Of a stretch of DNA of 64,000 nt, positions 1 to 64,000 are shown in pieces. The notes under the pieces were generated by a model, which was given only the letters and a program-made list of their open reading frames with translations, was not told where the DNA came from and did no database searches. The stretch lies in the NCBI GenBank assembly GCA_014378765.1, contig JACMNA010000133.1:1-64000 (forward strand). The letters are read 5' to 3'. Position 1 is the stretch's first letter, and each line of letters starts with the position of its first letter. This DNA comes from Bdellovibrio sp. (GTDB lineage: Bacteria; Bdellovibrionota; Bdellovibrionia; Bdellovibrionales; Bdellovibrionaceae). The translations under genes and the position numbers were made by a program.

Positions 1-43
1 AAATACTGCCTATTAGTAATATTATAGCCATAATACGCTTCAT
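1..43 (-). CDS. Start of an exported protein (5' end only)
   Basis: Read on the minus strand, an ATG at position 43 begins MKRIMAIILLIGSI and runs off the left edge. A basic start followed by a hydrophobic run is the beginning of a signal peptide. A GGGG ribosome-binding sequence lies at 49-52, five bases from the ATG, which supports a real start. Only 14 residues are visible, so neither the family nor the choice between a soluble exported protein and a lipoprotein can be judged. It diverges from the small gene that begins at 172. Confidence 0.6.
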   Translation of the reverse strand, partial: MKRIMAIILLIGSI

Positions 44-171
44 TTTAACCCCTGATAGATCTTAACTGATTTTAATGAAAGCCCATAGATGACCAAAGGG
101 CCAAATTTTTTCGTACCTGCCAGCCCTCAATTTGCATTCATCGAATACAGACAGCTGGTAAGGAGTTTAAA

Positions 172-477
172 GTGGAGCAGAGAGAAATCATTGGCGGATT
201 TACAGAACTAAAGAAAATATTAATTTCGACATACAGTATTGAAAAAGATCTGATTTATTTAAGGCTATACTTTTCTAAGTCAGAGCGTGAGCTGATCATG
301 CACGACTATGAAGGTCACAAAAAGTTGTACCTCCTCTGCCATAATATACACGAGAAAACGATTAGAAAAGCCCTGCTCGGCCACGCGCGAGCGTTGGTAT
401 TGGAGTCTCTAAGCCACCAATCGCCAATGGAATTTTTAAATAACAATTTTCTGTTAAGCGGATCTTTTCTTTTTTAG
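172..477 (+). CDS. Small unknown protein, 101 aa
   Basis: I do not recognise this protein. It starts with GTG, eight bases after a good AAGGAG site at 160-165, which is the main evidence that it is real. No signal peptide or membrane segment is visible; it is rich in Lys, Glu and Leu with an amphipathic helical character, so it is probably cytoplasmic. Its last 24 bases overlap the end of the convergent gene at 454-924. The C-terminus (LLSGSFLF) is unusually hydrophobic. Confidence 0.6.
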   Translation: MEQREIIGGFTELKKILISTYSIEKDLIYLRLYFSKSERELIMHDYEGHKKLYLLCHNIHEKTIRKALLGHARALVLESLSHQSPMEFLNNNFLLSGSFLF

Positions 478-924
478 GTCTTGTTCTAATATTTCGCCCT
501 TCATTACGCCCATTAATTCCTGAAAAGCTTCTTTTATTTCTTCGGGTGTCATCGGCTTATGCGGTGGGCCTTCGTCGGCCCAGCCGTGCTCCCAATCAGT
601 TGTTCGAGTCTTGTCACGCCATATGGCTGACAAAAAACCCGTCCGGTCGAGTCGAACTAACAATAGGTTCATATGATTTTCATTTTCTCCGATTTCAAAC
701 CATTGAGACTTCTCAATAATTGTACGCCCATGGATATTCATTGCCCGGCAACTTTCGAAGTAACAAAGATCTATTACTTTAATTATATTGTTTTCTAGAG
801 TTTCGAAATAAAAGTGCAAATTGATTCCGAAGTTTGATTCGAAATTATCTTCAAGCTCTTCGAGTAGCAAATCGTAGAAGTCTTGTTCTTTAAATTGTTG
901 GCCAACGAGTTTTGCGAAATCCAT
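454..924 (-). CDS. Unknown acidic protein, 156 aa
   Basis: I do not recognise this protein. It is acidic, with no signal peptide or membrane span. The N-terminal third (residues 1-40) is rich in Glu, Asp, Phe and Leu, the middle looks like beta strands with several aromatics, and the C-terminus (about 120-156) is a Lys/Glu-rich helix ending in KKKRSA. An AT-rich promoter candidate with a perfect TATAAT lies at 952-957 on its strand. It follows rng in the same direction by 66 bases but seems to have its own promoter. The 3' end overlaps the convergent 101-aa gene. Confidence 0.55.
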   Translation of the reverse strand: MDFAKLVGQQFKEQDFYDLLLEELEDNFESNFGINLHFYFETLENNIIKVIDLCYFESCRAMNIHGRTIIEKSQWFEIGENENHMNLLLVRLDRTGFLSAIWRDKTRTTDWEHGWADEGPPHKPMTPEEIKEAFQELMGVMKGEILEQDLKKKRSA

Positions 925-951
925 GATTCCATATCGGCCAAATCTGCATGT

Positions 952-980
952 ATTATAAATTAATTGGGGCTGGACGAAAA
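952..980 (-). promoter_or_regulatory. Candidate promoter for the 156-aa gene
   Basis: On the minus strand a perfect -10 hexamer TATAAT (957 down to 952) stands about 28 bases before the start codon at 924. The -35 at 17-base spacing (975-980, TTTTCG) is poor, so this call rests on the -10 and the AT-rich setting. Confidence 0.35.
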
Positions 981-990
981 ACCAGGTCTA

Positions 991-2517
991 CTACTCGTTA
1001 AAGATTTCGTACTGCTCGGTATGGTATTTCGGTTCAATCTTAAATGCGATCGATCGCCCGATTCGCTTTTCTAACGCCTCGAGTGCTTCAGATTCGCTTT
1101 CGTAGACCCAGTCAACAATTTCTGAATGACAGTGTACAATCACGCCAGGTTTTTTTGACTTTTCGACTAAACTCACTTCACGCTCAAGTTCGCGGAAAAT
1201 TTCGTTAGCAATGGTGTTTTTACGTTTAATGTAACCTTTGCCGTCACAATAAGAACACGGTTGGCACAAAGTTTTTACTAAACTCGGTCGAATGCGCTTA
1301 CGGGTCATTTCGACTAAGCCCAATTCAGACATCGACATGATGTTGGTACGGCTGCGATCTTTTTTTAGTTCTTCTTCAAGTGCCAACATAACTTGTCCAC
1401 GGTGAACTTCTTTTTCCATGTCGATGAAGTCGATGATGATGATTCCGCCGACGTTTCGCACTCGCAATTGGTGAGCGATTTCTTTTACTGCTTCTAAGTT
1501 TGTTTTTAAGATGGTGTCTTCTAAATCTTTTTTGCCAACGAAGCGTCCGGTGTTCACATCGATAACGACCAATGCTTCTGCTTCGTCGAATACGATGTAC
1601 CCGCCTGATTTCAACCATACTTTTCGTTCAATGGCGCGCGAGATCTCCAAGTCGATGTCGTAAAGGTCAAAGAGTGGTTTTTTTTCTTCGTATAGAATAA
1701 TATTATGACGATACTTCGGCATAAGTTGCGTCACAAATTTTGAAACTTTTTTGTAAACCTCGACGTCATCGACCCATACCGTAGAAACTTGTTCGCTCAT
1801 TAAATCGCGAAGCGCGCGAAGCTCAACGTCGAGTTCGGCGTGCACCAGGCCGGCTGACTTTTTCTTTTCGTAATTTTTTTGAATTTCTTTTCCGAGACGG
1901 TCTAAATAATCGATGTCGGCGCGTAAAGCTTCTTCGCTGGCGCCTTCTGAGGCGGTGCGAACGATGACTCCCCCGGCTGGATTAATTTTTTGAATTATTT
2001 TTTTTAATCTTTCTTTTTCATCTTCGTCTTCGATTTTTCGTGAGATTCCCGTGTGCTTAACGTACGGCATGTATACGATGCCTCGGCCTGGTAATGAAAT
2101 GTGCGTCGTGATGCGGGCGCCTTTTGTGCCGAGCGGATCTTTCGCAACTTGCACCATGAGGTGTTGACCTTCTTTAATTAAATCTTGAATCGGAGTTTTA
2201 ATTTCGCGTGACGGTCTGACTTCATCAACTTCGTTACCTGAAGTGTTGTTGTGGGATTCATCGTCTTCTTCAAAAAACTCGCGGCCCTCTTCAGTTAAGA
2301 TATCGCCGACGTAAAGAAACGCAGCCTTATCTAATCCGATGTCGACAAACGCGGCCTGCATGCCCGGTAAAACGCGAGTGACAACCCCGCGATGCACGGT
2401 TCCGACTAGGGTGGGAGAAGTTTTACGTTCGATTTTAAGATCCATGAGAGTGCCGGCCTCGACGTAAGCCACGCGCGTTTCTAGAGGACGCACATTAATT
2501 AGAATTTCTGCTGCCAT
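991..2517 (-). CDS. rng: Ribonuclease G (Rne/Rng family endoribonuclease)
   Basis: RNase G is a single-strand-specific endoribonuclease that trims the 5' end of 16S rRNA and takes part in mRNA decay in the cytoplasm. At 508 aa it matches RNase G rather than the much longer RNase E, and it lacks the degradosome tail. Visible in order: an S1 RNA-binding domain at about 35-120 (starting LVGTVHRGVV), interrupted by a short acidic insert with several Glu and Asp; the DNase I-like catalytic region with VVIDVNTG near residue 310 and an IIIDFIDME segment near 355, carrying the two Mg-binding aspartates; and the zinc-link CQPCSYCDGKG near 405-418. ATG start with GAGG four bases upstream. It is transcribed divergently from pilT. 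Confidence 0.95.
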   Translation of the reverse strand: MAAEILINVRPLETRVAYVEAGTLMDLKIERKTSPTLVGTVHRGVVTRVLPGMQAAFVDIGLDKAAFLYVGDILTEEGREFFEEDDESHNNTSGNEVDEVRPSREIKTPIQDLIKEGQHLMVQVAKDPLGTKGARITTHISLPGRGIVYMPYVKHTGISRKIEDEDEKERLKKIIQKINPAGGVIVRTASEGASEEALRADIDYLDRLGKEIQKNYEKKKSAGLVHAELDVELRALRDLMSEQVSTVWVDDVEVYKKVSKFVTQLMPKYRHNIILYEEKKPLFDLYDIDLEISRAIERKVWLKSGGYIVFDEAEALVVIDVNTGRFVGKKDLEDTILKTNLEAVKEIAHQLRVRNVGGIIIIDFIDMEKEVHRGQVMLALEEELKKDRSRTNIMSMSELGLVEMTRKRIRPSLVKTLCQPCSYCDGKGYIKRKNTIANEIFRELEREVSLVEKSKKPGVIVHCHSEIVDWVYESESEALEALEKRIGRSIAFKIEPKYHTEQYEIFNE

Positions 2518-2606
2518 AAAACCTCATAAATCTCAAATTGACCGCTATCTAGACGATCGACTTGTTTAAAATCTCTTCAGTCATACCGAAGAATAGATTG
2601 ATAAGC

Positions 2607-2629
2607 AAATCTCGCCTGAAGCGAAATTT
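2607..2629. promoter_or_regulatory. Imperfect inverted repeat upstream of pilT
   Basis: Arms AAATCTCGC (2607-2615) and GCGAAATTT (2621-2629) form a nine-base inverted repeat with one mismatch and a CTGAA spacer. It lies 18 bases before the pilT start in the rng-pilT divergent region. It could be an operator or a leader hairpin; function unknown. Confidence 0.35.
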
Positions 2630-2646
2630 GTATAACTGGAGATGTA

Positions 2647-3723
2647 ATGGCAACAATAGACGATCTTTTTAGACTGATGGTCGAACAAAAAGCCTCAGAT
2701 TTGCACTTAACAAGTGGTGCGCCTCCGTTTTTAAGACTGCACGGCAACATGGTGCCGCTGAATTATAGACATCTCAGCAATCAAGACGTGCAAGGCCTTA
2801 TTTTTGAAATATTAAGTGAGAAACAAAAAAAATCTTTCGTTGAAAAATGGGAGCTTGATTTTGCTTACGTCGTTGAAGGCCTTGGTCGCTTTCGTTGCAA
2901 TATCTTTATGCAAAGAAAAGGCTTAGGCGCCGTTTTCAGAACTATTCCAGAACAAATTAAAACGGTGCAAGAGCTGAACCTACCCGCTTCAATTATTGAT
3001 TTAATCGACTGTGATCGCGGACTTATTTTAGTTACCGGCCCCACGGGTTCCGGAAAATCGACTACGCTCGCGGCGATGATTCAACATATTAACGCCACTC
3101 GTGAAACTCATATTTTAACGGTTGAAGATCCGATCGAGTTTGTGCATCCCAATTTAAAATCTTTAGTCAATCAACGTGAAGTTGGTTCACATACGAAAAC
3201 ATTTTCGAATGCATTGAAGGCAGCGCTACGTGAAGATCCAGATATTATTCTAGTCGGCGAGCTTCGTGATTTAGAGACAATTTCATTGGCACTAACGGCG
3301 GCCGAAACGGGTCATCTAGTGTTTGCAACTTTACATACAAGTTCTGCGGCTAAAACAATTGATCGTATCATTGACGTTTTCCCGTCAGGGCAACAGGGCC
3401 AAATTCGAACTATGTTGGCTGAATCGATTCGTGGAGTTGTGGCGCAATCACTTTTTACAAGAGCCGATGGCCAAGGGCGCGTAGCCGCGTTTGAAATTAT
3501 GAAGGGCACTAAAGCAATTTCTAATTTAATTCGTGAAGGTAAAATTCACCAAATTCCGTCGATTATTCAAACAAGCTCAAGTCAGGGTATGATTCTTTAT
3601 GAAAAGTACGTTGAAGACCTAGTTAAAAAAGGATTAGTAACCGCTGCCGATGCGAAATCTTTTCTTGGTAAAGAAGAACCTTTCGCGCCGACGACTCAAG
3701 CTGGCGGAAAAAAAGCCTCTTAA
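2647..3723 (+). CDS. pilT: Type IV pilus retraction ATPase PilT
   Basis: Hexameric cytoplasmic ATPase that depolymerises type IV pili and powers twitching and, in predators, prey attachment. At 358 aa it is the normal PilT length. It shows the N-terminal PAS-like region (1-95, including the typical SDLHLTSG), Walker A GPTGSGKST at about 131-139, the Asp box, Walker B ILVGELRD near 200-207 and the His box TGHLVFATLHT near 218-228. The VGELRD form favours PilT over PilB. Start ATG with GGAG at 2638-2641. No other pilus gene is nearby, so it acts on pili encoded elsewhere; several bacteria carry two pilT copies, and PilU is the main alternative. Confidence 0.93.
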   Translation: MATIDDLFRLMVEQKASDLHLTSGAPPFLRLHGNMVPLNYRHLSNQDVQGLIFEILSEKQKKSFVEKWELDFAYVVEGLGRFRCNIFMQRKGLGAVFRTIPEQIKTVQELNLPASIIDLIDCDRGLILVTGPTGSGKSTTLAAMIQHINATRETHILTVEDPIEFVHPNLKSLVNQREVGSHTKTFSNALKAALREDPDIILVGELRDLETISLALTAAETGHLVFATLHTSSAAKTIDRIIDVFPSGQQGQIRTMLAESIRGVVAQSLFTRADGQGRVAAFEIMKGTKAISNLIREGKIHQIPSIIQTSSSQGMILYEKYVEDLVKKGLVTAADAKSFLGKEEPFAPTTQAGGKKAS

Positions 3724-3784
3724 TTACACTTTTTTGCAACTGAAAGATTGATTGAAATCATAAAAAGCCGTAGCTTAAAAAACT

Positions 3785-4480
3785 ATGGCGAAACAGATAG
3801 ACTTAACCAAACCACAAAACTTAGCAAAATTTATTGATCACACGCTTTTAAAGCCTGAGGCCACTAAGAACGATGTTAGAAAGCTCTGCGAAGAAGCTTT
3901 AGAAAATCAGTTTTACGCCGTTTGCGTTAATTCGTGGATGGTAACAACTTGTCGTGAAATTTTGCGAAGCACAAAGATTAATGTAGCGACTGTGGTTGGC
4001 TTTCCGCTAGGGGCCGTAGAAACTTCGGTCAAAGCGTTTGAAACCACGCGCGCCCTTAATTTAGGTGCGGATGAAATTGATATGGTATTAAATATTGGCG
4101 CCCTTAAGGCAAAAGATTATGGCTACGTTGAAAAAGAAATTCAATCAGTCGTGCGCGCCGCTGAAGGCCGAACCGTTAAAGTTATTTTTGAAACTTGCCT
4201 TTTAACTGAAGACGAAAAAAAACGCGCCTGTGAATTAAGCCTTCACGGGGGAGCTCACTTTGTAAAAACCTCGACTGGGTTTAGCACCGGCGGGGCGACA
4301 GTTGAAGATGTTAAATTAATGGCGGCGCTTGTGGGTTCTAAAGCACACGTAAAAGCCAGCGGAAGCATTCGCGATTATTTGACTGCCGTGCAAATGATAG
4401 AGGCTGGCGCCACTCGTCTTGGCACAAGCTCTGGCGTCTACTTAGTTAAGGGTGAAAATGCTACCAGCCGAACTTATTAA
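3785..4480 (+). CDS. deoC: Deoxyribose-phosphate aldolase
   Basis: Splits 2-deoxyribose-5-phosphate into glyceraldehyde-3-phosphate and acetaldehyde, the last step that feeds deoxynucleoside sugar into glycolysis. The 231-aa length and motifs fit the DeoC class I aldolases: the Schiff-base lysine in HFVKTSTGF (about residue 161), the second active-site lysine in HVKASGSI (about 190) and the aspartate in DEIDMVLNIG (about 99). No clear ribosome-binding site precedes the ATG. It overlaps the next gene, thymidine phosphorylase, by 23 bases, which implies translational coupling. Confidence 0.95.
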   Translation: MAKQIDLTKPQNLAKFIDHTLLKPEATKNDVRKLCEEALENQFYAVCVNSWMVTTCREILRSTKINVATVVGFPLGAVETSVKAFETTRALNLGADEIDMVLNIGALKAKDYGYVEKEIQSVVRAAEGRTVKVIFETCLLTEDEKKRACELSLHGGAHFVKTSTGFSTGGATVEDVKLMAALVGSKAHVKASGSIRDYLTAVQMIEAGATRLGTSSGVYLVKGENATSRTY

Positions 4481-5771
4481 GAAAAAAAGAAATGGCGAAG
4501 GGCTAACGGCCGAAGAAATTGAATTCTTTATTCTTTCTTATACAAAAAATGAAATTCCTGAATATCAAATGTCGGCCTTACTTATGGCGATTTACTTTAA
4601 GGGCATGACCAATTCTGAAACCGTAGCGTTAACTAAAACTATGCTTCATTCGGGAGTTGTCGTTGATACAAGTCGCATCGATGGTTTTAAAGTTGATAAA
4701 CATTCAACGGGTGGCGTGGGCGACAAAACAAGCTTAATCTTGGGCCCCATCGTCGCAGCGGCTGGAGTTTATGTGCCGATGATTTCGGGGCGCGGCTTAG
4801 GTCACACCGGCGGAACATTAGATAAATTAGAAAGTATTCCCGGATTTAATACGCAATTATCATTAGAAAAATTTGTCGATTTAACAAAAAAAATTGGCAC
4901 GTGTTTTATCGGTCAAACCAAAGAAATTTGCCCGGCCGATAAAAAAATATACGCGCTACGCGATGTAACGGCCACGGTTGAAAGTCTTCCGTTAATTTGC
5001 GCTAGCATTATGTCAAAAAAGATGGCCGAAGGTATTGATGGGCTTGTGCTTGATGTTAAGTTTGGCTCGGGTGCCTTTATGAAAAATATTGATAAGGCTC
5101 GCGAGCTTGCAATGGCATTGATGAACATTGCTAAAAGTTACGATAAGCGAGTCTTAGCATTGCTTTCATCAATGGAGCAGCCTTTGGGCCGCTATAGCGG
5201 AAACGCTTTAGAAATTTTTGAGTGCGTTGAGATCATGGAAAATAAAACCCATTTTAGCCAGGCCGGGCGTGACCTTTACGCTGACACTCGTGAATTATCA
5301 TTACAACTTTCGGCGCACATGATTCATCTGGCGGGCAAGACTTCAAATTTTGAAGATGCCTATGGATTGGCAGAAAAAATACTTAAATCTGGCGCCGCTC
5401 TTAAAAAATTTGAAGAGATGTGCGTTGAACAATCGGGTCGCTTACATGAATTGAAGATGCCCGAACAAAAAGTTGAGTTAATTGCGACGACCAACGGGTT
5501 TTTAGCAAATTTCGATGTCGAAAAAATTGGATTGGCTGGCATTATCCTACGCGCCGGACGCAAAAAAACTGACGATATTATTCATCCTACGTCGGGCGTT
5601 GAGTTTCACGCCCAACTTGGTGACGCTATTAAAGCCGGAGACCTTATTTATACTATTCACGGGGATGAGCCTGAACGCTTTGCCGGAGCTTATGAAATGC
5701 TAAGCAAGTCGTTTCATATTTCCTTGCAAAAGCCGCATGAGCACGTTTTGATTAAAGAAGTATTGAGGTGA
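4458..5771 (+). CDS. deoA: Thymidine / pyrimidine-nucleoside phosphorylase
   Basis: Phosphorolyses thymidine or deoxyuridine (and uridine in the Pdp type) to base plus (deoxy)ribose-1-phosphate. The family signature KHSTGGVGDKTSL lies near residues 80-92, followed by SGRGLGHTGGTLDKLES, and the C-terminal alpha/beta domain ends near residue 437. An in-frame GTG exists at 4452, but the ATG at 4458 is preferred: AAGG at 4449-4452 is well placed and the protein then starts MLPAELIKKKR as in homologues. It overlaps deoC and is five bases before pnp. DeoA and Pdp cannot be separated by eye. Confidence 0.92.
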   Translation: MLPAELIKKKRNGEGLTAEEIEFFILSYTKNEIPEYQMSALLMAIYFKGMTNSETVALTKTMLHSGVVVDTSRIDGFKVDKHSTGGVGDKTSLILGPIVAAAGVYVPMISGRGLGHTGGTLDKLESIPGFNTQLSLEKFVDLTKKIGTCFIGQTKEICPADKKIYALRDVTATVESLPLICASIMSKKMAEGIDGLVLDVKFGSGAFMKNIDKARELAMALMNIAKSYDKRVLALLSSMEQPLGRYSGNALEIFECVEIMENKTHFSQAGRDLYADTRELSLQLSAHMIHLAGKTSNFEDAYGLAEKILKSGAALKKFEEMCVEQSGRLHELKMPEQKVELIATTNGFLANFDVEKIGLAGIILRAGRKKTDDIIHPTSGVEFHAQLGDAIKAGDLIYTIHGDEPERFAGAYEMLSKSFHISLQKPHEHVLIKEVLR

Positions 5772-5775
5772 CGAC

Positions 5776-6594
5776 ATGGCGGTAATTGAAAAACTGACTG
5801 AGGCCGTAGGATTTTTAAAGTCTAAAACAAAGATGAAGCCGCGCGTGGGAGTCATCTTAGGTTCGGGCTTAGGTCACTTTGTTCAGCATATGAATGTTGA
5901 AGTTACAATACCGTTTCGCGATGTTCCTTATTTTATACCTCCCACGGTTGATGGCCACTCTGGCAATTTAATTTTCGGAAAAATTGGTGAAGTTGATTTA
6001 GTAGTTTTGCAGGGACGTCTTCATTATTATGAGGGCCACACCATGGAAACCGTTGTGTTTCCGGCGCGCGTGATGGCTTTATTAGGAATTGAAATTTTAG
6101 TTGTTACCAATTCTGCGGGTGGATACGGCGATGGAATGAACCCGGGTGATTTTATGGTTATTGAAGACCACATTAATCTCATGGGTAACAACCCTTTAAT
6201 GGGGCCGAATATTAAAGAATTAGGGCCGCGCTTTCCAGATATGACGGAAGCGTACGACCTTGAAATGATTGCCATTGCCGAAAGAATTTTTAGATCTCAG
6301 AAAACTTTTTTTCATAAAGGCATTTACGTGGGCGTTACGGGCCCCACTTACGAAACGCCTTCAGAAATTAAAATGTTTAAAGCGATGGGCGGTAAAGCCG
6401 TTGGCATGTCGACCGTGCCTGAGGTTATCGCCGCAAACCATTTGGGTATTCGCGTTGCGGCCATTTCTTGTATAACTAACTTAGCGGCTGGAGTTTCGCA
6501 AAATAAGTTGACCCATGCCGAAGTAACCGAAACCGCTAAAAAGGTTGAAATGAAGTTTTGTTCTTTTTTAACCGAATTTGTAACGAAAATTTAA
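5776..6594 (+). CDS. punA: Purine-nucleoside phosphorylase (trimeric, PNP I family)
   Basis: Phosphorolyses purine (deoxy)nucleosides to base plus (deoxy)ribose-1-phosphate. The 272-aa length fits the trimeric PNP/MTAP family. Motifs: phosphate-binding GVILGSGLGHF (about 24-34), NSAGGYGDGMNPGDF, GVTGPTYETPSEIKM (about 185-199, with the base-binding Glu), MSTVPEVIAA, and SCITNLAAG near 230-238 with the purine-contacting Asn. Four bases separate it from deoA, whose end supplies a GAGG site. It completes an operon that converts DNA-derived nucleosides into bases and sugar phosphate. Confidence 0.93.
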   Translation: MAVIEKLTEAVGFLKSKTKMKPRVGVILGSGLGHFVQHMNVEVTIPFRDVPYFIPPTVDGHSGNLIFGKIGEVDLVVLQGRLHYYEGHTMETVVFPARVMALLGIEILVVTNSAGGYGDGMNPGDFMVIEDHINLMGNNPLMGPNIKELGPRFPDMTEAYDLEMIAIAERIFRSQKTFFHKGIYVGVTGPTYETPSEIKMFKAMGGKAVGMSTVPEVIAANHLGIRVAAISCITNLAAGVSQNKLTHAEVTETAKKVEMKFCSFLTEFVTKI

Positions 6595-6618
6595 CCTTTT
6601 TCACACCTACGCCTAGCT

Positions 6619-6646
6619 TTGACTAGACCTCTTCTCGACTCATAAT
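6619..6646 (+). promoter_or_regulatory. Sigma-70-type promoter of the protease operon
   Basis: TTGACT (6619-6624), a 16-base spacer and CATAAT (6641-6646) resemble a housekeeping promoter. Transcription would begin near 6653, leaving a leader of about 80 bases that contains two inverted repeats before the subtilase start. Confidence 0.55.
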
Positions 6647-6665
6647 AATACATAATTCCTCCGAT

Positions 6666-6690
6666 TTATTAACCAGAGCACGGTTAATAA
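6666..6690 (+). promoter_or_regulatory. Leader hairpin 1 upstream of the subtilase
   Basis: TTATTAACC (6666-6674) and GGTTAATAA (6682-6690) are perfect nine-base inverted arms around a seven-base loop. No T-run follows, so it is not a classical terminator of the deo operon. It lies in the predicted leader of the protease mRNA, and could be an RNA hairpin or a DNA operator. Confidence 0.5.
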
Positions 6691-6703
6691 TGGTTCTTAC
6701 AAC

Positions 6704-6720
6704 AAGACCAAGACGGTCTT
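6704..6720 (+). promoter_or_regulatory. Leader hairpin 2 next to the protease ribosome-binding site
   Basis: AAGACC (6704-6709) and GGTCTT (6715-6720) are a perfect six-base inverted repeat with a five-base loop. It ends two bases before the ACGGAG site at 6723-6728, so folding could affect initiation. Confidence 0.5.
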
Positions 6721-6733
6721 GAACGGAGTTCGC

Positions 6734-8008
6734 ATGGACGCGATTCGAATCGGTTTACTAGTTTCTTTAAGTCTAATTGGCGTAGCATGCAGCCAATCAA
6801 AAACTTCTGAGTCGGTGTTTCCGAACAACGCGCAGGCCTTGTGCGGCGGCGGTGCCGCATCCGTCAGCCAAGAAAGATTTATTGTTCAGTGGGAAGATGG
6901 CCGCTTCACCGTTGAAACCGATAGCTCGGCCGAAAAATTTCGATCAGGTTTTGTAAAAAAGAAATTGTCTTTAATAAAGCACGTTGATCACGACGTACAG
7001 GTTCACCTAAGCCCAGCTGATACAATTTCACAATCTGAAGAGCTGCAAGCTATGTCAGGCGGTCTTAACTGGCAAATTACAAATATAAAAGCTGATCAAC
7101 TTTGGGCTCAGAACATTAACGGAGAAGGTATTATCGTTGCAGTCGTTGACGGAATGGTAGATGTGAATCATCCCCAATTGCGTCCAAATATTTTAGTTAA
7201 CAACAAAGAAATTCCTAACAATGGGCTTGATGACGACGGCAATGGGTTTGTCGATGATTACATGGGCGTGCAAATTAACGTTGAAACTAATGATCCTGCA
7301 AAAAATACCCATGGCTCACACGTCGCAGGTATTATTGCCGCCGACTCTTCATCTGGCGGCGCGATTGAGGGAATCGCTCCGAAAGCAAAAATTTTGCCAG
7401 CACAATTTATTGGTAATAATGAAGCTGGCTCTATTGGTGATGCAATCACGGCAATGAATTACGCGGCCATGAGGGGCGCAAAAATTATTAACATGAGCTG
7501 GGGTCTGCAGTCTTGCGATAACTTGCCAACGTTGCAAGCGGCCCTTCAGCAGTTATCCAATAAGGGAATCTTATTAGTTACTGCGGCCGGCAATGGCGAC
7601 CGCAATCACGTCGGATACAATACTGATTTTTATCCGATGTATCCTGGAGCGTACAATTTGTTGAATCAATTGAACGTGGCCGCTTCAACCGCCAACGATT
7701 TTTTAACGGGTTTCTCGAATTACGGTGTTCGCACGGTGCATGTCGCGGCTCCTGGTAATTCAATTTTTTCTACCGTACCCGGAAATACTTACGCCGAAAA
7801 AAGTGGAACAAGCATGGCGTCTCCCGCCACGGCTGGTGCGGCGGCACTTATCTGGAGCGCAATACCATCGGCGACCGCAACCCAGATCAAGCAGGCCATC
7901 ATGAGAGGGGTCGATATTATGCCCGGCTCAAACACCGAGTTAACAACTCGTGGCCGCATCAACGTAAGCAAAGCCTACCTTGAGCTTAGAAAAATAACGG
8001 GCCAGTAA
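6734..8008 (+). CDS. Subtilisin-family (S8) serine protease, lipoprotein
   Basis: Secreted serine peptidase anchored as a lipoprotein. The start is the ATG at 6734, six bases after ACGGAG; an upstream in-frame TTG at 6719 lacks a site. The signal peptide ends in IGVAC, a lipobox with Cys at about residue 19. A short propeptide-like region (about 40-110) is followed by the S8 domain with all three catalytic residues: Asp in VAVVDGMVD (about 138), His in THGSHVAGI (about 195) and Ser in GTSMASPAT (about 360). Calcium-loop-like Asp/Gly sequence (LDDDGNGFVDD) follows the Asp. It is four bases upstream of a putative outer-membrane barrel, suggesting a joint envelope role. The target is unknown. 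Confidence 0.93.
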   Translation: MDAIRIGLLVSLSLIGVACSQSKTSESVFPNNAQALCGGGAASVSQERFIVQWEDGRFTVETDSSAEKFRSGFVKKKLSLIKHVDHDVQVHLSPADTISQSEELQAMSGGLNWQITNIKADQLWAQNINGEGIIVAVVDGMVDVNHPQLRPNILVNNKEIPNNGLDDDGNGFVDDYMGVQINVETNDPAKNTHGSHVAGIIAADSSSGGAIEGIAPKAKILPAQFIGNNEAGSIGDAITAMNYAAMRGAKIINMSWGLQSCDNLPTLQAALQQLSNKGILLVTAAGNGDRNHVGYNTDFYPMYPGAYNLLNQLNVAASTANDFLTGFSNYGVRTVHVAAPGNSIFSTVPGNTYAEKSGTSMASPATAGAAALIWSAIPSATATQIKQAIMRGVDIMPGSNTELTTRGRINVSKAYLELRKITGQ

Positions 8009-8012
8009 TTTA

Positions 8013-9296
8013 GTGAAAAACACCATTTTTGCTTTTTTATTATTTTCTTTTTTTGCAGTTAGTTATTCTAACGCTGATGAAATATTTTTTTCTTTATCGA
8101 CCGAAGCCCAAAACTTTTATTTGAATCCGCAAAATAGCGCCAACCTGTTTGGTCGCGTTGACTTGCAAAGCAAAGGTGCTTATCGCTTTACGCGATCTTT
8201 GCAATTCAAATTAAACGCTACGGTCAACTCTGTATTTATGAATAAACAAGATCAGCAGCAAGTCGTTTTTAGTCCGCAGCAGTTTGGTTTTTTATATTCT
8301 AAAAAAGTATTTGATTTGCATATTGGCGGATTTACTTTTGCGCCAGGAGGGGCCGCCATCAATAATATTTTTGGTGTAATTAATTCGGTTGATTACCGGC
8401 AGCCCTTTAATTCAAAAGCTATCGGTTCATATGGCGCGCTATTGACCTTGCCGCTGGATGCGCTAACGGTGAAGTTGTTTTATATTCCAAAAAATTCAAA
8501 GTCGATTTTACCTGATACGCAGTCGCCGTGGTGGCCGCGCACAGAGCAGCTTCCCATTAGAAATAACGGCGGCACTTTTATTATTCCTGAAAATATGTCT
8601 TATGTGTATAAAACGGATGAAGAATATAAGAAGCCTTTCGATAACAATTTTGGCGGCAGCCTTAAATATTCATTCTCGATGTTAGATTTACATCTGTTCT
8701 ATTTTTCGGGCGCCCACCAAATGCCAAAAATGTCTGCCAATCCGAATATTACCGGAATATCGCTGCAACCGGTCGTTGGCATTATTCAACCCCCGGTCGA
8801 GCTCGGTAAACTTTGGTATCGATCAGAACATATAGGAGCCGGTACAACCTTTGTTCTAGCCGACTGGATTACAAAAGTTTTCTGTAAGCAGCAAACTGAC
8901 TACCTGGCGACCGAAGAGCGTTACCCCTCTTGTACTTTTACGCTTGAGAATAGTTTTGCCCTAGGGGGCGTTTCAACACATTATTTTTTACAAAGTAATC
9001 GCACGTGGCGGGCTTCATCGACCACGACTGAAATTGAAACCTTAACCGGCTTCTTTGAGAAATCATTTTTGATTGGTTTTTTGACTGACATGGATACAAA
9101 GGGCACCGTCAGCGGCGCGGTCATTTACAACGAAAAAAATCCGGCGTGGATGACATCACTCAGCTACGAATACCGTTTATCTGATCAAATGAGATCTAAA
9201 TTAAGCCTGAACAGCATTTTCGCTTCGGGAGACCCGCTGGCGAAGGCTTACGATCAAACCGATAATGCTGTCTTGATGTTAACGTACGACTTTTAA
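8013..9296 (+). CDS. Putative outer-membrane beta-barrel protein
   Basis: I do not recognise the family. The GTG start, translationally coupled to the protease stop four bases upstream, gives a clear Sec signal peptide (MKNTIFAFLLFSFF then cleavage near SNA-DE). The mature part alternates polar and hydrophobic residues in many short strands, is rich in aromatic residues and Gly/Asn/Ser, and ends in MLTYDF with a terminal Phe, the usual outer-membrane barrel signature. At 427 aa it could form a 14-18-strand barrel. Two Cys pairs lie in the middle and may form loop disulfides. Its stop codon shares TTAA with the convergent gene. Confidence 0.65.
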   Translation: MKNTIFAFLLFSFFAVSYSNADEIFFSLSTEAQNFYLNPQNSANLFGRVDLQSKGAYRFTRSLQFKLNATVNSVFMNKQDQQQVVFSPQQFGFLYSKKVFDLHIGGFTFAPGGAAINNIFGVINSVDYRQPFNSKAIGSYGALLTLPLDALTVKLFYIPKNSKSILPDTQSPWWPRTEQLPIRNNGGTFIIPENMSYVYKTDEEYKKPFDNNFGGSLKYSFSMLDLHLFYFSGAHQMPKMSANPNITGISLQPVVGIIQPPVELGKLWYRSEHIGAGTTFVLADWITKVFCKQQTDYLATEERYPSCTFTLENSFALGGVSTHYFLQSNRTWRASSTTTEIETLTGFFEKSFLIGFLTDMDTKGTVSGAVIYNEKNPAWMTSLSYEYRLSDQMRSKLSLNSIFASGDPLAKAYDQTDNAVLMLTYDF

Positions 9297-10690
9297 TTTA
9301 AACTCATAATGATCGCGTCGGGACTTATCAGTTTAACTGAAGTTTTTTGTTTAAAAAAACCAAAAGCGTCCTTTTTGCTTAAAACTTCAAGCGTTGTATT
9401 CATTAAACTCTGCAAAGCTTTCTTTAATGTATTTGAAGAGATGTAGCTTGAGCGCCCCGACCAGCTCGTGAAGCCTGGGTCTTGTCGCAAGTCAAAGTTA
9501 GATAAATACGCCGAAACCTCAAGGGGCTTGATTGAAACTAAGCCCGAAGCGTACGCTAGATTTTTATTGTCACCGGCGGCCCAAGACTGCAATTCAATGC
9601 TCATTTCTAAATTTTTTAAATTTGTAATGGCCACTTTCTTGACTCGGTTTTGGATTGTCATTTCAAAACATCGATTAAGACTACGAAGCGCAGGCCAAAC
9701 AAAAAATTGTACAAATCGCGAACAGGTCAATCGATCAAGGCCTGAAGTTGTTTTTGATGAAATAGTTGCGCTAGCCAAATATTGGTTAAGCGCCGTTTTC
9801 AGCATCGTTTCAATGCCCGACTTTTTAACTAGTAAGCTTGGCGTCGTTGAGCGGCCTAACTCGGCTAGTTCACTGGCTTGAAATAAATTTACAACATCCG
9901 CGCTAGAAAAAAGCCAGAGATTACTTTTTTCATCAAAAGAATGTGATGGCGCTTGGCTTAAATTCAAATTTTTTGCGTAGGCTTCAATTTGTTGGCCTAG
10001 TTTTTCATTAATGACTTTATCTAAATTGGCATTCACAAGGTTTTTGATTCCATCCAAGATGAAGCTTTGCTGGATTAAGTTTTTTATTTGTACTTTAATC
10101 TCATCTTCTAAGCCGGGGATTTCATTACACCCGACTAAGGTCGTAGAAATTTCAGTGTTTGATAGATCCCACACAATGGCGGGGGACGTGGCGTGGCCTT
10201 GCTGAAATAAAACGTCAGCGGAGATGCTGTTGCGATTATTCAACTGAAGCTGCGCTTCTTGGCACTGCATATTATAGGTCATGGTTGCTACGCCAAAACC
10301 AATGTCTTGGCGAATCGCAATAACTAAATTTAGGTTGTGAGCGGCAGCCGAAGCGTTTTGAAGCTGCATTTGCAAGTTAAGTGCGTTGGGTTGAGCGTTA
10401 CTAATCGACTTCATTTGCAGTTGAACGGCCAGGTCGATTCGTTCTGATACGACTTGAACGCGACCATCGCTTGATTGCGACTGAAAGCCAGGTAATGAAT
10501 CGCTAAAATTAAAAGATTGTGTTGAAAACGTCTCTTTAACTTTTGAAATCAATTTGGCAAAGGGAATGAACGCCACGGCTTGGGCTGGTAGCGACTGGGG
10601 AAGCGTTTCGGCATAGAGAACTGGACTCACCACTAGAGTAGAAAAGGCCGAAATAAAAGATGTGAAAAGTAACTTCATTCGTAATTTCAT
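9293..10690 (-). CDS. Large exported protein of unknown function
   Basis: The protein begins with a Sec signal peptide from the ATG at 10690 (MKLRMKLLFTSF) or the ATG at 10678 (MKLLFTSF), with cleavage near LYA-ETLPQ. The 424-residue mature part is rich in Ser, Asn, Gln and Leu, with alternating strands and a few amphipathic helices (for example NLDKVINEKLGQQIEAYAKNL). Several Cys are present. The mix of long curved strands and amphipathic helices recalls lipid-binding TULIP or LolA-like proteins, but this is only an impression. It is divergent from the RND-LolA fusion gene and overlaps its start, so the two may act together at the envelope. Confidence 0.6.
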   Translation of the reverse strand: MKLRMKLLFTSFISAFSTLVVSPVLYAETLPQSLPAQAVAFIPFAKLISKVKETFSTQSFNFSDSLPGFQSQSSDGRVQVVSERIDLAVQLQMKSISNAQPNALNLQMQLQNASAAAHNLNLVIAIRQDIGFGVATMTYNMQCQEAQLQLNNRNSISADVLFQQGHATSPAIVWDLSNTEISTTLVGCNEIPGLEDEIKVQIKNLIQQSFILDGIKNLVNANLDKVINEKLGQQIEAYAKNLNLSQAPSHSFDEKSNLWLFSSADVVNLFQASELAELGRSTTPSLLVKKSGIETMLKTALNQYLASATISSKTTSGLDRLTCSRFVQFFVWPALRSLNRCFEMTIQNRVKKVAITNLKNLEMSIELQSWAAGDNKNLAYASGLVSIKPLEVSAYLSNFDLRQDPGFTSWSGRSSYISSNTLKKALQSLMNTTLEVLSKKDAFGFFKQKTSVKLISPDAIIMSLN

Positions 10691-13600
10691 ATACAAACTT
10701 TTCGGTCGATTCGGCCTGGGGCTAAACCTTAAGGTCAGACTATTTTGTAACAATCTTAACAATAAAGATTCTAAAACTGTCGTTGTTTTTAACAGTGTCA
10801 TTTCGATGGTGTGTATTCTTCTTTTTGTGTTTGGAGTTTATACAAGTCTACAAACAAAAACTGAATTTTCGATGAAGCAATTTTACCCTTCGGATCACCC
10901 GCTTCTGTTAGAAGAAGAAAAAATCGCACAGCTTTTTAAAATTGAAAAAAACCTATCAGTTATTGTTTTGCTACAAACCAAAAACAAGGGCAGCTGGTTA
11001 GATAATACGGCTTACAATGATTTAAAAACTTTGACCGAAGCTTTTCAGAAAAATGAAAAATTAAAATCTGTTATTTCGCTTGCCACTTTGCAGGGCGCGC
11101 AAGACTCAGGCGCACAGCTTGATGTCGGTCCTTTGTTTGAAAATCAAACATTAAAAAATCGTCAAGCCATTTCTAATAAGCATCCATTCGTTAAGCCCCA
11201 TCTGTTGTCTAAAGCAGAATCGTCGACTTTGCTGGTGCTCAATCTAAATCCGGCATCGCCCATTGAAGTTAATAAATACACGGAAAGCCTAAAAGATTAT
11301 TTTAAAAATAATTTTAGCAATTATGAAGTTAGCATTGGTGGCCTAAGCGTACTTCAAGCTGACATGAGTTACCTGCTTAAGCGTGAGCTATTCAGATCTG
11401 TATTTATCGGACTTTTACTTTTTGTATTTGGCTTGCTGATCATTTACAAGAAGCCCATGGCCGTGCTTTCAGTTTTAACGACCCTAGTTTTCGTTAACAT
11501 CGTCATATTAGGATTTTTAGCTTTTTTTAAAATTCCACTGAATGTATTATTGTCAACTTTACCAATTTTAATATCTCTTTCAGTTATATCTTTAGTTATT
11601 CATATTCAGGGGCACTTTAATAAGTCTAAAAACATTTATGCGACCTACAAAGATCTTTTTTGGGAAAACTTGCTGGCCGTTCTAATTTCGGGCGTGGGCT
11701 TTTTGTTTCTAAAAACATCTTCGTCGCAATTAATTCAAAATTATGGAATGATTGTGGCCATTTCGTCTTTTTCAGCGTGGTTATTAACGCATTTAGTTTA
11801 TTGGCCCATTTCGTTTTTATTCAATAGTACGGATTTTAGAGATTGGCTGCTGAAGCCGGCATACTGGGCGCTTTGGTCATTACGTCACCGTAGAAAAATA
11901 TTACTTGCCGGCTTAGTCGTTTTCATTTTAGGTGGTTACAGCGTTACAAAAATTAATTGGAACGCGCGCGCCTTAGATGATTTGCCTGAGCATCAGAATA
12001 CTCGCAAAACGACCGAGTTTATGGATAAAAACTTTGGCGGAACCCTAGACATGAATTTTGTGGTGCATCGACCGTTAGAAAAACTAAACTGGAATCAAGC
12101 TCGTAGTATTAAAAAATTAGATATTGCTTTAGACGAAATTAAACGCCTAAAGGTTGTCGGTTCAGTTTTATCCGTTAATGACTTTTATAAGTCGTTGGCA
12201 AATCCGAAGGCCAATTCTAATCGCTTGCCCGCTTCAAATGCCGATGTTTCAGAAAAGAATTTTTTATTTTCGTTGGGTCAGCAAAACCCAATTGATTCAC
12301 TTGTATCAAATGATAAAAAGAATTTGCTAATAAAAGTTAGATATCAAGATGTGCCTTCGAATTTAGTAAATAAAACGACGAATCACATCGAATCCATATT
12401 AAGAAAATATTTTCCTGAAGCTAAGATCACGAGCTCGGGTTTCGCCCAGCAGTTTCACACGATGAATCAAGAAATCTCAAAAGATTTGGTTTTTAATTTC
12501 TGGCACGCCATCTTACTTGCCGGACTAATACTTATGTTTGCTTTTAAATCTTGGCGTCTAGCCGTGCTGGCTTGTTTGCCAAACATGCTTCCACCGCTGG
12601 CCTTGCTTATTTGGTTAAGTTACCAACAGGTTTCGTTAAAGCCCACGGTGGCAATTATTTTTTCAATCGCAATTGGTTTAGCGTTTGCAAATACGGTTTA
12701 CGTCATTGGACGAATTATAAAGTTACAAAAACAAAAGCCGCATCTTAAAAATTACTTGCCATTGAAGCGCGCCCTTTTAGAAGAGGGCAATCCCTGTCTT
12801 TTAGCCACAATGTTAATTATATTAGGCTTCGTTGTTTTCTTGTTTTCTTATTTCGGAGTTAACCGCCTGTTTGGCCAATATATGATAATTTCAGTGCTTG
12901 CCGCGCTAATAGGAGATTTGTTCTTTATGCCAAGCTTTTTACAACATTTTCGAAAATATTTTCTTTCTGTAATGCTACTATTTTTTATTTTTCCGAAAAA
13001 CGCAGTGGCCCAAGAAACAGCGATTGATATTCTTAAGAAAGCACAGGCGGCCTTAAGCTCTAAAGATGATAGTGCCACAATTACGATGAAAATAATCGAA
13101 GCTGATAAATCTAGTAAAGAACGAGAGCTTACTTTTAAAAGAAAGTTTGCGGAAAAAAAGCATCAATCATTAGTTAAAATTCTTAAGCCCGTTGATCAAC
13201 GCGGCGCCGGGTTTTTGAATATTGTTGAAGGTGATTCTGAACAGCAGTGGATTTATTTGCCCAGCTCTAAGCAAGTGCGCCGATTTGTGTCTAAAAATAA
13301 GCAAGAAGGGGTCTTGGGTTCTGAGCTAAGTCCGCAAGATTTAGATTTAACGACTATTCAGTCTTCAGCCGCGAAATTGTTAAAAAAAGAAAAAATGGGA
13401 GCTTCAGAGGTTGCCTTAATTGAGGTTAGCTCTAAAGCAAATCAAACGAAATACAGTAAGGCAATTGTTTGGGTTCACTTAGGGCTATTTGTTCCGCTAC
13501 GCATTGAGTTTTATGATGCTAAAGGACAAGCCCAGAAACGAGTGGATTTTTTAAATTACACTAAAATTCACGAAGTACAAAGAGCACAAAAAGTTGTCAT

Positions 13601-13709
13601 TAAAAATCTTAGAAACAAGCGCTCCACCGAGCTAAGCCTGACAAACCTGAAAGTGAATTCAGGACTGAAGGATGAAGGCTTCACTCAACGCGCCCTCTCG
13701 AAAGACTAA
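10662..13709 (+). CDS. RND/MMPL-family exporter fused to a LolA-like domain
   Basis: A 1015-aa membrane protein. Hydrophobic segments fit the 12-helix RND/MMPL layout: one near 40-62, a periplasmic domain to about 235, five helices to about 390, one near 415-433, a second periplasmic domain, then five helices to about 760. A thirteenth hydrophobic stretch (about 766-782), ending in KNAVA-QE like a signal peptide, leads into 230 residues resembling the outer-membrane lipoprotein-sorting (LolA-like) family, with QQWIYLPSSKQVRRF and VPLRIEFYD. Usually these are two neighbouring genes. The likely role is lipid or lipoprotein export; the substrate is unknown. The start is uncertain: GTG 10662 lacks a clear ribosome site, and ATG 10806 is the alternative. 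Confidence 0.8.
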   Translation: MKSNFIRNFIYKLFGRFGLGLNLKVRLFCNNLNNKDSKTVVVFNSVISMVCILLFVFGVYTSLQTKTEFSMKQFYPSDHPLLLEEEKIAQLFKIEKNLSVIVLLQTKNKGSWLDNTAYNDLKTLTEAFQKNEKLKSVISLATLQGAQDSGAQLDVGPLFENQTLKNRQAISNKHPFVKPHLLSKAESSTLLVLNLNPASPIEVNKYTESLKDYFKNNFSNYEVSIGGLSVLQADMSYLLKRELFRSVFIGLLLFVFGLLIIYKKPMAVLSVLTTLVFVNIVILGFLAFFKIPLNVLLSTLPILISLSVISLVIHIQGHFNKSKNIYATYKDLFWENLLAVLISGVGFLFLKTSSSQLIQNYGMIVAISSFSAWLLTHLVYWPISFLFNSTDFRDWLLKPAYWALWSLRHRRKILLAGLVVFILGGYSVTKINWNARALDDLPEHQNTRKTTEFMDKNFGGTLDMNFVVHRPLEKLNWNQARSIKKLDIALDEIKRLKVVGSVLSVNDFYKSLANPKANSNRLPASNADVSEKNFLFSLGQQNPIDSLVSNDKKNLLIKVRYQDVPSNLVNKTTNHIESILRKYFPEAKITSSGFAQQFHTMNQEISKDLVFNFWHAILLAGLILMFAFKSWRLAVLACLPNMLPPLALLIWLSYQQVSLKPTVAIIFSIAIGLAFANTVYVIGRIIKLQKQKPHLKNYLPLKRALLEEGNPCLLATMLIILGFVVFLFSYFGVNRLFGQYMIISVLAALIGDLFFMPSFLQHFRKYFLSVMLLFFIFPKNAVAQETAIDILKKAQAALSSKDDSATITMKIIEADKSSKERELTFKRKFAEKKHQSLVKILKPVDQRGAGFLNIVEGDSEQQWIYLPSSKQVRRFVSKNKQEGVLGSELSPQDLDLTTIQSSAAKLLKKEKMGASEVALIEVSSKANQTKYSKAIVWVHLGLFVPLRIEFYDAKGQAQKRVDFLNYTKIHEVQRAQKVVIKNLRNKRSTELSLTNLKVNSGLKDEGFTQRALSKD

Positions 13710-13713
13710 TTTC

Positions 13714-13742
13714 TTGTTGGACAACTAACACCTCGCTAGAAT
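13714..13742 (+). promoter_or_regulatory. Sigma-70-type promoter of asnS and the carboxylase genes
   Basis: TTGTTG (13714-13719), a 17-base spacer and TAGAAT (13737-13742) lie 35 bases before the asnS start, directly after the fusion gene ends. Confidence 0.5.
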
Positions 13743-13777
13743 AATCACTCGAGTTTAATATCGAGAAGGGTTTATCT

Positions 13778-15067
13778 ATGCGCATTTATATCAGTGATCT
13801 GAAAGATCATGTTGGCCAAACGATTGAACTTAAGGGTTGGGCTTATCAAACTCGCTCATCTGGTAAGGTTAAATTTTTAGAATTACGCGATGGAACCGGA
13901 ATTATTTCGTGCGTATTTTTTCCGGCCGATTGTGGACAAGAAAATTTTACGAACTTTGATCAAATTACGCAAGAGTGCTCATTAAAAGTAACCGGTTCAA
14001 TTCGGCAACATCCCAAGCAGCCAAATGTTTTCGAAATGGGTGTGAAAAGTTTTGAAATAATTGGAAAATCAGAAAATTATCCAATCACGCCTAAAGAACA
14101 CGGTACAGACTTTTTAATGGATCATCGTCACCTTTGGATTCGTTCGAAGCGTCAACATGCAATTTTGCGCGTGCGCCACGAAATTATTATGGCCATTAGA
14201 GATTTCTTTGACGGCCGCGGCTTCACTTTAACGGACGCGCCGATTTTAACTCCGGCCGCGTGCGAAGGAACTTCAAATCTTTTTGAAACTAAATTCTTCG
14301 ATGACAAGATGTATTTATCCCAGTCGGGTCAGCTTTATATGGAAGCTACGGCGCGCGCCTTCGGTAAAGTTTATTGTTTTGGGCCCACCCTGCGGGCCGA
14401 AAAATCAAAAACTAGAAGACACTTACTAGAATTCTGGATGGTTGAGCCCGAAGTTGCCTTTAATGATATGTACGACAATATGGAACTAGCCGAACAATTC
14501 GTTGAATACATTGTTCAGCGCGTACTAAAAAATCGCGCGGACGAGTTGAAAACTTTAGAGCGTGATATTTCTAAATTGGAGCCAATTAAGGGCGCGTTTC
14601 CTCGCCTACATTACCGCGAGGCCGCGGAAATTATTAAAAAAGAAAATCCAGAATTTATTATCGGCGATGATTTCGGCGCGCCCGATGAAACAATTATTTC
14701 ATCAAAGTTTGATAAGCCGGTTTTTGTTCACCACTACCCTCAAGCCATCAAAGCTTTTTACATGAAAGAAGATCCGAAAGAGCCTGGCTACGCCATGGGT
14801 TGCGATCTGCTTGCAACCGAAGGCTACGGCGAAGTGATCGGCGGCGGACAGCGCGAAGAAAATATTGAAACATTAATCCAGAGAATTAAAGAACATAAAT
14901 TAGATCAAAAAGATTTCGAATGGTATTTAGATATTCGTCGTTACGGATCAACCCCAAGTTCAGGCTTTGGATTAGGGCTTGAACGAGCCGTCACTTGGAT
15001 TTGCGGACTTCCGCACGTGCGCGAAGCCGGTGCTTTTCCACGATTATACGGCCGCGCTTATCCTTAA
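13778..15067 (+). CDS. asnS: Asparaginyl-tRNA synthetase
   Basis: Class IIb synthetase that attaches asparagine to tRNA-Asn. The N-terminal OB-fold (about 1-100) includes [11 protein letters not shown]. Motif 2 reads [20 protein letters not shown] (about 204-223) and motif 3 [12 protein letters not shown] (about 394-405). The motif 2 form with [12 protein letters not shown] is typical of AsnRS rather than AspRS. The length of 429 aa is slightly shorter than the E. coli protein (466 aa) but normal for the bacterial family. ATG start after GAGAAGG at about eight bases. It heads a co-directional run into the carboxylase genes 12 bases downstream. Confidence 0.94.
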
Positions 15068-15079
15068 GGAGTATTGATA

Positions 15080-16636
15080 ATGACTGAAATGATGCAATTA
15101 AAAATTAATGAGCTAGAAGCCCGCAACGAAAAAGCACTTGAAGGTGGGGGGGCCGACAAATTAGCAAAACATAAAAAAGGCGGAAGACTTTCGGCGCGCG
15201 AGCGCGTTGAAGTTTTAATGGATCCGGGAAGTTTCGTCGAGATGGACCGCTTTGTTACTCACCGTTGTACAAATTTTGGAATGGAGAACACCAAGATCCC
15301 GGGCGACGGAATTATTACGGGTTATGGGCGCATCAATGGAAAGTTAGTTTACGTTTCTTCGCAAGACTTTACCGTAACTGGCGGATCTATGTCGCGCACG
15401 CAAGCAAATAAAATTTGTAAGGTAATGGACTTGGCCATTAAAAATGGCGCGGCCTTCGTTTCGATAAACGATTCGGGCGGCGCGCGAATTCAAGAAGGCA
15501 TTGAATCTTTGGGTGGCTACGCGGATATTTTTTCTCGCAATGTTCTAGGCTCGGGCGTTGTTCCGCAAATTACCGCGATCATGGGGCCTTGCGCAGGTGG
15601 CGCGGTTTATTCTCCTTCGATTACTGATTTTGTATTTATGGTTGAAAAAACTAGTTACATGTTTGTGACGGGCCCTGAAGTTATTAAGGCCGTAACACAT
15701 GAAGAAGTAACCAAAGAAGAATTAGGTGGAGCGATGACGCATTCACAAAAATCAGGCGTAGCGCACTTTACCGCGAAAGATGATAAGCACTGCTTATTAT
15801 TGATTCGCGAGTTATTAAGTTTTTTACCGTCAAATAATTTAGATGATTCGCCGGCACTTTCTACGAAAGATCGTCCGGATCGTATCAATGAGGTTTTAAA
15901 TTCTTTAATTCCAGATAGTCCTAAAAAACCTTACGACATGCTTCAATTAATTTCAGAAGTGGTAGATGAAGGTTATTTTTTAGAAATTCATAAGCATTTT
16001 GCCGCAAATATTATTGTGGGCTTTGCGCGGTTTAACGGTAGACCCGTTGGGATCGTTGCGAACCAACCACAAGTTTTAGCCGGCTGTTTAAACATTGAGG
16101 CTTCACGAAAAGCGGCGCGTTTTATTCGCTTTTGTGATGCGTTCAATATTCCAATTGTCTCCTTTGTTGATGTGCCTGGGTTTTTGCCGGGTAAAGATCA
16201 AGAATGGAATGGAATTATCACTCACGGTGCTAAATTACTTTACGCTTACGCCGAGGCTACGGTGCCTAAGGTGACATTAATTACGCGCAAAGCTTACGGC
16301 GGGGCTTACATTGTAATGGGTTCTAAATTATTACGTAGCGATATTAACTTGGCCTACCCGTCAGCGGAAATTGCCGTAATGGGCGCCGACGGTGCCGTTA
16401 ACATTATTCATCGCGAGGCCATTGCTAAATCAAAAGACCCTGCGGCCGAGCGCGCGCGCTTAACGGCAGAGTACGAGCATAAATTTAGTAACCCTTACGT
16501 TTCGGCAGAACTTGGTTACACTGACGAGGTTATCGAACCCGCTTTAACTAGAAAAAGAATTATCGATTCGTTAGAGATGTTAAAAAATAAGCGCGACATT
16601 ATTCCTCCAAAGAAACACGGAAACATTCCGCTATGA
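15080..16636 (+). CDS. Acyl-CoA carboxylase, carboxyltransferase (beta) subunit
   Basis: Transfers CO2 from carboxybiotin to an acyl-CoA. The 518-aa size and uninterrupted N and C crotonase-like halves match the PccB/MccB/AccD5 group rather than E. coli AccA plus AccD. Visible motifs include GARIQEGIESLGGYADIF, MGPCAGGAVYSP and, in the second half, RKAYGGAYIVMGSK and the conserved AEIAVMGADGAVNI. Start ATG 15080 is chosen because AAGGAG sits eight bases before it; an in-frame TTG at 15074 is closer to that site. The acyl substrate cannot be read reliably: propionyl-CoA is most likely from family resemblance. It overlaps the biotin carboxylase gene by four bases. Confidence 0.88.
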   Translation: MTEMMQLKINELEARNEKALEGGGADKLAKHKKGGRLSARERVEVLMDPGSFVEMDRFVTHRCTNFGMENTKIPGDGIITGYGRINGKLVYVSSQDFTVTGGSMSRTQANKICKVMDLAIKNGAAFVSINDSGGARIQEGIESLGGYADIFSRNVLGSGVVPQITAIMGPCAGGAVYSPSITDFVFMVEKTSYMFVTGPEVIKAVTHEEVTKEELGGAMTHSQKSGVAHFTAKDDKHCLLLIRELLSFLPSNNLDDSPALSTKDRPDRINEVLNSLIPDSPKKPYDMLQLISEVVDEGYFLEIHKHFAANIIVGFARFNGRPVGIVANQPQVLAGCLNIEASRKAARFIRFCDAFNIPIVSFVDVPGFLPGKDQEWNGIITHGAKLLYAYAEATVPKVTLITRKAYGGAYIVMGSKLLRSDINLAYPSAEIAVMGADGAVNIIHREAIAKSKDPAAERARLTAEYEHKFSNPYVSAELGYTDEVIEPALTRKRIIDSLEMLKNKRDIIPPKKHGNIPL

Positions 16637-18141
16637 TTACTCCTCCTTTTAAAAAAATTTTGATTGCGAACCGTGGTGAAATTGCTATTCGGGTGACGCG
16701 CGCGTGCCGTGAATTAGGAATTGCCTCCGTCGCCGTTTTTAGTGATGCCGATCGTGACAGCCTTCACGTTTTTTTAGCTGACGAGGCTTATCACATCGGG
16801 CCCAGTCCTTCGAAAGAAAGTTATTTAAACTTTCGTAAGATTATTGAGGTCGCCAAACAAGCCGGCGCCGATGCGATTCACCCGGGCTATGGATTCTTAT
16901 CTGAAAATCCCGTGTTTGTTCGTGCCTGCAAAGAAGCCGGAATAGTTTTCATTGGGCCCACGCCAGAAAATATGGAGGCCATGGGAGATAAGATTTCGGC
17001 CAAAGCGTTGATGAAAAAAGCGGGCGTACCATTAGTTCCGGGTAGCGATGGTGGCGTTGAAACCATCGAAGAAGCCGCAATCATTGCAAAAAAAATTGGT
17101 TACCCAGTTATTATCAAGGCAACGGCCGGTGGCGGCGGTAAGGGTATGCGCGTCGTGAAAGCCGAAGAAGAATTAGAAAGCGCGTTTCGTGCTTGCCGTT
17201 CTGAAGGCCAAAACTACTTTGCAAATCCGACCGTTTACTTGGAACGTTTTATTAACGACCCTAAACATATTGAAATTCAAGTCTTCGGCGACACGCACGG
17301 AAATATTGTTCATTTGTTTGAACGCGAGTGCTCTGTTCAACGTCGTCATCAAAAAATTATCGAAGAATCTCCTTCGCCGTCAGTACCAAACGAGGTGCGA
17401 ATTAAAATGGGAGAAGCTGCCGTTAAAGCCGCCAAGTCTATTGATTATGTCGGTGCCGGCACGATTGAGTTTATTTTCGATAATAAAACTAAAGAGTTTT
17501 TCTTTATGGAAATGAATACGCGTTTACAGGTCGAACACCCAATCACGGAATTAGTGACTGGTTACGACTTAGTGAAAGAACAGATTTGGGTAGCTAAAGG
17601 CAAACCACTTAGCTTTAAACAATCTGAAATACGGCAAAAGGGTCACGCAATCGAGGCGCGTATTTGCGCCGAAGATCCGGTTACGTACAAACCTAGCCCC
17701 GGCGTTATTCGCGCCTGTCGCCATCCGCAAGGGCCATTCTTGCGTATCGATTCTTACGCGTACCCAGGTTACGAGGTACCGATTTTCTATGATCCGATGA
17801 TTGCGAAAGTCATTACTTACGGAGATACGCGAAGCGAGGCGATCGATCGGATGGAGCGCGCATTGTCTGAATTTGTTTTAACCGGAATTAAAACCAATAT
17901 TATTTTACATAAATCAATTTTAAAGCACCCTATGTTTTTAGATGGCACGTATACAACTCAATTTATCGAAAAGAATTTTGAAGTTTTAGAGCCCGAAATT
18001 TTTAAAGACATCGATGACCCCGTCTTTCTAATTGCGGCCGCCATTACGGCTTATCAAGATCGTCAGTCAAAAGATGTTCGTCGTCTTAACGTGGCGTCAA
18101 ACTGGCGCCGCATGGGCCGCAAATTACAGTTACGTACGTAA
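16633..18141 (+). CDS. Biotin carboxylase subunit of acyl-CoA carboxylase
   Basis: ATP-grasp enzyme that carboxylates biotin on the carrier protein. Motifs: N-terminal KILIANRGEIAIRVTRACRE, PGYGFLSENP, the ATP-binding glycine loop KATAGGGGKGMRVV (about 157-170), ERECSVQRRHQKIIEE and the active-site EMNTRLQVEHPITE. The 502-aa length is that of a free-standing biotin carboxylase (AccC/PccA core) without the carrier domain, which is encoded separately 26 bases downstream. Its start overlaps the carboxyltransferase stop by four bases (ATGA), so the two are coupled. Because E. coli-type AccC is very similar, it may also serve acetyl-CoA carboxylase. Confidence 0.92.
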   Translation: MITPPFKKILIANRGEIAIRVTRACRELGIASVAVFSDADRDSLHVFLADEAYHIGPSPSKESYLNFRKIIEVAKQAGADAIHPGYGFLSENPVFVRACKEAGIVFIGPTPENMEAMGDKISAKALMKKAGVPLVPGSDGGVETIEEAAIIAKKIGYPVIIKATAGGGGKGMRVVKAEEELESAFRACRSEGQNYFANPTVYLERFINDPKHIEIQVFGDTHGNIVHLFERECSVQRRHQKIIEESPSPSVPNEVRIKMGEAAVKAAKSIDYVGAGTIEFIFDNKTKEFFFMEMNTRLQVEHPITELVTGYDLVKEQIWVAKGKPLSFKQSEIRQKGHAIEARICAEDPVTYKPSPGVIRACRHPQGPFLRIDSYAYPGYEVPIFYDPMIAKVITYGDTRSEAIDRMERALSEFVLTGIKTNIILHKSILKHPMFLDGTYTTQFIEKNFEVLEPEIFKDIDDPVFLIAAAITAYQDRQSKDVRRLNVASNWRRMGRKLQLRT

Positions 18142-18167
18142 GTATTAGTTAGCGGAAAAGGAACTAT

Positions 18168-18701
18168 ATGTATTTTGAAGCAGAGCTAAGAGGAAAAAAA
18201 TATAAGGTCGACGTTACGGAGGGCCGCCATAATTGGAAGGTTTCGTTGCAACTTGAATCGCAAGATTGGAAACATTACGATATTTCTAAGCGTGATTTTA
18301 AAACGGCCGAAGAATATATTAGCTTTTTATTTGAAGGAAAATCTTATTTAGTCGACGTATTGGGCCAGGATACTGAATACACTGTTTTTACCCGGAATTC
18401 ATTTCGTACGATCAAAATTTTTAATGATGAAATGCTCTTGCATGAATCTTTAAAAAAAGGGGGCGGGTTCGGCGGTGAAGCGCAATTGAAAGCTGGAATG
18501 CCCGGTAAGATTATTGAAATTTTTGTAAAGATTGGCGAAGAAGTGAAGGCCGGCAAACCTTTACTTATTATGGAAGCCATGAAGATGGAAAATGAAATGC
18601 GCGCCGCGAACGATGTAAAAATTAAAGAAATTTGTATTAAACAAGGAGATTCGGTTGAATCTGGAGCAGTCTTAATTAAATTTGAATCGGCACCTAAGTA
18701 A
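18168..18701 (+). CDS. Biotin carboxyl carrier protein of the acyl-CoA carboxylase
   Basis: Carries biotin between the carboxylase and transferase. The C-terminal 75 residues form the biotinyl domain with EAMKMENEM near 134-142, where Lys 137 or so is the biotin site. The N-terminal 100 residues resemble the bridging (BT) domain found in propionyl- and methylcrotonyl-CoA carboxylases, which supports an acyl-CoA rather than acetyl-CoA enzyme. A Gly-rich linker (KKGGGFGGE) joins the two. A GGAA site precedes the ATG. The last base of its stop overlaps the next gene, a lipoprotein. Confidence 0.88.
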   Translation: MYFEAELRGKKYKVDVTEGRHNWKVSLQLESQDWKHYDISKRDFKTAEEYISFLFEGKSYLVDVLGQDTEYTVFTRNSFRTIKIFNDEMLLHESLKKGGGFGGEAQLKAGMPGKIIEIFVKIGEEVKAGKPLLIMEAMKMENEMRAANDVKIKEICIKQGDSVESGAVLIKFESAPK

Positions 18702-19516
18702 TGCGTATTCTTTTTGTTCTGCTTTCATTTTGGTTTTGTTTTTCGTGCACCAAGCTTGAAACGGGTTTGCAGCTGGCACCGCGAGTTGTTACCTACAAGG
18801 TTGACGAAGCTTTTGATTTTAAATCCGAAAAGCTAGATAAGTTGCGAAAACAAATTGAAATGGACGTTAACGCAAATAAAAAAGAATTAGCCCTTAAGCT
18901 TATTTCGCATATCGACGCGATTTTAGAATTATCTAAAAAAGAAAAAGTTGCCGCGGCTGATGTTCAAAAAAACATTGAAGCCCTCAAATTGACTCAGGCC
19001 CAGACGGTTCAAAACTTTAAAGCTTCGTTTGACGTGGCTTTAGCCGACCTACAAACAAAAGAAATCGAACACTTCAAAATTTTTAACGATAAAAAATCTA
19101 AACGTGACTTTGAAAAAACTGAAGATAAAAAATATTTTCTAAAAGACCGCAAGCAGACCATTTTAAAAACCTTGGGTTATTTTTTCGATCGCATTACCGA
19201 CGAGCAAGAAAATCTTTGTGAACAGATGGTCGACAAGCACTACGATTACTTCATCGAGCGACTTAAAATCAGAAAAACTTTTGCCGACAGTTTTCATTTA
19301 AAATTAACTTCAAAGCAGCCTGCCGTTGATTTTGTGATTAAATACTACGGCGGTGATCAAAAAGAGTTTGGCGCGGGACCTATCAAAGCTTATCTTGAAG
19401 ATTATTATAGGTTTCAGGCCGATTTTTGGAACATGACTTCTGAAAAAGAAAAACAAAATTTTAGAAAAAATATGAATTCATATAAAGATGAATTAAAAAA
19501 GATTGCCGGAATTTAA
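18701..19516 (+). CDS. Helical lipoprotein, DUF6279-like
   Basis: Begins with a lipoprotein signal peptide (MRILFVLLSFWFCFSC, Cys 16) and then a long, highly charged, largely helical protein rich in Lys, Glu, Asp and Phe. The regular pattern of helices and a DEQENLCEQMVDKHYDYFIERL segment near 165-186 resemble the DUF6279 lipoprotein family, which is proposed from pattern only. It overlaps the carrier-protein stop by one base, so it is probably co-transcribed with the carboxylase, but no functional link is obvious. Its TAA shares TTAA with the convergent tatC stop. Confidence 0.7.
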   Translation: MRILFVLLSFWFCFSCTKLETGLQLAPRVVTYKVDEAFDFKSEKLDKLRKQIEMDVNANKKELALKLISHIDAILELSKKEKVAAADVQKNIEALKLTQAQTVQNFKASFDVALADLQTKEIEHFKIFNDKKSKRDFEKTEDKKYFLKDRKQTILKTLGYFFDRITDEQENLCEQMVDKHYDYFIERLKIRKTFADSFHLKLTSKQPAVDFVIKYYGGDQKEFGAGPIKAYLEDYYRFQADFWNMTSEKEKQNFRKNMNSYKDELKKIAGI

Positions 19517-20274
19517 TTGCCCAGGTGGCCAGCCTTGCGGCGCTCAAAAACTCCAACCACGAAAATTGAAATTTCATATAAAAACCAAAGCGGCACCATT
19601 AATAAGACCATGCTTAGTGCATCTGGCGGAGCCGCGATTGCTGACGTGGCCGTTATCACCATCACGGCGTATCTTCGTTTTTCACGTAAGAATCTTTGGC
19701 TAACGATACCGGCTAATCCCATAAAAGAAATAACTACCGGCATTTCAAACGCTAAACCAAATATAATTGCCGTTTGAGTAAAAAAACCTAAGTAATGGTC
19801 AATGGTAATCATCGGTTTATCGATGGTTCCACCAAAGGTCATTAAAAATTTAAAGGCCATTGGCAAAACGATAAAATAACTAAAGGCAATTCCAAGCGCG
19901 AATTGCAAAGTACCAAAAAAAACGAACCCCGCCGCAATTCGCTTTTCATTTTTATAAAGGGCTGGCGACACAAATTTCCAAAAGTGGTAAAGCCAAAAGG
20001 GTGACGATAAAAGAGCACCCCCTACGAGCGAAATTTTAATGTGCGCCATAAACTTATCGATGGGTGCGGTAAATACAAGTCCGCCGTCAGGCAAATAAGG
20101 CTCGATCGGTTTTCGAATCAAATTAAATAATTTTTCACTGAATCCCCAGCAAAAACACATTCCGACAAATATCCCAAGCCCGGCTCGCACAACCCGATAG
20201 CGAAGCTCACCAAGGTGTTCAACTAGGCTCATGTTTTTTTCTTCATCTTGCGAGCTTAATAGATTTTCATTCAT
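19513..20274 (-). CDS. tatC: Sec-independent protein translocase TatC
   Basis: Inner-membrane receptor of the twin-arginine pathway, which exports folded proteins. The 253-aa protein has the expected six membrane helices and the conserved N-terminal SLVEHLGELRYRVVRA (about 16-31), followed by helices at about 33-52, 75-95, 115-138, 155-180, 193-210 and 215-232. The cytoplasmic-loop RFLREKRRYA is present. It overlaps the tatB end by eight bases, so the two are translationally coupled. The C-terminal tail RRKAGHLGN is short. Confidence 0.95.
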   Translation of the reverse strand: MNENLLSSQDEEKNMSLVEHLGELRYRVVRAGLGIFVGMCFCWGFSEKLFNLIRKPIEPYLPDGGLVFTAPIDKFMAHIKISLVGGALLSSPFWLYHFWKFVSPALYKNEKRIAAGFVFFGTLQFALGIAFSYFIVLPMAFKFLMTFGGTIDKPMITIDHYLGFFTQTAIIFGLAFEMPVVISFMGLAGIVSQRFLREKRRYAVMVITATSAIAAPPDALSMVLLMVPLWFLYEISIFVVGVFERRKAGHLGN

Positions 20275-20545
20275 GCGGTTTTTTTTCCGAATCAGGCGGG
20301 GTCATGGTTGCGGTTGGTGGCGCTGTCGGAGTTGGTGGCGTGGCTGGCGGCGGCGAAGGCTTGTAATGCACTAAATCTTCAGGCTTAACCATGGCGTCGC
20401 GCTTTAAGTCATCCCAAATGCCCGTTGTGCTTCGTCGTAATTCATTAAAAATGCGCGCCACTTGTCGTGCAAATTCTGGTAATTTCTCGGGTGGTATTAC
20501 AATTAGCGCAACTAACGCTAATAAGATCATGTGCGAAAAACTCAT
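20267..20545 (-). CDS. tatB: Twin-arginine translocase subunit TatB/TatA
   Basis: A 92-aa protein with one N-terminal membrane helix (SHMILLALVALIVI, residues 4-17), the hinge PPEKLPEFARQVAR and an amphipathic helix, then a Pro/Thr-rich tail (about 65-92). The PPEKLP form and partner position just before tatC favour TatB, but TatA cannot be excluded by eye. It is 14 bases after the 202-aa gene and overlaps tatC. A separate tatA must lie elsewhere if this is TatB. Confidence 0.85.
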   Translation of the reverse strand: MSFSHMILLALVALIVIPPEKLPEFARQVARIFNELRRSTTGIWDDLKRDAMVKPEDLVHYKPSPPPATPPTPTAPPTATMTPPDSEKKPHE

Positions 20546-20559
20546 GCTTTATTTTTAGC

Positions 20560-21168
20560 TTAGGCTTTTGACAGTTTCAATTGTTCTTTTGTTAAAGTAA
20601 CGACTCCAAGTTCATTCAATTTCTCGCGCGCGAGCTCAGACCCTGTGCGCAAATAGCGGTCATACAGTCGTAAAACATCTTGGTCCGACTGTACTTGCGA
20701 TTTTTCGCTTATGTAATTAAGAACTTCGACGTAATCCAGAAATCTTTTCGAAAACGTTTCAAACACCGAAGCCATTGTGTCTTGCCGGCTCCAGTTTGAA
20801 AGATTCGAATACGCGGCTGAGCCTATTTCAATATAGTAATCAATATCAACAACTTTTCGATTCAGCGAATCGGCAAAAAAGCCGGTTAAATAAAGCGACC
20901 GGTCAGCCACAATCCGCATAAGTTCACGGTTCTTAGATGAATCAGAACTTATAGCCTGTAAGTACATTTCGGCGAAGGTGTCGAGCGTTTTCGTTGTTGA
21001 ATCTTCTTGAATTGGTTGATGAAAATTTCGTGAATCTAAATAATGTTTTAAAAGCTGGACTAAATAAACTTCAACGTGCGGCTGAGTCTTAACTTGCCGC
21101 TCATGGCAGGCTTCTTTGACCACTTCTGTAAAATGTTCTTCAGGCGAGATAAACACAAAAGATTTCAT
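20560..21168 (-). CDS. Conserved-looking unknown protein, 202 aa, in the tat operon
   Basis: I do not recognise the family with certainty. It is a soluble, all-helical-looking protein without signal peptide or membrane span. Residues 1-60 carry EEHFTEVVKEACHERQVKTQPHVE in pieces, and the C-terminal LTKEQLKLSKA is basic. Start ATG with GAGGTG about nine bases upstream. It is the first gene of a co-directional unit with tatB and tatC, so a role with Tat export or its substrates is possible, as is chance co-location. It diverges from the CpaF gene. Confidence 0.7.
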   Translation of the reverse strand: MKSFVFISPEEHFTEVVKEACHERQVKTQPHVEVYLVQLLKHYLDSRNFHQPIQEDSTTKTLDTFAEMYLQAISSDSSKNRELMRIVADRSLYLTGFFADSLNRKVVDIDYYIEIGSAAYSNLSNWSRQDTMASVFETFSKRFLDYVEVLNYISEKSQVQSDQDVLRLYDRYLRTGSELAREKLNELGVVTLTKEQLKLSKA

Positions 21169-21270
21169 TTTGAGACACCTCAGTCGTTCTTCTTTATTTT
21201 ATCGGTTTTTTTATGGTTCTGCTTAAAAAAAAGTTCGACCAAGTACTAGTTGCGACTTAAGGCTGGTCTA

Positions 21271-21291
21271 GTGGGCTGTATAATGGCCCAC
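21271..21291. promoter_or_regulatory. Palindrome around a -10 box before cpaF
   Basis: GTGGGC (21271-21276) and GCCCAC (21286-21291) are perfect six-base inverted arms around a nine-base centre that contains TATAAT (21279-21284). A -35 is weak (a TTAAGG 16 bases upstream), so regulation by a protein binding the palindrome is likely if this is the promoter. It lies 20 bases before the cpaF start. Confidence 0.55.
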
Positions 21292-21310
21292 GCCTAGCCG
21301 ATATGGAGTG

Positions 21311-22360
21311 ATGCAGATTGACTACGGTCCCCTTAAAACTTTACTCGAAACTGAAGACATTACGGAAGTAATGGTCAACTCGTGGAACAAAGTATTTGTT
21401 GAACACCGGGGAATGTTAGTTGAAACATCGGTCCGTTTTGTGGATACACGCCAACTAGAAGAGCTTATTTATTCGTTACTAAGTTTTGATAAAAAAAATA
21501 TTAATACGGCACGTTGTTTTGATGGAGTTTTATCTTCAGGTTATCGTTACAACATTACTTTACCCCCGATGTCGCCTAAAGGTCCTACATTAACGATTCG
21601 AAAATTTAATGTGAAAAACTTTTTGCTTGAAGACTTAGTCAAATCAAACTTCATAACTGAAAAGGCTTCGCATTTTTTGAAGGCCGCTATCGAAGGTCGC
21701 CTTTCGATTGTAATTTCGGGCGGCACGGGCAGCGGCAAGACCTCATTTTTAAATACGCTGGGTTCACTGATTTCACCCGATCAACGCATCGTTAGTATCG
21801 AAGACGTGGCTGAATTAAAATTAAATCACCCAAATTGGTTGGCCTTACAGAGCGTTCGCGAAGGCCCACAGCCGGTTAGCGTTCGCGATTGTCTGATTAA
21901 CTCATTACGTATGCGTCCGGATCGAATTATTGTTGGTGAGTGTCGCAAAGATGAAACTTTTGAAATGTTACAGGCCATGAATACGGGTCACGATGGCTCT
22001 ATGACTACGATTCACGGTAATTCACCGGTCGATTGCTTAAGCCGAATGGAATCGTTAGTGCAATTTTGCGGAGTTGATTTACCTTTAAAACAAGTGCGCT
22101 ACCAAATGTCACAGGCGATTGATTTGATTATTCAAATTCGTCGTAAGGCCAACGGTCAACGTGAAATTTCTGAAATCTGGGAGTTAACTGGAATGAGTAA
22201 TGACATCATCTCAAGGTCAGCTATTTTTGAAAGAAATAAGGCCGGCGATTTAGTTGCTACAGGGTATGTTCCGGACGTTCTCGCCAAGATTAATGCTGAA
22301 CGTCCCATTTTACATTCTTCGTTTTTTGAACCTAAGCCTGCGCCTAAAAAAACGGGCTAA
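21311..22360 (+). CDS. cpaF: CpaF/TadA-type secretion or pilus ATPase
   Basis: Type II/IV secretion ATPase of the Tad/Cpa group, which powers Tad pilus or related assembly from the cytoplasm. Walker A GGTGSGKTS lies at about 137-145, an Asp-box segment (RIVSIEDVAEL) follows, Walker B-like RIIVGECRKDE near 202-212, and the His-box NTGHDGSMTTIHGNS near 223-237. At 350 aa it lacks the N-terminal extension of classical CpaF. The start is ATG 21311 or GTG 21308; GGAG is only two to three bases upstream of the ATG, so this is not settled. No Tad genes adjoin, so it is an orphan. Confidence 0.86.
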   Translation: MQIDYGPLKTLLETEDITEVMVNSWNKVFVEHRGMLVETSVRFVDTRQLEELIYSLLSFDKKNINTARCFDGVLSSGYRYNITLPPMSPKGPTLTIRKFNVKNFLLEDLVKSNFITEKASHFLKAAIEGRLSIVISGGTGSGKTSFLNTLGSLISPDQRIVSIEDVAELKLNHPNWLALQSVREGPQPVSVRDCLINSLRMRPDRIIVGECRKDETFEMLQAMNTGHDGSMTTIHGNSPVDCLSRMESLVQFCGVDLPLKQVRYQMSQAIDLIIQIRRKANGQREISEIWELTGMSNDIISRSAIFERNKAGDLVATGYVPDVLAKINAERPILHSSFFEPKPAPKKTG

Positions 22361-22364
22361 AAAA

Positions 22365-23333
22365 TTATCGAAGCTGATCAGCTGAAATTTTTAAATCGAT
22401 AGCCAGACGCTCACGCACGCGATTAAAATCTTTTTTGAATTCATTTTGAATGGTGCCGGCAAATTGCAACCGTCCGTTGTTCAATTGCACTTCAGTTCCG
22501 TAGATCATAATCCATTTGGCGCTTTCTTTTACGACGTAAACCGTCGTGCTGCCGCTGACTTGATTAACCGAACGCGAATCGTGGCTAAACTGGGCATGAT
22601 CAGGATTGTTGGATAAATCCGCCATGCTAGAAAAAAACATTCCAAAAGAGTCTGCACCTTTTAAATAATTATCAATTCTGAAAATAGCGGTTACGCATCT
22701 CCAGCCCATGATTTGGCGGCATTTTTTAATCGCGTAGTTTTGTCCAACCTTCATTGGACTAGCGGCTTGCGGAAGCAAATGACTTGCCTCGCCGCCAGAC
22801 GAAGCCCTAACATCGCTATTAGTTAAATCTTGTGGATTAGAATATTCATAAAATTGATCGCTGCCCTTTGGTGAACGCTTATAAGATGAAAAAACATTAA
22901 GAACGCTTGCGGCCGTAATAAAGCCATTCGTTTTAGGAATTAATGTTATGGCTCTAGAATTTGCGGCGCTCGGGTTTGAATTTGTAAAAGTAATAAAAAC
23001 TCCGCCGTTATTATTAACTTGGTTTTCAAATCCTGAAATGGCTTCTTTAACGGCTTCAGCTTTATTTTCTTCGGAAGCATTTTTAAAAGCTGAAACAACC
23101 ATCTCAATTTCGTTGGAAATTTGGCCGTTAACTGAATGGATACGATCTGATTCGCTTCTTTGAACATCTAAACTTTTTGCTGGCGCCAACATGCGGTTAT
23201 AAAAAGCGTCGTTTCCGTTTGTTCGCTCTGTTAAAACCTTTGATACCTGTGAAGCTTCGGGAGTCGCTGCAAATGCATGAGTCGCAAGTAAAAAAAACAA
23301 CGCCGCAAACAATAGAACAATTTTCTTATTCAT
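22365..23333 (-). CDS. Exported protein of unknown function, 322 aa
   Basis: Not recognised. The ATG at 23333 is preferred to the in-frame TTG at 23339 because AAGGA lies seven bases before it. It has a clean Sec signal peptide (NKKIVLLFAALFFLLATHAFA, in two pieces: NKKIVLLFAALFF and LLATHAFA) with cleavage after AFA. The mature part has helix-rich 35-95, then a strand-rich region to about 230 with two Cys (in KKCRQIMGWRCVTAI) that could form a disulfide, and a C-terminal helix. It sits between the M16 peptidase and cpaF, convergent with the latter. Confidence 0.65.
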   Translation of the reverse strand: MNKKIVLLFAALFFLLATHAFAATPEASQVSKVLTERTNGNDAFYNRMLAPAKSLDVQRSESDRIHSVNGQISNEIEMVVSAFKNASEENKAEAVKEAISGFENQVNNNGGVFITFTNSNPSAANSRAITLIPKTNGFITAASVLNVFSSYKRSPKGSDQFYEYSNPQDLTNSDVRASSGGEASHLLPQAASPMKVGQNYAIKKCRQIMGWRCVTAIFRIDNYLKGADSFGMFFSSMADLSNNPDHAQFSHDSRSVNQVSGSTTVYVVKESAKWIMIYGTEVQLNNGRLQFAGTIQNEFKKDFNRVRERLAIDLKISADQLR

Positions 23334-23345
23334 AAACAAATCCTT

Positions 23346-23365
23346 AAGCCCTGCGGCTTTTTTTT
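23346..23365 (+). terminator. Plus-strand intrinsic terminator upstream of the exported unknown
   Basis: AAGCC (23346-23350), loop CTGC and GGCTT (23355-23359) are followed by an unbroken T-run to 23365. The orientation is plus, although both flanking genes are on the minus strand. It would stop transcription running antisense through the exported gene, for example from cpaF. Confidence 0.55.
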
Positions 23366-23403
23366 GATAGGCTGAGTTTTATAAAAACCAGCCGGATTTG
23401 TCC

Positions 23404-23423
23404 ACAGCAAGTATTTTTGCTGT
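23404..23423. repeat. Hairpin just after the M16 peptidase gene
   Basis: ACAGCAA (23404-23410) and TTGCTGT (23417-23423) form a perfect seven-base inverted repeat six bases after the minus-strand M16 stop codon. No T-run follows on the minus strand, so it may protect the 3' end or act with Rho rather than terminate by itself. Confidence 0.4.
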
Positions 23424-23428
23424 AATTC

Positions 23429-26029
23429 TTATAGCTTCTTCCCAACAATGCTTACCACATGCGGTTTTGTAAATAAGCTTTCAGCCAACTGCTTAATTTT
23501 GTCTTGAGTTACTTTTTCATACTCAGCTGCAACCTGTAAACTTTGGCGATAGTCATTACCGTAAACCTCGTCAAAGACCAGTAAATTGCACAGGGCTGAC
23601 TTTCGTTGTAAGCCGATGTCGTGTTGACCAATCAGGTACCTTTTAGCGCGATCAAGTTCGTCTAAGCTGACTTTTTCTTTTACCAATTTTTGAAATTCGA
23701 TTTGAAACATCTCAATCGCTTTTTCAACTTTTTCTGGAGAACAGGCAATGTATCCACCGAAATAGCCTGTTTCAAGCGATTCCATTTTTAAAGGCGATAC
23801 CGAATACGCTAAAGAGTTTTTGTCGCGTAATTCGTAAAAAAGTCGACCACCCTGCCCCGCCAAAATCGCTTGAATGGCTTGTAACGCAAAACGATCTGGA
23901 TCGGTAATGCTTAACCCACGCCATCCGATGATAACGTGCGATTGCTCTTTATCTTTTTCTAAAAAGGCGCTGCGATTTTCATGTAGGGCCGGCAAAATGT
24001 GTGGGCCTGACACTTCGGCATTCTGATTAAGTCGTTTTTCTAATTCTTCAATTTTTTTAAGCCAAGCTTTCTTATTAAAATCACCCACGACCGCGATGGT
24101 TAAATTTTTAGGCGACAGCATTTGATCTTTTACTTCAAGGATTTCGGGCCGATTAATATTTTCTAACGTTTTAAGGGTTCCCGAACCTTCATACGCCAGT
24201 GGGTGCGAACCAAACATTGTTTTCATAAATTGGCGAACGCATAGACTAGAGGGATGATCTTCTTTCGATTTTATTTGCTGCGCCATCACCAGTTTTTCGC
24301 GCGCAATGACTTCAGTACTAAACGGGCTTTCGGTCATGGCCTCAAGCGCTAGATTGAGCGCTTTGTCTTCGAAAGCGGTCATATAGTCTACCGAAAAACC
24401 AAATGTATTTTTACCCGTAAAAGGCGAAAGTCCCATCGCTAGTTCTTCGATAGATTTAAGCAGCTGGGCTTCATTGCGATTTGCTGTACCGCTTAGCCAG
24501 CTTCGCGTCGCTAAGTCAGATAATCCCATCGTGTCAGGGGTTTCTAAGCGCGCCCCGCCGCGAAAAACAAATTTTGAAGATACGGTCGGAATGTCATCAA
24601 CCTGTTTAAATAAAACTTTAATTCCTGATTTTAAAATAATTTTTTCAACCGGCGCGTCGGTGTTTGTTTTTTTAGCCTTAGGCATTAGCTTAGGAATAAC
24701 AATTTTTTTATTTTTTACTTCGACTGGTTTGGCTGAAACGACAGTTTTTTTCCAAAGCGCAGGTAAGGTTTTTAGTTTTTTTTCAGACGCCGCTTTATCG
24801 ATGGCTCCTAGGTAAGAGGCGCTCAGTTGATCTAATTTTAAATATTTTTTTGCGACTTTTTGAATATCTTTTGGTTCTAATTTATTTATCGCGGCTAAAT
24901 ATTTTTTATGACCGTCGGCATCGTCTAAATAAAACTCTAAGGTGCCCGCCTTGTTGGCTAGGCCGTCAACGGTTTCAATCGAATAGAATTGCTCAGATGA
25001 AATTGAAATACGGGCGCGCTTTATTTCATCCCACGAAGGGGGGTTGTTTTGAATAAAAGCAATTTGTTTGAAAATTTCTTCAGCCACTTCGGTAAATTTT
25101 TCTTCTTGATAGTGGGCGCTAATGGCAAATAGGCCCTGATCTTGAGGGTTGTAATTAAAGGCCGAGATTGAATTCACCAGCGCTTTTTCTAAACGCATTT
25201 TCTTAACCAACAGCGAGCTGTCGCCCTGACCTAGCACCATAGATAAAATATCTAAAGCCGGCACATCTTTACTTTTTACGTTTGGTGCCTTGAAAGTTAA
25301 ATGCAAATGCTGATCTTGAAGTTGATATTTTGCTGATTTAAATTGAAATTTGTTCTGCTTAGGCTCGGTGATGCGTTTTACTTTTTTAAGTTTGAAGGGT
25401 TCAAAGCCCGCAAAGTATTTTTGAACTTTTTGTTTCATCTCTGGAATTTCAAAGTCGCCGGACACAACTAAAAACATATTTGAAGGCACGTACCGCGATT
25501 GATAGTACTGCTTAATTTTTTTTGCTGACCAAGAGCGAACATTTTTTTCATAACCAATGACTGGAAGCCCATACGGGTGTTTATGAAATGCGGATGAAAA
25601 CATTAATTGCGACGACCGGCGCCCCGGTGAATCTTGGCCCATTTTAATTTCTTCACAAACAACTTCGCGCTCGCTATCAATTTCGCTTGGAATAAACGTA
25701 GGGTAACCCATCATCTGACTTACGACATCTAAAGCCACATCTGAAAAACTTTTTGAAATGGTCACGTAAAATACCGTTTGGTCAAATGAAGTGTAGGCGT
25801 TTAACTCACCACCAGAGGCTTCAACCAAATTAGCAATTTCACCGACTTTAAATTTTTCTGTGCCCTTAAATACTAAATGTTCAATAAAGTGACTTATGCC
25901 TTCTTCGGATTTTTTTTCGTCGGCACTGCCAGTGCGGACCCACATCTGAACGCTGATAACTGGTGATTTTTTGCTTTGAACAAACAAAACTTTCATTTTG
26001 TTTTTAAGTTGATATTTGATCTGCTTCAT
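23429..26029 (-). CDS. M16-family zinc metallopeptidase, two-domain form
   Basis: Insulinase/pitrilysin-type peptidase of 866 aa containing two M16 halves. The N-terminal half is active by motif: HxxEH as HFIEH (47-51), with the third zinc ligand expected at the Glu in EEIKMG (about 127). The second half (about 440-866) lacks HxxEH but keeps the GGRLFYELRDKNSLAYSVS motif of inactive substrate-binding domains, near 725-745. No signal peptide is seen, so the enzyme appears cytoplasmic, or exported without a recognisable signal. Start ATG with AAGGA upstream; it diverges from hemW with only 14 bases between starts. Confidence 0.92.
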   Translation of the reverse strand: MKQIKYQLKNKMKVLFVQSKKSPVISVQMWVRTGSADEKKSEEGISHFIEHLVFKGTEKFKVGEIANLVEASGGELNAYTSFDQTVFYVTISKSFSDVALDVVSQMMGYPTFIPSEIDSEREVVCEEIKMGQDSPGRRSSQLMFSSAFHKHPYGLPVIGYEKNVRSWSAKKIKQYYQSRYVPSNMFLVVSGDFEIPEMKQKVQKYFAGFEPFKLKKVKRITEPKQNKFQFKSAKYQLQDQHLHLTFKAPNVKSKDVPALDILSMVLGQGDSSLLVKKMRLEKALVNSISAFNYNPQDQGLFAISAHYQEEKFTEVAEEIFKQIAFIQNNPPSWDEIKRARISISSEQFYSIETVDGLANKAGTLEFYLDDADGHKKYLAAINKLEPKDIQKVAKKYLKLDQLSASYLGAIDKAASEKKLKTLPALWKKTVVSAKPVEVKNKKIVIPKLMPKAKKTNTDAPVEKIILKSGIKVLFKQVDDIPTVSSKFVFRGGARLETPDTMGLSDLATRSWLSGTANRNEAQLLKSIEELAMGLSPFTGKNTFGFSVDYMTAFEDKALNLALEAMTESPFSTEVIAREKLVMAQQIKSKEDHPSSLCVRQFMKTMFGSHPLAYEGSGTLKTLENINRPEILEVKDQMLSPKNLTIAVVGDFNKKAWLKKIEELEKRLNQNAEVSGPHILPALHENRSAFLEKDKEQSHVIIGWRGLSITDPDRFALQAIQAILAGQGGRLFYELRDKNSLAYSVSPLKMESLETGYFGGYIACSPEKVEKAIEMFQIEFQKLVKEKVSLDELDRAKRYLIGQHDIGLQRKSALCNLLVFDEVYGNDYRQSLQVAAEYEKVTQDKIKQLAESLFTKPHVVSIVGKKL

Positions 26030-26043
26030 CTATAAATCCTTCT

Positions 26044-27195
26044 ATGTCTGTATTGGGTGTCTATATTCACATTCCCTATTGCCTTCAGCGTTGTACTTAC
26101 TGCGACTTCGCAACTTATGTGCACACCGAAATTCGCCCACCTCAAGAGTATGTCGCTTTGGTTAAAAAAGAAATTTCCGATAAAAAAAATCTATTTAGAC
26201 CACAAGAACTTAAAACGATTTACTTTGGCGGCGGCACGCCAAGCCTTATCTCGGCTGAGCTTATTGTAGATCTGATTTCTGAACTCGCCAAGTTCGGATA
26301 CACAACTGGACCTCAGACCGAGATAACCATTGAAATCAATCCGGCCACGGTCGATGAAAGAAAATTAGAGATTTACTTAAAAGCGGGCATAAATCGTTTT
26401 AGCGTGGGAGCCCAATCTTTTTCTGATCGCCTGCTTAAAATGGTTCACCGCGAACACAACGCCGATCAAACAAAACAAACCCTAACCCTGCTTAGAAAAT
26501 ATAAACTGAATTTTTCTTTTGATTTGTTATTTGCACTTCCTACGCAAACTTTAAACGAGCTTCGGCACGACGTTGAAGTTGCGGTTGAACTTGGTTCAAA
26601 GCATATTTCACCTTACTGTTTAACCGTGCCCGAGGGGCATCCTTTATCGAAAAACCGCCCGCTAGAAGAAGAACAAATTGAGATGTTTCAGATTATTCAC
26701 GATGCCCTTACGCGGCACGGGCAATCTCGTTACGAAATTTCTAACTACGCAGTGCCTGGTTTCGAGTCGCAACATAATTTATTGTATTGGACTGATCATG
26801 AGTACTGGGGTCTGGGTTTAAGTGCGCATTCTTATTCGAAGGATTCGCCGTGGGGCTCGCGTTTTTGGAACCCCAATTCGCTTGATATTTACGCGCGCCA
26901 AGCGCTGTCTGGCGCGGCGCAATTATCTTCACAAGTTGAAGTGCTTGAAAAACACCAAGCGTTAACAGATTTTTGCCACACCTCTTTACGCTTATCTGAA
27001 GGGTTGTCTGTAGATAAGTTGGTGCAAAAGTTCGGAAGCGAAACCTCAAATCAAGTTAAAGATTTAACGCAGGCCCTTATTCAGCATCAATTGCTGACGT
27101 TTCAAGATCAATCTTATCGACTGACCGAAAAAGGCATTCTAATTAGCAACCAAATATTTGAAAAATTCACTTTTCTTAAGTCAGATTTGGCTTAA
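26044..27195 (+). CDS. hemW: HemW, heme-binding radical SAM protein
   Basis: Radical SAM protein of the HemN-like HemW family, proposed to deliver heme to respiratory enzymes. The 4Fe-4S motif CX3CX2C is at Cys 13, 17 and 20 (PYCLQRCTYCDF), the glycine-rich YFGGGTPS follows at about 60-67, and the HemW-specific HNxxYW heme motif is present as QHNLLYW near 242-248. These separate it from the oxygen-independent coproporphyrinogen oxidase HemN, which has additional residues. ATG start without a strong ribosome-binding site. It is upstream of grpE, whose ORF begins about 70 bases after its stop. Confidence 0.93.
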   Translation: MSVLGVYIHIPYCLQRCTYCDFATYVHTEIRPPQEYVALVKKEISDKKNLFRPQELKTIYFGGGTPSLISAELIVDLISELAKFGYTTGPQTEITIEINPATVDERKLEIYLKAGINRFSVGAQSFSDRLLKMVHREHNADQTKQTLTLLRKYKLNFSFDLLFALPTQTLNELRHDVEVAVELGSKHISPYCLTVPEGHPLSKNRPLEEEQIEMFQIIHDALTRHGQSRYEISNYAVPGFESQHNLLYWTDHEYWGLGLSAHSYSKDSPWGSRFWNPNSLDIYARQALSGAAQLSSQVEVLEKHQALTDFCHTSLRLSEGLSVDKLVQKFGSETSNQVKDLTQALIQHQLLTFQDQSYRLTEKGILISNQIFEKFTFLKSDLA

Positions 27196-27212
27196 ATTTC
27201 GCTCGAGGCGCA

Positions 27213-27243
27213 TTGACATTTATAAAGTAAACCTCAATGTATA
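27213..27243 (+). promoter_or_regulatory. Candidate promoter of grpE-dnaJ
   Basis: A perfect -35 TTGACA (27213-27218) is followed by TGTATA at 27238-27243 with a 19-base spacer, longer than ideal. The region contains no CIRCE element or clear heat-shock sigma consensus. Confidence 0.35.
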
Positions 27244-27268
27244 TAAAGCTAAATTTGGGAGTGAACTT

Positions 27269-27820
27269 ATGTCAAATACTGAAGATAAAAAAATGGCTGA
27301 CGGATCAGAGAATGTCGAATTAAAAGAGGCTTCGACCGAAACCGAAAAATCGGATTTGGAAATTGCTGAGGAAGATGCCGTTAAATGGAAACATGATTTT
27401 TTATATTTAAAAGCCGAATTCGAAAATTATAAACGTAATGCTATCAAAGAACGTTCTGAATTACTTAAATTCGGGGCTGAGCGCATTGCCCGTGACGTTC
27501 TTGAGGTGATGGATAATTTTGAGCGCGCCTTAGCCGTAAAATTAACACCTGAATCAATGCAAACATTTAAGGTCGGCGTTGAAATGACCGCTAAAGAATT
27601 AAAAGACGTTTTAGCAAAGCATGGAATTCAAGAAGTGCCCAGCGAGGGCCAGCCTTTTAATCCGGCCCACCACGAGGCCATCAGCTCTGAGGCCACCAAC
27701 GCGGTTCCGAATGGTCACGTCGCGCGCGTATTCAAAAAGCCTTACAAATTACACGATAAAATTATTCGCACCGGTCAAGTTGTCGTTGCTAGTTCAGCCA
27801 TTCCTCAAGGAGAGGCCTAA
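27269..27820 (+). CDS. grpE: Nucleotide exchange factor GrpE
   Basis: Exchanges ADP for ATP on DnaK. The start is ATG 27269 after GGGAG; an upstream in-frame extension of 37 codons overlaps hemW and has no conserved features. The 183-aa protein has the usual charged N-terminus, a long coiled-coil helix at about 45-95 ([16 protein letters not shown]), and the C-terminal beta domain with the signature ending [17 protein letters not shown] and [15 protein letters not shown]. dnaJ follows two bases later, but dnaK is absent here, so the chaperone is encoded elsewhere. Confidence 0.94.
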
Positions 27821-27822
27821 TC

Positions 27823-28809
27823 GTGTCTAAAAAAGATTTCTATCAAATGCTGGGCGTTTCGCGCACGGCCACTCAAGATGAAATTAAAAAAGCTTACCGA
27901 AAGCTTGCGATGCAATATCATCCCGATAAAAATCCCGGAAATAAAAAAGCCGAAGATAAGTTTAAAGAATTTTCTGAGGCCTATGAAATCTTAAGCGATG
28001 AAAAAAAGAGACAAAACTACGATCAGTTCGGACATGCTGGCGTGAACGGTAACCCGTTTGGCGGCGGCGCTGGAAATCCGTTTGGTGGCGGCCCGCGCGG
28101 CGGCCCCGGCGATCCGTTTCAAGATATTTTTGGCGACGGTTTCGGAGATATTTTTGGTGGCCAGGCAGGCCGAGGTGGAACTTATAATAGCGGTCGTGCA
28201 CGGGGGCCTCGCGCTCCTGTTCGTGGCTCTGATTTAAGGTACACGCTCACCATTACTTTTGAAGAAGCCGCAACCGGTTGCGAAAAAATGGTTAGTTTTA
28301 TGAGGCAGGTCGGAGCGAAAGAAGAATCAGCAAAACTTTCGGTAACTGTTCCGGCGGGCGTTAAAGAAAGCCAGCGGCTGAAGTTATCCGGCGAGGGTGA
28401 TAAACCCGCGAATGGCACGGCGGGCGATCTTTACGTGATCGTCGATTTACAAGATCATTTATTATTTAAACGTGAAGAAAATGATGTCATTTTAGATTTA
28501 CCCGTTCACTACACCGATGCTATTTTAGGAACGACCGCCGAAATACCCACTTTATTTGGCAAAGCCGAAATTAAAGTTCCGGCAGGTACGCATTCGGGGC
28601 AAGTTTTTCGACTTAAAGGTAAGGGATTTCCGCGACTCGGCGGATCGGGTGCTGGCGACATGCTGGTGCGGGTTTCGATCGATACGCCAATGAAAGTCAA
28701 TTCACGCCAAAAAGAAATCTTAGAAGAGCTTCACCGTTATACGGAAGAGACGCCGCTGGTTCATAGTTATCAAGAAAAGTTACAAACTGTACTTCGAGGT
28801 AGAAAATGA
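27823..28809 (+). CDS. DnaJ-family co-chaperone without zinc finger (CbpA-type)
   Basis: Stimulates DnaK ATPase and presents substrates. The J domain (4-68) carries HPD at 33-35, followed by a Gly/Phe-rich region to about 120 and two C-terminal substrate-binding domains. The CxxCxGxG zinc-finger repeats of classic DnaJ are missing, so this is the type II or CbpA class, 328 aa. It begins with GTG, two bases after grpE, so it is translationally coupled. Its stop overlaps the lipoprotein gene by four bases. It could still be the main DnaJ partner of GrpE here. Confidence 0.9.
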
Positions 28810-30527
28810 TTCGCATGTTCGTTAGCTTTTTATTGGCCCTGCCGCTTTTACTTTTATTTTCGTGTGCGTCTCAGCCCGTGCAATATCACGCGCCAAGAAA
28901 AAATGCGCCCGTCGGAAGCAGACAAACCGCGCCCGCCGTTGAAATTAAAAATCGTCCGATCACGTCTTCGGCCGGAACTAATTCTACTTTTCCTCCGCCG
29001 GCCGAGCCCGCCGCCCCACCCGCACCCGTTAAATATGTGCCGTTTGAAAATAAAAATGTGGCGCCTCTCGCCGCGGATTATTTAACTGCCTTACGATCAC
29101 CGGGGATTTCAAAAAAATCAGCCCAAGATATAATTGAAAATCAACTTTCAATCAGCCAATTAGAAAAAGCAGCGGCTGAGCCGGCCCTGCAAAATTACCG
29201 ACCCCAATTTTTATCTAGATTAGCAATGCTTTCGCTGAAGGAACGACGCTCAGCTGCGGCGCTTGAGTATTACCGCTCACTGGTGACTCAATATCCTCAA
29301 CATCCATTTGCAACTTCTGCGCAACAAACCATTTTAGTTTTACAAGCGGCAGAAAGCGCCGACGAAAAAGTGATCGGCGCTTTGCTACCCATCACCGGAA
29401 AAAATGCGAATGTGGGTCAACACGCATTGAACGCGTTACGCATGGGCCTTGAGCTTAATAAGCCCAATGCGAAATACCGTTTGGCTGTTTATGATACGCA
29501 AAGTATTCCTGAAACGGCGGCGGCCGGGGTCGACAAATTAATTCGAGAAGATAAAGCCATCGCGCTGATTGGCGGACTTTCGTCAAAAGAAGCTATGACC
29601 ATCGCGCAGCGAGCGGACCTGTTTAGTATTCCGTTTATCGGGCTTTCACAAAAGTCGGGCCTTACCAGCATCGGTGAATATGTTTTTAGAAATTCGTTAA
29701 CGCCCGAAATGCAAGTAGATCAATTAGTGCAATATGCTTACGAAAAACTGGGCGCCAGAAAATTTGCAATTCTTTACCCGAATGATACCTACGGGGTTGA
29801 GTTTTCAAATATTTTTTGGGATCATGTTTTGGCGCGTAATGCGACTGTGACGGCCGCCCAAAGTTACGATGCAAAAGAAAATGATTTTACTGATGTGATT
29901 CGTAAACTAATAGGAACTTATTATCCTGAAGGTCGTGCCGAAGAATATCGTGATCGCTCAAAAGAATTGCGTTTAGCTAAAAAAGAAAAGCTTGAAAAAA
30001 ATAAAGCCAAAAAACCAACCCGTGAGCATGAATTTGAAGAAAATATTTTGCCTCCAGTTGTTGATTTTGACGTTTTATTTCTACCAGACAGTGGAAAAAC
30101 TTTGGGGCAGGTTATGGCTTTCATGAAAGTAAATGACGTTCCTAAAATGACTTATCTAGGTACAAATATTTGGAATACGCCCGACATTGTTAAGCGCGCG
30201 GGCACGCAGGCTGAAAATATTTTTTTCGTAGATGCTCTTGATTTAAACGATTCGTCCGTTCGCGAGACCGCCTTTTTTAAAGAGTACTCGGCTCAGTATA
30301 GCGAAGAGCCAACCTTGATCGAAATGCAGGCCTTTGAATCTGCTAAAATGGTTCGTGATGTGTTGTTGTCTGGCGCCTCTACGCGAGAAAACGTTGCGGG
30401 GCGCTTACGAAGCCTAGGGCGCAGCTCTGGAGTGACTGGTGAGCTTCGTATGTCGAATCTGCGCGAAATTGAGCGGCCTATTCACGTGATGTCACTTGAA
30501 AAAGGCGTCATTAAAAAAATTGAATAA
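28806..30527 (+). CDS. LpoA-like / periplasmic-binding-fold lipoprotein
   Basis: Lipoprotein with signal peptide ending LFSCAS (Cys 20). A Pro/Ala-rich linker (about 25-75) is followed by an all-helical TPR-like region (about 80-185) and a type I periplasmic-binding-protein domain (about 190 to the end) that starts [20 protein letters not shown]. This combination matches penicillin-binding-protein activator LpoA and related substrate-binding proteins. A Lys/Glu-rich insert lies near 375-415. It overlaps dnaJ by four bases. The role is probably outer-membrane activation of a peptidoglycan synthase, but an ABC-transport binding protein remains possible. Confidence 0.82.
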
Positions 30528-30564
30528 TCTTTAAATAAAACTAACCGACTAATCCATTTCGCCT

Positions 30565-30630
30565 GTCTTAATTGCCAACAAGTCTGACCAGGCTAGATAA
30601 AAGTCTAGCTTATTTAAGGCGCATTAAGAC
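30565..30630 (+). promoter_or_regulatory. Structured leader upstream of the zinc-less dksA-like gene
   Basis: GTCTTAAT (30565-30572) and ATTAAGAC (30623-30630) form a perfect eight-base outer pairing. Inside is a perfect hairpin GCTAGA (30592-30597), loop TAAAAG, TCTAGC (30604-30609). The region ends just before AGAGG, the ribosome-binding site of the gene at 30642. It could be an RNA regulatory leader, but no known riboswitch is recognised. Confidence 0.4.
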
Positions 30631-30641
30631 AAAGAGGTTTT

Positions 30642-31010
30642 ATGGATCTGATTAAAACGTGCAAAGAAAAACTTTTGAAGGCGAAAAGTGATTTATTAAA
30701 TCGCGCAAAACAAGCCGCAAATCATTTTAATCAAATTGATAAAGCCGCCGGCGATGAAATTGACCAGTCTGCTGCGCATCAAGAAGAGCATACATTCTTA
30801 ATTAATCAGGCCCGGTTAAAGCAACAATTGCTTGAGATAGAGTACGCGCTTTCTCGCATTCAGCTTGGTTCTTACGGAACTTGCGAAGAAACCGGAGAAA
30901 AAATTGATCAAGAAAGATTACTTGCTTTACCTTGGACTAGGCTAAGTATTGCAGGTGCAGAAATGCGAGAAAATGCTCAGAAAAAATACTCGCAGCAACA
31001 TGTGCGATGA
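30642..31010 (+). CDS. DksA/TraR-family protein lacking the zinc cysteines
   Basis: A 122-aa coiled-coil protein related to DksA, which binds the RNA polymerase secondary channel and modulates transcription, often with ppGpp. The N-terminal two-thirds is helical and the acidic tip region includes AAGDEIDQS. The C-terminal motif reads GSYGTCEETGEKI, then RLLALPWTRLSIAGAE: of the four zinc ligands only Cys 81 is kept, while Thr 84, Ser 102 and Gly 105 replace the others. It probably folds without zinc. It is followed at 127 bases by a second family member with all four Cys. ATG start after AGAGG. Confidence 0.82.
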   Translation: MDLIKTCKEKLLKAKSDLLNRAKQAANHFNQIDKAAGDEIDQSAAHQEEHTFLINQARLKQQLLEIEYALSRIQLGSYGTCEETGEKIDQERLLALPWTRLSIAGAEMRENAQKKYSQQHVR

Positions 31011-31078
31011 TTCGTCACGCAAATGAAATCTCTCTTTTTTGGTGACATAAAATCGACCGCAGTTAATTATCCCTCTTT

Positions 31079-31125
31079 CCGAAAGTATTTAGTCGGAAAG
31101 TATTTAGTCGGAAAGTTTTTATCTA
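31079..31125 (+). repeat. Tandem 15-base repeats before the second dksA-like gene
   Basis: About three head-to-tail copies of CGGAAAGTATTTAGT: CCGAAAGTATTTAGT, CGGAAAGTATTTAGT and CGGAAAGTTTTTATC. The first copy overlaps the palindrome CTTTCCGAAAG. They lie 13 bases before the ATG at 31138, ahead of a GGGGGG-rich ribosome-binding site. The role is unknown; they could be protein-binding sites or a slippage-prone tract. Confidence 0.6.
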
Positions 31126-31137
31126 GGGGGGAATTAG

Positions 31138-31518
31138 ATGAAGAGCACCGAAGCATCAAGTTTTGGTTCAGAATTAGACTTAGTTAAAAAATCTTTGCTT
31201 ATGCAAAAGAGTGAAATTTTAAATAAGCATTTAGAATTTAAACATGCGCAAATTGCGACAGATAAAGCGGCCGATGAAGCTGATGCGGTCGTACAAGATT
31301 TACAAGACAATATTAATATTCAATTGCATGAACGCGATCAACTTTCGCTCTTGTTAATCGAGCGTGCGCTTTCAAAATTCGCTGATGGGACCTACGGCCA
31401 GTGCGAATCTTGTGAAGAAATGATCGACCTTCGTCGATTGAAAGCGCGACCTTTAGCCACACTTTGCATCTCGTGCATGGAAGATCAAGAAGCACCCGGA
31501 AAAAATCTTTTTCAATAG
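31138..31518 (+). CDS. DksA/TraR-family zinc-finger transcription factor
   Basis: A 126-aa member of the DksA/TraR family with an N-terminal coiled coil (about 15-80) carrying the acidic tip DKAADEAD, and a complete C4 zinc finger: Cys 89, 92, 110 and 113 in GTYGQCESC and LCISCMED. The GxYGxCxxC and RLxAxPxAxxCxxC pattern is the family signature. It likely adjusts RNA polymerase activity, alone or with ppGpp. It is preceded by tandem repeats and followed by lon, and pairs with the zinc-less neighbour. dksA itself cannot be assigned by eye. Confidence 0.87.
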   Translation: MKSTEASSFGSELDLVKKSLLMQKSEILNKHLEFKHAQIATDKAADEADAVVQDLQDNINIQLHERDQLSLLLIERALSKFADGTYGQCESCEEMIDLRRLKARPLATLCISCMEDQEAPGKNLFQ

Positions 31519-31568
31519 GCTTTTAAAGTCACTTTAGGCTCGTTGTAAGACTCATTGGAAGAGTATTT

Positions 31569-31584
31569 CTGACATGGATGTCAG
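31569..31584. promoter_or_regulatory. 16-base palindrome CTGACATGGATGTCAG before lon
   Basis: Arms CTGACAT and ATGTCAG (seven bases, two-base centre) make a nearly perfect palindrome 97 bases before lon. It could be an operator for lon or, since T-rich sequence follows, a weak terminator for the dksA-like gene. The size fits a dimeric repressor site. Confidence 0.5.
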
Positions 31585-31680
31585 TCTTGATTTTCGATCT
31601 TTAACAAAACCAGACTTAAAATAGCTCAAGCCGATTCATAAAGGCTCCGAATAATTCCACATGGAAAACAGGAGCACCAC

Positions 31681-34098
31681 ATGACATTTGACAATCAGGC
31701 CGTTGAAATACCTCAAACACTACCCATGTTACCAGTACGCGACATCGTCGTATTTCCTTACATGATTATCCCACTATTTGTTGGACGTGAAAGCTCAATC
31801 AGATCAGTAGAAGATGCACTATCTAAAAATCGTTTGATCTTTTTAGCTTCACAAAAAGATATCGCTGAGGAAAATCCTTCTCCAGACAGCATCTACGAAA
31901 CTGGTACCATCGCAAAAATTATGCGTATGCGAAAATTATCTGATGGTCGCATTAAAATTTTAATTCAAGGTGAAGCTAAAGGCCGCATCAAATCGTTTAC
32001 TAAAACGGCAGGCAGCTTTGAAGTGGCCGTTGAAAAAGTAGACGACACAATGGTTTCCGCTGCACCGGGTGAAGTTGAAGCTTTAGTTAGAACCGCGAAA
32101 GAGTGCATCGAAAAAACGATTGCTTTAGGTAAAGCTCTTTCTCCTGATATCTTATTGGTATTAGATGATGTCACTGATCCAGGACGTATTGCAGATTTAA
32201 TTGCAAGCAACATGGGCCTTAAAGTAGGCGATGCTCAACGTGTTTTAGAAACAATTGATGCGAAAGAGCGCTTAACGATCGTTTGCCAACTTTTAAATGC
32301 AGAACTTGAAATTTTACAAGCTCAAGCCAAAATTCGCGGTTCTAGCCGTGGCGATGATCAAAAAAATCAGCGCGAGAATTTCTTACGCGAACAAATGAAA
32401 GCTATTAAGAGTGAGCTTGGTAACGAAAGCCAAGATTCAAAGAGTGAAGAAATGGATGAATTAAAAAACAAAATTGTGGCTGCCGGAATGCCCGCCACGG
32501 TTGAAGCTGAATCTTTAAAACAACTTTCACGTTTAGAGCGCATGCACCCAGACGCAAGTGAAGCCACGATGGTTAGAACTTATCTTGATTGGATGGTTGA
32601 CCTTCCTTGGAGTAAACAGTCTGACGATATTATTGATATTAAAACGGCTCGTCAGATTCTTGATGACGACCATTATGATCTACAAAAAGCAAAAGACCGC
32701 GTATTAGAGTTTTTAGCCGTAAGAAAATTAAAAGCCGGAATGAAAGGACCTATCCTTTGTTTCAGCGGCCCCCCTGGAGTAGGTAAAACTTCTTTAGGTC
32801 GATCTATCGCTAAAGCCATGGGACGTGAATATTTCCGTATCGCATTGGGCGGCGTGAAAGATGAGGCCGAAATTCGTGGTCACCGACGAACTTACGTTGG
32901 AGCAATGCCAGGTAAAGTGATTCAAGCTTTACGCCAAGCTAAAACTAGAAATCCAGTTATCGTATTAGATGAAATCGATAAAATGGCTTCTGACTTTAGA
33001 GGCGATCCCGCATCCGCAATGCTTGAGGTTCTAGATCCAGAACAAAACTCAACATTCCGTGATAACTACTTAAACGTTGATTTCGATTTATCTAATGTAT
33101 TATTCATTGCAACCGCAAACGTTGTTGAAAACATTCCGGCCGCTTTACGTGACCGTATGGAAATGATCAGCATTCCGGGCTACACTGAAAACGATAAGTT
33201 ATTAATTACAAAGAAGCATTTAATTGAGCGTCAAATTGAAGCTAACGGAATCACTTCTGAAAATATTAAGTTTACGGACGAGGGTATCAAATTCTTAATC
33301 GCGGGCTATACTCGTGAAGCAGGATTACGTAACCTTGAACGCGAAATCGGTTCAGTCTGTCGTAAAGTTGCTAAAAAAGTTGTAATGGCTGAAGGTAATT
33401 TCACGGAAATTACCGCGACAACTGTGCCAGAACTTTTAGGCCCACCTCGATTCATGCGTGAAGATAAAATGTTAGAATCAAACATTGGCGTGGTTCAAGG
33501 TTTAGCTTGGACTCAAGCTGGCGGCGAAGTACTGCTGATTGAAGCATTAAAGATGAAAGGCAAAGGCAGCATGATGTTAACCGGACAACTCGGTGACGTT
33601 ATGAAAGAATCAGCGCACGCGGCGATGTCTTACGCTAAGGCTCACATGGATGAGTTAAATATACCGACTGAATTTTTCGATAAATTTGATGTACACGTTC
33701 ATTTACCAGCGGGCGCCATTCCTAAAGATGGGCCTTCTGCAGGTATCACTTTAACAACGGCGTTAGTCAGCCTAATGACTGATACTCCGGTTAGAAATGA
33801 TATTGCAATGACCGGCGAAGTCACATTACAAGGACGCGTTTTACCCGTCGGTGGAATTCGTGAAAAGTGTTTAGCTGCTTTAAACCTTGGAATTACAAAT
33901 ATCATTATTCCTTACGCAAATGCTAAAGATTTAGAAGATATTCCACCAGTATTTAAAGAAAAAATTAACTTCATCTTAGCTGAAAACCTTGATGAAGTCT
34001 TTGCGGTTGCTTTTGAGAAATCAGAAAAATTCGTAAACAAAAAGCCCGGCATTAATAAGCAGGGCAAAAAAGCTAAGTCGACGGCCGCAGCCGCCTAG
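31681..34098 (+). CDS. lon: ATP-dependent protease Lon
   Basis: Cytoplasmic AAA+ serine protease that degrades damaged and regulatory proteins. The 805-aa protein has the LonN (LAN) domain (about 10-200), a helical region, the AAA+ module with Walker A GPPGVGKTS (about 363-371) and VIVLDEIDK (Walker B, about 428-436), and the C-terminal protease domain with the Ser-Lys dyad: Ser in PKDGPSAGIT (about 687) and Lys in REKCLAA (about 729). ATG start after AGGAG at about seven bases. The C-terminus is Lys/Ala-rich. It has its own leader and an intrinsic terminator at 34132-34165. Confidence 0.96.
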   Translation: MTFDNQAVEIPQTLPMLPVRDIVVFPYMIIPLFVGRESSIRSVEDALSKNRLIFLASQKDIAEENPSPDSIYETGTIAKIMRMRKLSDGRIKILIQGEAKGRIKSFTKTAGSFEVAVEKVDDTMVSAAPGEVEALVRTAKECIEKTIALGKALSPDILLVLDDVTDPGRIADLIASNMGLKVGDAQRVLETIDAKERLTIVCQLLNAELEILQAQAKIRGSSRGDDQKNQRENFLREQMKAIKSELGNESQDSKSEEMDELKNKIVAAGMPATVEAESLKQLSRLERMHPDASEATMVRTYLDWMVDLPWSKQSDDIIDIKTARQILDDDHYDLQKAKDRVLEFLAVRKLKAGMKGPILCFSGPPGVGKTSLGRSIAKAMGREYFRIALGGVKDEAEIRGHRRTYVGAMPGKVIQALRQAKTRNPVIVLDEIDKMASDFRGDPASAMLEVLDPEQNSTFRDNYLNVDFDLSNVLFIATANVVENIPAALRDRMEMISIPGYTENDKLLITKKHLIERQIEANGITSENIKFTDEGIKFLIAGYTREAGLRNLEREIGSVCRKVAKKVVMAEGNFTEITATTVPELLGPPRFMREDKMLESNIGVVQGLAWTQAGGEVLLIEALKMKGKGSMMLTGQLGDVMKESAHAAMSYAKAHMDELNIPTEFFDKFDVHVHLPAGAIPKDGPSAGITLTTALVSLMTDTPVRNDIAMTGEVTLQGRVLPVGGIREKCLAALNLGITNIIIPYANAKDLEDIPPVFKEKINFILAENLDEVFAVAFEKSEKFVNKKPGINKQGKKAKSTAAAA

Positions 34099-34103
34099 TT
34101 AGA

Positions 34104-35714
34104 CTACTCTCCAGAAAAAGATTTATATGGAACGGCGATTTTAACTGAATCGCCGTTTTCTTTTTGCGAGCTTGTTACGGCGGCATCCGAAGTCATGGCA
34201 TCAATCTCCGGTACTCTTGCTTTTTCTTTAATTTCAGGAGAATTTATTTCCTGTGTTCGATTTCTTCTTATTGTTCGTGGTACATCAACTTTTTTGATAA
34301 ATTCCCCAAGATCATCTTTGACTGCGGCTTTTTCGGTTTTTTCTATTTTTTCAACTTGAGCGGGCTTGGTTTTTATTTTTTCATTGATGAAGGTGCCCAG
34401 CACATCGCTAGTCGCTTGCTCATTCACAGTTGCACTTGCCGTTTCAACTCGTAGTTGTAAACTAACCGTGCTTCGAATTTCATAGGGAGCAAATTTTGGT
34501 GCGCCAGAAACTTCAGATTCTCCGTTACCATAAGCAAAAATTCCATTCGCATCTAATTCCGGAAAAGCCGGTGTAATTGATCCGCTGACGCGGTTAACAA
34601 CTTTATTTCCTATACCACGTTTATTTAATCGTAACGTCGACTTCGTCCAAGCCACTCGTAACTTTTGAACTAAATTTCTTTTTTCAGCTAAAGAAATTTC
34701 ATCCGAAAGGATAGGCGCAAGGATATTCGTAACCGCAGAACTGCGTCGGGCCTCAGCAAAAGTATTTTCCCAGATGATGCCCGGTCTAAGTGGTGAGGGC
34801 GTATTAAAACCAAAAACAGCATAAGCTTTCGGAAATAATTGCTTCATTTGTAAAGGCCTATTATAAGGATGCGAGTCGCTCCACAATCCAGAGTCCGGCA
34901 ATATTCTTTCTACGTGATGAACTTGGCAACCGCGTTTTAAAACCGAATCAAAGCAAGCTTCGTCGCTAGCGTTTTCAGTGAAATGTTCATTATAAGTAGT
35001 TGCTAAGTCATATTTATAGTGGGCTAAACCTGTTCCGGCTGCCTTATCGCCTACGATTATTTTTCTGTCGCCCGTCTCATAGCGCTCTTTTATTTCATCT
35101 AACTTTAAGGCTCGACCCGAAACACCAAATTCTTTCGGCTCTAAGTTAGCAAGCCCTTCGCAACCACCAATGAAGGCAAGCTTGATGTTTTCAAAAAATC
35201 TTTTCACAACGGCAAATCGCTGCTGACTTTTTAGAATTGTTGGCAAATAAAGTGACCGCATTGATAATTCATAAGATCGCTCAGGCTGATTTTTATCTTT
35301 CATGTTCCATTCGGCATCGCTGCTAAAGCCTAGGCCAATAGAATGGTGACCATTAATTATGAAAACTTCAGGCTTAATATTTTTATTTTCAAGTTCCTGA
35401 AACCAATCTAGCATTTTAGCCGAAAATACCGGAACGCCGGCCTCATTAAATTCGCCATTAACAAATGCCGAGCCCACTTCAAATCCGTACTTGCTAACCG
35501 CAAAAGGATTATCGGCCCGATCTAAATCAGGTTTTATTACAATGACCGGTCTGGTTTCAGTGGTTGAACCGGCCCGCTGAATTTCGCGAACAACATTTTC
35601 AGAAAGTTGGGTATTTCCTAGATTCACATGCACGACGTAAATTGGCTTTACAGTTCTAGCTTGCGTTGACAGGGAAAGGGTCAACAGAACGATAGTGCTT
35701 ATTAACTTCATCAT
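34104..35714 (-). CDS. Secreted protein with a possible caspase-like His/Cys dyad
   Basis: Not assigned with confidence. A Sec signal peptide starts at ATG 35714 (MMKLISTIVLLTL) with cleavage near TQA-RT; the ATG at 35711 is equally possible and an in-frame ATG at 35732 has no ribosome site. The first 200 residues alternate strands and helices: a strand ending INGHH (His 123/124) and, after about 60 residues, a strand ending FIGGCEG (Cys 185), the spacing and topology of caspase/clostripain-like cysteine proteases. Downstream to about 380 are several conserved-looking Cys and aromatics; the C-terminal third is Lys/Glu-rich and low in order. Its 3' end carries the lon terminator on the other strand. 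Confidence 0.55.
   Translation of the reverse strand: MMKLISTIVLLTLSLSTQARTVKPIYVVHVNLGNTQLSENVVREIQRAGSTTETRPVIVIKPDLDRADNPFAVSKYGFEVGSAFVNGEFNEAGVPVFSAKMLDWFQELENKNIKPEVFIINGHHSIGLGFSSDAEWNMKDKNQPERSYELSMRSLYLPTILKSQQRFAVVKRFFENIKLAFIGGCEGLANLEPKEFGVSGRALKLDEIKERYETGDRKIIVGDKAAGTGLAHYKYDLATTYNEHFTENASDEACFDSVLKRGCQVHHVERILPDSGLWSDSHPYNRPLQMKQLFPKAYAVFGFNTPSPLRPGIIWENTFAEARRSSAVTNILAPILSDEISLAEKRNLVQKLRVAWTKSTLRLNKRGIGNKVVNRVSGSITPAFPELDANGIFAYGNGESEVSGAPKFAPYEIRSTVSLQLRVETASATVNEQATSDVLGTFINEKIKTKPAQVEKIEKTEKAAVKDDLGEFIKKVDVPRTIRRNRTQEINSPEIKEKARVPEIDAMTSDAAVTSSQKENGDSVKIAVPYKSFSGE
34132..34165 (+). terminator. Intrinsic terminator of lon, inside the opposite gene
   Basis: ACGGCGATT (34132-34140), a seven-base loop and AATCGCCGT (34148-34156) form a perfect nine-base hairpin followed by TTTTCTTTTT. 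It is oriented plus, 33 bases after lon, and lies within the 3' coding part of the convergent secreted-protein gene, which encodes through it. Confidence 0.9.
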
Positions 35715-35730
35715 ATGGCATCTCGCTTTC

Positions 35731-35749
35731 ATATAGTTTCAGACTATAT
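35731..35749. promoter_or_regulatory. Perfect inverted repeat before the His/Cys secreted protein gene
   Basis: ATATAGT (35731-35737), spacer TTCAG and ACTATAT (35743-35749) are perfect arms. On the minus strand the repeat overlaps a TATATA -10-like sequence, 17 bases upstream of the start at 35714, which suggests an operator. Confidence 0.5.
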
Positions 35750-35775
35750 AAATGCATTTTCTGACCCGAAAAATC

Positions 35776-35805
35776 GAATCAAGATGAGACGTTTCAATAT
35801 GAGAC
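35776..35805 (-). repeat. Two tandem 15-base repeats after the coiled-coil gene
   Basis: GAATCAAGATGAGAC (35776-35790) and GTTTCAATATGAGAC (35791-35805) differ at three positions. On the minus strand they read GTCTCATATTGAAAC then GTCTCATCTTGATTC. They sit at the stop of the 151-aa gene and about 60 bases upstream of the next gene, so may bind its product or another regulator. Confidence 0.45.
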
Positions 35806-36260
35806 TAATTTCTTATGCGATTATTTTCTGACTCTAAAACTTTGACCAAGGTTTTCAGATCGGCGATTTCTTGACGAAGATCTTGAATTTGACTTTCTTT
35901 TTCTTGCAGCACTTGCGTGTAAGCTTTTTTTAAATCACTTAATAATCGGTTCGCTGCGGTGATAACAGACTCGCCTAATTCGGCAGCTTGGACATTTGCG
36001 GGAGGGGCTGAAAAAGACGCCGATTTGTTTTGAACGTCACTCTTTAGGGAGGGGCGATGTTCACCGGCGCTTTTTAAGGCATCATGGTTATAGCTTTGGC
36101 TTTGATTAGCCTCATCCAAGATGAGGTATTTGCCATCGTCAAAACGGAATTGAATATCCTCAGCTTTGATCTTACGCCGTAGTGTTGAGATACTCACTTG
36201 ATGCTTCATTGAGTATTCAGCTAGTGGCAACCAACTTTGTGCTGATGTCATCCTATTCAC
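35805..36260 (-). CDS. Putative DNA-binding protein with coiled-coil tail
   Basis: A 151-aa soluble protein. The N-terminal 45 residues look like a MerR/excisionase-type helix-turn-helix (WLPLAEYSMKHQVSISTLRRKIKAE in pieces: LAEYSMKHQVS and STLRRKIKAED), followed by a short strand FDDGKYLILDE. The last 55 residues (about 95-151) form a heptad-rich coiled coil (ILQEKESQIQDLRQEIADLK type), probably for dimerisation. It is upstream of the secreted His/Cys protein on the same strand and could control it through the palindrome at 35731. Regulator status is inference. Confidence 0.6.
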   Translation of the reverse strand: MNRMTSAQSWLPLAEYSMKHQVSISTLRRKIKAEDIQFRFDDGKYLILDEANQSQSYNHDALKSAGEHRPSLKSDVQNKSASFSAPPANVQAAELGESVITAANRLLSDLKKAYTQVLQEKESQIQDLRQEIADLKTLVKVLESENNRIRN

Positions 36261-36342
36261 CTCGACTATTCAAGCCTAGCATAGGCGAAAGCCCTGTCAA
36301 ACGTCGATTTAATTTTGGGCCAAAGTCGTGGTTAGTCATGCC

Positions 36343-36370
36343 TGGTCATGGTTATTATCGGGTTTATATT
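36343..36370 (+). promoter_or_regulatory. Candidate promoter of the patatin gene
   Basis: TGGTCA (36343-36348), a 16-base spacer and TATATT (36365-36370). The inverted repeat GGTTTA (36361-36366) / TAAACC (36376-36381) overlaps the -10, so binding there could regulate it. Confidence 0.4.
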
Positions 36371-36402
36371 GCGTTTAAACCGTGATTAACTGGGCTTAGG
36401 TC

Positions 36403-37620
36403 ATGAATATCCAGAAAAAAAAGAAGATAGCCTTAGTTTTAAGTGGTGGTGGCGTAAAGGCAGCGGCCTATCATATTGGTGTGTGCCTAGCCTTGAAAGA
36501 AAAGGGTTTTGTCTTTGCCGGAGGCTCCAAAGAGTGGGTCCAGCAAAAATTTCCATCTGGAAAAGACGTTCCGGCCGCGGATAGTAAGCCAACCATTCGA
36601 CTTTATGTAGGGTCTAGTGCGGGTTCATTCATCGCTTCTATTTTAGCATCGGGTCGATCGATCGAATCATTAATTACCGCCTTTCAAGTCGGTCTAGGAA
36701 ATTCTCCTTCATATAATTTACCTGAGCACGAAAGATTGAAACCCGTCGGCTACCGACATATTTTTCATTTAAATTCGAAGCGGATGTTAAGTTGGTTGCC
36801 GGAAAGTTTGCTGCAAAAATCTTCATTAACTGGCGGGCTTGAAGTCTTTTTAAAAAAAGGTTTTAAGCTGAATGGATTATTTAATACCAACGGAATGGAA
36901 CGTTATTTAAGGAAGTACGTATTAGACGAAAATGAGTTTTCTAGACTAGGTGTTGAGCTTTACATCGTGGCTACGCAATTAAACCATTCTCGTAAATCTA
37001 TCTTTGGACCTTTTTTAGAAAGTACAAAAACGGACACGATTAAATTCATTGGTTATTCAAAAATTTCTGAGGCCGTTGCCGCATCAAGCGCCCTTCCGCC
37101 AGCCTTTGCTCCGTACCCAATTAAAAAACCCGATGGAAAAATCATCTATCATTATGACGGCGAAATTCGCGATACGCTAAGTACTCACGTGGCGGTCGAT
37201 AATGGTGCCGACCTGGTCATTGCATCGTACTCAATGCAACCCTACCACTACTCGCCCGAAGTTGGGTCTTTGCACACTTACGGAATGCCCGCCATCGTTA
37301 ACCAAGCGCTTTATCAGGTGCTTGAACAGAAGGTCGCCAAGCATATTCTTTTTCAAAAACAGAAAAAAGACACTTACACGGCCGTTAAAAAATCATGCGA
37401 AGAAATGAATTTGGCCACAGATGAAAAAAATAAAATCCTAAAACTAATTAAAGAGAATTTAGATTTTAAGCCCGAAGTTGACTATATTTACATTGCTCCA
37501 CGCGCTCAGAACTATGAAATGTTTTTTGCTGATCACTTCTCATTAAATCCGACCATCTTGGAAAAGATTGTGCGTATCGGGTTTAAGTCAGGCCTTCAGG
37601 TCTTACGCGATTATTGCTAG
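36403..37620 (+). CDS. Patatin-like phospholipase
   Basis: Lipid acyl hydrolase with a Ser-Asp dyad. The family's oxyanion loop is LVLSGGGVKAAAYHIG (about 11-26), the nucleophile elbow GxSxG reads GSSAG (70-74, Ser 72), and the catalytic Asp is in HYDGEIRDT near 252. No signal peptide is visible, so it appears cytoplasmic or secreted by a dedicated system. The 405-aa length includes about 130 residues beyond the patatin core, with a Lys-rich helix near 305-345. Targets could be the cell's own or prey phospholipids. Start ATG with a weak GGGC/AGG site. Confidence 0.88.
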   Translation: MNIQKKKKIALVLSGGGVKAAAYHIGVCLALKEKGFVFAGGSKEWVQQKFPSGKDVPAADSKPTIRLYVGSSAGSFIASILASGRSIESLITAFQVGLGNSPSYNLPEHERLKPVGYRHIFHLNSKRMLSWLPESLLQKSSLTGGLEVFLKKGFKLNGLFNTNGMERYLRKYVLDENEFSRLGVELYIVATQLNHSRKSIFGPFLESTKTDTIKFIGYSKISEAVAASSALPPAFAPYPIKKPDGKIIYHYDGEIRDTLSTHVAVDNGADLVIASYSMQPYHYSPEVGSLHTYGMPAIVNQALYQVLEQKVAKHILFQKQKKDTYTAVKKSCEEMNLATDEKNKILKLIKENLDFKPEVDYIYIAPRAQNYEMFFADHFSLNPTILEKIVRIGFKSGLQVLRDYC

Positions 37621-37674
37621 ACCTAAGTTCTGGCCGCGTTGCTCGACGCTTTTATCAAAGATAATCTATACAAC

Positions 37675-38664
37675 ATGAAAACACTAATCGCTTTGCTTTT
37701 GTACTTCGCCGCCCCTCCCAGCTATGCACAAGAAAAGGTGGTCGATTCGGCTTTAACAGCGGCTTGTAAAAAAGTTCAGCCCTTCTTTGCCGACACCCTT
37801 GAAACTTGTAAAGACCAAAGAAATTATAAAAAGTTTGTCGAAGAGCTTGAAGAGGTTGAATGCCCGCGGTTTTCACATTCTTTCTTTATTGTTTTAAGAA
37901 CCGTGCTAGAAAACTCTCCGTATAAAAAAGACACCACGTGTTTTGATAAAGAAAGTTTTGATGGCAATCTGGCTGATTCGTTAGTGAACGAAATCGAAGT
38001 TAAGTATAGTAACGAGTTTATTCAGTTAGCCAAGCATTCGAAACTATCGCGCGATTCATTTATGAAACTACCCTTGAATTTATTCAGTTCGAAAATTCTA
38101 ATGGGGGCCGGCAAAACTTTTCCGGCTGATTCCGAGGCGCGTAAAAAATTAATGCAACTTAGTTTAGATAAATTAGGCGCCGCTCATCATTCAAAAAAAA
38201 TATCGGCTGATGACGAAAAAACTTTTCAAGTTTTAGAAACTGAAACGGGCGCCAAGCGTCGAGCCTGGACATCTTTAGGCCACTTTGCAATTTCCGGCTG
38301 TAAAATCATTCAGAAAGCTTACGTTGCCGTGCCAGAAGAAACGGCCGACGCCGTTAAATCTGATGTCGTGCTTAAGGCCCTACTTGAAGTGGCAATGCTT
38401 CAACCAACCGGCGGAGAAGTTGAGCCTCCAGTTTCTCAGCCAACACCGGCTCAACTAAAAACCATCACCGAAAAAATAAATGCCGAAGCTATCACTGCCT
38501 GGGCAAAGTCAGAAAAAGTTATGGTTCCAGTTCACTTGTTTCAAAAAAGTGTTGCGGCAAAAAATCCTAAATGGCTTATACTTAGAGATGTATTGGCTAA
38601 GGCGCTTAAAGCTCACGAACACCAGATTGATACAAGTACGGTTACTCGTTGCTCATCGAACTAA
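37675..38664 (+). CDS. Exported protein of unknown function, 329 aa
   Basis: Not recognised. The ATG at 37675 gives a Sec signal peptide MKTLIALLLYFAAPPSYA-QE; the in-frame upstream 12 codons lack a signal character. The mature protein is helical and charged with Cys residues near 20, 38, 53, 75 and near 205 that could pair, and a C-terminal Cys (RCSSN). No membrane span follows. It is 55 bases after the patatin gene and co-directional, so may share its transcript. No function can be assigned. Confidence 0.6.
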   Translation: MKTLIALLLYFAAPPSYAQEKVVDSALTAACKKVQPFFADTLETCKDQRNYKKFVEELEEVECPRFSHSFFIVLRTVLENSPYKKDTTCFDKESFDGNLADSLVNEIEVKYSNEFIQLAKHSKLSRDSFMKLPLNLFSSKILMGAGKTFPADSEARKKLMQLSLDKLGAAHHSKKISADDEKTFQVLETETGAKRRAWTSLGHFAISGCKIIQKAYVAVPEETADAVKSDVVLKALLEVAMLQPTGGEVEPPVSQPTPAQLKTITEKINAEAITAWAKSEKVMVPVHLFQKSVAAKNPKWLILRDVLAKALKAHEHQIDTSTVTRCSSN

Positions 38665-38714
38665 AATAACAACCTGGTATTGGCTTTTCTTTTGTAATAA
38701 TCCTACATAGGTCG

Positions 38715-38731
38715 CCGCGAATCATTTGCGG
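38715..38731. repeat. Near-perfect palindrome CCGCGAAT-C-ATTTGCGG
   Basis: Eight-base arms with one G/T mismatch around a single base, 69 bases before the gene at 38800. Operator-like in size; function unknown. Confidence 0.35.
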
Positions 38732-38799
38732 GCTCATTTAATTGCGCCTGAAAAATATTTTGTAACAAGCGACCAACGATTTTTGTTAGGAGTATCGAA

Positions 38800-39906
38800 A
38801 TGAGATTTAAATTTTTGCGCATGTGGTCTCTGTCGATGTTAGCATTTTCACTGTCTACTTTTCCGCCGGCGCTTTTTTGCCTAGGCATCTCTATAAGCGC
38901 AAGTGCTTCAGATAATCTGCTGACTTACTCGCACTCTTCTTTTAACGAAGTCGTCGAAGTCATGCAGAATGAACCTTATGACCCATCAAATCTGCCATTA
39001 ATTCCAATCCGCGTATTTAAGTGGGCCGGAAATAAACTCAATTTTTTTGTGGCTCAGCGTTCAAAAGAAATTTTAATTGATAAACGCGATTATCGTCAGG
39101 TCGGGGTGGAAAAACCTATTCATCCGATGGGCGTGGGCCTTACGGGCAAAATGGTGATGCTGAATTCTCGTTGGAGTGGAATTTTTCGCGGCGGAATTTA
39201 TTCGGTTGTGGCGCGCGCCTCAATTAGTCAGGCCAATCCGTTTAAATATAAAAACGACGGCTCAATGCAAAAGCGTTCAACCGCGATGGGTATTAAAGTT
39301 TTTAGTTCAGTAGATAATTTTACCAGCGGTCCAACTGCTAATGCCGTATTTCAAAATAATTTAAATGGCCTTTTGGGTGAAGACGGAAAGCCGCTAAACT
39401 ATCTAGAGTCCGCGCAAACCAACGAACCTGGTCTGAGTCTGTCGAAAATCAGAAACGCTTACGAAGTGGGAACTTTATTTGGAGTGGCTTTTGGTTCGTT
39501 AACTACAAAGTTAGATCGGATGCAGCAACTTCCTTTCATTAATCCGCAAATTCGCCCAGTGCATTCATTGGCCCAGTTTGGGGAGAAAAATCCCAGCGAA
39601 ATAAGAGTGCCGATCTGGGTGAAAATAAGTCCGGTTCGCCAACATCAAGCCAGCGATGAGAAAGATTTTCGTTTAGAAATATTTAGGACGCTTCAGATGA
39701 ACGGAACAATCGAATACGAATTGTTCGCGGCAGACACTAAAAATAGCGCGCAAGAAATTGTTTGGGAAAAAGTGGGCCAGCTGGTATTTGATCGCGCGAT
39801 TCTATCAAAGGGCGTTGACCAGAACTTGCTTTTTTCCCATGACGCTTTAAATAGTTCAATGACCGAGAAAAAGTTTACAATTCCCAAAGCCCAAAAAAAA
39901 GATTGA
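38800..39906 (+). CDS. Exported protein of unknown function, 368 aa
   Basis: Not recognised. ATG start eight bases after TAGGAG. The N-terminal 50 residues have a basic start and a long hydrophobic stretch with Cys at residue 27 and a likely signal-peptidase site near SASAS-DN. The mature part has beta-rich segments with many Lys/Asn and a KDFRLEIFRTLQMNG stretch near 285-300, without further membrane spans. The C-terminal end is Lys-rich (KKFTIPKAQKKD). It is convergent with nuoN, three bases away. Surface or periplasmic location is inferred only from the signal peptide. Confidence 0.6.
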   Translation: MRFKFLRMWSLSMLAFSLSTFPPALFCLGISISASASDNLLTYSHSSFNEVVEVMQNEPYDPSNLPLIPIRVFKWAGNKLNFFVAQRSKEILIDKRDYRQVGVEKPIHPMGVGLTGKMVMLNSRWSGIFRGGIYSVVARASISQANPFKYKNDGSMQKRSTAMGIKVFSSVDNFTSGPTANAVFQNNLNGLLGEDGKPLNYLESAQTNEPGLSLSKIRNAYEVGTLFGVAFGSLTTKLDRMQQLPFINPQIRPVHSLAQFGEKNPSEIRVPIWVKISPVRQHQASDEKDFRLEIFRTLQMNGTIEYELFAADTKNSAQEIVWEKVGQLVFDRAILSKGVDQNLLFSHDALNSSMTEKKFTIPKAQKKD

Positions 39907-39908
39907 AA

Positions 39909-41363
39909 TTACATCAGGCTGCGTTCAATCATTTCGAACAAAGGCCCTGATCCTATGCCAAGTACAACAATGAGTAATGCGGCCGTTACAATAGCAACGG
40001 TCGTACCAAAACGGCGGTCGTCGGAAATATCGCAGTCGCCTTCGCGCATGTACATAACAACGATGGGTCTTAAATAGTAATAAACGCCGATTGCTGAATT
40101 CAGCACGCCCCACAATGCTAACCAAAGTAGGCCTTCACTAACGGCCGCGCTAAATAAATAAAATTTACCGAAAAAACCTAAAGCGGGCGGAATGCCGGCT
40201 AACGACAATAAGAAAATCGTTAAGCATAAGGCTAACATCGGTTGGTTTTTAGCAAAGCCTGCAAGGTCATCCGTTTGCACAACCGAGTTTTCATTTTTTT
40301 CAATTAAACTAACGATCGCAAACGCACCAAATGTCATTAGTGAATATGCTAGTAGGTAAAAAACGACACTTGAGGCCGCAAAGACTGAATTCTGACTAAT
40401 GCCCGCGGTGATAAGACCAACTAAAATATATCCCGAATGTGAAATCGACGAGTACGCAATTGTTCGTTTTAAGTTTGTTTGAACTAGCGCTGCAACGTTA
40501 CCAATTGTCATCGTTAAAACCGCGAACCATTGCAAAACCAAAAATAAATTATCCGAACCGATTAAAGGCTTCATGGCTAAGACCCGCAAGAAGGCCGCAA
40601 AGGAAACTGTTTTCACGGCCGTTGCCATGAACGAGGTCACTGGCGTAGGCGCGCCTTGATACACGTCAGGAGTCCACGCGTGGAAAGGCGCAATCGACAC
40701 CTTAAAACAAAATCCTAAAGATATAAAAGAAACCCCGAACAAAAACACTTTGCTAGTTTTAATTAGCGTCGATGCGTTTTCCATTAGATCTAAAATATTA
40801 ATTGTGCCCGCGCTGCCAAACACAAACGAAACTCCGTATAAAAATATTGCGGAAGCAAAAGAACCTAAGACGAAATATTTAATTGCGGCTTCTTTAGAAA
40901 TTTTTTGTTCGTGCGACATTGCTATCATTAAATAAAGCGAAAGTGACATGAGTTCTAGGCCGATAAATATTGTAATTAAATCGACGGCCGAAACTAAAAT
41001 CAACATTCCTAAAATTGAATTCATCGCTAAAAAGATGAGCTCAGAAAATTGCTTTCCACGTGTGGCTGGGTTTTCGTACATTAGAATCATTGAAAAGCCT
41101 GCCGATACCACCGCAATTAAACCCATCCACTGGGTTAATCCATCGAATACCAATTGGCCGTTGAAGGCGGTTTTGCCTGATCCGCCGAAAACAATAAGTA
41201 AGCCGGCGGTTAAAAATAATCCAATCAACGCCTCAACGATGGTGGCCGTCGGGCTTTGTTCAACGTTACCGCGCAAGACTTTAATCGTTAACGGAATAAG
41301 ACTAAAAAGAAAAAGCGCGATCATTGGCGAAATTAGTAAAATGTCTGCCATCGAAATATTCAT
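39909..41363 (-). CDS. nuoN: NADH-quinone oxidoreductase subunit N
   Basis: Antiporter-like membrane subunit of complex I. The 484-aa protein has about 14 membrane helices and the Mrp-antiporter core, with KISKEAAIKYFVLGSFASAIFLYG (in pieces) near 140-160 and SIAPFHAWTPDVYQGAPTPVT (in pieces) near 220-240, typical of NuoN. It is the last gene of the nuo cluster and starts one base after nuoM ends. Proton translocation by the conserved Lys is expected. Confidence 0.93.
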   Translation of the reverse strand: MNISMADILLISPMIALFLFSLIPLTIKVLRGNVEQSPTATIVEALIGLFLTAGLLIVFGGSGKTAFNGQLVFDGLTQWMGLIAVVSAGFSMILMYENPATRGKQFSELIFLAMNSILGMLILVSAVDLITIFIGLELMSLSLYLMIAMSHEQKISKEAAIKYFVLGSFASAIFLYGVSFVFGSAGTINILDLMENASTLIKTSKVFLFGVSFISLGFCFKVSIAPFHAWTPDVYQGAPTPVTSFMATAVKTVSFAAFLRVLAMKPLIGSDNLFLVLQWFAVLTMTIGNVAALVQTNLKRTIAYSSISHSGYILVGLITAGISQNSVFAASSVVFYLLAYSLMTFGAFAIVSLIEKNENSVVQTDDLAGFAKNQPMLALCLTIFLLSLAGIPPALGFFGKFYLFSAAVSEGLLWLALWGVLNSAIGVYYYLRPIVVMYMREGDCDISDDRRFGTTVAIVTAALLIVVLGIGSGPLFEMIERSLM

Positions 41364-41364
41364 A

Positions 41365-42918
41365 TTATCTCTCCCCAGTTTGAGCCGTATTCGTGCTCAT
41401 CGGAATTGAGTAGTCCATTTTGTTTTTTACTAAATGATCCACGCTGGCCTTTGAATAATCCATAAAGTGATTCGGAAATAACCCCATCCAAAAAATCATG
41501 ATGATTAGCGGAATTAAAACCGCAAACTCCCGAGCGCTTAAGTCGTGCAGGGCATGCGCATGGTCGTGTTCAGCGTTCGTAATAAGCTCGCCCTTGGGCC
41601 CAAAAAATACTCGTTTAACCATCCATAACATATACGCCGCCCCAAGCACTACGCCGGTAACAGCAAACGCCGCAACGATTGGCGAGAAGGCATATGAGCC
41701 TAGTAAAATTAAAAACTCGCCCACAAACCCGTTTGTCATTGGTACCGCAATTGATGACATCGTCACAATTACGAACGCAATGGTAAAATGCGGAAGCACG
41801 CCGGCCAACCCACCATACTTAGAAATTTCACGCGAATGCGTTCGTTCGTAAATCATTCCAATTAGCAAGAATAGCGCGCCGGTTGAAATACCGTGATTCA
41901 ACATTTGATAAAGTGCGCCGTTAACACCGTAAGTATTCATTACGAAAAGACCAATTAAAATATAACCCATATGTGAAACTGACGAGTAAGCCACCAATTT
42001 CTTAACGTCGGGTTGAACCATAGCAACTAGCGCGCCATAAATAATTCCGATCACGCCCACCAATACAAATAACCAGGCAAAGTGCTCGGCAGCTTCTGGA
42101 AACAACGGAATAACCCAGCGTAAAAATCCGTAAGTACCCATCTTTAGCATAACCCCGGCTAACACAACCGAGCCTGGCGTCGGCGCTTCAACGTGCGCAT
42201 CGGGAAGCCACGTATGAAGTGGAAAGATCGGAACCTTAATCGCAAACGCGATGGCAAAAGCAAAAAACAATAATGTTTGCGGAGTTAAGAAATCGCCGGC
42301 GATAAAAGGAATGTTTAATTTATAAAAATCTAAAATGCTGGCGCTAATATTTCCGCCCGTTACTTCTGGCGTTAAGCGCATTAAAAAGATAATCGCCAAC
42401 AACATCAACATCGAGCCGGCCATAGTATAAATGAAAAACTTCAATGTGGCATAAATGCGACGAGTACCACCCCAAATACCGACGATGAAATACATCGGCA
42501 CCAACGATAATTCCCAAAACACATAAAACAAAATCGCATCCATGGCTAAAAACGAACCCAACATGGCGGCTTGTAAAATAAATAACGCCGAATGAAATCC
42601 CTTAACCTGTTTGTCGATTGAATTCCAAGATCCTAAAATAATAATAGGCACTAAAAAGGTTGTTAACATCACTAGCATCACTGAAATTCCGTCGATGCCT
42701 AAAAAATACGAAATTCCAAAACGTTGAATCCAAACAGATTTTTCAACCATCTGTAAAGCCGCGCTAGAAGCGTCAAATCTTTGAAGCATGCCAAGCGACA
42801 GAATAAATTGAATAATTGAAAAGCCGAAAGCTAAATGCCTAACGGTGTTTTTTTGTGGCCAAAAAGCCATAACAATTGCAAACAAAATTGGTAAAAATAT
42901 CAGCGCTGATAACATCAT
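41365..42918 (-). CDS. nuoM: NADH-quinone oxidoreductase subunit M
   Basis: Second antiporter-like subunit of complex I, 517 aa with about 14 membrane helices. The family region FPLHTWLPDAHVEAPTPGSV near 222-241 and the Glu in the N-terminal FWELSLVPMYFIVGIWGG near 130-147 are present. It follows nuoL by three bases and precedes nuoN. The length matches NuoM rather than NuoL. Confidence 0.94.
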   Translation of the reverse strand: MMLSALIFLPILFAIVMAFWPQKNTVRHLAFGFSIIQFILSLGMLQRFDASSAALQMVEKSVWIQRFGISYFLGIDGISVMLVMLTTFLVPIIILGSWNSIDKQVKGFHSALFILQAAMLGSFLAMDAILFYVFWELSLVPMYFIVGIWGGTRRIYATLKFFIYTMAGSMLMLLAIIFLMRLTPEVTGGNISASILDFYKLNIPFIAGDFLTPQTLLFFAFAIAFAIKVPIFPLHTWLPDAHVEAPTPGSVVLAGVMLKMGTYGFLRWVIPLFPEAAEHFAWLFVLVGVIGIIYGALVAMVQPDVKKLVAYSSVSHMGYILIGLFVMNTYGVNGALYQMLNHGISTGALFLLIGMIYERTHSREISKYGGLAGVLPHFTIAFVIVTMSSIAVPMTNGFVGEFLILLGSYAFSPIVAAFAVTGVVLGAAYMLWMVKRVFFGPKGELITNAEHDHAHALHDLSAREFAVLIPLIIMIFWMGLFPNHFMDYSKASVDHLVKNKMDYSIPMSTNTAQTGER

Positions 42919-42921
42919 GAA

Positions 42922-44865
42922 CTACCTCATTAAGACGAATGAAAGTGCAACAACCACCCCGACACCAATGTACATTGCATACTGTTGCATGTTTCCAGTT
43001 TGCAATGATTTTACAAAAGAGCCGCCACCTCGAACAATATCAGTCACTTTGTAAGTCGCTTTATCGATGATATTAACATCAACATAGTACCAAAGATTTT
43101 TACTGCCTCTAATTAACGGATTGATAAGTCCTTTAAAGTAAGCTTCGTCGACTAAATATTTTTTATTCACTAATTGATAGACCGGTCCAAATGCCTTTGC
43201 CACCCGATCTGCTGAGCCTTCTTTTTTTGTATACATAATATAGGCGCTGATTGCAGAAATAGCCGCAACGCCCACCGATACGCTCATCAGCGTCCACTCT
43301 AATGCCTCGTGATCTGCGCCGTGTTCAGCGGGCGCCAGCGGAAGTATGCGAATGACCGGGGCTAACCAGTGCTCCCAAAAATTAGGAACTTCACCTAAGT
43401 ACTGTGAAATTACGTGCGGAATACCAACCCAGCCGCCAATGACTGATAAAATTCCTAAAATAATTAATGGAATTGTCATGCTGATCGGGCTTTCGTGCGG
43501 ATGAACATTTTTATCAACGCGCGATTTACCCCAAAAAGTTAATGCCATTAAGCGTGTCATGTAGAAAGCCGTTAGTGCTGCACCGATAACGCCTGCGGCC
43601 CATAATAAAATATGGCCGGCCGAAGATGAATACGCTTTCCATAAAATTTCATCTTTAGAAAAGAATCCGGCAAAAGGTGGAATTCCGATGATGGCCAACC
43701 ACCCTAAAAAAAATGTCGCGTGCGTAATTGGTAAATACTTTCGTAAGCCACCCATTTTGCGAATGTCTTGTTCTTCGTGCATGGCATGAATGACCGAACC
43801 CGATCCTAAGAACATTAACGCTTTGAAAAACGCATGCGTCATTAAGTGAAACATTCCCGCGCCAAAAGCACCAACGCCAACGGCTAAAAACATATAACCC
43901 AATTGTGAAACCGTTGAGTAGGCTAAAACTTTTTTAATATCATGTTGAGTAAGGCCAATCGTTGCTGCAAGAACCGCGGTTGCAGCTCCAATGATTGCGA
44001 CCACCATCATCGTGTTTGGAGCAGAAATAAAAAGTGGGTTAAGTCTTACGATCATATAAACGCCTGCGGTAACCATCGTTGCGGCGTGGATCAATGCCGA
44101 GACGGGCGTCGGCCCCGCCATCGCGTCGGGCAACCAAACATATAGTGGAATTTGCGCTGATTTACCGGTGGCGCCAATAAATAACATCAACGTTCCAAGC
44201 GTGACTGCACCAAGCCAACTAGCTTCAAGCGCGGTCGGCGCCAAAGCATTTAATTCGTGAATGTTCAGCGTTCCGAACGTCATGAATAAAATAAACATTC
44301 CAATAATAAATGCGGCGTCACCAACGCGGTTAGTGATAAAGGCTTTCATGCCGGCGGCGGCCTTCGCCGAATCGTTAAACCAAAATCCAATCAGCAAGTA
44401 CGAGCATAGCCCCACGCCTTCCCAACCAACAAACATCGTCAGCAAAGAATCACCCAGCACTAAAATTAACATGTTAAAAATAAATAAATTTAAATACGCG
44501 AAGTATTTGGTAACGCCCTTATCGTGGTGCATGTATCCGATTGAAAAAAGATGAATCAAAGCGCCAACACCCGTAATGATCAAAATCATAATTGAACTAA
44601 TTTGATCAACCACGAAACCAGCGTTTACTTTAAATTTATCAACGGCAATCCACTCAAAAAAGTTGGCCGTTATTCTGCGCGCTTCTGGCGGCATGCCCAC
44701 CAGATCTAAAAACAACAAAACCGAGCAAACAAACGATATTACAACGGCAAGGGTTGCAATCGTGCCCGCTAAAATATAATTCTTACTTCTGAATCTTAAT
44801 CCATTTAGAAAGAATCCAACCACCGGGCTTAGTAATAATATGGCGATCAACGCTTGCTGGTTCAT
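42922..44865 (-). CDS. nuoL: NADH-quinone oxidoreductase subunit L
   Basis: Largest antiporter-like subunit, 647 aa, with the extended C-terminal lateral helix that runs along the membrane arm (roughly 560-647). The motif region VWLPDAMAGPTPVSALIHAA near 240-259 and the N-terminal GWEGVGLCSYLLIGFW near 150-165 are typical. It lies two bases after nuoK and three before nuoM. The mid C-terminal insertion is Gly/His-containing (PAEHGADHEALEW). Confidence 0.94.
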   Translation of the reverse strand: MNQQALIAILLLSPVVGFFLNGLRFRSKNYILAGTIATLAVVISFVCSVLLFLDLVGMPPEARRITANFFEWIAVDKFKVNAGFVVDQISSIMILIITGVGALIHLFSIGYMHHDKGVTKYFAYLNLFIFNMLILVLGDSLLTMFVGWEGVGLCSYLLIGFWFNDSAKAAAGMKAFITNRVGDAAFIIGMFILFMTFGTLNIHELNALAPTALEASWLGAVTLGTLMLFIGATGKSAQIPLYVWLPDAMAGPTPVSALIHAATMVTAGVYMIVRLNPLFISAPNTMMVVAIIGAATAVLAATIGLTQHDIKKVLAYSTVSQLGYMFLAVGVGAFGAGMFHLMTHAFFKALMFLGSGSVIHAMHEEQDIRKMGGLRKYLPITHATFFLGWLAIIGIPPFAGFFSKDEILWKAYSSSAGHILLWAAGVIGAALTAFYMTRLMALTFWGKSRVDKNVHPHESPISMTIPLIILGILSVIGGWVGIPHVISQYLGEVPNFWEHWLAPVIRILPLAPAEHGADHEALEWTLMSVSVGVAAISAISAYIMYTKKEGSADRVAKAFGPVYQLVNKKYLVDEAYFKGLINPLIRGSKNLWYYVDVNIIDKATYKVTDIVRGGGSFVKSLQTGNMQQYAMYIGVGVVVALSFVLMR

Positions 44866-44867
44866 GG

Positions 44868-45194
44868 TTATCCCTTCAGATGCTCAAAGAAACGAATGTT
44901 AACTTCTTTAAATCTTTTGAAAATAGAAACGGCCAAAGCTAAGCCGACCGCCGCTTCTGCGGCCGCAATTGTCATAACGAAGAAAACCATAATCTGGCCT
45001 TCAACTTTTCCCGAGTAATGCGAAAAGGTTATAAAGCTGATGTTGACAGCGTTCAACATCAATTCAATCGACATTAATAATACGATTAAATTGCGTCTTA
45101 ATAGAACTCCGGCCATGCCAATAGAAAAAAGTAGGGCAGATAACACCAAGTAATGTTCAGGGCCAATGGTTGTAATGATATTAGTCTCGGGCAT
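44868..45194 (-). CDS. nuoK: NADH-quinone oxidoreductase subunit K
   Basis: Small three-helix subunit of the membrane arm; homologues carry conserved Glu residues in the middle helices, seen here as [17 protein letters not shown]. The ATG at 45194 is preferred to the upstream GTG at 45203 because AAGGTGG lies at five bases. It overlaps the end of nuoJ by 14 bases and is followed by nuoL after two bases. Length 108 aa matches the family. Confidence 0.93.
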
Positions 45195-45726
45195 GTGTTC
45201 CACCTTTACTTCTTGAAAGTGCTACGGTGCCGACGGCGATAACTAAAAGCAAAACGCCCAGGGCTTCAAATCCAAAAACATTTTTTAAAAACAAGGCTTC
45301 AGAAAGCCCGCGTGTTGTATCGACAATTCCGGCTGCTTTGGTAGCGCTAGCTACTTCGGCTTGATTTTTTCCACCGATGGTTAGTCCGATTGTAACGGCT
45401 CCAACTACTAAGCCCGACAAAATTCCGACCGTTGCAATTTTTATTGCGCCCGTGGCCCGTCCGCGCGTAAAAGCTTGCAGTTCATGTTTTAAATCGAAAA
45501 GCATAAGTACCATTACAAATAAAACCATGACGGCGCCGGCATAAACTATAATTTGCACGCCGGCTAAAAAGTAAGCCTGCAGAGTTACAAAAATGGCCGC
45601 CACACTGATCATCGTCATCGCTAGGCTTAAAGCTGAGTAAATTGGGTTCGCCATCAGAACCACGCCTAGCCCACTAACAATGGTCATGAATGCTAAAAAC
45701 CAAAAAAGAAATACATCTGCAGTCAT
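45181..45726 (-). CDS. nuoJ: NADH-quinone oxidoreductase subunit J
   Basis: Membrane-arm subunit with five helices. The start ATG 45726 follows AGGAG; an in-frame ORF extension of 35 codons upstream runs into nuoH and has no signal. The protein begins [19 protein letters not shown], and the conserved [15 protein letters not shown] (about 60-74) is present. The length of 181 aa is typical. It is 20 bases after nuoH, with no nuoI between them. Confidence 0.92.
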
Positions 45727-45746
45727 TTTATCTCCTAGCTGAAAAT

Positions 45747-46898
45747 CTAAAGTACGTAATATGAAGTTACAAAAATAATAAGCGCGGTAATCATGGTATT
45801 GGCTAGCGCCCAAGGCAACATCGTTTTCCAACCCAAATCCATAAGTTGGTCATAACGAAAGCGCGGCAAAGTCCATCGAACGTGAAAAAAAATCCAAAGA
45901 AAAATTCCAAATTTTACCAGGTAAGATAAGAAGTGCAAAAGCGAGTTCATCGCACCCGCCCAAAACTCATTGCCGATGAGGTTAAAGCACCACTGGTAAA
46001 CTTCTTGTGGCGTTAAATTCCAAATGCTGTAGCCGCCAAAAAAGAAAGTAGCCATCAGGCCTGAGGCAATCATCATGTGTCCATATTCACCAATGAAAAA
46101 CATCAGCATTTTAAATCCGCCGTATTCAGTGTGAAAACCGGCAACTAGTTCGGCCTCGCCCTCGGCTAAGTCAAAAGGTAATCGATTCGATTCAGCAAAA
46201 GTAGCGGCAAAAAATAAAATCATTCCGACGGGTTGATAAAAGATTCCCCAATTTGGCAACCAAGACGCACTTATATTATGGCCAAAAGCATTGAAAGAAA
46301 AAATTCCCTGCTGAGCGTGAATCATTTCGCTCAAATTAAAAGTGCCGTAAAGTAAAATAATTCCAACGATTGAAAGACCCAGCGCTAATTCATAAGAAAT
46401 AATTTGCGCCGACGCCCTCAATGCCCCCATTAAAGAAAACTTACTGCCCGACCCCCATCCCGCCATTAATATCGTGTAAGCGGCTAACGAAGAAATACCT
46501 AAAATAAAAACGATGCCTACATTTATTTCATAACCTTGAATTAAAAAAGTGTACTCGTTAAATTTAAGTGGCACCGACATTGGTATGGCCATATAGGCAA
46601 CGGCGGCCGGAACCAAGGCAAAGACTGGCGCCGCATAAAATAAAAGTCGATTTCCTTTTTCGGGCGCGAAATCTTCTTTCGTTAAAAACTTTACTGCATC
46701 CGCTAACAATTGCAATAGGCCCAGAGGACCCACGCGATTAGGACCGAACCGATTTTGAATGAAGGCCGAGCCTCTGCGCTCAAGCCAGACTAAAATTGGA
46801 ACTAGCTGCACCATCATTAAAAAAACCAAAACGAGCTTAATTAAATTAACTGCAACTTCAAAAGTTGTTGTACCCATCGATGTCATGCTTAGTCCCAT
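45747..46898 (-). CDS. nuoH: NADH-quinone oxidoreductase subunit H
   Basis: Quinone-site subunit linking the peripheral and membrane arms. The ORF gives 383 aa with eight helices and family motifs LVWLERRGSAFIQNRFGPNRVGPLG (in pieces) near 35-60 and the acidic loop AESNRLPFDLAEGEAELVAGF (in pieces) near 225-245. Start position is uncertain: ATG 46898 overlaps the nuoA stop, and ATG 46886 and 46877 are also in frame with only weak ribosome sites. Motif content makes the identity secure. Confidence 0.92.
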   Translation of the reverse strand: MGLSMTSMGTTTFEVAVNLIKLVLVFLMMVQLVPILVWLERRGSAFIQNRFGPNRVGPLGLLQLLADAVKFLTKEDFAPEKGNRLLFYAAPVFALVPAAVAYMAIPMSVPLKFNEYTFLIQGYEINVGIVFILGISSLAAYTILMAGWGSGSKFSLMGALRASAQIISYELALGLSIVGIILLYGTFNLSEMIHAQQGIFSFNAFGHNISASWLPNWGIFYQPVGMILFFAATFAESNRLPFDLAEGEAELVAGFHTEYGGFKMLMFFIGEYGHMMIASGLMATFFFGGYSIWNLTPQEVYQWCFNLIGNEFWAGAMNSLLHFLSYLVKFGIFLWIFFHVRWTLPRFRYDQLMDLGWKTMLPWALANTMITALIIFVTSYYVL

Positions 46899-47260
46899 TC
46901 CAATGCTTTAGATTTAATTTCCCACCAGAGGCCAAAAATAAACACGGCCAAGAAGATAAACATTGAACCAAATACAAAAGGTCCTGCGCCCGTGCTAATG
47001 AAGTGGCGAAAATTAACGGCCCACGGGTACATAAAGATAACTTCGATATCGAATAAAATAAAAAGAATTGCCGTAAGGTAAAACTTCACTGAAATTTTTG
47101 TATCTTTTTTTTCTTCAGCGGGAATTCCGCATTCGTAAATATCCATTTTGGCTTGACTGGTTTTTTTGGCGCGTCCGCCCGTCCATCGTGCTAAATAAAT
47201 TAAAATAACTCCAAAGGTTGCGATGAATATCGTGATGAAAATAACTCCACCTAATGGCAT
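46889..47260 (-). CDS. nuoA: NADH-quinone oxidoreductase subunit A
   Basis: Membrane subunit with three helices, 123 aa. The conserved cytoplasmic-loop YECGIPAEE (about 43-51) with its quinone-site Cys, and KFYLTAILFILFDIEVIFMYPW (in pieces) near 58-80, identify it. ATG start with AGGAG eight bases before it. It heads the operon and overlaps the start of nuoH. Confidence 0.93.
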   Translation of the reverse strand: MPLGGVIFITIFIATFGVILIYLARWTGGRAKKTSQAKMDIYECGIPAEEKKDTKISVKFYLTAILFILFDIEVIFMYPWAVNFRHFISTGAGPFVFGSMFIFLAVFIFGLWWEIKSKALEWD

Positions 47261-47335
47261 GATTACTCCTCAATGCTGTGGCCTAGGCAAACGCCCCTGC
47301 CAATGTTCTTTTTCCATTTTAGTTTTAACTACTTA

Positions 47336-47364
47336 GTTATACAAACACACGCTTTAAAAACCAA
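47336..47364 (-). promoter_or_regulatory. Candidate promoter of the nuo operon
   Basis: On the minus strand, TTGGTT (47364 to 47359), a 17-base spacer and TATAAC (47341 to 47336) lie about 75 bases before nuoA. The region is AT-rich and shared with the divergent mfd gene. Confidence 0.45.
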
Positions 47365-47449
47365 TTAAAAATCGAAATTTCATGCTCCCGCAAATTACGC
47401 GAAAAGAAGTGACGACAAGCTTTCTTTAAAGCAGAATCCATCTTTCCTA

Positions 47450-50400
47450 ATGAAATCAGAAACAACGCAAACCCGACTCGAAGATTTTTTACTTCGTGGA
47501 CTTGAAAAAAAAAGTTCGCTTTTCAATATCGTCGGCACCTCGGCCTCGACTGCCATTTCATACTTGTTGTCTCAGTCTTTATCTAAAGAAATTAATGAGT
47601 TGCCGCGCCTGGTTGTTGTTGCAAGTTTAGATCAGGCGCATGCACTTGAACAGCATTTGCAATTTTTTTCGGATCGTTTTAGATGTCATATCCTTCAGCA
47701 ATACGATGTTTCGCCTTACTCAGGATTGTATCCATCGCCAAGCGTTCGCTTCGCAAGAACTCGTTTTTTATACTGGGCCGCTCGCGCGCAAAAAAGTGAC
47801 ATCTTCATTGCGCCCATCGCGGCGCTGTTGCAATTAACTGTTCCGTTCGCCGCCATGGCCAAACGCCAACAAATTTTTAAAATCGGTGATGAGCTTCCTG
47901 ATAATTTAGCTGAGTATTTTAATTCGCTTGGTTATCAGTCAACTCCGTTAGTTGAAGATATTGGACAGTACAGTTTGCGCGGCGGAATTGTCGATGTTTA
48001 CTCGCCGGCCGAACCACGACCCATTCGCATTGAATTATTTGGTGATCAGATTGAAACGATGCGAACTTTCTCGCTAGTCGACCAGCGTAGCCTGAGTGAA
48101 GTCAGCGAACTTAATGTGACGCCAGCCTTTGAAGTTGAGTTCAATGATGAAAATATTGAATCGATTATAAAAAACTTTCGCGAAACTTTAAAAGATCGAA
48201 AAGTTTTACACGCCGAAGTTGACGAAGTCGTTCGCGGAATTTCTTTGAAAAATTATTTTCCGGGAAGTGAATTTTTGCTTTCGACAGTTTACCCTAAGCT
48301 TGAGACGGTTTTAGATCACTTTAGCTCGGGCTTAAATATTTTTTTGCAAGATCCATCTGAAATATCGCGCGCAGCTGACGAGTATTTTCAAGAGCTTAAA
48401 ACTGACGAGCGCTATGAATCGACTCACGTGTACCATCCACCACTCGATCAGGTCATCGTGCCGTACGAAAATTTAAAGTGGCCTGATGATTCACGTTTTT
48501 TTCAGTTCTCACGTTTAGCTTTTTTAGAAGACGCACGAGCAGACGAAGAGCGCATCGAATATAACTCCTTACCCTTAACTGAATTTTCGCAATTGGCCCA
48601 AAATCTTGCGCCCGCCTCGGATAGCTGGATGGCGGCCGCGAAACCTCGGCTGCAAAAGTGGCTTGATACAGATTATAAGATATTTGTTGCCGCTAAAAAT
48701 CAAACTCAAATTGACCGGCTTAGACTGTTGCTGCAAAAATTGGAGCTTACCTTTCAAGTCGTTCACGCGGATGAGTACTTGTGGGAAACCTGGATAGAAA
48801 AAAAGCCTGACATAACAATTGTTCCGCGGTTTTTACTTGAAACTATTTTGTTAGCTGATGAAAAAGTTATTTTTCTGCGTACCGACGATTTCTTCGGACG
48901 AAAACAGCGGGCCAACACCCAAAATGCTTACGTACAGTTTTCGGCCAACGCGAAAAGCCTAGCCTTCGGCGATTTGAAGCCCAGCGATTTAGTAGTTCAC
49001 GTTAAGCACGGCATCGGCGTTTACGAAGGCCTTAAAATAATGAATATTGGCGGCGTTGCCTCTGAATTTATTCAAGTTGCGTACAAAGACAAAGATAAGT
49101 TGTACCTGCCCGTTTACCGAGTGGGCCAATTACAAAAATTTTCTGGCGCTGGACAAACCAGCGTGTTGGATAAGCTGGGCGGAACGGGTTGGGAAAAAAC
49201 AAAAATTAAAGTTAAGGCGCATTTACGTGATATTGCGGCCGATCTTTTACAGCTTTACGCCAAACGAAATGAAATTACGCGCCCCCCATTGTCTTTTAAT
49301 GAAATTGCCTACCACGAGTTCGAAAAGGGTTTTCCGTTTGACGAAACGGATGATCAGCTTAAGGCTATCAACGATATCCAACGAGATTTTTTACAAGAAA
49401 AACCAATGGATCGTCTCATTTGCGGGGACGTTGGTTTTGGTAAAACTGAAGTCTCAATGCGCGCAGCGTTTCAGGCCGTGCAAAATAAAAAGCAAGTTGC
49501 CATTCTTGCGCCAACAACCGTTTTAACTTTTCAACATTTAGAAACTTTCAATCGGCGATTTACGGGTTGGAATTTTCAAATAAGATCCTTAAACAGATTC
49601 GTTGCGCCCGCTCAACAGAAAAAAACATTGGCCGAGTTAAAAGAGGGCAAGGTCGATATTTTAATCGGCACCCACCGCTTGCTAAGTAAAGATGTGGTTT
49701 TTAAAGATTTAGGGTTATTGATTGTGGACGAAGAACAAAAGTTCGGCGTCACGCACAAAGAAAAAATAAAAAAGTTTAAAACCGAAGTTGATACTTTAAC
49801 TTTATCTGCAACGCCTATTCCAAGAACGCTCAACATGAGTTTCACGGGTATGCGCGATTTATCTATAATTAATACGGCGCCGATTGACCGCTTACCAACC
49901 AGAACTTTTATTTCGAAATTTGATACCGATTTAATTCGTAAGGGTATTCAGTCTGAAATAGCCCGCGGTGGACAGGTTTATTTTATTCATAACCGCGTGC
50001 AAAGCATCTATGGTTTGGCCGACGAGCTTAAACAAATCGTTCCCGATGCGCGCATGAAGGTGGCCCATGGTCAAATGAACGAAGAAGATCTAGAGCACGC
50101 TATGCTTTCATTCTTTAATCATGAAATCGACGTGCTTATCTGCACAGCCATCGTTGAATCCGGCATGGACGTGCCGCGCGCAAACACAATGTTTATTGAT
50201 CAGGCGCACATGTTTGGTTTGTCACAGCTGTATCAACTACGCGGTCGCGTTGGACGAAGTAAGGCGCGCGCTTTCTGTTATTTACTGCTACCGAAAGATA
50301 AAAAAATTGAAAAACATGCGCAAGAGCGACTTAAAATTATTCAAGACAACTCGGCCCTGGGCTCAGGAATTCGCATTGCCCAGTATGATTTAGAGCTGCG

Positions 50401-50959
50401 CGGAGCCGGAAATATTTTAGGAGATAATCAGTCTGGTCACGTCAACTCGGTTGGCTATGAACTTTATATGGATTTACTTAATGAAGCCCTGGCAGAAGCG
50501 AAGGGTGAGCCGCTTACCGATCGAGAGCTAGACCCAGAAATCAATTTACGCGTTCCCGCCTTAATTCCAGATGCATACATTGCTGATATTCGCATTCGTT
50601 TAAGTTATTATAAAGCATTGGCAGATATAACTTCACAAGAAGATTTGGATCGCATCGAAGAAGAGTTGAAAGATCAATTCGGCGAAATTCCAGAGCCCGT
50701 CATTAATTTAATGGGACTTATGTTGATAAGAAAACAATGTAAAGATTTAGGCGTTAGAGATATTAGCGCCGGCGCAAAAAGCATTTCTTTAATTTTTACC
50801 GAACGCACGAAGTTAAAACCAGAAACCGCAATTCAATTGGCTATGCGGGAAAATAAAAAATATTCAATTACGCCTGATCAGCGACTAAATATCAGACTTA
50901 ATAATATTACGTGGTCAGCAGTCTACGAAGAGCTTAATTATTTATTAACTCTTATTTAA
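47450..50959 (+). CDS. mfd: Transcription-repair coupling factor Mfd
   Basis: DNA translocase that pushes stalled RNA polymerase off and recruits UvrA. The 1169-aa protein shows the UvrB-like N-terminal region (1-340), an RNA polymerase-interacting domain with LVVHVKHGIGVYEGL (about 514-528), the RecG-like helicase lobes with Walker A GDVGFGKTEVS (about 662-672) and the DEEQKFGVTHKEKIK motif, and the C-terminal TRCF domain. ATG start without a strong ribosome-binding site (none visible between 47430 and 47449). It is divergent from nuoA and followed closely by a small ORF. Confidence 0.95.
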   Translation: MKSETTQTRLEDFLLRGLEKKSSLFNIVGTSASTAISYLLSQSLSKEINELPRLVVVASLDQAHALEQHLQFFSDRFRCHILQQYDVSPYSGLYPSPSVRFARTRFLYWAARAQKSDIFIAPIAALLQLTVPFAAMAKRQQIFKIGDELPDNLAEYFNSLGYQSTPLVEDIGQYSLRGGIVDVYSPAEPRPIRIELFGDQIETMRTFSLVDQRSLSEVSELNVTPAFEVEFNDENIESIIKNFRETLKDRKVLHAEVDEVVRGISLKNYFPGSEFLLSTVYPKLETVLDHFSSGLNIFLQDPSEISRAADEYFQELKTDERYESTHVYHPPLDQVIVPYENLKWPDDSRFFQFSRLAFLEDARADEERIEYNSLPLTEFSQLAQNLAPASDSWMAAAKPRLQKWLDTDYKIFVAAKNQTQIDRLRLLLQKLELTFQVVHADEYLWETWIEKKPDITIVPRFLLETILLADEKVIFLRTDDFFGRKQRANTQNAYVQFSANAKSLAFGDLKPSDLVVHVKHGIGVYEGLKIMNIGGVASEFIQVAYKDKDKLYLPVYRVGQLQKFSGAGQTSVLDKLGGTGWEKTKIKVKAHLRDIAADLLQLYAKRNEITRPPLSFNEIAYHEFEKGFPFDETDDQLKAINDIQRDFLQEKPMDRLICGDVGFGKTEVSMRAAFQAVQNKKQVAILAPTTVLTFQHLETFNRRFTGWNFQIRSLNRFVAPAQQKKTLAELKEGKVDILIGTHRLLSKDVVFKDLGLLIVDEEQKFGVTHKEKIKKFKTEVDTLTLSATPIPRTLNMSFTGMRDLSIINTAPIDRLPTRTFISKFDTDLIRKGIQSEIARGGQVYFIHNRVQSIYGLADELKQIVPDARMKVAHGQMNEEDLEHAMLSFFNHEIDVLICTAIVESGMDVPRANTMFIDQAHMFGLSQLYQLRGRVGRSKARAFCYLLLPKDKKIEKHAQERLKIIQDNSALGSGIRIAQYDLELRGAGNILGDNQSGHVNSVGYELYMDLLNEALAEAKGEPLTDRELDPEINLRVPALIPDAYIADIRIRLSYYKALADITSQEDLDRIEEELKDQFGEIPEPVINLMGLMLIRKQCKDLGVRDISAGAKSISLIFTERTKLKPETAIQLAMRENKKYSITPDQRLNIRLNNITWSAVYEELNYLLTLI

Positions 50960-51142
50960 TTGCCTCGGCTTGTTCGATTGAACCCCGTCAATTTAATACG
51001 CACGAGTCAGATTTCCCTGATCGAAATTCAGGGCAAGCCCATCGCTATCCAATTGGTTCCGGCGAACGTTTTATCGAAATGCTTCGAGGCCTTCACATTG
51101 CAGGACTATAAGTTGTTGATATTTAATCTTCATCATTTTTGA
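50960..51142 (+). CDS. Possible small protein of 60 aa after mfd
   Basis: An uninterrupted reading frame begins with TTG immediately after the mfd stop and runs to the ribosome-binding site of the next gene. Its composition (IEIQGKPIAIQLVPANVLSK) and codon usage look coding, unlike the neighbouring shadow frames. No ribosome-binding site precedes it, so translation may depend on coupling to mfd or it may be a remnant. No family is recognised. Confidence 0.3.
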   Translation: MPRLVRLNPVNLIRTSQISLIEIQGKPIAIQLVPANVLSKCFEAFTLQDYKLLIFNLHHF

Positions 51143-51158
51143 TAATTAGGAGGCTTTC

Positions 51159-51695
51159 ATGTTTGCAAACGACAATAAGACTTTTCAAGAAGACGCTGAA
51201 AAACGAAAAGACAGTCTGGGTAAAGTTGAGCGACTTTTAAAAGTCATTAAGTCTGGAATGTTAACCACAATCAATTCTGAAGACGAGCTCTGCAGTCGCC
51301 CAATGATGCTGCAAAAGTTTGATGCTGAGACCGGCGAAGTCTGGTTTTTTACCGGTAAAAATACTGGCAAAGTTTTCGACATTCAACGTGACTCCCACGT
51401 AAATATTGCGTTCGCATCACCTGGCGCAAGCTCGTTTGTTAGTGTTAATGGCGCAGCCTCAATCGTTGATGATGCCAATTTAAAGAAAGATTTATGGTCA
51501 CCTTTTTTACTAGCTTGGTTTCCGGAAGGCCTGAAAGATCCCAACTTAACTCTACTTTGTGTGAAGGTCAGTTCGGTCGAGTATTGGGATTCATCTTCGA
51601 CGTTTGTGCAGATCGCGGGCTTTGCAAAAGCAGTTTTAACGGGTGAAAAATATAAACTAAGCAAATCTGAGCATGATCATATCGACTTGATATAG
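51159..51695 (+). CDS. PNPOx-like flavin-fold protein (general stress protein 26 type)
   Basis: A 178-aa protein resembling the pyridoxamine 5'-phosphate oxidase-like split-barrel family, such as general stress protein 26. The barrel begins with GMLTTI (about 29-34), then SRPMMLQKFD, EVWFFTGKNTGKVFDIQRDSHVNIAF and the later strands with DPNLTLLCVKVSSVEYWDSS. Such proteins bind FMN or F420, but no enzyme activity can be read here. ATG start after AGGAGG at five bases. It is convergent with the following gene. Confidence 0.85.
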   Translation: MFANDNKTFQEDAEKRKDSLGKVERLLKVIKSGMLTTINSEDELCSRPMMLQKFDAETGEVWFFTGKNTGKVFDIQRDSHVNIAFASPGASSFVSVNGAASIVDDANLKKDLWSPFLLAWFPEGLKDPNLTLLCVKVSSVEYWDSSSTFVQIAGFAKAVLTGEKYKLSKSEHDHIDLI

Positions 51696-51705
51696 TTGGT
51701 TATTC

Positions 51706-52491
51706 TTAAAACTCCATCTTAATTCCAAGCCCAAGCTCGTCTGTCGAGCGCATATTAGGCTCACCGACTACGTGGGGAGTTTCAGAGGGTATGGCCGCGC
51801 TCGATTGCAAATGTCCGGAGTAGTAAATATCTAAAAACGTGTTCTCTAAACCAGACGATCGTAAGGCATCAACATGGCTTGATGGGTCGATTGCGCCCTC
51901 AATCCAGTTTAGTTGAAAAAGCAGTCCGAGTTTATAATTAGGTACATTATTCGCAGATGAACTTTTAAAACCCTGGCCCGTATTTCCTTCTTCTATTCCA
52001 AATTTCGCGATGCCAACTTGGGCATAAGGAACCACCAATGGCTCGTTAAAAAAATTATCGAAGGCAATGTTAGCCGCTACAAGAGTTCGCTTAACCCAAA
52101 TATTCCGGGTACCCGGAGCTTCACTATGTCCTTGCGAGTAGCCTGCTAAAAGCCCAATTGAGCCTAGGCTGAAATTGTATTTATAGCCGATTTCGAAACC
52201 CAATAAGTTGATAGTTCGACCATCAATTATCTGATCAATAAACTTATCTTCGAAAAGTGAAAAATAATCTAAGGGATAGTATTTCTCTTGGTAAATTGAA
52301 AATAAAACGCCGTGAGTTTGTCGACGATCTTTGTAGCTTGCGCTGTAATCGACAGGGCGCTCAACCGTAATCTGCCCATCTGCGGCGTCTCGCTCGTCCA
52401 CAAAAAGATCGTCCACATCTGCTTTTGTAACGGAAGCAATAAACGAAATAAATAAAAAAGCGTACACGATCCCCGAAATTAAAAACTTCAT
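51706..52491 (-). CDS. Putative outer-membrane protein, 261 aa
   Basis: Not recognised. A Sec signal peptide (MKFLISGIVYAFLFISF then cleavage near VTKA-DV) is followed by a repeating strand pattern with aromatics and Gly/Asn turns, consistent with an 8- to 12-strand barrel. The protein ends with a Phe (LGIKMEF), a typical outer-membrane barrel ending. It is monocistronic, has an inverted repeat 15 bases upstream, and no ribosome-binding site is obvious before its ATG. Function unknown. Confidence 0.65.
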   Translation of the reverse strand: MKFLISGIVYAFLFISFIASVTKADVDDLFVDERDAADGQITVERPVDYSASYKDRRQTHGVLFSIYQEKYYPLDYFSLFEDKFIDQIIDGRTINLLGFEIGYKYNFSLGSIGLLAGYSQGHSEAPGTRNIWVKRTLVAANIAFDNFFNEPLVVPYAQVGIAKFGIEEGNTGQGFKSSSANNVPNYKLGLLFQLNWIEGAIDPSSHVDALRSSGLENTFLDIYYSGHLQSSAAIPSETPHVVGEPNMRSTDELGLGIKMEF

Positions 52492-52505
52492 ATAGATATA
52501 CTACG

Positions 52506-52521
52506 TTCTTTAGTTAAAGAA
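52506..52521. promoter_or_regulatory. Perfect inverted repeat TTCTTTAGTTAAAGAA
   Basis: Seven-base arms with a two-base centre, 15 bases upstream of the outer-membrane-protein gene on the minus strand. Operator-like; the bound regulator is unknown. Confidence 0.45.
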
Positions 52522-52571
52522 GGCATCGCACTTAGGTCGGGTTTTGCAGAGTGATAACGTCTAGAGTTTTA

Positions 52572-52590
52572 GGGCCGCCGCAAGTGGCCC
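52572..52590. repeat. GC hairpin after atpC
   Basis: GGGCC (52572-52576), a nine-base loop and GGCCC (52586-52590) lie downstream of atpC on its strand. The flank on the minus side is TAAAAC rather than a T-run, so it is not a good intrinsic terminator. It may pause polymerase or protect the 3' end. Confidence 0.35.
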
Positions 52591-52604
52591 ACCCTTGGCA
52601 GTGC

Positions 52605-53027
52605 TTAGTGCTTCGCGAATTCGGGTTGTTTGACTAAGTCGATCGCGACGTGCGCTTTATCTACTTCGTTAACAGTCTGCTCGTAATCAGCGTCAGATAA
52701 AACTTGAGTTACTAATTTGTTTTCAGCCACTTTAAGCGAGGCTTCGTATTTTTCAACGCTGATTTCTTCGGGTAACTGCATAAATTCAGCTAATACGTTT
52801 ACCGAATCTCCAATTACTTCGCAGTAGCCCCAGCTGATCATCGCTTTAAAAATTTTATCGCGACCCGGAACTTTGTATTTTAAAATGCCGGTACCTAAAG
52901 TTGTAATCATTGAGGCATGGCCCGGTAAAATTGTCATTTCGCCAGAATACGCCGGCACGGTGACTTCCGTAATGACTTCGTCAAAAACCGCTTTTTTTTC
53001 TGGAGTTAAAACATTTAATTTAAACAT
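52605..53027 (-). CDS. atpC: ATP synthase epsilon subunit
   Basis: Central-stalk subunit that couples and inhibits F1. The 140-aa protein has the N-terminal beta sandwich with AYSGEMTILPGHASMITTLGTG (in pieces) near 25-46 and a C-terminal helical pair (about 90-140). It is the last gene of the atp operon, 37 bases after atpD. A hairpin follows it. No ATP-binding DALRRA motif is distinct. Confidence 0.93.
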   Translation of the reverse strand: MFKLNVLTPEKKAVFDEVITEVTVPAYSGEMTILPGHASMITTLGTGILKYKVPGRDKIFKAMISWGYCEVIGDSVNVLAEFMQLPEEISVEKYEASLKVAENKLVTQVLSDADYEQTVNEVDKAHVAIDLVKQPEFAKH

Positions 53028-53064
53028 AAGCCCTACCGTTTTTTTTACTCTAAAAGTTTATAGA

Positions 53065-54486
<1,422 letters not shown>

Positions 54487-54505
54487 TTATTATCTATTAA
54501 TATAT

Positions 54506-55390
54506 TTATTTTAAAGCTTCTGCGCCACTGACAATTTCGATTAACTCTGTCGTAATTTTCTCTTGTCGTGCTTTGTTGTAATTCAGTGTCAATTTCGCAA
54601 TCATATCGCGCGCATTGTTCGATGCATTCTCCATCGCGGTCATGCGGGCGCCATGTTCAGAGGCCACTGATTCCGACATAGCCCGATAAACTTGAAGATT
54701 AAAGTTCTTCTTTAAAAGATCTTCAATAATCAACTCGGGCGCCGGATCAAAAATCATGTTAGCCGCAATGGCCGTGTGTCCCGCGCCGGCCGTGTCGAAA
54801 GAAGATCTTTCAATTTCAACCGGAAGAATGGTTTCACAAACCACTTTTTGCGAAATTGCTGATTTAAATTCGTTATAGATCAAACGAATTTCATCGTAGT
54901 GACCTTTTTCAAATTGCTTAGTCAGGTTCTCGGCGATTGATTTTGCAAAGTTATACGAAATGTCTTTATCAAGCTTAGTAAAGCTTTCGATCGCCTTCAC
55001 TTTTTTACGAGCGAAATAATCAATTCCTCGCTTGCCGATAAAAATAAAATCAATTTTTTCAAAATTATTTTTATTGTCGGCAATATACTTGTCGGCAAAC
55101 TTTGTAATGCCGCTGTTAAAAGCTCCGCAAAGGCCGCGGTCTGAAGTTAATACCACTAATAAAACATTTCGTACGTTCGAACGCTTAACCATCAAAGGAT
55201 GCGACACTTGTTGCGTGGCCGCAATGTCGGCGATAACGTTTTTAAGCGTCAGCGCATATGGGCGCATATTTTGAATTTGATGTTGCGCTTTACGCAGTTT
55301 CGCCGCCGACACTAGCTTCATCGCTTTCGTGATTTGCTGAGTGTTCTTCGTCGAATCAATTCGTATGCGTATATCTTTTAAGTTAGCCAT
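54506..55390 (-). CDS. atpG: ATP synthase gamma subunit
   Basis: Rotary shaft of F1. The 294-aa protein starts MANLKDIRIRIDSTKNTQQITKAMKLVSAAKL (in pieces), the usual N-terminal coiled coil, and ends with the conserved ARQEKITTELIEIVSGAEAL (in pieces). The DRGLCGAFN motif (about 84-92) confirms it. It lies between atpA and atpD. Confidence 0.96.
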   Translation of the reverse strand: MANLKDIRIRIDSTKNTQQITKAMKLVSAAKLRKAQHQIQNMRPYALTLKNVIADIAATQQVSHPLMVKRSNVRNVLLVVLTSDRGLCGAFNSGITKFADKYIADNKNNFEKIDFIFIGKRGIDYFARKKVKAIESFTKLDKDISYNFAKSIAENLTKQFEKGHYDEIRLIYNEFKSAISQKVVCETILPVEIERSSFDTAGAGHTAIAANMIFDPAPELIIEDLLKKNFNLQVYRAMSESVASEHGARMTAMENASNNARDMIAKLTLNYNKARQEKITTELIEIVSGAEALK

Positions 55391-55422
55391 TGTATCCTTA
55401 AGCCCCTCCGGAGACTACGTCC

Positions 55423-56943
55423 CTACTTAGAGGGTTGAAAAATAGCGCCAAATTCTTTTAAAGCCGTCGTTAATTCTTTTTTCAAATCGTCAGAGACTTG
55501 TTTTTTCTCTTCGATCGTTTTTAAGATTGATGAATACTTTTGTTTTAAGAACTGGATCATTTCGGTTTCGTAGCGCTTAACGTCTGCGTCCGGAAGCATA
55601 TCAACGTAGGCATTCGTTACTGCAAAAATCGCCGCCACTTGCTCTTCAACTTTGACCGGTTGGTATTGGCCTTGTTTTAAAAGTTCAACCAATTTGCGAC
55701 CACGAGATAATTGTTGCTGTGAAGTTTTATCTAAGTCAGAGGCGAAGGCCGCGAAAGCCTCAAGCGCACGGAACTGAGCTAATTCTAGCTTAATCGGGCC
55801 GGCAACTTGTTTCATCGCCTTAACTTGAGCTGATCCGCCCACGCGAGAAACTGATTTACCAATTGAAATCGCCGGACGAACACCTTTGTAGAATAAATCT
55901 GATTCTAAAAAGATCTGTCCGTCGGTGATCGAAATCACGTTCGTTGGAATGTATGCCGAAATATCGCCCGCTTGCGTTTCGATGATTGGTAATGCGGTTA
56001 AAGAACCCGAACCCTTATCATCAGAAAGTTTAGCCGAACGCTCTAACAAACGACTGTGAAGATAGAAAACGTCTCCTGGATACGCTTCACGACCCGGAGG
56101 ACGACGAAGTAATAATGACATTTGACGATAAGCTTGCGCTTGCTTTGTTAAATCATCATAAATAATTAATGCGTGACGACCGCTATCGCGGAAGTATTCA
56201 GCCATGGCAGTTCCAGAGTACGCTGCTAAGAACTGCATTGGAGCTGGGTCAGAAGCCGACGTGGCAATAACCGTAGTATATTCCAAAGCACCCGCCGCAC
56301 GAAGTTTTTCAACAACGACTGACACAGTTGATTGTTTCTGTCCGATCGCTACATAAAAACACTGAACGTTCTGACCTTTTTGATTAATGATAGTATCGAT
56401 TGCGATCGCTGACTTTCCCGTTTGACGGTCGCCAATGATTAATTCTCGCTGACCACGACCGATTGGCACCAGGGCATCAATGGCTTTTAAACCCGTTTGC
56501 ATCGGCTCATGAACACCTTTGCGGTAAACGATTCCGGGAGCTTTTAATTCAACCACGCGAGAGTGCGGCGTATTGATCGGACCTTTTCCATCGATTGGGC
56601 GACCTAATCCGTCAACCACGCGACCTAATAAGGCCTCGCCAACTGGAACCGATACGATTTTTTTCGTACGCTTTACTGGATCGCCTTCTTTAATTGAACG
56701 ATCTTCTCCGAAGATAACCACGCCCACTTGGGTTGATTCTAAATTGAGAGCCATACCTTGAATTCCACCTGGAAATTCAACCAATTCTCCGGCCATGACA
56801 TTTTCAAGACCGTAAACGCGGGCAACCCCATCACCTACTGAAAGAACGCTTCCGGTTTCTGCAACCTCAACGCTTTTGTTATATTTAGAAATTTGTTCTT
56901 TAAGGACGCGACCGATCTCGTCAGCTCTGATTTGGGCTTCCAT
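55423..56943 (-). CDS. atpA: ATP synthase alpha subunit
   Basis: Non-catalytic F1 subunit. The 506-aa protein has Walker [12 protein letters not shown] (about 171-181), the [19 protein letters not shown] region (in pieces) and the [17 protein letters not shown] region (in pieces). It begins directly (no gap) after atpH and is followed by atpG after 32 bases. Length and motifs are standard. Confidence 0.97.
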
Positions 56944-57486
56944 CTACATTCCTCTCTTTGAAATGTCTTCTTTTAACTTATTTAAATGAAATTGAGCAGA
57001 ATCGTCTAATGTCCATCCGCCGACGGTCACTTTAAATCCTGATAATAAACTAGGGTCTTTTTGTGTATTCAAGCGAACCGTTTTCTTCAATGCTTCAGAC
57101 AAACGTTTTTCAACTTGTTGTTTAAATTCGGCGGAAGGCTCGGTCGCCATATATAATATGCCTTCGGTTTCGCCCGACATTGATCGAACCGAAGCTTGAA
57201 AGTTTTCATTAATTTGGGTTAACACGCCCATGCGTTCGTTTTGTACTAGCATAACAATAAAATTAAATGTTTCTGGAGAGCATTTTCCTTCAAGAGCGGC
57301 TTTCGCCACCATTACTTTATTGTCGGCCGAATTAAATGGGCTGGCAAAAAAAGTTGCAATGGCTTCTTCTGAAAAAATCTTAGCAATGGCTTCTAATTCT
57401 TTAGAAATATTATCGGCCTTGCCGCCTTCAGAGACAGCTTCAAATAAAGATTGCGAATATTTTTCGATTACGGCATCGGCACTCAT
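56944..57486 (-). CDS. atpH: ATP synthase delta subunit
   Basis: Peripheral-stalk subunit that attaches F1 to the b dimer. The 180-aa helical protein has the N-terminal KYSQSLFEAVSEGGK and the C-terminal strand-helix region with PSLLSGFKVTVGGWTLDDSAQ (in pieces) near 145-165, matching the OSCP/delta family. It overlaps atpF by four bases and abuts atpA. Confidence 0.93.
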   Translation of the reverse strand: MSADAVIEKYSQSLFEAVSEGGKADNISKELEAIAKIFSEEAIATFFASPFNSADNKVMVAKAALEGKCSPETFNFIVMLVQNERMGVLTQINENFQASVRSMSGETEGILYMATEPSAEFKQQVEKRLSEALKKTVRLNTQKDPSLLSGFKVTVGGWTLDDSAQFHLNKLKEDISKRGM

Positions 57487-58049
57487 GATTTCACCTGTGA
57501 AATTTGATTTAAAAAGGCCGCTTCGGCGCCCTGGCTAACCTGGCTGCTTTTGTCGTTAATTTTTTTGGTCACAAAGCTGATTGCTTGAGTTAAAATTAAA
57601 TTATTGATTTCAGATTTAGCTTTTTCTAACTCGTTCTTAAGCGTCAACTGAAGGTCCGCCTTCATTTTTTCGGCATGCACTTCCGATTCATGAATGATGT
57701 GTGCCTTGGCTAAGTTAGATTCGTGCTTAGCGTTTTCAATTGCTTTGCCTTCGCCTGACTCAAGGGTTGCTAGCTTCGTTTTTATTTCTTGCAAAGCCGC
57801 TTCGGCATTTTTAAGCGCGGCCTTGGTTTTTTCGGCCTGGCTTAAAAAAGCTGTGCGCCGATTTGCGAAAGCTTCGATAACTGATTTGCGTAAAAAGAAA
57901 AACAGCGCAATTAATAAGATTCCTAGATTAGCTGCTTGCCAGCCAATTTGTTCGAAAGGAATAGCGTTATGGCCCTCGCCGTGGCCAGCCGCCTCTAATG
58001 CCATCGCAACTGCCGATAATAAAAAAGTGACCATGAACGTTTTTTTCAC
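57483..58049 (-). CDS. atpF: ATP synthase b subunit with signal-like N-terminus
   Basis: Peripheral-stalk b subunit, 188 aa. A first hydrophobic stretch (MKKTFMVTFLLSAVAMAL, residues 1-18) resembles a cleavable signal peptide, then the true membrane helix (about 36-55, LGILLIALFFFLRKSV) and a long helix rich in Lys, Glu and Ala form the stalk. The double hydrophobic N-terminus is unusual for a b subunit, and some deltaproteobacterial b proteins share it. It overlaps both neighbours by four bases. Confidence 0.88.
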   Translation of the reverse strand: MKKTFMVTFLLSAVAMALEAAGHGEGHNAIPFEQIGWQAANLGILLIALFFFLRKSVIEAFANRRTAFLSQAEKTKAALKNAEAALQEIKTKLATLESGEGKAIENAKHESNLAKAHIIHESEVHAEKMKADLQLTLKNELEKAKSEINNLILTQAISFVTKKINDKSSQVSQGAEAAFLNQISQVKS

Positions 58050-58486
58050 AGAGCGGCTCCCGTGATTTTTTTTGAAATTTCATTTGAAACGTCTTCGGCA
58101 ATGGCCGTTATGTTTTGCTGAGCATTTCTTTTTTGCGAATCGATTTCGGTTCGCGCCGTAGCGGTCGCGCCCGCTACGATTTCTTTAGCTTGCGATAAAA
58201 TTTTTGTTGCCGATTCATTTGCTTCGCTTTTTGAAGTTTCAAAAATGTTACGAACTTTATCGTTTATTTCGCGCGCGCGGGCCTGAAAAATTTGTCCTAA
58301 TTTTTTAGCCTCTTCTTGCGTTTCAGAAGCCACTTGATCGGCGCCCTTTGTTTGTTTTAAACGTTGATCATAGGCTTTAAAAAAGGGATTAAAAACTACT
58401 ACGGTCAAAAATGAAATTGTAATGATGAATAAGACAAACTGAATGAATGCAGTCTCGTTCGCGCCAAGCTGTTGCAAAATTTCCAT
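58046..58486 (-). CDS. atpF': ATP synthase b' (second stator) subunit
   Basis: A shorter b-type subunit of 146 aa with one N-terminal membrane helix (FIQFVLFIITISFLTVVVF, about 14-32) and a coiled-coil stalk. Two b-type genes in a row imply a b/b' heterodimer, as in photosynthetic and some alpha- and delta-type bacteria. It is the first gene of the operon, overlapping atpF by four bases. Assignment as b' rests on position and size. Confidence 0.85.
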   Translation of the reverse strand: MEILQQLGANETAFIQFVLFIITISFLTVVVFNPFFKAYDQRLKQTKGADQVASETQEEAKKLGQIFQARAREINDKVRNIFETSKSEANESATKILSQAKEIVAGATATARTEIDSQKRNAQQNITAIAEDVSNEISKKITGAAL

Positions 58487-58517
58487 ATTTTAGCCTTTAC
58501 TTCTTTTATAGACAACT

Positions 58518-58547
58518 TGGATAGCATTAAGCTGATTTAGCGGTCAA
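58518..58547 (-). promoter_or_regulatory. Candidate promoter of the atp operon
   Basis: On the minus strand TTGACC (58547 to 58542), an 18-base spacer and TATCCA (58523 to 58518) lie about 31 bases before the first gene, in the 86-base gap after bactofilin. Confidence 0.4.
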
Positions 58548-58572
58548 GAAGTTAGGCCAATGTGATCTGCAT

Positions 58573-58905
58573 TTAAGCTTTTGGAATATACGAAGCGCCT
58601 TCGAACACAACACCTTCTTCAATCTTTAGGCTGGGAGTTGTTACGGTTCCGCGAAAATTTGCAGGCGGAATCATGACCACTTTACTGTGCGCAATGATAT
58701 TGCCCTCGAATTGTCCTTTTAATATGACATAACTGGCTTCAACTTCGGCTACAACTTGAGCCGTTTCGGAAATAATTAATTGATCGCGAGTGAAAATCTC
58801 GCCCTTAAACTGACCTGCGATTTTTGCAGTTCCGCTGTATGAAAGGCGGCCCTCGAAAGAGCTGCCTTCTTCAATTAAGGTGGAAACAATCGATTCTTTT
58901 TCCAT
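58573..58905 (-). CDS. Bactofilin (polymer-forming cytoskeletal protein)
   Basis: Beta-helical filament protein. The 110-aa protein has the bactofilin core of Gly-rich strand repeats: EGSSFEGRLSYSGTAKIAGQFKGEI (in pieces) and GQFEGNIIAHSKVVMIPPANFRGTVTTPSL (in pieces). It follows parB with a one-base overlap and precedes the atp operon. In several bacteria bactofilins organise ParABS or cell-wall machinery, so a role in chromosome segregation or shape is plausible. Confidence 0.92.
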   Translation of the reverse strand: MEKESIVSTLIEEGSSFEGRLSYSGTAKIAGQFKGEIFTRDQLIISETAQVVAEVEASYVILKGQFEGNIIAHSKVVMIPPANFRGTVTTPSLKIEEGVVFEGASYIPKA

Positions 58906-59876
58906 TACGATTTTAGCTTTTCGTAGATTTGCGTAAGCTGTTCATCAGAATAGAAATTAATTTCTACTTTGCCTTTGCCAGACTTATAACTAATCTCCAC
59001 TTTTGTGCCTAAAGCTTTTTGCAATTGATCGGCTAATTCTTTTGCCAACTTTGATGCGATATCTATATTAATACCGACTTGTTTAGCTTTAGCTTGATTT
59101 TCATTTACATCAAAAGCCTGCGCTTTAATTTCTGCTTCGATAGCGCGCACAGACAAACCTTTTTCAAACGCTTTTTTGGCTAGAGCAATCTGTTTTGTTT
59201 TGTCCGTTAATGATAAAAGTGCTTTTGCATGTCCAACACTAATTTTTTTAGCAGCTAACATTTCTTTTAGTTCATTCGGTAAAGATAAAAGTCGAATAGC
59301 ATTGGCAACGGTAGATCTTTCTTTTCCAACCTTATCCGCAACATCTTGTTGAGAAAGGCTAAATTCTTCCATCAACCGCTGATAACTATCAGCCTCTTCA
59401 ATTGGATCTAAATCTTCGCGCTGAACGTTTTCGATTAAGGCAATTTGCAAAGCTTCACGATCGGTAATCGTCTTGATAATTGCCGGCACCTCGTGAAGTC
59501 CGGCCATTTGGGCCGCACGCCACCGGCGCTCACCGGCGATAATTTCAAACCCGCCGCCATTTCTTTTGCGAACTGCAATTGGCTGAATAATTCCGTTTTC
59601 TTTAATCGAAGTGGCTAGCTCCTCTAAAGATTCTTTTTCAAAGTTTTTTCTTGGTTGGTAAACACCCGGAACTAGTTTATCAATCGCAATATGCCAGATT
59701 CTTTGTTCGTTAGGAATTTCTGCTGTTGGGGGAGGGGCAGATGTTTTAGCTGGTTTATTGTTTTCAATTTGTTCCACTGGTTGATTGTTAAACGCATTCG
59801 CTTCAGCTCCGCCAAGTAACGAGCCAATTCCCCGGCCTAAGCGCTTTTTGTTTTGATTATCTTTATTTGTTTCCAT
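58905..59876 (-). CDS. parB: Chromosome-partitioning protein ParB
   Basis: CTPase that binds parS and spreads along DNA. The 323-aa protein begins with KKRLGRGIGSLLGG (the ParA-contacting part), has the GERRWRAAQMAG (CTP-binding C-motif region, about 117-128), the helix-turn-helix SLSQQDVADKVGKERSTVANAIRLLSLP (in pieces) near 175-202, and the C-terminal dimerisation domain. It is nine bases after parA and shares one base with bactofilin. Confidence 0.96.
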   Translation of the reverse strand: METNKDNQNKKRLGRGIGSLLGGAEANAFNNQPVEQIENNKPAKTSAPPPTAEIPNEQRIWHIAIDKLVPGVYQPRKNFEKESLEELATSIKENGIIQPIAVRKRNGGGFEIIAGERRWRAAQMAGLHEVPAIIKTITDREALQIALIENVQREDLDPIEEADSYQRLMEEFSLSQQDVADKVGKERSTVANAIRLLSLPNELKEMLAAKKISVGHAKALLSLTDKTKQIALAKKAFEKGLSVRAIEAEIKAQAFDVNENQAKAKQVGINIDIASKLAKELADQLQKALGTKVEISYKSGKGKVEINFYSDEQLTQIYEKLKS

Positions 59877-59885
59877 TAGTTACCT

Positions 59886-60698
59886 CTAAATTTCTGCCTG
59901 CTTGTTTGCTTCTAATTCAGCTTTTTTAGCTTGTGACGTGCGCTCAACAAGTTCTTTCGCTAATTCTAAGTACATAAGTGCGCCGATAGATTTTGCATCG
60001 TATCCAAAAATGGATACTCCGTGGCTAGGCGCCTCGCTTAGTCTTACGTTTCTTGGAATAACGGCGTTAAATACTTTTTCTTTAAAATGCGCCCTGATTT
60101 CATCAACAACTTGATGGCCTAAATTATTTCGCTTATCAAACATTGTTAATAAGATTCCTTCGATATGCAAATTTGGATTTATACTTTTTTTGACTAGCCC
60201 AGCAGTATTCAAAAGTTGGCTTAAGCCTTCAAGCGCATAGTATTCACACTGCAAGGGCACTAAGAAGCTATTAGCCGCCGCTAAAGAGTTCAAAGTTAAA
60301 AGACCCAGCGAGGGTGGACAATCAATCAAGATGTAGTCATAAAGGGCGGCAACTCCAGAAATTGCGTTCTTTAATCGATATTCGCGCTGGGGCATATCAA
60401 CAAGTTCAATTTCAGCCCCGACAAGGTCGGGGTTTGCGCTGGCGACCCATAAATTTTTTGTTGAGCTTTGAAAAACAACTTCCTGAAGTGTCTTTTCTCC
60501 AATTAGCACGTGATAGATATTCGCATCTTGAGTTTCGTGCTTCTTAATGCCTAGTCCGCTCGATGCATTTCCTTGCGGATCCATGTCGATGACCAATACT
60601 TTATGGCCCATTTGAGCCAAGGCGGCCGATAGGTTAACGGTGGTCGTTGTCTTTCCGACGCCACCCTTTTGATTTGATATACTGATGATTTTTATCAT
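59886..60698 (-). CDS. parA: Chromosome-partitioning ATPase ParA
   Basis: Walker-type ATPase that moves ParB-parS complexes. The start is ATG 60698, eight bases after AGGAGG; an upstream 17-codon extension has no site. The deviant Walker A KGGVGKTTTTVNL lies at about 10-22, with DMDPQGNASSGLG near 40-52 and the DCPPSLGLLTLNSL motif. At 270 aa it is the chromosomal (Soj) type. The parB gene follows by nine bases. Confidence 0.95.
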   Translation of the reverse strand: MIKIISISNQKGGVGKTTTTVNLSAALAQMGHKVLVIDMDPQGNASSGLGIKKHETQDANIYHVLIGEKTLQEVVFQSSTKNLWVASANPDLVGAEIELVDMPQREYRLKNAISGVAALYDYILIDCPPSLGLLTLNSLAAANSFLVPLQCEYYALEGLSQLLNTAGLVKKSINPNLHIEGILLTMFDKRNNLGHQVVDEIRAHFKEKVFNAVIPRNVRLSEAPSHGVSIFGYDAKSIGALMYLELAKELVERTSQAKKAELEANKQAEI

Positions 60699-60720
60699 GA
60701 TGCCTCCTGGTGCTGTTAAG

Positions 60721-60749
60721 ACTATTTCTGACAGTTTAATTGCTAGCAA
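60721..60749 (-). promoter_or_regulatory. Candidate promoter of parA
   Basis: On the minus strand TTGCTA (60749 to 60744), a 17-base spacer and AATAGT (60726 to 60721), about 23 bases before the parA start. The -35 is part of the palindrome TTGCTAGCAA at 60740-60749, which may be an operator. Confidence 0.45.
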
Positions 60750-60781
60750 GTATTATTTCAGTTTTGTTCACCTTTTACCGA

Positions 60782-60797
60782 TGTTCTACGTGGAACA
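60782..60797. promoter_or_regulatory. parS-like site before the lipoprotein gene
   Basis: TGTTCTACGTGGAACA matches the perfect parS at 61244 except for one base (T instead of C at position 6). It is a ParB-binding candidate located between parA and the divergent lipoprotein start at 60801. Confidence 0.7.
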
Positions 60798-60800
60798 CTC

Positions 60801-61298
60801 ATGAAATACCTATTAATTGTGCTTTTATTTAGTTTTTTAGCCGCATGCGATAAGAATGATCCTACGCCGGAGCTTTCTGACGATATCTATAAGGACTATG
60901 TTGAAGAGTTCGAAATATCGAATCGAGAGCTAGAGTCGACACAAAAAGAATACAATAAACTTTTAATCGAAAAAACGAAGGCTGTTCCGCAAACGGGACA
61001 AATAAAGTTTGTTCAAAAGAAAATTTATGACTCTGAACGACAGATTAATACTCTGAAACAACAAAAACAGTTTTTCGAGATAAAAATCGAACTGCGCCGA
61101 GATCTCGCTCGCCAGCGTGCTTTAGAATCACAGCATGGTGGCCGACCTTGGCCAGATGTCGCCGAAATTGCGACCTATAAATCTTCCATCAAATTTCAAC
61201 GTGATAAGCTGGCCTGGGACAAAAACAAAGGTATGAAAAAAAATGTTCCACGTGGAACAAGCGCCACTGGCGAAGCGCCAAAAGCGGCCGGGCATTAA
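60801..61298 (+). CDS. Coiled-coil lipoprotein carrying a parS site
   Basis: A 165-aa lipoprotein with signal peptide ending LAAC (Cys 16), followed by a long Lys/Glu/Gln-rich helix (about 25-105) likely to form a coiled coil and a basic C-terminus containing NVPRGTS. No known family. It is opposite in direction to the flanking parA and rsmG genes. The perfect parS is encoded in its last third as NVPRGTS. The ribosome-binding site before ATG 60801 is only a weak GGA within the upstream parS-like site. Confidence 0.75.
   Translation: MKYLLIVLLFSFLAACDKNDPTPELSDDIYKDYVEEFEISNRELESTQKEYNKLLIEKTKAVPQTGQIKFVQKKIYDSERQINTLKQQKQFFEIKIELRRDLARQRALESQHGGRPWPDVAEIATYKSSIKFQRDKLAWDKNKGMKKNVPRGTSATGEAPKAAGH
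61244..61259. promoter_or_regulatory. Perfect parS site inside the lipoprotein gene
   Basis: TGTTCCACGTGGAACA is a perfect 16-base palindrome of the bacterial parS form, a few hundred bases from parAB and the rsmG-mnmG genes. Confidence 0.92.
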
Positions 61299-61305
61299 AA
61301 ATAAG

Positions 61306-61959
61306 TTAGGCAATCCTTTCAGTCTTAACGATATACATTTTTATTTCTGAGCCTTCCAAAGTATATTCACCCTCAAGACTTGGTTGCCAAACAGAGCAAA
61401 GTTGCGTGGGAATTTGCGAAACCTCAACACTCCACTCCATGCCTTTTAAGTGAAATATTATGCCTTTGCTTTTCACAATTTTACGCAACATTAATAACGA
61501 CTTGGGCAGCGGGGCGAAACCACGGCAAATAGCCTGGTGAATTGAGCCCTCATCCATCAAATCAACTTTGCGGTTATGAACTGCAATATTCAATAATTTA
61601 AGAGTATCGATAACGTGTTTTAAAAACTCACATTTGCGCTCATCCGTGTCGATCAAAATAATTTTCTGCTCAGGAAACAGGATGCCGTAAACCAACCCAG
61701 GAAAACCGTTGCCGCTACCAAGATCATGTAAGATTTCGTTTTTATTCACATTTTTTGAAACAATTTTACATGCGTGAATACTGTCTGCAAAATGAGTCGA
61801 GTCAGCGTTTTGAATTCCCTTTGCCGAAACTAAATTCACAACCTTATTAAATTTCAGCAATTCAGCAAAGTAGGCCTTCAATAAAATTTGTTTTGGCTCG
61901 TCGATTTCTGGAAACCAGGTTTTGATTCTCCAGTTAGGAACTACCTTAGCATCGCTCAA
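61306..61959 (-). CDS. rsmG: 16S rRNA (guanine-527 N7) methyltransferase RsmG
   Basis: SAM-dependent methyltransferase that modifies G527 of 16S rRNA. The 217-aa protein has the SAM-binding motif ILHDLGSGNGFPGL (about 82-95) and the family's RGFAPLPKSL region (about 150). It is nine bases after mnmG and lies at the end of the mnmE-mnmG-rsmG unit; it converges with the parS lipoprotein gene. Length and motifs are standard for GidB. Confidence 0.94.
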   Translation of the reverse strand: MSDAKVVPNWRIKTWFPEIDEPKQILLKAYFAELLKFNKVVNLVSAKGIQNADSTHFADSIHACKIVSKNVNKNEILHDLGSGNGFPGLVYGILFPEQKIILIDTDERKCEFLKHVIDTLKLLNIAVHNRKVDLMDEGSIHQAICRGFAPLPKSLLMLRKIVKSKGIIFHLKGMEWSVEVSQIPTQLCSVWQPSLEGEYTLEGSEIKMYIVKTERIA

Positions 61960-61968
61960 ATTTAAACC

Positions 61969-63855
61969 TCAGTTAATAAAAGAATTAGATTCCGACCGAA
62001 TCTTATGGCCTTTTAAATATATCATGATCGCTTGTAAAGCAGAAGGATTTACTCCACTGATACGCTGAGCCTGACCCAAAGTGCGGGGCCTTATACGCCC
62101 TAACTTATCGACCTCTTCATTAGACAAACCTTTAATTAATTTAAAATTTAGATCCTGCGGTATGTGCAGCTCATCAAGTTTTTTAGTTTGTTCGATAATT
62201 TCATTTTGTTTTTTAATGTAGCCCGCATATTTAATTTCAATTTCTACGGCGTCGGGTACTTCAACATCCGGATCAACCTCAAAACCAAGCTTGGCCAACA
62301 TTTCAAAGCTTGCTTCGGGCCGCCGCAAAAATTCTGCAAAAGTAAGGGGTTTAGAAAGCGGACTGCTGCCTAGCTGGATCACCAGCTGATTGACCTCTGG
62401 TTTTGGATAGATCGAATTTTCCGATAGGCTTCTCACCATCGATGCACGTTTTTCTTTTATCGAATCTAAACTCAGAAGCGTTTCTTCTGAGGCTATCCCT
62501 AGCTTTCTAGAAATATCTGCTAATCGATCAATCGTGTTGTCTTCCCGTAACACTAAGCGATGTTCGGCGCGCGAAGTAAACATTCGGTATGGTTCGCGCG
62601 TGCCTTTTGTAACCAAGTCATCTACCAAAACTCCGGTGTAGGCTAAATCACGGCTTAAAATAAATTCTTCACGACCTAAAATTTTATGAGCTGCATTCAC
62701 GCCCGCAATAAAGCCCTGGGCCGCGGCCTCTTCGTATCCGCTTGTTCCATTAATTTGACCCGCTAAGAAAAGATTTTCTACCAGCCTAGTTTCTAAACGA
62801 TGAAAAATTTGAGTGGGTTCGATGTAGTCGTATTCAACCGCGTAGCCATAGCGCACAACTTTGACGTTTTCTAGGCCAGGAATTGTTTTTAAAAACTGAT
62901 CTTGCACATCTTCCGGCAAAGAAGTCGAAATGCCTTGCAGATAAATAAGATCTGAATTTAAACCTTCGGGCTCTAAAAACGTTTGGTGAGAGGCTCGCTC
63001 ATGAAAGCGCGTGATTTTATCTTCAATGCTTGGGCAGTAGCGTGGCCCCACGCCCTCAATCACTCCGCAGAACATCGGGGATTTATCTAGATTAGCTCTA
63101 ATAATTTCATGAGTTTGTTCATTCGTATTTGAAAGGTAACAAGCAATCTGGGGTAAATAAAATTGTTTCTTCGAGCGGTGGCTAAACGGAAAAAACTTTT
63201 CATCGCCGTACTGTGGTGTGGTTTTGCTCCAATCGATGCTATCTTTATGAAGCCTTGCCGGAGTGCCGGTTTTTAAACGCTTTACTTCAAAACCAAAATT
63301 AAGCAGTTGGTCTGAAAGGCCAATCGATGCCTGATCGCCAATGCGGCCGCCCGCAATTTGTTTAAGACCAAAGTGCATGACTCCGTTCATGAATGTGCCG
63401 GTCGTAATAATGACCGCCTTTGCTTTGGCTTGCGAACCGTCACTTAAAATCACACCCTCGCAAATTGAATTATTTAATAGAAGGCTTTTAACTTCGCCTT
63501 CTAGAATTTGTAAGTTTTTTTGTGACTTCAATGTGTTTTTTTGAATATCTGAATACACATGCTTATCGCACTGGGCGCGGCTTCCGCGAACGGCAGGTCC
63601 GCGACTAGCATTTAATCTTTTAAATTGTATACATGATTGGTCGGCGGCTCGGCCCATTTGCCCGCCCAAAATATCAATCTCACGAACCATGTGGCCTTTT
63701 GCCAAACCACCGATTGAAGGGTTACAAGACATGTAGGCAATGCGCTCAACGTTAGTTGTTACTAATAAAGTATTAAGGCCAAGGCGTGAGGTGGCGAGAC
63801 TTGCTTCAACGCCTGCGTGCCCGGCCCCAACCACAATGACATCAAATGAATTCAC
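61969..63855 (-). CDS. mnmG: tRNA uridine-5-carboxymethylaminomethyl modification enzyme MnmG
   Basis: FAD enzyme that, with MnmE, modifies U34 of certain tRNAs. The 628-aa protein has the FAD-binding [19 protein letters not shown] (about 7-25), the GidA signatures [27 protein letters not shown] and [11 protein letters not shown], and the C-terminal helical MnmE-binding domain. Start GTG 63855 after GGGG. It is 32 bases after the mnmE stop and nine before rsmG. Confidence 0.96.
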
Positions 63856-63887
63856 TAAAACCCCATGTGCTTATTATTTTGATCCGA

Positions 63888-64000
63888 CTATTTTCCCAGA
63901 CAAAATTCTTTAAAGACGCGATCCATAATTTGATCGTCATAGACTTGTCCAAGAATTTTCTGCAACGATAAAAGCGCTTCTTTCAAATACATTGCGACAA
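63888..64000 (-). CDS. mnmE: tRNA modification GTPase MnmE, C-terminal end (partial)
   Basis: The reading frame on the minus strand ends SLQKILGQVYDDQIMDRVFKEFCLGK (in pieces: SLQKILGQV, YDDQIMDRVF, KEFCLGK) before TAG at 63888. The terminal FCLGK matches the C-terminal FCIGK motif of MnmE, whose Cys is functionally important. The rest lies beyond the window. It precedes mnmG in the same direction. Confidence 0.9.
   Translation of the reverse strand, partial: VAMYLKEALLSLQKILGQVYDDQIMDRVFKEFCLGK

Follow-up and report, generated by a model that had tools for sequence, protein, structure and literature searches.

Why should a lone gene, read against its neighbours, stand between rsmG and parA at a bacterial centromere, and why should a parS site lie at each of its ends? 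The question is raised by the window, a 64,000-nucleotide stretch of DNA from Bdellovibrio sp. (contig JACMNA010000133.1, positions 1 to 64,000), in which the minus strand carries parA, parB and rsmG and a plus-strand lipoprotein ORF, here called lip, lies between parA and rsmG.

The centromere locus and its lipoprotein gene

The parB gene (58905..59876, minus strand) encodes a protein with the ParB_N (E 2.6e-37), HTH_ParB (E 2.7e-37) and ParB_C (E 3.9e-9) domains, and the adjacent parA (59886..60698, minus strand, from an in-frame ATG) matches AAA_31 (E 4.7e-68); a longer form of parA with a TTG start, reaching 60749, appears in the ORF listing. The KorB domain (PF08535) scored below its cut-off on this ParB (17.1 vs 22.3 bits), which thus does not qualify as KorB-type. 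Downstream of parB lies a bactofilin-type gene (58573..58905, minus strand), recognized by its ORF and by sharing the position of bd3904 of B. bacteriovorus, a bactofilin homolog (PMC10547168). The lip gene (60801..61298, plus strand) starts with ATG, encodes 165 aa, and is the orthologue of bd3907 by position and sequence. It is divergent from parA and convergent with rsmG (gidB; 61306..61959, minus strand; GidB E 8.7e-34). That a lone plus-strand lipoprotein gene splits rsmG from parAB, as the initial annotation had it, is confirmed by the ORFs, the domain matches and the lipobox described below.

Near parAB occur two 16-bp palindromic parS sites, which are rare in the genome: a search at up to two mismatches returned two matches in the whole 2.87-Mb assembly, both at lip, and none for a reversed-pattern control. 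The B. subtilis-type parS pattern found the same two sites alone within the window. With adjacent parA and parB genes and these sites, the segment qualifies as a chromosomal parABS centromere, that of a predator of the Pseudobdellovibrio type, a name borne by near relatives of the same genus (L110 and L115). parS1 (60782..60797) reads TGTTCTACGTGGAACA, has one mismatch, and overlaps both the -10 element and the expected transcription start of lip. parS2 (61244..61259) reads TGTTCCACGTGGAACA, is perfect, and falls within codons of the variable C-terminal tail of lip, where its in-frame reading is N-VPRGT-S. A perfect parS in the lipoprotein coding sequence and a near-perfect one before its start had been noted initially, and the pattern search recovered both; the other sequence details given then were also correct, except that the gap between parS1 and the ATG is 3 nt and not 4 bp. 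The pair is not due to chance, because parS occurs at the corresponding two positions in relatives. Binding of ParB to parS has been demonstrated in vitro with B. bacteriovorus components (PMC11318664).

Two further features of the sites were noted. The asymmetric parS1 variant of the window is kept by most of its genus, with the altered half-site facing the promoter, and the half-site GTGGAAC might serve as a ribosome-binding site, a role that its position would suit where parS1 lies close to the ATG. parS2 is followed on the rsmG strand (61244-61259, minus) by eight T residues and scores like an intrinsic terminator, and in the window it might also end the rsmG transcript. A role for parS2 as a general terminator was rejected, as the T-run of the window is not consistently found among relatives.

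The lip product begins with a 15-aa signal peptide (60801..60845, plus strand), predicted from the sequence, which precedes the lipobox cysteine, Cys16. Its N-terminus, MKYLLIVLLFSFLAAC followed by DK, has a typical lipobox, LAAC in the window. Cys16 is invariant in 45 aligned homologues, where other residues are near-invariant, and all 111 homologues have G, A or S at the -1 position of the lipobox, as lipoproteins do. The predicted fold is a helical hairpin (mean pLDDT 91.7), and the protein is accordingly modelled as a periplasmic helical hairpin. Searches of Pfam and NCBIfam gave no family over the cut-off, and comparison with PDB sequences and folds gave no known relative, generic coiled coils being the only matches across all these searches; no homologue was found on plasmids. 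Many homologues end in a C-terminal histidine (GH or HH; 61290-61298 in the window) despite the variable tail.

It had been suggested that the lipoprotein might physically link the origin region to the envelope. The lipobox, present in essentially all homologues, and the genomic neighbourhood agree with such a tether, but an exported lipoprotein would need a membrane-spanning partner to reach the DNA, and no such partner was found. Moreover, the residues at +2 of the homologues are mixed and provide no clear sorting signal, and the fold has no relative that would indicate such a function. A predicted periplasmic hairpin with no route to DNA lends the suggestion no support, and we regard it as very improbable. 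The bactofilin encoded next door would be a more natural scaffold than the lipoprotein.

Conservation of the gene and of its flanking sites

When the 144 class genomes were searched with a lipoprotein profile, 121 gave a match, two of which (G082 and G128) have marginal E-values and may be chance matches; the matching genomes belong to 58 of 69 genera, which are non-independent samples. Outside the class, with 291 genomes sampled across the phylum, there were three matches, all marginal and inside longer ORFs. As judged from these homology searches, the lipoprotein arrangement is class-wide and absent from the other classes of the phylum. Among the 110 loci with an assignable lip start, parS lies at most 60 nt before that start in 97, near the stop in 100, and at both places in 90. 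The two sites are separated by 403-712 bp (median 545), and parA is divergent from lip at every locus where its position was readable. The comparison of related genomes proposed in the initial annotation has thus found gene, place, orientation and the two sites conserved together.

At some lip loci, including those of G044 and G119, parS1 or the promoter could not be recognized. In G044 and G037 (loci L154 and L155) the lipoprotein gene adjoins parA and no parS was found within two mismatches; the centromere sequence of these two genomes may differ from the parS pattern. In G037, a GTTCTACGTAGAACA stretch occurs just upstream of the lip promoter.

The exact location of parS2 depends on the lineage. 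In most genera it lies outside the lip coding sequence, in a short gap after the lip stop and between the convergent stops of lip and rsmG; in some lineages it lies inside rsmG, and the window's own genus is characterized by a parS2 within the lip coding tail, read in frame as VPRGT. This variation argues that the hosting of parS in a coding sequence is incidental. The lip-rsmG gap measures only 16-18 bp in ten genomes and is essentially parS2 itself. Both convergent stops abut parS2 in G014, G022, G079, G084-G086, G108 and others, where the intergenic region is the 16-bp site.

Genomes of the class lacking lip are mostly of 1.2-2.4 Mb. In most of the loci examined from these genomes and from other classes, parS lies within the rsmG-parA gap or adjoins it, and no gene separates rsmG from parA; since the site persists there, it does not need the lipoprotein gene. 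In one lip-less locus (L098 of G129, about 1501-2232), rsmG is seemingly inverted with respect to parA and has a perfect parS on either side, such as the flipping of a parS-bounded segment would leave.

These data bear on the initial proposal that the gene owes its fixed place to carrying the segregation site. Class-wide co-occurrence of the gene and the sites is in line with it, but the reduced lip-less genomes and the other classes keep parS at the gap, parS2 stays outside the ORF in most genera, and the invariant lipobox cysteine and other conserved residues would be needless in a mere spacer. We consider this explanation improbable, if somewhat less so than the envelope tether.

A FliA-type promoter overlapping parS1

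Attack-phase promoters attributed to FliA have the form TTAAG-N16-CCGATA (PMC3627812). Related elements, omitted from the initial account of the locus, precede lip in the window: a -35 element TTCAG (60757..60761, plus strand; 4 of 5 positions) and a -10 element CCGATG (60778..60783, plus strand; 5 of 6), which runs two bases into parS1. Genome-wide, single-mismatch matches to the motif are only modestly more frequent than those to a reversed control, and the promoter assignment rests for this reason on conservation and not on motif matching. When upstream regions were aligned on the CCGA tetramer, T(T/C)AAG appeared at a fixed distance corresponding to the published 16-nt spacer. In a test anchored only on the CCGA upstream of lip, TTAAG (at least 4 of 5) occurred at this spacer in 31 of 57 genera, and in five genera at most for each of the other spacer lengths in the range 10 to 23; in 2000 shuffles the count averaged 3.0 and peaked at 9. 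A motif score of at least 8 of 11 was reached by 90 of 109 lip upstream regions, as compared to 12 of 109 shuffled regions and 7 of 109 when the interval was read on its other strand. Beside the parS of lip-less genomes the motif was seen in one weak case out of 23, and it therefore goes with the gene rather than with parS.

The conserved elements make the lip promoter a candidate of the FliA (sigma28) attack-phase type, whose TTAAG-N16-CCGATA motif recurs across the class. FliA itself is encoded in the window's genome (274 bits vs a curated cut-off of 189.6); the protein is nearly universal in the class, so that its presence is uninformative with regard to the loss of lip. By the usual promoter geometry, transcription of lip would start inside parS1. 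The lipoprotein is thereby predicted to be an attack-phase envelope protein, which need have no role in segregation. No conserved FliA-type promoter pointing into parS2 was found, and a weak excess of the motif on the rsmG strand lies within the rsmG coding region.

Elsewhere in the window, a perfect TTAAG-N16-CCGATA (21200-21226, minus strand) precedes an ORF at 20560-21168 that is divergent from a CpaF-like ATPase gene, and the orthologous gene pair of a relative (G002) also has the promoter motif. In another genome (G018), the motif is borne by a gene which we take to be FliL-like.

The position of parS1 relative to the promoter follows two registers: the site starts +4 to +7 nt from CCGA in 38 genera, and in six other genera (families f2, f3, f8 and f11) it abuts the -35 element, at which it ends. 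In both registers, ParB bound at parS1 would cover promoter DNA. As CCGA touches parS1 in most of the 38 genera, the tetramer might instead be no promoter element but additional sequence recognized by ParB at parS1. This is hardly probable: CCGA is not common to the flanks of parS2 or to lip-less parS sites, and in families f3, f8 and f11 it stands at least 20 nt from parS1, still ahead of lip and with its spacing to the -35 element unchanged.

The main rival explanation involves no regulation at all. An ordinary attack-phase gene would have come to lie between rsmG and parA at an early stage of the class, confining parS to the remaining non-coding gaps, and the overlap with the promoter would be a by-product of crowding. 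Crowding is real, as parS2 often takes up the whole gap between the convergent stops, in the ten genomes mentioned above, and as only a short gap, as a rule of about 85-130 bp, separates parA from lip. It does not demand, however, that parS1 keep its +4 to +7 register in 38 genera, nor that a second register should also touch the promoter; simple crowding hardly accounts for a contact that is kept while the register shifts. Even without selection, two overlapping footprints imply steric competition. We hold this explanation to be possible but clearly less likely than a regulatory role for the overlap. Gene, sites, promoter motif, register, conservation and the presence of FliA are all directly observed.

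Proposed promoter competition and known systems

The reading preferred here is that parS1 is probably also an operator, at which FliA-RNA polymerase and ParB exclude each other. In Bdellovibrio, parAB is not transcribed in the attack phase and ParB is low (PMC10547168), while FliA promoters are on (PMC3627812). With FliA active and ParB scarce, the polymerase would then fire lip and keep ParB off parS1. In the growth phase, ParB would load at the two parS sites found at either end of lip, and the gene would be silenced while the centromere works. From the arrangement of the locus we infer the timing of expression, the competition and the silencing, and the same applies to any role of the lipoprotein itself.

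Operator function at parS1 would bear on a published puzzle, the exclusion of ParB in the attack phase. DNA flanking parS1 was found to stop ParB clustering in the attack phase, in Bdellovibrio only and not in E. coli; a parS2 fragment likewise blocked clustering, and an unnamed factor specific to Bdellovibrio was proposed to prevent ParB from occupying its sites in this phase (PMC10547168). FliA-polymerase at the lip promoter could be the factor acting at parS1, and the overlap provides a concrete candidate for it. Promoter competition fits the block by the parS1 flank, does not explain the same effect of the parS2 fragment, and explains the E. coli result only loosely, because E. coli has its own FliA.

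A broader proposal, which we put forward tentatively and with somewhat less than even confidence, is a two-way life-cycle switch: in hunters that are not replicating, FliA-RNA polymerase would free parS1 of ParB, and at the start of replication lip would be silenced by the loading of ParB. If this holds, the published attack-phase block of ParB would be at least partly an effect of promoter competition, and a chromosomal centromere site would double as a developmental operator. The class-wide bd3907 lipoprotein family also gains a predicted window of expression.

Among known systems, the closest is parABS of B. bacteriovorus, whose published map (bd3908-bd3907-bd3906-bd3905, that is bd3908-bd3907-parAB) resembles the window in gene order, in the lone gene between rsmG and parA, and in having two parS, with bd3907 given as an unknown protein (PMC10547168). 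The locus of B. bacteriovorus strain kdesi (L113) has the same order and two parS. The window's genus differs in that parS2 lies inside the coding end of lip and parS1 carries a mismatch. The layout is thus not new, but its extent across the class and the nature of the gene, a lipoprotein, are; the published study mentions neither FliA, the word lipoprotein, nor a promoter overlap (PMC10547168). With the FliA/sigma28 attack-phase promoters of Bdellovibrio, the lip promoter shares the -35 element, the 16-nt spacer and the -10 element, and differs from them in being overlapped by a centromere site (PMC3627812). KorB of plasmid RK2 is a ParB-family sliding clamp that also represses, and as such may serve as a model for the silencing of lip by ParB; KorB is plasmid-borne and acts with KorA, unlike the ParB of the window (PMC11790492). 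Compared with these systems, the overlap of a FliA-type promoter with a centromere site is the new element of this locus.
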